24,396 nt of DNA from a virus. The stretch is from positions 1 to 24,396 of the IMG/VR virus record IMGVR_UViG_3300001848_000142, one strand, 5' to 3'. The notes below the pieces were generated by a model. The model saw only the letters and a list, made by a program, of their open reading frames with translations. It was not told the origin of the DNA and searched no databases. A program made the position numbers and the translations under genes. Positions 1-24,396 of the stretch are shown here, piece by piece (within the stretch, counting starts at the first letter, position 1; the number at the start of each line of letters is the position of its first letter).

Positions 1-690
1 GCCAGCAATAATTGTCTTAACTTCTGGCATATGTGGAACAGCAGCCACAAGATTATCTACTCGCTTCCATCTCTTAAATGTTTGTAGAGAAAGAATTTGA
101 TTCTCTCTTCGTGAAAAAGGAATGGTAGATCTAACAGAAGACTTCTGTGGATTTACAATTAACATCCTGGGAATTTCCATCTGTTCTGCTGAGTTCCAGG
201 CAGAAGGATGAACACAAGCTAATCCGGAAATCTTGTCCTTGATCTTCCAGATCCAAGGATAATACTTTAAAAGATTCCCATCGTGTACAATAACAATCTG
301 TTTAACCCTGGAATCCACATTTCGGATCATTCGAACCCAATCTGTTTCTCCTTCTGTTTCCTGACATTTAAACCCGAAAATAGATTCCCAGATAATAATG
401 TCGAACCCATTTGCTTTCTGGATAAATCTATCTACCCAGGCAGAAGAAAGAAAAGGTTCATAGGCAACTCCCCATCCATTTCCTTGATGAATGGGAAGAT
501 TAGATCCTTCGCCTTTTACATAATTAACAAGAGACTTAGTTAATTTAGACCCTTCTTTCTTAGAAGGTTTAACACATACCAATTCCACTTGATGACCAAG
601 ATCTTTAAATCCTGCCATTAACTGTTCTGTGTGATTAATGATTCCACCGTAATTGTTAAAGTCATGAACAACGAATAATATTTTTTTCAT
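1..690 (-). CDS. GT-B glycosyltransferase (GT4-like), 3' end outside window
   Basis: Reading leftward from ATG 688-690 gives 230 codons with no stop, so the gene is cut by the left window edge. The N-terminus (MKKILFVVHDFNNYGGIINH) is a beta strand followed by a Gly-Gly loop, typical of the N-terminal Rossmann domain of GT-B enzymes. Near residues 190-230, RENQILSLQTFKRWKRVDNL followed by a predicted strand ending in IIAG matches the start of the nucleotide-sugar-binding C-terminal domain of GT4 enzymes. It starts 2 nt after the dioxygenase stop, so the two are probably co-transcribed. Family-level call is fairly secure; sugar and acceptor are unknown. I infer that it glycosylates the base oxidised by the upstream dioxygenase; a role in surface glycan synthesis is the alternative. 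Confidence 0.72.
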   Translation of the reverse strand, partial: MKKILFVVHDFNNYGGIINHTEQLMAGFKDLGHQVELVCVKPSKKEGSKLTKSLVNYVKGEGSNLPIHQGNGWGVAYEPFLSSAWVDRFIQKANGFDIIIWESIFGFKCQETEGETDWVRMIRNVDSRVKQIVIVHDGNLLKYYPWIWKIKDKISGLACVHPSAWNSAEQMEIPRMLIVNPQKSSVRSTIPFSRRENQILSLQTFKRWKRVDNLVAAVPHMPEVKTIIAG

Positions 691-692
691 GT

Positions 693-1994
693 TTAAATGT
701 CCAGTGTAGCAAATGTTCCAATGTGCATTTGATCTGCATATTCATGTAATCCAGATTCCATGAGATAATCTCTCCAATCAACAGATTCCCACATACCCGC
801 AGAGATTCCATTCCACTTGTCATGCCAATTCGGATGATTCTTGTTTAACCTGCGAGACTCAACGAAATTAAATCTTGCTTCTTCATATGCTTTAGATTTA
901 CACTCAGACATCTTCTCACGCATATAACACACGACAGAAATTCTTTCGCCTTCTCCGGTGATAGGAGTATTGCCATGAATTTCGTGGACGTCCATCATAA
1001 TTAAATCTCCAGGCTGGACATCTACCGCAGCACGGAAAGCAGGGAAAACAAGATATGCCCCACCATAAGGAATCCCATTAGAAACTACAGATAGATTACC
1101 GAAGCCAGTGGGCAGATCACCAGCGTCTCTATGTGCTGCAGTTCTATATGTTTTGTTAACGGTGATCGTAGTATATGCAGAATTACCGATCCTGAAAGCT
1201 GGATCCAAGTTAGCTACTTCTTTATTTTGAGCAGCCCATCTGCCTGGAATTAATTCATTAAATAATTCAGAAATCCTCTCAATAAAAGGAACAGCAGTAC
1301 TAAACTTGTTGCTTTGATGAGAAGTGTAAGAAGTCGTGCGGCAATACGGAATACGGGGATAGCGATCAAAATAACCAGCAATACCACTGTGAACGGGATT
1401 AGCATATGATGTATCAGAAATCCAATCATTTACTTTTTCTACCTCTTTTAATCTTTCTTCCCAAGGCAATGTTTTTGTGACTGATGCCCAACTTTCAAAG
1501 TCAAATCCTTTTGGTCTTTTAAGAGTTAACCAGACTTGACCTCTAGACCCAACTTCTGTTGAATCTTTGTATTTGACAAATGCTTCTGCTACAGGATCAT
1601 CACCAGTTACAGTAGTTACATTTCCGGAAAGAATATCTAGAACTCTTTCTTGAACTAAAGTAACCCAATCTCTGCCAGTAGATTTTTCAGTTCTAGGACC
1701 AGCAGCAATCCCACGATTCTGAGATTCAACAGCAGCATCTCTTAATCCAGAGTATGCTTGTTTTTGCATCTCTTGAGAGAAAACTCCCTTACGGAATTTA
1801 AGTAGGAGGTAATCTTCTAAATTAGGATTCTTATCTGTAGGAGGAATAGGTTTATACACATCACAATCTTCTTGAAGAAGTACATCGTAATGTGATTCGT
1901 CCAAGAAAGTTCCCAGTAGATCCTCGACCCTTGTGTTTGTGCCTGGGACGCATTCCCACTTCTTTTCTAGAAAAATCTGTTTTGGTTTCTTCAT
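693..1994 (-). CDS. TET/JBP-family 2-oxoglutarate/Fe(II) dioxygenase (thymine/5mC hydroxylase-like)
   Basis: 433 aa from ATG 1992-1994. The C-terminal half carries the full double-stranded beta-helix signature: H288-x-D290 in the motif AAHRDAGD, distal H340 in VHEIHGNTP, and R351 in GERISVVCYMR, which would bind 2-oxoglutarate. The preceding GYFDRYPRIPYCR and TTITVNKTYRTAAHRDAGD, and the following GGAYLVFPAF and VDVQPGDLIMMDVHE, resemble the kinetoplastid JBP and phage TET-like group rather than prolyl hydroxylases. Such enzymes hydroxylate the methyl group of thymine or 5-methylcytosine in DNA. The N-terminal ~190 residues are not recognised. The frame extends upstream to a TTG at 2030 and an ATG at 2012; 1994 is chosen because an almost consensus promoter ends just before it. 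The neighbouring glycosyltransferase suggests hydroxylation followed by glycosylation. Confidence 0.8.
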   Translation of the reverse strand: MKKPKQIFLEKKWECVPGTNTRVEDLLGTFLDESHYDVLLQEDCDVYKPIPPTDKNPNLEDYLLLKFRKGVFSQEMQKQAYSGLRDAAVESQNRGIAAGPRTEKSTGRDWVTLVQERVLDILSGNVTTVTGDDPVAEAFVKYKDSTEVGSRGQVWLTLKRPKGFDFESWASVTKTLPWEERLKEVEKVNDWISDTSYANPVHSGIAGYFDRYPRIPYCRTTSYTSHQSNKFSTAVPFIERISELFNELIPGRWAAQNKEVANLDPAFRIGNSAYTTITVNKTYRTAAHRDAGDLPTGFGNLSVVSNGIPYGGAYLVFPAFRAAVDVQPGDLIMMDVHEIHGNTPITGEGERISVVCYMREKMSECKSKAYEEARFNFVESRRLNKNHPNWHDKWNGISAGMWESVDWRDYLMESGLHEYADQMHIGTFATLDI

Positions 1995-2000
1995 ACTTTT

Positions 2001-2030
2001 ATTATACCTCATTATTATATAGATTGTCAA
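2001..2030 (-). promoter_or_regulatory. sigma70-like promoter abutting the TET/JBP start codon
   Basis: On the minus strand TTGACA (2025-2030) and TATAAT (2001-2006) are separated by 18 bp. Six bases follow before the ATG at 1994, so the expected +1 coincides with the start codon. The -35 box contains the stop codon of the upstream 78-aa gene. A GAGG lies just upstream of the -10 box and could serve read-through mRNA as a long-spaced ribosome site. Confidence 0.6.
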
Positions 2031-2263
2031 ATATTATCTATATCGTCTAATGATTCTCTATATTCTTTCTCAGAAATAGGTTCATCTGTATATTTCATTA
2101 ATTCATATTCACACCAGGTAACCAACTTAGCTAGGATCTTAGACAATTCAAATAGAATTGATGCGATGCCCTGGAAAAAGAATAAGAAAGCTATTACAAC
2201 AAAATGTAAAATTAATACAATAAGAGAAAAAATTCCTATTGTGAATATGCTAAAGTATGCCAT
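2027..2263 (-). CDS. small membrane protein, unknown function
   Basis: 78 aa from ATG 2261-2263, with a good ribosome site (GGGAGA about 6 nt upstream). Residues ~4-32 are very hydrophobic (runs such as IFSLIVLILHFVVIAFLFFF), giving one long or two short membrane segments. An amphipathic stretch and an acidic C-terminal tail (SEKEYRESLDDIDNI) follow and are probably cytoplasmic. It sits 12 nt after the helicase stop and its own stop lies in the promoter of the dioxygenase gene. No family recognised; it could be an early membrane-active phage peptide, but nothing shows a specific role. Confidence 0.6.
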   Translation of the reverse strand: MAYFSIFTIGIFSLIVLILHFVVIAFLFFFQGIASILFELSKILAKLVTWCEYELMKYTDEPISEKEYRESLDDIDNI

Positions 2264-2275
2264 TACAATTCTCCC

Positions 2276-4123
2276 TTAGAATTTGAAACTATTGAACTTA
2301 GCTTTTAAATCAGGTTTACCAGAATATCCAGTTGTATCAAAAGAAGAATCATCTACTGTAGATCCGAATGATTCGTCTGCTGATCCTGCTATCTCGTATA
2401 ACCTCATCTTAGATCTATCAACACCCACAAAGAATTTCTTGTTCATTGAAACATCGTTGTATCTATTCTTTAATTGTTTGACCATTAACTGAGATAACTT
2501 TTCTAATTCGTCTGTATTAATCAAGGCAAACATAAAGTCTGCTGTTGCTGGCAATCCAAAGGATTCAGAAGTATCTGTTAGCTCTACGTCTGAAGAAGAA
2601 AACCCTGTTCTGTTTGTTTGTGTTGCAGTAACTACAGGAACTCCAAATTCAACTGCTAACCCACGGATTTCTTCCGCAATAGATTTAATCATAACATAAG
2701 TGTTTACTTGTGGAGAAAACTTAACTCTTGAAGAAGAACAAATATTCAGATAATCGATGTAGATAATATCAGGAACAAACTTTTTCTTAAGAGCTAATTC
2801 ATTTAACAAATGACGGAAATGATTTACATTTGCTGAAGAAGTGGGATATTCTTTAACAATTAATTTGCCTGCGACTCTTTTCTGTGCTGACGAAATTAAT
2901 TTAACATATTGTTCTTTTGAGATAAGATGTAGATTCTCTAAAGAAATATCCAGTATGTTTGCGTCAATTCTTTCGGCGATTTTTTCTTCTGCCATTTCTA
3001 ATGTAATGTACAGCACATTTTTACCTTGAACCAAATTAGATGTTGCAAAGTGACACATCGCCAAGGATTTTCCGACATTAGTATTATGCGAAGAAATTCC
3101 ATTAGTATAATATCTGTGGTTGGGATGATCTACTTGAATATCAACAATTGGAATATATTTTCCTGTCTTGACAACAGACCCCAATTTAAATTTACCGTCA
3201 TCTGTTAATACTGGAAATTCTTGTGGTGATAATGTTTTAAATTTAGGGTTATTCCATTCTTTTGCCAATTTCCAACCATTGTCAGTTTCGAATAGATGAT
3301 TTTCATTACATCTGACTGTTGGTTTTCCTTCTACATACAATACATATTCTTCCCATATTCCTTTATCTACATAAGAATTGACAGGAACCCAACCGTCAGG
3401 CGAATCTACAAGAACCTCGTAATCTTCTAATAACTCTGAAATTTCAGAAATATTGACGATTTTTTCTTCCCACTTAGTATAATTATGCATATTTTTATAT
3501 AAATACCTGAATCTAATTTTAACTTTTGTATCAGGGTGCACACAACCAGCTAAAATTACATTCAAAGTTTTCTTCGGCAATCCGCCCTTTGTAATATCAT
3601 TTAACTGACTAATATCAAAGGGAATCTTTTCTTCTTTACGATGATAGAAGTCATATCTAGCCTCGTAATCTTCAATGAAATCGTGACCAACTGTTGGATC
3701 AAAAGAAACAGCGAGCGCTTCTTTTAATAGATCTGGAATAATTCCTTTATCTTTTTTCTCTTTTTTGTCTGAGATAATATGGATAGATTCTAGAACTGCA
3801 TTATGAATTGCTTGTTCTTTACAGAAATCTTCTGTCTTAGAAATTAACCATTCTAGATTATTCTCTTCGCCTTCTACATAATCATCTAGAACTTCTGTTG
3901 TGGATCGAATCTCTTCTTCTTTAAGAGAAGAATCAGAAAGGATTACTCTAAGAGCTTCAATTGTTGGAGCTTCGTTATAGGTTCCAATGAAATTGGAGAT
4001 TTGTTTAAATAATGTTTTGTGTGTGAAGTCGGAAAAGTATTCCGACTTCAGATAAGGAAGAGTTGCACGGAAATAATTCTCATTTAATAAAAGCGACTTC
4101 AGAATCAGATTTTCTATTTGCAT
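2276..4123 (-). CDS. 41: replicative DnaB-type helicase (T4 gp41-like) interrupted by a mini-intein
   Basis: The 615-aa precursor is a ~461-aa gp41/DnaB-family helicase plus a 154-aa intein. The extein N-domain (residues 1-193) ends in KKTLNVILAG. The C-domain resumes at T348 with TNVGKSLAMCHF, completing the Walker A P-loop, then VLYITLEMAEEK, Walker B (PDIIYIDYLNIC) and a RecA-fold core with VTATQTNR. The hexamer would unwind the fork ahead of gp43 and activate primase. It follows uvsX and a 121-aa gene, overlapping the latter by 44 nt, an order known from T4-like phages. The start has a good Shine-Dalgarno (GAGAAGG). The uninterrupted P-loop exists only after splicing, so the precursor should be inactive as an ATPase. 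Confidence 0.93.
   Translation of the reverse strand: MQIENLILKSLLLNENYFRATLPYLKSEYFSDFTHKTLFKQISNFIGTYNEAPTIEALRVILSDSSLKEEEIRSTTEVLDDYVEGEENNLEWLISKTEDFCKEQAIHNAVLESIHIISDKKEKKDKGIIPDLLKEALAVSFDPTVGHDFIEDYEARYDFYHRKEEKIPFDISQLNDITKGGLPKKTLNVILAGCVHPDTKVKIRFRYLYKNMHNYTKWEEKIVNISEISELLEDYEVLVDSPDGWVPVNSYVDKGIWEEYVLYVEGKPTVRCNENHLFETDNGWKLAKEWNNPKFKTLSPQEFPVLTDDGKFKLGSVVKTGKYIPIVDIQVDHPNHRYYTNGISSHNTNVGKSLAMCHFATSNLVQGKNVLYITLEMAEEKIAERIDANILDISLENLHLISKEQYVKLISSAQKRVAGKLIVKEYPTSSANVNHFRHLLNELALKKKFVPDIIYIDYLNICSSSRVKFSPQVNTYVMIKSIAEEIRGLAVEFGVPVVTATQTNRTGFSSSDVELTDTSESFGLPATADFMFALINTDELEKLSQLMVKQLKNRYNDVSMNKKFFVGVDRSKMRLYEIAGSADESFGSTVDDSSFDTTGYSGKPDLKAKFNSFKF
3083..3544 (-). other. mini-intein in helicase Walker A loop
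   Basis: In-frame insertion of residues C194-N347 of the helicase precursor. Block A begins CVHPDTKVKIRF. A block-B-like segment is GKPTVRCNENHLFETDNGW. Block F is IPIVDIQVDHPNHRYYTNGI and block G ends SSHN followed by T (+1). The nucleophiles would be Cys1, Asn154 with penultimate His, and Thr+1. There is no LAGLIDADG or HNH motif and 154 residues leaves no room for a homing endonuclease, so it is a mini-intein. The junctions rebuild AG-TNVGKS, a standard P-loop, which fixes the boundaries. Confidence 0.92.
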
Positions 4124-4445
4124 TTACCTTCTCATTTTCAATAGCAGACTTAATAGCATTTGTTACAATCTTTCCCACGGTTTTCTTTATAAACAACTCT
4201 AAAGTATTAGGATTAGCGATTGTATCATATGGATTATATACTACTTCATACTCAAAAGTCAACTTGTCAGTACCCAAATCGAATTTTGCTACTTCTACAA
4301 TAATTCCTTTGTGTCTGCCTTCTTCTAATCGAATAAGAAGATTTAAATTATCTTCCTTCTTCTTCTTGTTCTCTACTAAGAAAAAAGAGCATTTAAGATC
4401 TGGCAAAGACACATATTGGTAATTTTCTGGCTTCTTCTTTGGCAT
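4080..4445 (-). CDS. conserved-position unknown protein between uvsX and gene 41
   Basis: 121 aa, starting 1 nt after the uvsX stop and overlapping the helicase start by 44 nt, so translation of the three is probably coupled. Lys-rich, with a beta-rich middle (LNLLIRLEEGRHKGIIVEVAKFDLG) and a helical C-terminal part ending in a basic and polar tail. No membrane segment, which argues against T4 gp40 although the position is the same. No family recognised. Its location points to a replication or recombination role, but this rests on context alone. Confidence 0.7.
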   Translation of the reverse strand: MPKKKPENYQYVSLPDLKCSFFLVENKKKKEDNLNLLIRLEEGRHKGIIVEVAKFDLGTDKLTFEYEVVYNPYDTIANPNTLELFIKKTVGKIVTNAIKSAIENEKVNANRKSDSEVAFIK

Positions 4446-4446
4446 A

Positions 4447-5448
4447 TTATTCTTCTTCTTTCCACAGCTTAGTATTCAGGGAATATTTATTGATAACCCA
4501 TTGTTTAAACTCATCTGATGACAACAATTCTTCTGCAACTCCACCAAAGTCGTCAGATCGGAATTTTTGTTTACCATACTGATACCACCCCTTTGATGGG
4601 TTAGTAACAACACCCGATTCTAATCCCATGTCTAATAGACCAGAATACTTAGAAATACCATCCTCTAATGAGAATTCAACTGGAATCTTGGACTTTTCTT
4701 TTACAAATCGAGACTTTTCAATATTAATGATAAAGTTAAATCCAACAACTTCCTTTCCGTCTTTGTCTTGCTGACGACCAATGATGTAAATGTTATCTGC
4801 GGAGTAATAAATTCCAGTTCCGCCTGACACAACATCCTTCGGGAATAAACCCATTTCTTTGTAAGTATGATTAATCACAATCATCGGGATGTTCTTCATC
4901 TTGATATGTGGAGTAACAATACGGAAAAGAGATTTCATTTCCTTAGCACGAGTCATATCAGCTGCTGAGTTTTCGTCTAGAGCATTTTGTGCTTCTTTCT
5001 TTGAAGCTAGATTACCAACAGAATCAACAATGATAATAACTTTGTCTGCAGGAGTTAAATCGTTTAACTGTTTTGCTAGATCAAACTTTAACTCTTCGAT
5101 ATTTGTAATAGGAGTATGTGCCACTCTGGCTACATCAATTCCCATGTTCTCGAAGTAAGCCTGTGGCGCACCAAATTCGTTGTCATAAAAAAGCATAACT
5201 GCATCTGGATATTTCTCCATATATGCCTTGCCAAGAAGCAGAGCAAAAGAAGATTTAAAGTGCTTTGATGGTCCGGCGAATACAGTTACGCCAGGAACAA
5301 ATCCTCCGTCTAATCGCCCAGAAAGAGCCACATTAATAGCAGGAATAGGAGTAGTTACTTCTTCTTGCTGTGTGAATACAGTTGATTCTCCAAATTTGGA
5401 AGTGCTTTTAATTGTGCTGTTCTGTAAAATTTTATCTAAAAGTGACAT
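4447..5448 (-). CDS. uvsX: UvsX RecA-like recombinase
   Basis: 333 aa, somewhat shorter than T4 UvsX (about 390). Walker A is AGPSKHFKSSFA near residues 58-68, the GPSKxFKS form typical of UvsX. Walker B is KVIIIVDSVGN near residue 140. A later NHTYKEMGLFPKD and a GGTGIYYSADNIYIIGR segment fit the RecA core. The C-terminus is acidic (LWKEEE). It forms the presynaptic filament on ssDNA with UvsY and drives strand invasion for recombination-dependent replication. It has its own promoter inside the end of gene 43 and a strong GAGG ribosome site 5 nt before the ATG. Confidence 0.95.
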   Translation of the reverse strand: MSLLDKILQNSTIKSTSKFGESTVFTQQEEVTTPIPAINVALSGRLDGGFVPGVTVFAGPSKHFKSSFALLLGKAYMEKYPDAVMLFYDNEFGAPQAYFENMGIDVARVAHTPITNIEELKFDLAKQLNDLTPADKVIIIVDSVGNLASKKEAQNALDENSAADMTRAKEMKSLFRIVTPHIKMKNIPMIVINHTYKEMGLFPKDVVSGGTGIYYSADNIYIIGRQQDKDGKEVVGFNFIINIEKSRFVKEKSKIPVEFSLEDGISKYSGLLDMGLESGVVTNPSKGWYQYGKQKFRSDDFGGVAEELLSSDEFKQWVINKYSLNTKLWKEEE

Positions 5449-5463
5449 ATTTCCTCTATTAAT

Positions 5464-5492
5464 ATTATACTACTAACTGAAAAAAGAGTCAA
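5464..5492 (-). promoter_or_regulatory. promoter for uvsX
   Basis: TTGACT (5487-5492), 17-bp spacer, TATAAT (5464-5469) on the minus strand, 15 nt upstream of the ATG with GAGG in between. The -35 box lies within the 3' end of the DNA polymerase gene. Confidence 0.68.
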
Positions 5493-7995
5493 GCGTTGCG
5501 ATCTTTTCGTGTTGCCAACCAATTGCATTTAATATATGTGAGATTGGATCCAAGAAAGTTTTCTCAAATTGCTTTTCCCAATCTACAGAATCTTCCAATT
5601 CAAATTCTTTCGGTAGAACAGAATTAAATGAAATGACATCTTCGTGTATTGAATTGGGCTTCTTCAGATAAAGAAACTTAATCTTTTCTCCTTCAGTTAT
5701 CTCCGCATATTCTGTGGTTAAATTTAATTTCTTTATCATGTGATTAAACAACAAAGATCCTCTCACATGTATAGGAGTTGCTTTTTTGTAAATAGAAGTC
5801 TTGTCTCGATAAGTAGACAATCCATTTACAGATCTAGGAAAAGCAATCTCTTCCGGAGACATAGATTTAAATTTCTCTTTAAAATCAGAGATAAAGTTAA
5901 TCAAATCGTCCTCGCTCTTTGTCATGATAATCTTAAGAGCTTCTTTAATCTTTGCTCTACAAGACCCAGGTGTTGAAGAACGAACCGCTTCAATCCCCAT
6001 AATCTTTAACTTAGGCTCAGAATATCTAACACCTTCTGAATCCCACACATGAAGAATGTATCTTTTCTTTGCTGTCCAGATTCCACGATCTGCAATAGAT
6101 TCTCTCTTCATATACATGGTATTAGAAAACGCATTCATATAATGAGCTAATTCTGCATAAGATGTATCGATAAACGGTCCTACTTGTTCCTGACAAATCT
6201 TGTCAATTAAATTAATGATTTTATCTTTTTCGCCACTCTTAATAAATTTATCAACAATAGGATCGAAATTGATATACACGGAATCAGTATCAACAGCAAT
6301 AATATAATCTCTATCCGTCCCAAGTAATTTATTGAAATATTCATTTAATTTCCTTTCAATCCATCGAATAGACAACTGACCGGACTTTGTAATCCCTTCT
6401 GCTAATCTAGAATCATAGAACCTGAAATAAGAATTCCCCATAGCTCCATAAGCAGAATTTAAAGCAATCTTCTTAGCCATCTGAAGATTCTTGTATTTGG
6501 ATATCTTGTTGGTGTATTCTTTAATGGCTCCTGCGTTCAATTTATTCTTGTTAGCTTCTAATTCCTTCTCAGTTGCTAATTGTAATTTCTTGTATTCTTT
6601 GCGCTGATTAAACATCCACTCCATTAATTCTGGAATGAATCCCTTCTTCTCTTTAGAGAAGAGATACCCATTTGCAGCCATAGTAACATCTGAATCCATA
6701 TCCACAGAAGTTTTTTTGTTAACAAGAGAAGTTATGTCTACATGTCTATAAGAATCTTCTAACAATGTTTCCGGAGAAATATTATATTGTTGAATTAACA
6801 TAGGATAAAGAGAAGTTAAGTCAAAAGAAACGACCCAGCCATGAAACCCAATGATTGGTTCTTTTACATAAGCACCTTCAATTGAATCTGAACCTTTAGA
6901 TTCTTTTCTAGGAGGAATAACAATTCTTTTCTTAAGAAGATGATTGTAGATGATTACATCCCACATTCTTACTTGTGAGAACACATCCTCGAAATTAACC
7001 TTAGCATCATAAGCCATCGTTACTGCTAATTCAATTAACTTCATCTTGTCTTCTAACGCCATGACAAGGAAGATATCGTTTACGTTATAATCAATAAACT
7101 TTTCCCAATCAGAATTATACAGATTCTTTAGAGAACCATATTCAGAATAATCTACTTTTTTGATGCCTAATTCTATGGAAGCAATATGATCTAACTTATA
7201 GGATTCTTGATTTGTATAAGTAAATTTCTTATACAACTCCATCCAATCTAAAACAGCAATCCCAAAGATCTCATATGTTTGTTGCATCTTTCCCATGATT
7301 AAGATCTCTCTTGGCTTTAAGATACGCCAAGGAGACAACCAAGATGCTTTGTTCTCGCCAAACAATTTAGCAATACGATTTACAAGATAAGGGATATCAA
7401 AGAATTTAACATTCCATCCTGTTAAGACGTCGGGAATGTTTTCTTTCCATAACTTAATGAATCTATCTAAGAGATCGTACTCGTCCTTACATTTAATGTA
7501 GTCAAATGCTTTTGTTAATTTTAATGGAGAATATTCTCCGCAACCAAGCACTATCGCAGAATTTTGATTAGAAAATTTAATTGCAATCGCATTTATCTTT
7601 TCTTCTGTTTCTGATATTGTTGGGAATCCTCCTTCTGATTCACATTCAATATCTAGATACGCAATAACAAGATTGTTAATATCCCAAGAAATATCTTCTT
7701 TCCAGTTCTGAGAAATGAATTGATAAGGAGGTTGAATATCTCCATATACGGAGAAATTATCTGCGTCGTGTGAAGTTTGTATAAACTCCTTCACATCTTT
7801 GATTAGACCTGCATCAAAGGGAGAAACAGAATATCCATCTAGATTTTTCCAACCTGTTGGGGCATCTTTAGATTTAGCAGGAACCCAGATAGGAGGATGA
7901 AAGTCTTTTATCTCTTCGTTGATTCTTTGATTGTTTTCCCACTTTCGTAGGAATATCTTGTTACCCCAGGATTGTACATTAGTATAATGATTCAC
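5473..7995 (-). CDS. 43: family B DNA polymerase (T4 gp43-like)
   Basis: 840 aa. The 3'-5' exonuclease motifs are YLDIE (D115, E117), NVKFFD (N195-D200) and YNVND (to D307). The polymerase motifs are A: DLTSLYP at 392-398; B: KKIALNSAYG at 508-517; C: VDTDS at 568-572. All catalytic residues are present. The C-terminus ends TLDSFFS, resembling the sliding-clamp-binding tail of T4 gp43 (LDFLF). The start is GTG at 7993-7995; an in-frame TAA two codons earlier excludes extension and the first residues align with the T4 N-terminus. No Shine-Dalgarno is seen, but TATAAT lies 5 nt upstream. Confidence 0.97.
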   Translation of the reverse strand: MNHYTNVQSWGNKIFLRKWENNQRINEEIKDFHPPIWVPAKSKDAPTGWKNLDGYSVSPFDAGLIKDVKEFIQTSHDADNFSVYGDIQPPYQFISQNWKEDISWDINNLVIAYLDIECESEGGFPTISETEEKINAIAIKFSNQNSAIVLGCGEYSPLKLTKAFDYIKCKDEYDLLDRFIKLWKENIPDVLTGWNVKFFDIPYLVNRIAKLFGENKASWLSPWRILKPREILIMGKMQQTYEIFGIAVLDWMELYKKFTYTNQESYKLDHIASIELGIKKVDYSEYGSLKNLYNSDWEKFIDYNVNDIFLVMALEDKMKLIELAVTMAYDAKVNFEDVFSQVRMWDVIIYNHLLKKRIVIPPRKESKGSDSIEGAYVKEPIIGFHGWVVSFDLTSLYPMLIQQYNISPETLLEDSYRHVDITSLVNKKTSVDMDSDVTMAANGYLFSKEKKGFIPELMEWMFNQRKEYKKLQLATEKELEANKNKLNAGAIKEYTNKISKYKNLQMAKKIALNSAYGAMGNSYFRFYDSRLAEGITKSGQLSIRWIERKLNEYFNKLLGTDRDYIIAVDTDSVYINFDPIVDKFIKSGEKDKIINLIDKICQEQVGPFIDTSYAELAHYMNAFSNTMYMKRESIADRGIWTAKKRYILHVWDSEGVRYSEPKLKIMGIEAVRSSTPGSCRAKIKEALKIIMTKSEDDLINFISDFKEKFKSMSPEEIAFPRSVNGLSTYRDKTSIYKKATPIHVRGSLLFNHMIKKLNLTTEYAEITEGEKIKFLYLKKPNSIHEDVISFNSVLPKEFELEDSVDWEKQFEKTFLDPISHILNAIGWQHEKIATLDSFFS

Positions 7996-8000
7996 AATTT

Positions 8001-8028
8001 ATTATAATATAGTTTAGGTTAAAAACAA
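8001..8028 (-). promoter_or_regulatory. possible promoter abutting the gene 43 start codon
   Basis: TATAAT at 8001-8006 lies 5 nt before the GTG start, with a weaker -35 (TTGTTT, 8023-8028) at 16 bp. There is no ribosome site between them. It overlaps the end of the endolysin gene. Confidence 0.4.
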
Positions 8029-8451
8029 AGTTTTTTCTTTTGCTCTTCTTGCTGTTAAACCAGGATGATCTTTTCCGTTTACTTTATTCCATTTGGAAAA
8101 TTCGTTTGCTGCTCCAGCATAATCTTTGTTATTGATCTTCTTTAGAAGAGTAGAATTAGCAAATCCGCCAGCACCAACATTATATGTAAAAGAACATAAT
8201 GCGTCATATTGATTTTGTGTTAAAGGAACTTTTACCAATTCGTTTATTCTTTCTTCGAATTTGGATAGTCTAGATGCCAACAATTGAGTCGCTTCTTCTT
8301 CTGTTATTGTCTTGTCTTTATACTTTTGTTCTTCTTCTGGAAGAAGATCTGTGCCATAACCAATCGCTGGGTGACCAACGTCATCATAAATCTTAGAAGC
8401 AAAACCTTCAAACGATTCAATTAAAGAAATTCCATTTGTGCTTATTTTCAT
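8014..8451 (-). CDS. GH24 endolysin (T4-type lysozyme)
   Basis: 145 aa muramidase that cleaves the peptidoglycan MurNAc-GlcNAc bond for lysis. The N-terminus ESFEGFASKIYDDVGHPAIGYG matches the GH24 catalytic region: general acid E15 and D24. The third family position, usually Thr before IGYG, is Ala29 here. The C-terminal part has the family's LTQNQYDALCSFTYNVG and PGLTARRAKEKTLFL segments. There is no signal peptide or SAR segment, so release would need a holin. The ATG overlaps the stop of the metallophosphoesterase gene (ATGA), with AAAGGA as ribosome site, so the two are translationally coupled. Confidence 0.93.
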   Translation of the reverse strand: MKISTNGISLIESFEGFASKIYDDVGHPAIGYGTDLLPEEEQKYKDKTITEEEATQLLASRLSKFEERINELVKVPLTQNQYDALCSFTYNVGAGGFANSTLLKKINNKDYAGAANEFSKWNKVNGKDHPGLTARRAKEKTLFLT

Positions 8452-9194
8452 AATTTTCCTTTAAATTCATTAAAGTCTTTTATTAATATTATCTCGCCGT
8501 CCATATTTTCTATAACAAAAGAACCAGTTTCGCACATATCCCCTGTATTAATATACAACACATCTTCTATTTGTTTGTATTCAGGAATATGAATATGACC
8601 CGCCGAGACAGTATTATATCCTTTTCTTTTAGCATATTCTACAACAAGCGAATCAAATTTTCTGAGTATACCAATCCTTTTCTTTGTTTGTTCTTTTAGA
8701 TATTTAGAGAGAGACCAGTAATCCATTCCCAATAAAGAACGAACCTTATTAAAATAATGATTGAACACAATAAGACTCTCGTACAGAACTGATCCGATTT
8801 TGGCTAACCACTTATTAGATCTAATAACAAAATCAAAAGCGTCTCCGTGTATAAAAAGTATTTTACCGTGAGCTATTGATGAATATATATATTGATCAAC
8901 GACAAAGATATTGTCTAAATTAAAAGGAGTATAATCTCGGAGAGCCTCGTCGTGATTGCCAGTTGTGTACATGACAAGAGTTCCGTCTTTTGCTTTTTTG
9001 AACAATAGTCTCAGAACATCATTGTGTTTTTTTGTCCAGTGCTTTGTGAATCCCAATTGCCAAAAGTCAATGACGTCGCCGTTTAAAATAATAACGTCAG
9101 TGTCAAAATACTTTAAGACTTCAATGATTAGATCTGCATTAGAAGCCTTTGTGCCTAGATGTAGATCTGACATCCACAAAGATTTGATTTTCAT
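8448..9194 (-). CDS. metallophosphoesterase, LpxH-like
   Basis: 248 aa calcineurin-like phosphoesterase. Metal-binding motifs appear in order: D10-x-H12 (SDLHLG), GD40 (LNGDVIDFW), GN80-H81-D-E, HGDAFD near residue 115, and AGHIHIPE near 200. The order and spacing resemble UDP-2,3-diacylglucosamine hydrolases of lipid A synthesis and relatives. It is co-translated with the endolysin (4-nt overlap), hinting at an envelope or late function, but nucleotide or nucleic-acid phosphodiesters are also possible substrates. Start supported by AAAGGA 5 nt upstream. Confidence 0.85.
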   Translation of the reverse strand: MKIKSLWMSDLHLGTKASNADLIIEVLKYFDTDVIILNGDVIDFWQLGFTKHWTKKHNDVLRLLFKKAKDGTLVMYTTGNHDEALRDYTPFNLDNIFVVDQYIYSSIAHGKILFIHGDAFDFVIRSNKWLAKIGSVLYESLIVFNHYFNKVRSLLGMDYWSLSKYLKEQTKKRIGILRKFDSLVVEYAKRKGYNTVSAGHIHIPEYKQIEDVLYINTGDMCETGSFVIENMDGEIILIKDFNEFKGKL

Positions 9195-9202
9195 TTGGTC
9201 CT

Positions 9203-9823
9203 TTAAATGCTTAAATAGGATCTGATTTTCATTAACCTAATTAACATTTTTGTGTCTTCTGTATGATAGGCTTCTTCTAGTTTTTGTGCTTTTTTACTTA
9301 ACTTTTTGCTCTCAGAAGGAGAAGCCGTCAAAAGAGCATCATCATATTCTTTCCACGGGGAAAGACGATTTGGTCTTTCTTCTGTCCACCATTTGTAAAG
9401 AGATAAAATTTCTTTTGAATCTTCTAGATAAGCTGTAGAAGATTGAACCTCCCATTCTAAATATAAGATCCCATATTCTTTAGAACGAAATCTATTAAAA
9501 AATCTTTTCCAAATTGGAAGAGGGTGTTTGTGATTTATAGTCCATGTAATCGGATTCACATAATGCCATAACGAAGCCAACTCACATTCTACGAAATCCT
9601 TTAATAAATTGAAATTCACATGAAGAATTTTTGTATTCGTGCCAACCCAACCAGGAGGTAGTCCTGTATGCACAACATGATGTTTATGTGCAATTCCAAA
9701 TTCGGTCCAATGTTTAATAGTATGGCGCATATTATGGCGCATAGTATAATACCTGTCAGTCAATCGACGAATATTGTTTCGTACAGCCGTCCAAAAATCT
9801 TTAAGTGTTTTATTTTTCTTCAT
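9203..9823 (-). CDS. unknown phage protein, Trp/His-rich
   Basis: 206 aa with a good ribosome site (GAGGA) before the ATG. The N-terminal 50 residues are strongly basic and rich in Arg and His (RHNMRHTIKHW, HKHHVVH). The middle is aromatic (LASLWHYVNPITW, WKRFFNRF). The C-terminus is a charged helix ending EDTKMLIRLMKIRSYLSI. I recall similar C-termini in hypothetical proteins of marine phages but know no function. It lies just downstream of the Hsp20 terminator and 8 nt before the metallophosphoesterase. Confidence 0.75.
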   Translation of the reverse strand: MKKNKTLKDFWTAVRNNIRRLTDRYYTMRHNMRHTIKHWTEFGIAHKHHVVHTGLPPGWVGTNTKILHVNFNLLKDFVECELASLWHYVNPITWTINHKHPLPIWKRFFNRFRSKEYGILYLEWEVQSSTAYLEDSKEILSLYKWWTEERPNRLSPWKEYDDALLTASPSESKKLSKKAQKLEEAYHTEDTKMLIRLMKIRSYLSI

Positions 9824-9833
9824 GTCAAATCCT

Positions 9834-9860
9834 CAAGAAAGAGGGGGATTAATCCCCCTC
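9834..9860 (-). terminator. hairpin terminator after hsp20
   Basis: Perfect 20-bp palindrome at 9841-9860 (GAGGGGGATT and its complement), starting 4 nt after the hsp20 stop on the minus strand and followed by the T-rich TTTCTT. The T tract is short, so termination may be partial. Confidence 0.6.
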
Positions 9861-9864
9861 CAGT

Positions 9865-10320
9865 TTATTTAGAAGTTATAGAAAACTTCTTTGGCTTTTT
9901 ATTTTCCGGAAGTTGGACTTCTAATTGAATGTCTAACATTCCATTTTGATAAGCCACATCTTTTACTTCGACATATTCACCAAGGTTAAACACACGAGTA
10001 AAAGATCTTTCAGCAATTCCCTTATGGGCATAAGAGAATCCCGAAGGCAGTTCCTTATTAGAAGAAACTTCTCCTTTGATTGTTAGCTTGTTTTCTTTTA
10101 CAACAACATCTAAATCTTCTGGAGAAAATCCAGCAACTGCCATTGAAAGAGTGAAGCGTGAATTATCATCACTCTTAACAATATTATATGGAGGATAAGA
10201 ACCAGCAGTTTTTGCTTGCTCAGTCCAATATGTAGCTAGAGTGTTATAAGAGGTAGGAAAATAATCCCAAATAGCATCATTGAAAATTCTTGGAAAGGTA
10301 ACTGAAGTGTTTGTAGTCAT
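9865..10320 (-). CDS. hsp20: small heat shock protein, Hsp20/IbpA type
   Basis: 151 aa alpha-crystallin-domain chaperone. YPPYNIVKSDDNSRFTL opens the domain (residues ~43-60), AVAGFSPEDLDVVVKENKLT follows, then HKGIAERSFTRVFNL and NGMLDIQLE, and the C-terminal PENKKPKKFSI tail fits IbpA/IbpB. It would hold unfolding proteins during infection or assembly. It forms its own transcription unit: an exact T4-type late promoter 58 bp upstream and terminators on both sides. The ribosome site AGGAGA is strong. Phage hsp20 genes are well known in T4-like cyanophages. Confidence 0.95.
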   Translation of the reverse strand: MTTNTSVTFPRIFNDAIWDYFPTSYNTLATYWTEQAKTAGSYPPYNIVKSDDNSRFTLSMAVAGFSPEDLDVVVKENKLTIKGEVSSNKELPSGFSYAHKGIAERSFTRVFNLGEYVEVKDVAYQNGMLDIQLEVQLPENKKPKKFSITSK

Positions 10321-10378
10321 ATAATTTCTCCTATTAAGCGAGTTTAAATTATGGAAATCCCGAAGGCATTTCCAATAC

Positions 10379-10386
10379 TATTTATA
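10379..10386 (-). promoter_or_regulatory. T4-type late promoter for hsp20
   Basis: Exact TATAAATA on the minus strand, about 58 nt upstream of the hsp20 ATG and downstream of the previous gene's terminator. This is the late promoter consensus recognised by the gp55-gp33 polymerase in T4. Confidence 0.72.
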
Positions 10387-10416
10387 TTATACTACAGCAA
10401 TTTTTAAAAAGCAAAT

Positions 10417-10447
10417 AAAAAAAGAGGAGCCAGTTAACTGGCTCCTC
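10417..10447 (-). terminator. strong rho-independent terminator after the repeat-rich protein gene
   Basis: Perfect 24-bp palindrome at 10424-10447 (GAGGAGCCAGTT and its complement) followed on the minus strand by seven T (10417-10423). It lies 25 nt after the stop of the gene ending at 10472. Confidence 0.9.
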
Positions 10448-10471
10448 GAAGATTCCTAGATCTTAGTTTAA

Positions 10472-11320
10472 TTAAGCGTCTGGGAAGATCGCATCATCGT
10501 TTGCATCATTATTGATGTTCTTAAATGCGACTAGAGTTTCGTTTAGATTACGTCCGAATCTGCCACCAAGAGTTACTGTTCCTGTAGCAGCGATCCCTGT
10601 TGCTCCGACTTTTGCCATAGTTACAGTTACAGGATTGGTAAATCCAGTTGCGCCACCAACCCAATTGTTTGGATTTGTAGTGAACAATCCGCCATTTGTA
10701 ACAACCACAGAAGTTACATAGCAGCCTGTAGATCCACCAGTTACTGCTGGTGTACTCATAACTGCATAACCAGTTGCTAGGATAACTCCAGTTGCTCCAA
10801 CTGTTGTTGAGAATGTTACTGCTGGACCAGTTGATCCAAAGAACCAGCCACCGTTTGTTACAGTGACTCCGGTTACAGGACCATATCCACTTGTATGTCT
10901 GACCCATCCTGCGTGAGCTGTGTGATTGTTGTAAGATCTTGCTAATTGCTGTTCGGTTGTAGAAAATGTTCCAGTGGCTCCTGTTGAGACGCCATAAACA
11001 TCTACTCTTTGACCAATAGAAGTGCCTCCAATTGGTTGGATAACTCTCTTAACATACTTTGGCTTTTGTTGAACATAAGTAGTAGCACCAGATTGTGAAG
11101 GAACCGATCCGCCAAATTCAGCAACGAATACAGATAAGGCAGTAGCAGAAGTAATACTTTTAACAATATATTCTGCGCTTCCGAGTACGATTGAATCTCC
11201 TACAGATACTCCTTTTGTGATAAAGGAATCAGATCCAGAAGCACGAGTTACAACACCAGCTGTGCTAATGTCATATGTGCTTGAAAAAGCAATTTTGTCG
11301 TTTACACCAATAAATGGCAT
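10472..11320 (-). CDS. probable virion structural protein with Gly/Thr/Val-rich repeats
   Basis: 282 aa. The N-terminal ~100 residues are beta-rich. Residues ~145-265 contain two copies of a repeat: GVTVTNGGWFFGSTGPAVTF then GATG, and SVVVTNGGLFTTNPNNWVGG then GATG. Such VTNGGxF...VTF units occur in phage fibre and decoration proteins. The C-terminus (FKNINNDANDDAIFPD) is acidic. Composition is unlike the enzymes around it. It has its own late-type promoter candidate, a GGGAGA ribosome site and a strong terminator, as expected of an abundantly made virion protein. Exact virion position unknown. Confidence 0.72.
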   Translation of the reverse strand: MPFIGVNDKIAFSSTYDISTAGVVTRASGSDSFITKGVSVGDSIVLGSAEYIVKSITSATALSVFVAEFGGSVPSQSGATTYVQQKPKYVKRVIQPIGGTSIGQRVDVYGVSTGATGTFSTTEQQLARSYNNHTAHAGWVRHTSGYGPVTGVTVTNGGWFFGSTGPAVTFSTTVGATGVILATGYAVMSTPAVTGGSTGCYVTSVVVTNGGLFTTNPNNWVGGATGFTNPVTVTMAKVGATGIAATGTVTLGGRFGRNLNETLVAFKNINNDANDDAIFPDA

Positions 11321-11380
11321 TTTAAATGTCTCCCTTAATAGATATTAGACTTCTAGTTCAAAAGACTAATAATACATTAT

Positions 11381-11388
11381 ATATTTAT
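11381..11388 (-). promoter_or_regulatory. late-promoter-like site upstream of the structural gene
   Basis: CATAAATA on the minus strand (7 of 8 to the T4 late consensus), about 60 nt upstream of the ATG at 11320. Spacing matches the hsp20 late promoter. Confidence 0.45.
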
Positions 11389-11783
11389 GTTATAAGGGAA
11401 TTCAACCAATTAAACCTTTTAAATCCATAAGAGGAAAGACAAATCTTACAATCTTCTTTTAACGTAGGAGGCCAGAATTCCTTTGGAACAGCAGAAATTC
11501 CTGTTTCCCAGGCTTGTTTTTCGGAATGTCTATCTCTTCCTTTGTCTCTCCATTCCACGACGTGTCCATATTCGTGGATTAGGAGAGAAGTCAAAGTGTC
11601 ATAGTTTTCGTCCTTCGCATCTTTGTAAAGAATAATGTATCCGTCTTGTCCGGCACAACCATTGATAATTCTGTCTTTTTCTGGAGTTGCAATTGAATCA
11701 TAATAAGTTACGTCTACTTCTACATCAATATCATCTTTCTGGATCCACTCCTTAAGAGCTTCAAAATTTTGTCGTGAAGTCAT
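11385..11783 (-). CDS. small HExxH zinc metallopeptidase-like protein
   Basis: 132 aa from ATG 11781-11783, preceded by GGAG at good spacing; a longer reading to a TTG at 11840 has no ribosome site and would run further into the upstream gene. L-L-I-H70-E71-Y-G-H74 is a zincin active-site helix, and E88 in HSEKQAWETG is a plausible third zinc ligand. The C-terminal region has two cysteines (CKIC) that might bind metal. It overlaps the GMP reductase end by 23 nt. Substrate unknown: prohead or host proteins are possible, and the fold may also be non-proteolytic. Confidence 0.7.
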   Translation of the reverse strand: MTSRQNFEALKEWIQKDDIDVEVDVTYYDSIATPEKDRIINGCAGQDGYIILYKDAKDENYDTLTSLLIHEYGHVVEWRDKGRDRHSEKQAWETGISAVPKEFWPPTLKEDCKICLSSYGFKRFNWLNSLIT

Positions 11784-12786
11784 TAAACACTCCATTAATT
11801 TGATTTGACACTCGAATAAATTTAATGTTCTGGTTGTCAATTAATTGTTCTAAACTGGAACAATTTAAATAAGTACAAGCAGAACGAATACCACCCAAGA
11901 TATCAGTTATAGTATCAGCCAATGGTCCACGATCTGGTAGAGAAACAGTTCTTCCTTCTGCAGTTCTGTAATCATTTATTCCGTGATATTGATCTAGAGC
12001 AGATTGCGATGACATCCCATAAAATTCCTTTGACGTTTCATTGTGTCCTGCCAACATACCACCAAGCATAACATAATTAGCTCCAGCAACAAAAGATTTT
12101 ACAATATCTCCTGGATATCTACACCCACCATCAGACATAATGTATTTGTTATGTATACTATTAACACAATTAAATATTGCTGACAATTGAGGCACACCAA
12201 CGCCAGTCTTTATTCTTGTAGTACAAACAGATCCAGATCCTAATCCGACTTTAATTATATCTGAATGACGGAGATTCTCTATTCCTCTCCCATCCACAAC
12301 ATTCCCGGAAACAATTACCTTATCTGGATACAATTTAGACAATTGTTTTTGGATATCATATGCGATTTCTAGATAAGCATTCGCAACATCGAAACAGATA
12401 TATTTGATTTCTGGATTGTATTCTAGAATCTCTTTTAGATTCCTTAAATCTTTATCAGAAGCACCAACAGAAACTCCAACATATCGTGGATCATATACAT
12501 TACTATTAGACTTATAATCTTCTACTCCATAATGCTTGTGTAGAAAAGTAATCATCTTGAATTGAGATAAAACCTTTGCTACTTCAAAGGTTCCGATCTT
12601 ATCCATATTAGCAGCTACAATAGGAATAGTTGGAGGAAGAGTTTCTTCCTCCTTTGTTTTTCTATTGACAAATGTATATTGAACAGTTAATTCTACTTGC
12701 GACCTAGAAGAGATCCCTGTTTTATTAGGAAGTGGATGTAAAAGAACGTCATCGAAGTCTAATCCGTTGTTAATAATTGAGTACAT
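11761..12786 (-). CDS. guaC: GMP reductase (GuaC-like)
   Basis: 341 aa (beta/alpha)8 enzyme of the IMPDH/GMPR family, converting GMP to IMP and ammonia with NADPH. The loop GLGSGSVCTTRIKTGVGVPQ places catalytic Cys at 188. No CBS domains interrupt the barrel, unlike most IMPDH. The C-terminal region EFYGMSSQSALDQ, YRTAEGRTVSLPDRGPLADT, DILGGIRSACTY and FIRVSNQINGVF matches GMP reductase over IMPDH. The start is ATG 12784-12786 with AGGAAAG upstream; an upstream TTG lies inside dUTPase. The gene begins 1 nt after the dUTPase stop, forming a nucleotide-metabolism pair. Confidence 0.9.
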   Translation of the reverse strand: MYSIINNGLDFDDVLLHPLPNKTGISSRSQVELTVQYTFVNRKTKEEETLPPTIPIVAANMDKIGTFEVAKVLSQFKMITFLHKHYGVEDYKSNSNVYDPRYVGVSVGASDKDLRNLKEILEYNPEIKYICFDVANAYLEIAYDIQKQLSKLYPDKVIVSGNVVDGRGIENLRHSDIIKVGLGSGSVCTTRIKTGVGVPQLSAIFNCVNSIHNKYIMSDGGCRYPGDIVKSFVAGANYVMLGGMLAGHNETSKEFYGMSSQSALDQYHGINDYRTAEGRTVSLPDRGPLADTITDILGGIRSACTYLNCSSLEQLIDNQNIKFIRVSNQINGVFNDFTTKF

Positions 12787-12787
12787 A

Positions 12788-13297
12788 TTACTTTCCTGTA
12801 GAACCAAAGCCTCCTACTCGATTTCCTTTGACTTCGGGTGCAACAGGAGAATTAAACAATTCATATTTTAATTGGGGGACCAATTCTCCCTGACAAATTC
12901 TTTCTCCGTGTTTAATCACAACAGCAAGAGAAGTGTTATTTTGTACTAGAATGTATACTTGATCCACATAATCAGAATCAATAACTCCTTCTGCGTTCGC
13001 TAGAGTAATTCCACATTTTGCAGCTAAAGAAGATCGGATATGCAATCTGACAGAATATCCTTGTGGAATGTCAAAGATAAGTCCAGTTGGAATTAAAACT
13101 CTGCTACCTGGATCCACCCAGAATTCCGATTGTACATATGGCTTAACAGTTGTTTTGTAGTTTAATGTAGACCAAGAAGAGATCGGGAAATCTGGGTGGA
13201 TAAATGCCTTTAGATCAAAGCAAGCAGAAGCCCAGGTAGCGAATTCTGGAGAAAAAACTTCTGGATGCATCTTAAAATATTTCAACGTTGGATTCAT
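12788..13297 (-). CDS. dut: trimeric dUTPase
   Basis: 169 aa. All five dUTPase motifs are present in order: ASACFDL (motif 1), HIRSSLA (2, with the Ser-Ser pair), NAEGVIDSDYVDQVYI (3, with catalytic Asp), GERICQGELVP (4) and RVGGFGSTGK (5, the C-terminal lid). It hydrolyses dUTP to dUMP, keeps uracil out of DNA and supplies dUMP. A ~40-residue insertion between motifs 1 and 2 (HPDFPISSWSTLNYKTTVKP) is longer than in minimal dUTPases. Strong GAGGGAA ribosome site and own promoter. Separate from dCTP deaminase by its C-terminal motif 5. Confidence 0.93.
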   Translation of the reverse strand: MNPTLKYFKMHPEVFSPEFATWASACFDLKAFIHPDFPISSWSTLNYKTTVKPYVQSEFWVDPGSRVLIPTGLIFDIPQGYSVRLHIRSSLAAKCGITLANAEGVIDSDYVDQVYILVQNNTSLAVVIKHGERICQGELVPQLKYELFNSPVAPEVKGNRVGGFGSTGK

Positions 13298-13315
13298 GAT
13301 ATTCCCTCAATTATT

Positions 13316-13344
13316 ATTATAATATAATTCAAATCAAAAGTAAA
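13316..13344 (-). promoter_or_regulatory. promoter for the dUTPase-GMP reductase unit
   Basis: TTTACT (13339-13344), 17-bp spacer, TATAAT (13316-13321) on the minus strand, 18 nt upstream of the ATG with a GAGGGAA ribosome site between. Confidence 0.62.
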
Positions 13345-13530
13345 CTATTGTTTCGGTGGATTTGTTAATCCTCTCATAGCTTGTAAAAGAGCACCGACTA
13401 CAATATACAAATATTTATCCGCATCGGGATATTTCAATCCAACGAAAAGTCCAAGGATAAGAACCAAAATAAGAAGAACCAAGATGTTCCCGCCTTCAGA
13501 AGCTAATCCGTTTAAAAATTTTTCCCACAT
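13345..13530 (-). CDS. small membrane protein
   Basis: 61 aa from ATG 13528-13530 (AAAGGAA upstream; a TTG two codons earlier is a worse start). Residues ~14-34 (ILVLLILVLILGLFVGLKY) are a clear membrane segment; ~42-55 (YLYIVVGALLQAM) may be a second. The tail is short and basic. Size and topology would allow a holin, but it is far from the endolysin and no holin family is recognised. Confidence 0.6.
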   Translation of the reverse strand: MWEKFLNGLASEGGNILVLLILVLILGLFVGLKYPDADKYLYIVVGALLQAMRGLTNPPKQ

Positions 13531-13541
13531 ATGCAATTCCT

Positions 13542-14255
13542 TTAATATGATTTTTTAGCTGTGAAGTATAACATTCCTCCGCCTATACCATAAGATATAA
13601 TTCTGTCATACCAATGCGGTTTTGTAATTCTTTGAATGTGATCTGCTGTTTGTTGAATAGATAAAGCTGTTGGCGGAAGAGTTCTAGCAACAACATCCGA
13701 AACAGTTTTAGTGTTTGTTATTAATCGAGGGAATTCGGAATTAACTAATCGGAAGGTCGAAGAACCATCCCTTACTACATTTCTTGTGTCCTTTAAAAGA
13801 TCTCCTGTTAAATTTTGCCAACACAATTCATTGTTGGAACAATCTGTTTGTTGATCAAATCTAGAAAGAACAATCTTTACATCACCAGGAATCTGAGAAT
13901 ATGTTTGGGCTAGATCACCAACAGTTTTGTTTGTTTGAGTTAACTGGTCATTCACATCTTTAACAGCTGTGTCTACCTTAACCATTACATCTGATTCTGC
14001 TTTATCTATTCTATTGAACGTATCTTTTTGAATAGAATTAATTCTTTTGTCTGTTCGAAGGGTCGCAGATTCCAGAAAAGAAAAAGTATCTTTTCTGATG
14101 TTAGCAACTTCTTCTAATGTTTTCTGAGATGTTTCTTGGGTTGTTGCCAAGACTTCATCTGTCTTGGCTTTTATGTGTTGAGCGAGATCCCAAATTGTCC
14201 ATACAACAAAGGCAAGAAGAACAACTTTAATGCTATCTAAGATTTTATTATACAT
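13542..14255 (-). CDS. membrane-anchored coiled-coil protein, unknown function
   Basis: 237 aa. An N-terminal membrane segment (residues ~9-26, IKVVLLAFVVWTIWDLA) is followed by a long helical, coiled-coil-like region (~30-200) with repeated heptad-like units such as RKDTFSFLESATLRTDKRI and QKDTFNRIDKAESDVMVKVD. There are two Cys (CSNNELC) near residue 140. A second short hydrophobic segment near the C-terminus (IISYGIGGGMLYFTA) ends in KKSY. The layout recalls methyl-accepting or spanin-like periplasmic rods, but no family is recognised. It overlaps the thioredoxin-like gene by 19 nt and precedes another small membrane protein. Confidence 0.65.
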   Translation of the reverse strand: MYNKILDSIKVVLLAFVVWTIWDLAQHIKAKTDEVLATTQETSQKTLEEVANIRKDTFSFLESATLRTDKRINSIQKDTFNRIDKAESDVMVKVDTAVKDVNDQLTQTNKTVGDLAQTYSQIPGDVKIVLSRFDQQTDCSNNELCWQNLTGDLLKDTRNVVRDGSSTFRLVNSEFPRLITNTKTVSDVVARTLPPTALSIQQTADHIQRITKPHWYDRIISYGIGGGMLYFTAKKSY

Positions 14256-14512
14256 ATAAGATTATCCAACTGATTCATTGTATATGTATTTATGATCTCT
14301 CCATCTTTAAAATGATATACGATGGGAGAAATTCGGATATTAAATTTTTCTTCTAGATCTCTCTGTTCCTCAATGTCAACAAAGAAAACACGAGGAAAAG
14401 AAGAGAGTTTGTCTAAGATGTATTTCTTCTTTGGAAAAGTGCTCGAACAAAAAAGAACCAGCGATTCCCCCGAAGAGGTCTCGCTGGCGAAGTTTTGAGA
14501 AGTAAGATTCAC
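14237..14512 (-). CDS. thioredoxin-like protein with a single active-site Cys
   Basis: 91 aa, GTG start 8 nt after the VWA gene stop; no clear ribosome site. The pattern fits a compact thioredoxin fold: strand LVLFCSSTFPKKKYILDKL, strand RVFFVDIEE, then LEEKFNIRISPIVYHFKDGE with the family's cis-Pro and the glycine turn. The redox motif is CSST instead of CxxC, so the resolving Cys is absent. It could still act by a monothiol or glutaredoxin-like mechanism or be non-redox. A regular thioredoxin role as T4-style polymerase or reductase partner is therefore doubtful. Confidence 0.7.
   Translation of the reverse strand: MNLTSQNFASETSSGESLVLFCSSTFPKKKYILDKLSSFPRVFFVDIEEQRDLEEKFNIRISPIVYHFKDGEIINTYTMNQLDNLICIIKS
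14287..14294 (-). promoter_or_regulatory. late-promoter-like site upstream of the coiled-coil protein
   Basis: CATAAATA (minus strand), 7 of 8 to the T4 late consensus, 31 nt before the ATG at 14255. It lies inside the thioredoxin-like coding region, so chance is possible. Confidence 0.3.
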
Positions 14513-14520
14513 ATATATAT

Positions 14521-16596
14521 TTAGCAGATCTTTTGGATAAAAGAATCCACCATTGTTCTCTTCTGCTTTTTAGTATTGTTCATAGAGATAAAGTTGTATT
14601 GAACATCTTGCATGTCAGTACCAAAAATCCTGGTGCTGGTTTTGTTAAAAGCGTCTTTATGAACAAAATACAATTCATCGAATTCCATAGTATAATTCTT
14701 TTCTACCTTAAAGAGATAAGGAGCAGTACTCAAGTATTGGATAAAGAAATTCGTGAAAGAAACGTCTTTCATTCTTGCCTTGAAAAGATTCAATAAAGCA
14801 GCAGGAATCATATAACATTGATTTCCAAGGGTCCAACTGTTTCTATATTTCCCACAGAGATCTGCAGAAGATACCTTTTTCTTTGTCTTAGGATCCAGGA
14901 TGTATCCATCTGCATTCGCACGAGGTCTAAACAACTCACTATATATGGAAGATTCAGTGTTTCCTCCATCCGTTAAGAAAACCACATTCAGAATTTCTGC
15001 TCTAGTCTCTTGGCGGAACCGATTCACAATTGCTTCTACCGTGTTAATAGCAGGAGCAAGAGGAGTTTGATGTAAGAAGAACCAGTCATATTTAGAATAT
15101 TCCCCGCTTAAGAAGAGATTGAATATTCTGATAAAATCTGTTCTAGACATAGAAGGCGAGAAAAATTCTATAAGAGCAAAGGAAGATCCCGGATAAGGTT
15201 CCTGATTGTCAATAGATTGGAATTGTTGAAAATCGAGGTCACGTGCAGGTGAATATATATCATACTTCTTTCCTGCCCTGGCATAGAGGAAGTTTACAGG
15301 ATTATACCCATTTGTGAATCCATATACAGAAACAGGAATATTGACATTACGACAAAAAGAAATAATCTCAAGAAGCTGGGCGATTACTTGTTTAAACACC
15401 GGGTGCATAGAAGAAGACATGTCCAAATAAAACACCAGACCATGGTTCTTGCCTTTTTGTTTTACTTGAGTTGTGAGAAACAGATTGTCTTCAAACTTGT
15501 ACTTAGAGAGAACATTCATGTTCAACTTGCCAGTCTTGAAATTGAGAGTTTGTTTGTACTCTTTTGCTTTCTTCTTCATCTCGAAGACCTTGGTGTAATA
15601 AGCGATAGACGAAGAATATTCCTTGTTGAATTTCTTCATAGAAGGAGAAATCTCAGAAACATCTATATCTTCTTGAACATCAGAATTCTCTGTGGGAGAG
15701 GCATCCGACAAATATTTTAAAAATTCTTTATTTGTAATTAGAATATTCTTAAGGATCGGCTCGTGTAGATAAGCGTACTTGACGGAATCAGAAGAAACAT
15801 TTTGCTTCAAGAATTCTTCCATCTTCTTCTGAACTTTGGAAGTGTAACGTTCTTGGAACCCAGAATCGGATCCGACCTCTGTTGGTTTGGAATTTCCTGG
15901 ATTTCCGTCCGAAGGACCAGGTCTGATCGATTCTAATTCTGAATCAGACTCTGAATCCTGACCTGATTTTGTCTGAGATCCTTCATCAGATGTAGATTCT
16001 GAGGAACTCTTAGATTTTAGTGATTCTTGTTGAGCATCTTCTTCTTCGCAGTGTTGATAGATCTCTTTTGCTAGATCCACTACTGAGCTAAAATTTTCGC
16101 AGTTGTTGATCTTTTCTACAAGATCCCAGAATCGTTTATCAACTTCGAAGTTAACTTTCCCAGGAACCTTGAAATGCAGATTTAACTTGTCGATAAGAGT
16201 GAGATCTTTTGGATCAGGAAGATCTTCAAAGATACCACGTTCCCATAACTCTTCATACCCAAAGTAGAAAATCTTGCGCATACCAGGATACTTCTTCTTG
16301 ACGCCACGTTCAATGCGTGGGTCTTCGATCACGTTAAGAACGTGCTTGAAAACTTGTTTGTTGCCCCCAAAGGAATCGATTGCGGCAACCCACGCATCTG
16401 TGGGAGTATAAAGAGCATGGCCAATTTCGTGGCCAATCATCATCTCTGTCTCGATCTCAGACAGATTCTTCCAGTTGGGCAGAACAAGACGTCTTTTCTG
16501 GACGTCAAAGTAAGCAGTTGGAACAGGCATCTGACGGACTTCAATATTCTCAGTTGCCATCAACTTTGCTAACAGTTCATTGCGTTCATCAAGCAT
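14521..16596 (-). CDS. metallopeptidase-VWA fusion protein, CobT/VWA type
   Basis: 691 aa. The N-terminal domain has a zincin motif, MMIGH56-E-I-G-H60, and a downstream helix NVIEDPRIERG (residues 89-99) that likely gives the third ligand. Residues ~190-250 are a Ser/Asp/Glu-rich linker of low complexity. The C-terminal ~300 residues form a von Willebrand A domain with MIDAS D393-M-S395-S-S397 and a later VVFLTDGGNTES. This domain order is that of phage and bacterial CobT-like VWA partners of MoxR/CobS AAA+ ATPases. It is divergently arranged with such an ATPase (17370). Proposed role: a metal-dependent substrate-binding arm and possibly peptidase in a chaperone-like complex. True cobaltochelatase activity is unlikely. 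Confidence 0.82.
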   Translation of the reverse strand: MLDERNELLAKLMATENIEVRQMPVPTAYFDVQKRRLVLPNWKNLSEIETEMMIGHEIGHALYTPTDAWVAAIDSFGGNKQVFKHVLNVIEDPRIERGVKKKYPGMRKIFYFGYEELWERGIFEDLPDPKDLTLIDKLNLHFKVPGKVNFEVDKRFWDLVEKINNCENFSSVVDLAKEIYQHCEEEDAQQESLKSKSSSESTSDEGSQTKSGQDSESDSELESIRPGPSDGNPGNSKPTEVGSDSGFQERYTSKVQKKMEEFLKQNVSSDSVKYAYLHEPILKNILITNKEFLKYLSDASPTENSDVQEDIDVSEISPSMKKFNKEYSSSIAYYTKVFEMKKKAKEYKQTLNFKTGKLNMNVLSKYKFEDNLFLTTQVKQKGKNHGLVFYLDMSSSMHPVFKQVIAQLLEIISFCRNVNIPVSVYGFTNGYNPVNFLYARAGKKYDIYSPARDLDFQQFQSIDNQEPYPGSSFALIEFFSPSMSRTDFIRIFNLFLSGEYSKYDWFFLHQTPLAPAINTVEAIVNRFRQETRAEILNVVFLTDGGNTESSIYSELFRPRANADGYILDPKTKKKVSSADLCGKYRNSWTLGNQCYMIPAALLNLFKARMKDVSFTNFFIQYLSTAPYLFKVEKNYTMEFDELYFVHKDAFNKTSTRIFGTDMQDVQYNFISMNNTKKQKRTMVDSFIQKIC

Positions 16597-16602
16597 ACAA
16601 TT

Positions 16603-16631
16603 ATTATACCTTATCTGTGCCTGAATTTCAA
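16603..16631 (-). promoter_or_regulatory. promoter abutting the VWA gene start codon
   Basis: TTGAAA (16626-16631), 17-bp spacer, TATAAT (16603-16608) on the minus strand, then 6 nt and the ATG, so +1 would be the A of the ATG. AAGG directly upstream of the -10 box can only serve longer transcripts. Confidence 0.62.
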
Positions 16632-16635
16632 GCGA

Positions 16636-16917
16636 TTAATCGATTACTTTGTTGGCTTTGTTGACCTTGAATTTAATGGTGGTCGCACGATATTCAGGTT
16701 GATCACCATAAGCATTGCCACCACGACCGTCTGACATATATTTCCAGGGAGCAGTCATAAGATCATATGCAGCGATCTTTGCGGCTCGAAGAGCTTCTTC
16801 TTTGCTCTCGTACAACTTGAAATTGACTTCGGGAAAGTTTACTCCGGAAATCTTCTCTCCTTCATCCGTCTTCACAATCGGCGCATACATAAACTTTTCG
16901 GTTATCGTTTTCTTCAT
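16636..16917 (-). CDS. small unknown early protein
   Basis: 93 aa from ATG 16915-16917 with AAGG 6 nt upstream; the longer frame from a TTG at 16956 would cover the promoter. Sequence features: basic N-terminus (MKKTITEKF), mixed helix ESKEEALRAAKIAAYDLM, a Gly-rich loop (SDGRGGNAYGD) and a basic end. No family recognised. It is the first gene after the leftward of two identical promoters and precedes the VWA gene, so it may belong to the same functional unit. Confidence 0.65.
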   Translation of the reverse strand: MKKTITEKFMYAPIVKTDEGEKISGVNFPEVNFKLYESKEEALRAAKIAAYDLMTAPWKYMSDGRGGNAYGDQPEYRATTIKFKVNKANKVID

Positions 16918-16935
16918 AATCAACCTTACAATACT

Positions 16936-16964
16936 ATCATAACTCGAAAGTCCCAAAAAGTAAA
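16936..16964 (-). promoter_or_regulatory. leftward promoter of the divergent pair
   Basis: TTTACT (16959-16964), 17-bp spacer, TATGAT (16936-16941). Predicted start about 12 nt before the AAGG-containing leader of the gene at 16917. Identical boxes and spacer length as the rightward promoter. Confidence 0.7.
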
Positions 16965-17008
16965 GAACTTTATTCCATTTGTTTTCAATCGGTTACCTGT
17001 AACTCACT

Positions 17009-17134
17009 GATTCTAAAGGGAATATAATTTTCGCTCCTCCATAAGAAAAGGTAACGTGCATGCATGCATGAAGGAAATTTTATTCCCTTTAGAATCTATA
17101 GGTTGCAGCTAAGTGACTGATTCTAAATGGAATA
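17009..17134. repeat. three GATTCTAAA(G/T)GGAATA boxes plus a half copy
   Basis: Copies on plus at 17009-17024 and 17119-17134 and on minus at 17081-17096; the half box AAATGGAATA lies on minus at 16971-16980. The outer copies sit just upstream of each promoter's -35 box, a position suited to a regulator or replication initiator. Confidence 0.75.
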
Positions 17135-17140
17135 TTTTTC

Positions 17141-17169
17141 TTTACTTTTCGGGACTTTCGAGTTATGAT
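17141..17169 (+). promoter_or_regulatory. rightward promoter of the divergent pair
   Basis: TTTACT (17141-17146), 17-bp spacer, TATGAT (17164-17169). Predicted start near 17176, giving a leader of about 190 nt before the MoxR-like gene. Confidence 0.7.
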
Positions 17170-17178
17170 AGTATTGTA

Positions 17179-17369
17179 AGGTTGATTGAGAAACAACCAC
17201 TCAGTATTGAGTGAGAGGGAAAGTTAAGAAAAAGGTGGGTGGTAGCTCAGAGAAATCTGATACGGGTCCGGGGTTCGGAATCCTACCATTAAACGACACG
17301 TTGTTGAGACACGCCCACTTTTTATATTGATTCCGAATAGAATAGTGAGGTTGAGTTTGAAAGGTTATA
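17179..17369 (+). ncRNA. structured leader RNA with tRNA-like cloverleaf
   Basis: Hairpins in order: GGTTG/CAACC (17180-17198), CACTCA-GTAT-TGAGTG (17198-17213), then a 7-bp closing stem GTGGGTG/CGCCCAC (17235-17241 with 17312-17318) enclosing three hairpins: TCAGA-GAAA-TCTGA (17247-17260), TCCG/CGGA (17266-17278) and AACGA/TTGTT (17292-17305). The words TAGCTCAG and GGGTTCGGAATCC resemble tRNA D and T arms. TTTTT follows the closing stem. GGTGGG (17234-17239) can pair instead with CCTACC (17282-17287). This suggests a cis-acting switch, attenuator or tRNA-derived element; it does not fold as a normal tRNA. Confidence 0.45.
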
Positions 17370-18551
17370 ATGAATCCGAAATTGACAGAATTTATTGATG
17401 CGCTCCGTGCGGCTTTTCCTGGATGCGATACAGTCTATCGTGCTGGTGTAGACCAGGTGTTTGAGGAAACTCGCAATTCAAAGGGTCGTACTCTTTTTTG
17501 TACTTCTCCCGAGTTCAAGGTCTCACGTGGTGTCTATCGTCTTCCTAAGACAGACGAGGAGATCTCTGTGACTCCGCCTGCTACTCAGGTATCTGCGACT
17601 GCAGCCGCTGAGATGGTGCTTACTATGAAGTCTCCTACTCCGGTTATTGACAAGAGTATGATTCCTACTCCGGATAATTCCTTTGTTCCTTTCGGAGACT
17701 TTAAACTTCTTTTGAATTTTATCAAGTCAAAGAATTTCTATCCCATTTTTATCTCTGGTGAATCTGGCAACGGAAAGACTAAGATGGTCTACGAGGCCTG
17801 CGCTAATTCTCGTCGTGAATTGATTCGTGCAAACATCACCGAGACTACAGACGAAGACGACCTCATCGGCGGTTTCCGTCTTGTAAATGGTGAAACTGTT
17901 TGGCAAGATGGTCCTGCTGTTGAAGCGATGAAGCGAGGCGCAGTCCTGCTTCTCGATGAAGTTAATCTTGGTTCTCCTAAGATTATGTGTCTTCAGCCAA
18001 TTCTAGAAGGCAATCCTATTTTTGTCAAGAAAGTCGGCAAGTTAGTTCAGCCTGCTCCTGGGTTCACTGTTATTGCTACTGCAAATACAAAGGGCAAAGG
18101 ATCAGACGATGGTCGATACATCGGGTCGAATATTCTCAACGAGGCTTTCTTGGATCGATTTGCTATCACGATTGAACACGAATATCCGGACAAGGTTGCA
18201 GAATTACAGATCCTTCATAATCTCCTTGAGAAGAATAAGGTATTGAACGATAAAACGAAAGAGTTTGCTGAAAAGTTGGTTGAGTGGGCCAATGTTGTTC
18301 GAGCTACCTTTAAAGAAGGAGCGATCGATGAGATCATCACGACTCGTCGACTCCTGCATATTCTGAATTTCTTTATCTATGGCAAGCGCAACAAAATGGC
18401 TGCTATTGATTATTGTGTCTCTCGGTTTGATGATGAGACTAAGGCATCTATCCGTTCTCTTTATCAGAAGGTCGACGACACTGTTGATTTGGCTGCAGCA
18501 ACTGCAGCAAAAAATACAGATCCAGAAACAGGGGACGAGATTCCCTTCTAG
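17370..18551 (+). CDS. cobS: MoxR/CobS-like AAA+ ATPase
   Basis: 393 aa. Walker A GESGNGKT at 130-137, Walker B AVLLLDEVN at 191-199, sensor 1 in IATANT (N239) and arginine finger region NEAFLDRF (R263). After Walker B a long pre-sensor insert and the C-terminal helical lid resemble CobS/MoxR proteins. The first ~100 residues are a non-ATPase N-domain of unknown role. Phage copies are often named cobS for cobaltochelatase, but no CobN is here and the divergent gene encodes a CobT-like VWA protein, so a MoxR-VWA remodelling complex is more likely. AAAGG lies 5 nt before the ATG. Codons such as CGT, CTC and GGC are commoner than in the neighbouring AT-rich genes, as if adapted for high expression or acquired. 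Confidence 0.88.
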   Translation: MNPKLTEFIDALRAAFPGCDTVYRAGVDQVFEETRNSKGRTLFCTSPEFKVSRGVYRLPKTDEEISVTPPATQVSATAAAEMVLTMKSPTPVIDKSMIPTPDNSFVPFGDFKLLLNFIKSKNFYPIFISGESGNGKTKMVYEACANSRRELIRANITETTDEDDLIGGFRLVNGETVWQDGPAVEAMKRGAVLLLDEVNLGSPKIMCLQPILEGNPIFVKKVGKLVQPAPGFTVIATANTKGKGSDDGRYIGSNILNEAFLDRFAITIEHEYPDKVAELQILHNLLEKNKVLNDKTKEFAEKLVEWANVVRATFKEGAIDEIITTRRLLHILNFFIYGKRNKMAAIDYCVSRFDDETKASIRSLYQKVDDTVDLAAATAAKNTDPETGDEIPF

Positions 18552-18605
18552 AAATTTCGCTGTAGTGTTCGTTCGTTTGCTTATTCGTTTCGTTGGTTGT
18601 CCTTT

Positions 18606-18635
18606 GGCTGGAGCTTCACGCTCCAGCCTTTTTTT
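18606..18635 (+). terminator. rho-independent terminator after the MoxR-like gene
   Basis: Stem GGCTGGAGC (18606-18614), loop TTCAC, stem GCTCCAGCC (18620-18628), then seven T. A classic strong terminator 55 nt after the stop codon. Confidence 0.93.
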
Positions 18636-18638
18636 CCA

Positions 18639-18646
18639 TATAAATA
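18639..18646 (+). promoter_or_regulatory. T4-type late promoter for the zinc-ribbon gene
   Basis: Exact TATAAATA four bases after the terminator T tract and 17 nt before the ATG at 18664, with GAGG between. Confidence 0.72.
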
Positions 18647-18663
18647 ACCTTAGAGGATTTGAT

Positions 18664-18939
18664 ATGCCATATTACGATTATTCTTGTTCTACATGTGATT
18701 ACACTTTCGAACGTTCTCTGCAAATGTCTCGGGTCGACGAACCCACCGAATCTCCTTGTCCTAATTGTTCTTCTATGACAATAACAAATGTAATTGGTGC
18801 GCCATTAGTATGTGATCCAGTCAGAATTGGAGTTAAGAAAGCACCAACAGATTTTCAGAAATATGTGATGGGAAAAATTCAAGCTAAACACCCAAAGGGA
18901 AACGTATTCCAAAAATCATCGAAACCAAGAGAGATTTAA
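18664..18939 (+). CDS. FmdB-like zinc-ribbon protein
   Basis: 91 aa. The N-terminus [18 protein letters not shown] with CPNC at residues ~37-40 gives a CxxC...CxxC zinc ribbon of the FmdB/putative regulatory protein family. The rest ([22 protein letters not shown]) is basic and unrecognised. The ATG at 18664 is chosen for its GAGG ribosome site and late promoter; the same frame runs further upstream through the MoxR-like gene and terminator but has no support there. It overlaps the convergent homing endonuclease by 4 nt. Possible role: late nucleic-acid-binding or regulatory factor; function unproven. Confidence 0.8.
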
Positions 18940-19586
18940 TTCTTCTTATTAAGGTTTCTTCTTTTGAGTTGAGAGTCAGACATTTTTTTCTTAGTTTCTT
19001 CTGATATTGGATGTGTTGTTTTTATTGATTTGCCTTTGTTCCAAGGCGCACGACCTCTCATCCGATAAGAAACTTTATTCCTTTCTTCTTTGTTATTAAA
19101 CCTTTGTTTTTGTGAAGATGACATCCTTTGTTTTGATTCTTGACTGTGTGTTTTACCGTAAAAAGGATTATCTTCTCCTCGTTTTTGTTTATTATTTTCA
19201 GATATTTTTTTCCTGGTTTCTTCTGAATGCGATTTTCCTAACCAATATCTAGTCGGATTAATCTTTTTAGAGTCAGACAGTTTTTTCCTGGTTTCTTCTG
19301 ATCTTTTTTTACCTTTTTGATTGGGAGGAGTATCCCCTCCGTTAGTCATATTCCGAAGAATACCAGTTCCAATATCTTTTCTACCATATTTAGAAATCAA
19401 TTCTATTTCAAGGTTAAATGCTTCTTCTTCTGTTAATTTATCTTGTATTATTTGGATTCTAGAAGGGTCTTTTGGTACATAAATTCTGTGTGGAGCATAA
19501 GCTCTGTTCCCCTTTCCTTTACCGATGTAATATGGAGTGCCATCTTCTCTGAGGTAGGCATAGACGTAATAAATAGATGTAGACAT
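18936..19586 (-). CDS. GIY-YIG homing endonuclease with NUMOD repeats (copy 1)
   Basis: 216 aa. The GIY-YIG core starts at the N-terminus ([20 protein letters not shown], residues 6-25), with R at GNR and the catalytic Glu in [19 protein letters not shown] follows. The rest is several NUMOD3-like DNA-binding repeats ([51 protein letters not shown]). Not in an intron: it stands alone between the zinc-ribbon gene and phoH, opposite to both. Its first 28 residues match copy 2 (22203-21487) and the DNA upstream is also shared. It would cut a related genome lacking the insertion and spread by repair. Confidence 0.92.
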
Positions 19587-19616
19587 TTGCTAGACTCCTG
19601 TTCTAGTATTTGTTTA

Positions 19617-19663
19617 GAGGGTGGTTGTTCTTGACAAACTTCCATCCTCGATTATTATTTATA
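19617..19663 (-). promoter_or_regulatory. late promoter and conserved hairpin upstream of homing endonuclease 1
   Basis: Exact TATAAATA on the minus strand (19656-19663), then a hairpin made by 19617-19624 and 19642-19649 (GAGGGTGG and CCATCCTC on the plus strand). The same hairpin and flanks occur at 22233-22272 before copy 2. Late transcription plus a leader hairpin recalls how T4 restrains its I-TevI gene. Confidence 0.6.
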
Positions 19664-19703
19664 AAAAATGAATTTCGATTTTTCACACGCTAAGGAAATC
19701 TAA

Positions 19704-20429
19704 ATGTCTCAAAAGGCATCTCGTTCTAAAAAATCATCAGAAGCCAAAATAGATGCATCATTTTCTCTTGCTAGAATAGAACCTATCACAGAAGCTCAGA
19801 AAGATGTTGTAGAATCTTTTAATGAAGGATTTAATCTAGTTCTCATGGGATCTGCTGGAACTGGGAAAACTTTTCTTTCTCTTTTCCTTGCATTAAATGA
19901 CATTATTCGTGGTAAAGGAGAAAGACCTTCTAAGATTATCATAATCAGATCTATTGTTTCAACAAGAGATATAGGGTTTCTTCCAGGAACCCTAAGAGAA
20001 AAGATGGCAGTCTACGAAGAACCCTACAAAGGAATCTTCTCTGAATTGTTTAAGAGAGGAGATGCCTGGGAGATCTTAAAGACAAAAGGAATTGTTGAGT
20101 TCTGTTCTACTTCTTATCTAAGAGGAACAACTTTAAACAACACTTATATTGTCCTGGATGAATTCCAGAATTGTAATTACGAAGAAATTAGAACGATTAT
20201 AACAAGAGTAGGAAAGAATTCTAGATTAATCTTCTGCGGCGATACAAAACAAAACGATCTTTACAGAAACAAATATGACGTTAGCGGTATGCAAGAGATT
20301 GTCAACATTATTGAGAAGATGAAAGAATTTGATATTGTAGATTTCGAGATCTCAGATATTGTAAGATCTGATCTTGTTAAATCCTTTATTGTAGCCGAAG
20401 AAGAATATTTGACATCTAAGGGAAAATAA
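19704..20429 (+). CDS. phoH: PhoH-like P-loop ATPase
   Basis: 241 aa. Walker A GSAGTGKT at 49-56, then IIIIRSIVSTRDIGFLPGTL typical of PhoH, and Walker B YIVLDEFQNCN near residues 150-160, with sensor FCGDTKQND. The N-terminal 20 residues are Ser/Lys rich. PhoH proteins are RNA or nucleotide-binding ATPases/helicases, named from the phosphate regulon but often not phosphate-linked in phages. AAGGA lies 8 nt before the ATG. First gene of the rightward cluster with exonuclease, uvsY and uvsW. Confidence 0.93.
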   Translation: MSQKASRSKKSSEAKIDASFSLARIEPITEAQKDVVESFNEGFNLVLMGSAGTGKTFLSLFLALNDIIRGKGERPSKIIIIRSIVSTRDIGFLPGTLREKMAVYEEPYKGIFSELFKRGDAWEILKTKGIVEFCSTSYLRGTTLNNTYIVLDEFQNCNYEEIRTIITRVGKNSRLIFCGDTKQNDLYRNKYDVSGMQEIVNIIEKMKEFDIVDFEISDIVRSDLVKSFIVAEEEYLTSKGK

Positions 20430-20437
20430 GGTACAAT
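20409..20437 (+). promoter_or_regulatory. promoter abutting the exonuclease start codon
   Basis: TTGACA (20409-20414), 17-bp spacer, TACAAT (20432-20437), then 6 nt and the TTG start at 20444. It lies at the end of phoH, with AAGG just before the -10 box as at the VWA gene. Confidence 0.6.
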
Positions 20438-20443
20438 ATTATA

Positions 20444-21103
20444 TTGAGAAAGATATTCACACATAAAACTGTAACACTACCAGAGTTAACAGCTGTACAC
20501 GTCGATGGAAAAAGATATTATATCACTCCATCTGGCGCCAGGTATATGTCTGTTTCCACAGTAGTTGGTTCTTTAAACAAACAAGCAGTGGCAGAATGGC
20601 GAGCCAGAGTCGGAGAAGAAGAAGCAAGAAAGATTTCTGCGGCAGCTACAACTTTTGGAACTTCAATCCACAAGATAATCGAGGATTACATTGACAATAA
20701 AGAAGGATGGTTGGATTTTGCGAAACCAAAAGAAAAGATCATTTTCAATGCGGCTAAGGAAACTCTGGATAGGATTGATAATGTTTATTGTCAAGAAGGA
20801 ACCTTATATTCGGATGTTCTTCGGTTAGCTGGAAGAGTTGATTGTATTGCTGAATTTGATGGAATCCCATCTATAATTGACTTTAAGACTTCTTCTAAAG
20901 AAAAAAGAGAAGAATGGATAACATCTTATTTCTTACAGACAACTGCTTATTCTCTTGCTTTCCAAGAGTTAACAGGAATATCTATTCCTCAGATTGTTAT
21001 CTTGGTTATGACTTCCGACGGCATTATCCAGACATTTATCAAAAATAGAAAAGATTACTACAAGCAATTAAAAGAGGTTATCCTTGAAACTAGAAGAAAT
21101 TAA
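20444..21103 (+). CDS. PD-(D/E)XK exonuclease, MGME1/RecB-like
   Basis: 219 aa. The nuclease core is GRVDCIAEFDG (Asp of motif II, residues ~129-139), then SIIDFKTSSK (the D-x-K pair, ~142-151) and QTTAYSLAFQE (motif IV-like). H at TSIHKIIEDY near residue 78 fits the upstream helix seen in MGME1/RecB nucleases. It probably trims DNA ends to make ssDNA for UvsX/UvsY. The start is TTG: no ATG occurs in the frame before residue 30, and the N-terminal strand motif (YYITPSGARYMSVSTVV) is typical of the family. The uvsY gene overlaps its end by 20 nt. Confidence 0.82.
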   Translation: MRKIFTHKTVTLPELTAVHVDGKRYYITPSGARYMSVSTVVGSLNKQAVAEWRARVGEEEARKISAAATTFGTSIHKIIEDYIDNKEGWLDFAKPKEKIIFNAAKETLDRIDNVYCQEGTLYSDVLRLAGRVDCIAEFDGIPSIIDFKTSSKEKREEWITSYFLQTTAYSLAFQELTGISIPQIVILVMTSDGIIQTFIKNRKDYYKQLKEVILETRRN

Positions 21104-21509
21104 AGATGCTATTGCTCAGGATTTAAAGATTGATCGATTTAATCTAGTTGATGAATCAGCAAGAACTCCTAATCTATTCTCAAAGTATCTCTCTATTTAC
21201 ATGGACGAGAAAGCTAAGTTAAGAGCCATACAAAGAAAGTTCTGGGAGACCTACAAAGAGAGAAGAGAATATTATTCAGGCTCTGCAGGAGACGATAAAT
21301 ATAAAGAAGAACCGTTTGACCGTAAGATTATTAGACAAGATCTGGATATATGGTTAGACGCAGATAACAAAATTCAGGATCTAAAAGATCGTCTGACTTT
21401 CCAAGAATTAATAGTAGAGATCTTAGAGAGAACTCTAAAGGAAATTAATAATCGAAACTACGTCATTAGATGTATGATCGATGTTATTAAGTTCGAGAAC
21501 GGATCTTAG
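21084..21509 (+). CDS. uvsY: UvsY recombination mediator
   Basis: 141 aa, close to the 137 of T4 UvsY. The N-terminus MKLEEIKDAIAQDLKID parallels T4 MRLEDLQEELKKD. The central REYYSGSAGDD matches T4 LDYYSGRGDGDE, and the C-terminus (NYVIRCMIDVIKFENG) matches FAIKHIQDMRAFEAG. UvsY loads UvsX onto gp32-coated ssDNA. The start is TTG at 21084 with GAGG at ideal spacing, and the alignment with T4 from residue 1 supports it. It is convergent with homing endonuclease 2, overlapping by 23 nt, and is separated from uvsW by that insertion. Confidence 0.9.
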   Translation: MKLEEIKDAIAQDLKIDRFNLVDESARTPNLFSKYLSIYMDEKAKLRAIQRKFWETYKERREYYSGSAGDDKYKEEPFDRKIIRQDLDIWLDADNKIQDLKDRLTFQELIVEILERTLKEINNRNYVIRCMIDVIKFENGS

Positions 21510-22203
21510 GATTTTGTTTACAATTATCGAAATGAAATCTTTTCATACCACTTCCACCGCCAATTAAAAAACAATAAGGACACATAGAAGTTGGAAGTTT
21601 CTTCCCTTTTTTAGATTCTGCGATTTTAATTCTGGATTCTTCTGAATGTTTTTTTCCGAAGAAAGGATTATTCTTTCCCTTTGTTTTAGCAGATATCTTA
21701 TTTCTAGAAGATTCAGAATGTAATACATAACCAGATTTGTTCTTATTCCAAGGTATAAAATTCTGTTTCTTCTCCGACATTATCTGTTTAGTTTCTTCTG
21801 TATGTTTCTTACCAAAGAAAGATCCTTTTTCCCCTTTTCTTGATTCAGACATCTTTCTTTTAGTCTCTTCTGAATGAATTTTATCTTTTTGAGATTCTGA
21901 TCGTTTCCTTCTCATTTCTTCTGTTATTACCAAACCAGAGAAACATTTTCCGCCATCTGTCAAATTCCTCAAAATACCAGTACCGTTATCTTTTCTCCCA
22001 TAATATGCAATTAATTTAGATTCTTCTAATAATGCTTCTTCTTCTGTTAAATTGTTTTTAATAATTATACGTCTTGAGTTTTCTTTTGGAACTGAGATAT
22101 GTTTGTGGTTTTCTGTTATTCTATTTCCTTTACCTTTTCCTATGTAGTAAGGAGTTCCGTCTTCTCTGAGGTATGCATAGACGTAATAAATAGATGTAGA
22201 CAT
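21487..22203 (-). CDS. GIY-YIG homing endonuclease with NUMOD repeats (copy 2)
   Basis: 238 aa paralogue of copy 1, with the same first 28 residues (core [20 protein letters not shown]). The Glu in LEESKLIAYYG and LRNLTDGG complete the nuclease domain. It carries more NUMOD3-type repeats (SEETKRKMSESRK, TEETKQIMSEKK, SESSRNKISAKTK, SEESRIKIAESKK). Unlike copy 1 it ends with a possible zinc finger, CPYC...H...C (LPTSMCPYCFLIGGG, then FHFDNC). Inserted between uvsY and uvsW on the opposite strand, with the shared upstream hairpin. The strong match near the 5' end suggests recent duplication or gene conversion. Confidence 0.92.
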   Translation of the reverse strand: MSTSIYYVYAYLREDGTPYYIGKGKGNRITENHKHISVPKENSRRIIIKNNLTEEEALLEESKLIAYYGRKDNGTGILRNLTDGGKCFSGLVITEEMRRKRSESQKDKIHSEETKRKMSESRKGEKGSFFGKKHTEETKQIMSEKKQNFIPWNKNKSGYVLHSESSRNKISAKTKGKNNPFFGKKHSEESRIKIAESKKGKKLPTSMCPYCFLIGGGSGMKRFHFDNCKQNPKIRSRT

Positions 22204-22232
22204 TTGCTAATCCTTTCTTAGTAAATTGTTCA

Positions 22233-22272
22233 GAGGGTGGTTGTACTAGATATACTTCCATCCTCGATTATT
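22233..22272 (-). promoter_or_regulatory. conserved hairpin upstream of homing endonuclease 2
   Basis: GAGGGTGG (22233-22240) and CCATCCTC (22258-22265) form the same hairpin as before copy 1, with the flank GATTATTATTTAT shared. The late-promoter position reads AATAAATA here, one base off consensus. Confidence 0.55.
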
Positions 22273-22295
22273 ATTTATTAAAATTTGAATTTCAA

Positions 22296-23768
22296 ATGGA
22301 CATCTTTCTAAGAAAAATCAATAGCGTTTGGTCTAGAATTGAGGCGAATGAAGGTATCGTCAGAGAAATTTCTTCTGCTTTTAGTTTCCCCGTACAAGGC
22401 AGAGAATTTATGCCAGCATATAGGAAAAAATATTGGGATGGAATTATTCGTTTAGTTCGTAATGGAAAAGTTTATTCCGGTCTTTCCAAATCAATAGAAG
22501 AATGGGCAAAGGAACACAATTATTCCTTCTCAACAGATCTAGATTTCTCACAACCAATAACCAAATTACCTTTTTCTAAATGGTATGCATCTGGCGAGAC
22601 CATAACCCCACGTGATTATCAAATAAAAGCAATCTATCATTCTGCTAAGGCTAAAAGAGCAATATTCCTTTCTCCTACTGCTTCTGGTAAATCCATCATC
22701 ATTTACACAATAGCTAGAAATCTACTGACAAAATGTGAGGGAAAAATCTTAATTCTAGTTCCAACAACTTCTCTTGTAGAACAGTTGTATTCCGATTTTA
22801 TAGATTATGCAGGAAAAGATTGGGATGCGGCATCCGAATGCACTAGAATATATTCAGGAATGCCTAGAGAAAACAAAAGAATTGTTATCTCTACCTGGCA
22901 ATCTCTTTATGATCTACCAGCTAAGGCATTTGATCCATTTGATGCTGTGATTGGTGATGAATGTCATCTGTATAAATCAAAAGAGATCTCTGGGTTGTTA
23001 GAGAAGATGGGATCGGCTGATTATCGTTATGGGTTCACGGGAACATTAGATGGGACCCAAACAAACAAGATGATCTTAGAAGGTCTGTTTGGACCTGTGG
23101 TGCAAGTAGCAACAACTTCTCAGTTAGTAAAAGAAAAGCATTTAGCAAATTTCAGAATCAATTGCATTATCTTGGAGCACGAAGAAAAAATCAGAAAAGA
23201 AGCTAAAGAATGGAATTACGAAGAAGAGTTGCAATTTCTTTTCTCTCACGAAAAGAGAAATAGATTCTTAGTCGATTTATCAAAAGCGACAAAAGGAAAC
23301 ACTTTGCTACTTTTCTCACGAGTAGAGACTCACGGCGAGGTCATCTATAATATGTTAAAAGAAGCCACAGATAGAGATGTTTATTTTATCTATGGCGGAA
23401 CACAAACACATATAAGAGAAGATGTAAGAAAGAAAGTAGAAGAAGCCCAAAATGCGATTATTGTTGCTTCCACTCAAGTATTTTCCACTGGTATAAATAT
23501 CAAGTCTCTTGCGAACATTATATTCGCTTATCCTTCTAAATCTAGAATAAGAACCTTACAATCAATTGGTCGAGTTCTTAGATTGTCTTCGAAAAAAGAT
23601 ATAGCAAATGTATATGACATTTCCGATAATTTAAGCTGGAAAGAAAAGAGGAATTACACTTTTAATCATTTCGTCGAAAGGTTAAAGATTTATTCTTCTG
23701 AAGATTTTAATTATGTTATAACCAAAACAAATCTGGAGGATTTATATGGAAATTCCCTCGAATTATGA
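22296..23768 (+). CDS. uvsW: UvsW-like superfamily 2 DNA helicase
   Basis: 490 aa, near the 503 of T4 UvsW. The N-terminal domain begins MDIFLRKINSVWSRI and contains KKYWDGIIRL, matching T4 NWDGRIRLL. Motif I is SPTASGKS near residue 128, motif II GDECH (D-E-C-H) near 223, motif III GFTGT, and motif VI QSIGRVLRLS near 428. It branch-migrates and unwinds R-loops and recombination intermediates, switching T4 from origin to recombination replication. No clear Shine-Dalgarno precedes the ATG; the upstream sequence belongs to the homing-endonuclease insertion, which may have replaced the original leader. Confidence 0.93.
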   Translation: MDIFLRKINSVWSRIEANEGIVREISSAFSFPVQGREFMPAYRKKYWDGIIRLVRNGKVYSGLSKSIEEWAKEHNYSFSTDLDFSQPITKLPFSKWYASGETITPRDYQIKAIYHSAKAKRAIFLSPTASGKSIIIYTIARNLLTKCEGKILILVPTTSLVEQLYSDFIDYAGKDWDAASECTRIYSGMPRENKRIVISTWQSLYDLPAKAFDPFDAVIGDECHLYKSKEISGLLEKMGSADYRYGFTGTLDGTQTNKMILEGLFGPVVQVATTSQLVKEKHLANFRINCIILEHEEKIRKEAKEWNYEEELQFLFSHEKRNRFLVDLSKATKGNTLLLFSRVETHGEVIYNMLKEATDRDVYFIYGGTQTHIREDVRKKVEEAQNAIIVASTQVFSTGINIKSLANIIFAYPSKSRIRTLQSIGRVLRLSSKKDIANVYDISDNLSWKEKRNYTFNHFVERLKIYSSEDFNYVITKTNLEDLYGNSLEL

Positions 23769-23940
23769 GAGACATATTCCTACAAACGTAGAGGAAGCAA
23801 TGGTGGAATTAGACAGAAGAATTATGATTACTGCTCAGACTAACTTTGGTAAAGTCGCAGCTAGAGTTATCTTCAGGGAATTGTTAGAGGATTATACAAA
23901 AGGATTGGAAAAGAGATCTGGATCTATTATAGTTATATAG
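23746..23940 (+). CDS. small unknown protein downstream of uvsW
   Basis: 64 aa, ATG preceded by a perfect GGAGG at 6 nt, overlapping the uvsW end by 23 nt. Mostly helical and charged (VEEAMVELDRRIMI, ARVIFRELLEDYTKG) with a hydrophobic end (SGSIIVI). No family recognised. Position between uvsW and gp33 suggests a small replication or transcription accessory. Confidence 0.65.
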   Translation: MEIPSNYERHIPTNVEEAMVELDRRIMITAQTNFGKVAARVIFRELLEDYTKGLEKRSGSIIVI

Positions 23941-24030
23941 TATATAATATTTCCTTGGTACATTTAATATTGTACTAGGTTTTTGAAAAAAAGTCAAATA
24001 AATAATTTCCCTTGCTTTTTAGATCCTTCC

Positions 24031-24040
24031 GAGGTATAAT
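24031..24040 (+). promoter_or_regulatory. GAGG plus TATAAT before gp33
   Basis: GAGG (24031-24034) directly followed by TATAAT (24035-24040) and the ATG at 24043. TTGCTT lies 17 bp upstream of TATAAT. Here the -10 is too near the ATG for a leaderless mRNA, so GAGG probably acts as the ribosome site. Confidence 0.4.
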
Positions 24041-24042
24041 AA

Positions 24043-24306
24043 ATGAGTAGAATAAAAAAGAAGGATTTATATAAGATGATTGGTGTGACGCCTGAGATAT
24101 TAATCGAAGAAATTGATGCAATTGTTCATCGGAATAGGATGAATCACATAGACGCAACTGTATTCTTCTGCCAAAAGAACGATCTAGACATTGAAGCTGT
24201 AGGTAAGATTATTCCTTCTTCTCTAAGATCTAAGATTGAAGAATCGGCTAGAAATTCTAGAATGTTGAAAAAAGAATACAACGATATCTCTACTCTTCCC
24301 ATTTAA
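24043..24306 (+). CDS. 33: late-transcription coactivator gp33-like
   Basis: 87 aa, shorter than T4 gp33 (112). The segment MNHIDATVFFCQKNDLDIEA then GKIIPSSLRSKIEESARNS parallels T4 gp33 MSYLEATTAFLEENSIPETQ then KFIPSGIIEKIQSEAI, the part that contacts the RNA polymerase flap. T4 gp33 links the gp45 sliding clamp to polymerase carrying gp55. The T4 C-terminal clamp-binding LDFLL-like tail is not obvious here (the end is DISTLPI). The exact TATAAATA sites elsewhere in the window support a working T4-type late system. Confidence 0.7.
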   Translation: MSRIKKKDLYKMIGVTPEILIEEIDAIVHRNRMNHIDATVFFCQKNDLDIEAVGKIIPSSLRSKIEESARNSRMLKKEYNDISTLPI

Positions 24307-24308
24307 TT

Positions 24309-24396
24309 ATGTTAAAGAAAAACAGATACCACAGAATTTATAAAACTAGGGACTCTAGATCCGGATCTGTCTCTTGGTCTGGGTCTGGGTCTAGGT
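24309..24396 (+). CDS. possible partial ORF at the right edge
   Basis: ATG at 24309 opens 29 codons to the window end, encoding a basic start (MLKKNRYHRIYKTRD) then a Ser/Gly run (SGSVSWSGSGS) from a GGTCTG/GGGTCT hexamer repeat at 24374-24392. No ribosome site. May be the start of a real gene or chance. Confidence 0.25.
   Translation, partial: MLKKNRYHRIYKTRDSRSGSVSWSGSGSR

Follow-up and report, generated by a model that had tools for sequence, protein, structure and literature searches.

A TET/JBP dioxygenase paired with a GT4-type glycosyltransferase as a candidate DNA hypermodification unit in T4-like phages

The window analysed here spans an entire IMG/VR record (24,396 bp) and is a fragment of a T4-like phage; it carries at its left end a gene for a 433-aa dioxygenase of the TET/JBP family, for which oxidation of thymine or 5-methylcytosine (5mC) is predicted. 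This length is counted from an ATG; if an upstream TTG is used instead, the protein has 445 aa and the frame ends at 2030. A glycosyltransferase gene follows the dioxygenase gene so closely that the two appear to be coupled as in an operon, and a replicative helicase and a small membrane-protein-like gene lie on its other side (Table 1).

Table 1. Features of the window that bear on the predicted modification pathway (coordinates of the 24,396-bp window)
Feature	Position	Strand	Basis or remark
GT-B (GT4-type) glycosyltransferase, N-terminal 230 residues	1..690	-	74% identity to the N-terminal half of the L004 transferase
2 nt separating the TET stop codon from the start of the glycosyltransferase gene (operon-like coupling)	691..692	-	read from sequence
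TET/JBP 2-oxoglutarate/Fe(II) dioxygenase, 433 aa	693..1994	-	Pfam Tet_JBP, phrog_24024, structure match
R351, 2-oxoglutarate-binding arginine (RxS)	942..944	-	invariant in 55 relatives
H340, third iron ligand (IHGNT)	975..977	-	invariant in 55 relatives
H288-R289-D290, HxD iron ligands	1125..1133	-	read from sequence; H and D invariant in 55 relatives
Short membrane-protein-like gene, 78 aa, in the helicase-TET interval	2027..2263	-	like-sized hydrophobic ORFs in L002, L003 and L004
Replicative DNA helicase, T4 gp41 type, with intein; fixed upstream neighbour	2276..4123	-	order as in L002, L003 and L004
DNA polymerase C-terminal tail ...ATLDSFFS, clamp-binding type	5473..5499	-	also found in the TET, GT4, TAGT and acetyltransferase families of relatives

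The assignment of the 433-aa protein draws on profiles, residues and structure. In a Pfam search, Tet_JBP (PF12851) matched residues 217-372 with 69.8 bits (cut-off 34.9, E=2e-19), and the second-best profile, 2OG-FeII_Oxy_3, stayed under its own cut-off, so no other 2-oxoglutarate oxygenase family claims the protein. The unnamed phage family phrog_24024 spans residues 31-430. An earlier sequence-only reading had seen the full HxD...H...R set of the TET/JBP group in this protein, and an alignment of 55 TET relatives bears this out, with no variation at H288, D290, H340 or R351. The AlphaFold model (pLDDT 88) matched NgTET1, CcTet, TET2 and CMD1 at PDB ranks 1-26, with E-values of about 1e-10 for the best structures (NgTET1, CcTet and TET2), and FTO appeared from rank 27. 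Searched as a single sequence, the protein found no match among solved structures; a profile search gave a weak match to TET2. At least 560 stretches in IMG/VR contain TET relatives. The genome collection that we searched held only three, all distant and chromosomal, and a DNA-level search of isolate phages with the window returned only short polymerase/exonuclease matches. Full-length relatives are encoded by the isolates DLP6, Cr30 and S-CBWM1 at 30-46% identity (46% in DLP6). These three proteins are labelled 'SNF2 DNA repair protein' despite their Tet_JBP match, which looks like a misannotation.

The N-terminal ~190 residues had been thought to be possibly a second enzyme. We find that residues 1 to ~100 align with the shorter TETs of phages HTVC112P and P12024L (FLDES..D / KN / RGxAxG), and that, compared with them, the inserted stretch covers only residues ~110-190. 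Since the first 100 residues are common to the shorter phage TETs, the N-terminal part is mostly TET core, and a foreign domain or second enzyme was rejected for that stretch.

The glycosyltransferase of the window runs off the contig end after 230 residues, before its C-terminus, and the Pfam matches of this fragment are all under cut-off. A relative at locus L004 has a full-length transferase of 439 aa, whose N-terminal half is 74% identical to the fragment. This protein matches Glycos_transf_1 with 34.8 bits (cut-off 26.4), and its structural model (pLDDT 91) matches GT-B/GT4 folds, in agreement with the GT-B glycosyltransferase that had been read from the letters 2 nt downstream of TET. 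The nearest solved folds include GT4 enzymes acting on surface glycans and small molecules; T4 alpha-glucosyltransferase with DNA is also among the matches, though other folds rank higher. PF20691 (TAGT) did not match the L004 transferase or any of the GT4-type records searched, tblastn with the transferase found no relative in isolate phages, and no PHROG family was found for it.

A search with the transferase alone recovered 60 loci. Among the 53 whose upstream sequence was long enough to judge, TET directly precedes it in 51, a count that includes L096 after correction of an over-long start and in which the loci are not independent events, since some contigs are near-copies. The spacing between the two genes ranges from about -3 to +11 nt across relatives. 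The two exceptions are L151, whose transferase is 34% identical and has no adjoining TET, and L105, where an ORF intervenes. The GT4-type transferase is thus a dedicated partner of TET in a near-obligate pairing. The intervening ORF of L105 (6862-7527) resembles a GIY-YIG homing endonuclease and sits exactly between TET and GT4.

Behind TET, four cassette types were distinguished in the relatives: GT4; TAGT (TET-associated glycosyltransferase, PF20691); GATase-GNAT-ADDT (PF18724)-kinase; and GATase-amidoligase-like, the last often with ADDT and kinase farther along. GATase stands for glutamine amidotransferase, GNAT for an acetyltransferase and ADDT for amino acid:DNA transferase. In L002, L003 and L004 the cassette occupies one and the same site, in the order helicase, small hydrophobic ORF, TET, cassette and convergent virion gene. 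A clade of only four members (the window, L004, L002 and L019) contains GT4, GATase-GNAT-ADDT and TAGT cassettes, and a FastTree phylogeny of TET requires at least 18 switches among the four types. Two TETs that are 95.5% identical are followed by GT4 in one case and TAGT in the other; a pair at 89% identity differs by GT4 versus GATase-amidoligase, and one at 86% by GT4 versus GATase-GNAT-ADDT. ADDT or GATase occurs in 0 of 36 GT4 neighbourhoods, while 46 other neighbourhoods have one or both. These data demonstrate that TET is constant while its finishing cassette is swapped between close relatives. All cassette partners have one thing in common, a DNA-borne hydroxymethyl group.

Several loci hold further variants. 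About 24 TET rows have a GATase and an amidoligase-like gene right behind TET (for instance L040:8622-9518, L068 and relatives), suggesting amide formation either on the base in DNA or on an amino acid attached to it, with an amidoligase match that is weak and under the Pfam cut-off (E=0.032). In phage C48C1 (L011, 9323-11355) TET is followed by a 344-aa protein and a UDP-galactopyranose mutase, which could point to galactofuranose on DNA. In S-CBWM1 (L012, 5207-7921) the genes behind TET encode TAGT, then a phosphatase of the sugar/capsule type, a nucleotidyltransferase and a protein like APH/choline kinase, a set possibly serving a larger sugar or phosphocholine decoration. Another cassette type, in L039, L047 and L053, encodes proteins of 121, 335 and 151 aa, the latter two of which had no Pfam match. 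Relatives of the cassette kinase, in Cr30 (L010, 16313-16858) and in phrog_800, are labelled 'terminase small subunit', which looks like another misannotation. A mini-intein interrupts the P-loop of the window's gp41-type helicase (LAG|C...HN|TNVGKS) and is absent from L004, and intein-like insertions and homing endonuclease ORFs are found in the helicase and UvsX genes of L002.

Many of these enzymes end like a DNA polymerase. The polymerase gp43 of T4 ends in KASLDFLFG, and a tail of this type binds the sliding clamp gp45 (PMC2988020). We looked for proteins whose extreme C-terminus fits the SLExFF-like pattern [STN]L[DE]x[FLM][FLIY]. As the pattern was written after the first tails had been seen, its counts describe a regularity with a measured background rather than a blind test: it occurs in 32/34 GT4 proteins and 59/90 TETs compared with 24/1287 other proteins, these 24 being mostly DNA polymerase, acetyltransferase and TAGT, and by family in 5 of 56 (GT4 94%, polymerase 83%, TET 68%, TAGT 60%, acetyltransferase 50%). 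The full-length transferase of L004 carries such a tail; the TET of the window ends in ATLDI, without one, and its nine-member clade likewise ends in LDI. T4 alpha-glucosyltransferase (alpha-GT) co-purifies with gp45 (PMC13216743), and neither it nor beta-GT has a SLExFF-type tail. Polymerase-like tails suggest DNA as the substrate and modification coupled to the replication fork, and from its sequence the tail is predicted to bind a gp45-type clamp, on which the enzymes of most family members probably ride.

Which base is oxidised had been left between thymine and 5mC, with a search for a DNA methyltransferase as one way forward. As the window is only a 24-kb fragment, the search was made in relatives. 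We identified no C5-cytosine methyltransferase (PF00145) in the complete genomes of the isolates DLP6, Cr30, C48C1 and S-CBWM1, all of which have full-length TET relatives. Another 19 virus records, of 25-197 kb, also had none; they include a GT4-type record of 197 kb and an amidoligase-type record of 173 kb. As a positive control, the profile detected the HhaI-like methyltransferase of Melnitz, directly upstream of a distant TET. A hydroxymethylase-type gene (PF00303) was missing from all 19 virus records, making hydroxylation before polymerisation unlikely; among the first 14 records, Cr30 alone had one. ADDT homologues occur in phages of Salmonella, Klebsiella, Dickeya, Serratia and Erwinia, which we take to be largely of the ViI group. 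The modified T of phage ViI derives from 5-hydroxymethyl-dU (5hmdU) (PMC6449724). Thymine is therefore favoured over 5mC on two counts, the absence of a C5-methyltransferase from the relatives, complete genomes included, and the tie of the ADDT relatives to a ViI-type, 5hmdU-derived modification. Thymine chemistry is not the only setting in which these partners occur, since TAGT and T4 alpha-GT are described as acting on 5hmC and the kinase is also present in Melnitz, which has a C5-methyltransferase. Given that DNA is modified, these sequence comparisons make thymine the probable substrate, which narrows the earlier pair of bases. Two other markers were discarded: the residue at D+3 of the HxD motif, which varies (window D, C48C1 S, S-CBWM1 N) and does not discriminate between T and C, and the cassette kinase, dropped as a sign of thymine given its presence in Melnitz.

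We propose that TET and GT4 form a post-replicative two-enzyme unit of DNA hypermodification, in which thymine is oxidised and then glycosylated, and put the probability of this reading at roughly 0.65. Acting on phage DNA that has just been synthesised, TET would oxidise the thymine methyl group, giving 5hmdU, and the GT4-type transferase would add a sugar to the new hydroxyl, yielding a glycosylated hydroxymethyluracil resembling base J that may block host nucleases. As oxidation would occur within finished DNA, neither a pre-made special nucleotide nor a cytosine methyltransferase would be needed. That the base is changed after DNA synthesis and then glycosylated had already been suggested for this locus; the comparative evidence supports that order, with the product itself predicted. 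The finishing step would vary with the cassette, which is either a glycosyltransferase (GT4 or TAGT) or a GATase combined with ADDT, kinase and one of GNAT or amidoligase. Enzymes held by the clamp could let modification follow the replication fork, and the clamp tail would have been lost from TET in the window's own clade. We offer more tentatively, and with some doubt, the fuller picture of a replisome-tethered base J-like pathway in which thymine is oxidised behind the fork and a plug-in cassette determines whether the base receives a sugar (from GT4 or TAGT) or an amino acid, which may in turn be amidated. In DLP6, the TAGT lies about 3 kb from TET; this phage has TAGT, not GT4, and lacks a C5-methyltransferase. 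Its DNA is resistant to restriction enzymes (Table 1 of PMC8228603), an experimental hint of modification for which TET may be responsible.

The proposed unit shares elements with several known systems. Phage TET/JBP enzymes accompanied by glycosyltransferases, with TET-derived hydroxymethyl groups as starting bases, have reportedly been predicted or shown. In the phage TET-TAGT system, cytosine is said to be hypermodified from 5mC made by a phage C5-methyltransferase. Like the window, that system has a TET/JBP dioxygenase followed by a glycosyltransferase, but it includes the methyltransferase that we did not find in the window's relatives, and its TAGT is of the GT-A type while the partner in the window is GT-B/GT4. 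The base J pathway of kinetoplastids (JBP1/2 and JGT) is like our proposal in that thymine is oxidised in DNA and then glycosylated. According to a 2019 paper, no phage had been reported to carry glucosylated 5hmdU (PMC6449724). The thymidine hypermodification of M6, ViI and phiW-14 proceeds through 5hmdU, a kinase and an amino acid:DNA transferase, and ADDT with kinase is an alternative cassette here. In those phages 5hmdU is thought to enter while the DNA replicates (PMC6449724), whereas in our proposal TET would form it later, within DNA already made, and PF00303 genes are largely absent. T4, with its glucosyl-5hmC (gp42, alpha-GT and beta-GT), resembles the present case as a T4-like phage with DNA glycosylation by GT-B folds, but it hydroxylates dCMP before polymerisation, whereas the window's system would act after synthesis; in addition, the T4 transferases lack the tail that the GT4 enzymes of the window's relatives mostly have.

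Could the same steps act on cytosine? A methyltransferase of the host, or one of the phage that escaped our view, would then supply 5mC, TET would oxidise it to 5hmC and the transferase would glycosylate it. The characterised phage TET systems reportedly use 5mC, TAGT does occur as a TET partner, and in Melnitz a methyltransferase adjoins TET. We nonetheless consider this version unlikely, as PF00145 is missing from the four complete isolate genomes as well as the 19 further virus records, and the same TET is also found with ADDT, relatives of which take part in thymidine hypermodification; a host source of 5mC would answer the former point.

Two other explanations appear less probable than modification of either base by the pair. 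The glycosyltransferase might have nothing to do with DNA, decorating host surface sugars for example, and lie beside TET by chance, as the GT4 enzymes for surface glycans and small molecules among its nearest folds could suggest. It would seem most unlikely that chance accounts for the 51/53 pairing, for polymerase-like tails on 32/34 GT4 proteins, for the mutual exclusion of GT4 and ADDT cassettes at one site and for a fold that also matches the DNA-bound T4 alpha-glucosyltransferase. TET-type enzymes are able to oxidise stepwise, and the TET of this family might go past the alcohol to a carboxylic acid on which amidoligase cassettes build an amide on the base, as the genes directly behind about 24 of the TETs would fit. 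This too we regard as quite improbable: most of these loci have ADDT and a kinase nearby, so that an attached amino acid could carry the amide instead, the match to amidoligase is weak, and the idea has no bearing on the GT4 type of the window. We accordingly retain thymine oxidation followed by glycosylation as the preferred reading.

The general idea of DNA modification by TET and a glycosyltransferase has been predicted before. Four points appear to be new, and we found none of them described in the open literature: GT4 as the partner, the swapping of cassettes behind a single TET, the argument for thymine in this clade, and the clamp tails. The TET-GT4 pair is a concrete candidate for a source of glucosylated hydroxymethyluracil in phages, and if thymine is the substrate, T would be hypermodified by phages that make no special nucleotides. 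With a constant TET and exchangeable finishers, a lineage could switch its DNA disguise in a single step. The shared clamp tails would link modification directly to the replication fork, and the tail may serve as a cheap sequence marker by which T4-like phages could be screened for more enzymes that modify DNA. A T hydroxylase active on plain DNA, together with matching transferases, could also make useful tools.

Elsewhere in the window, two homing-endonuclease-like ORFs (18936-19586 and 21487-22203, minus strand) share the same N-terminus (28 protein letters) and run on the strand opposite to the surrounding genes; the former has NUMOD3 repeats. An IMP dehydrogenase/GMP reductase-like gene (11761-12807, minus strand, phrog_9582) adjoins a dUTPase gene at 12788-13297.
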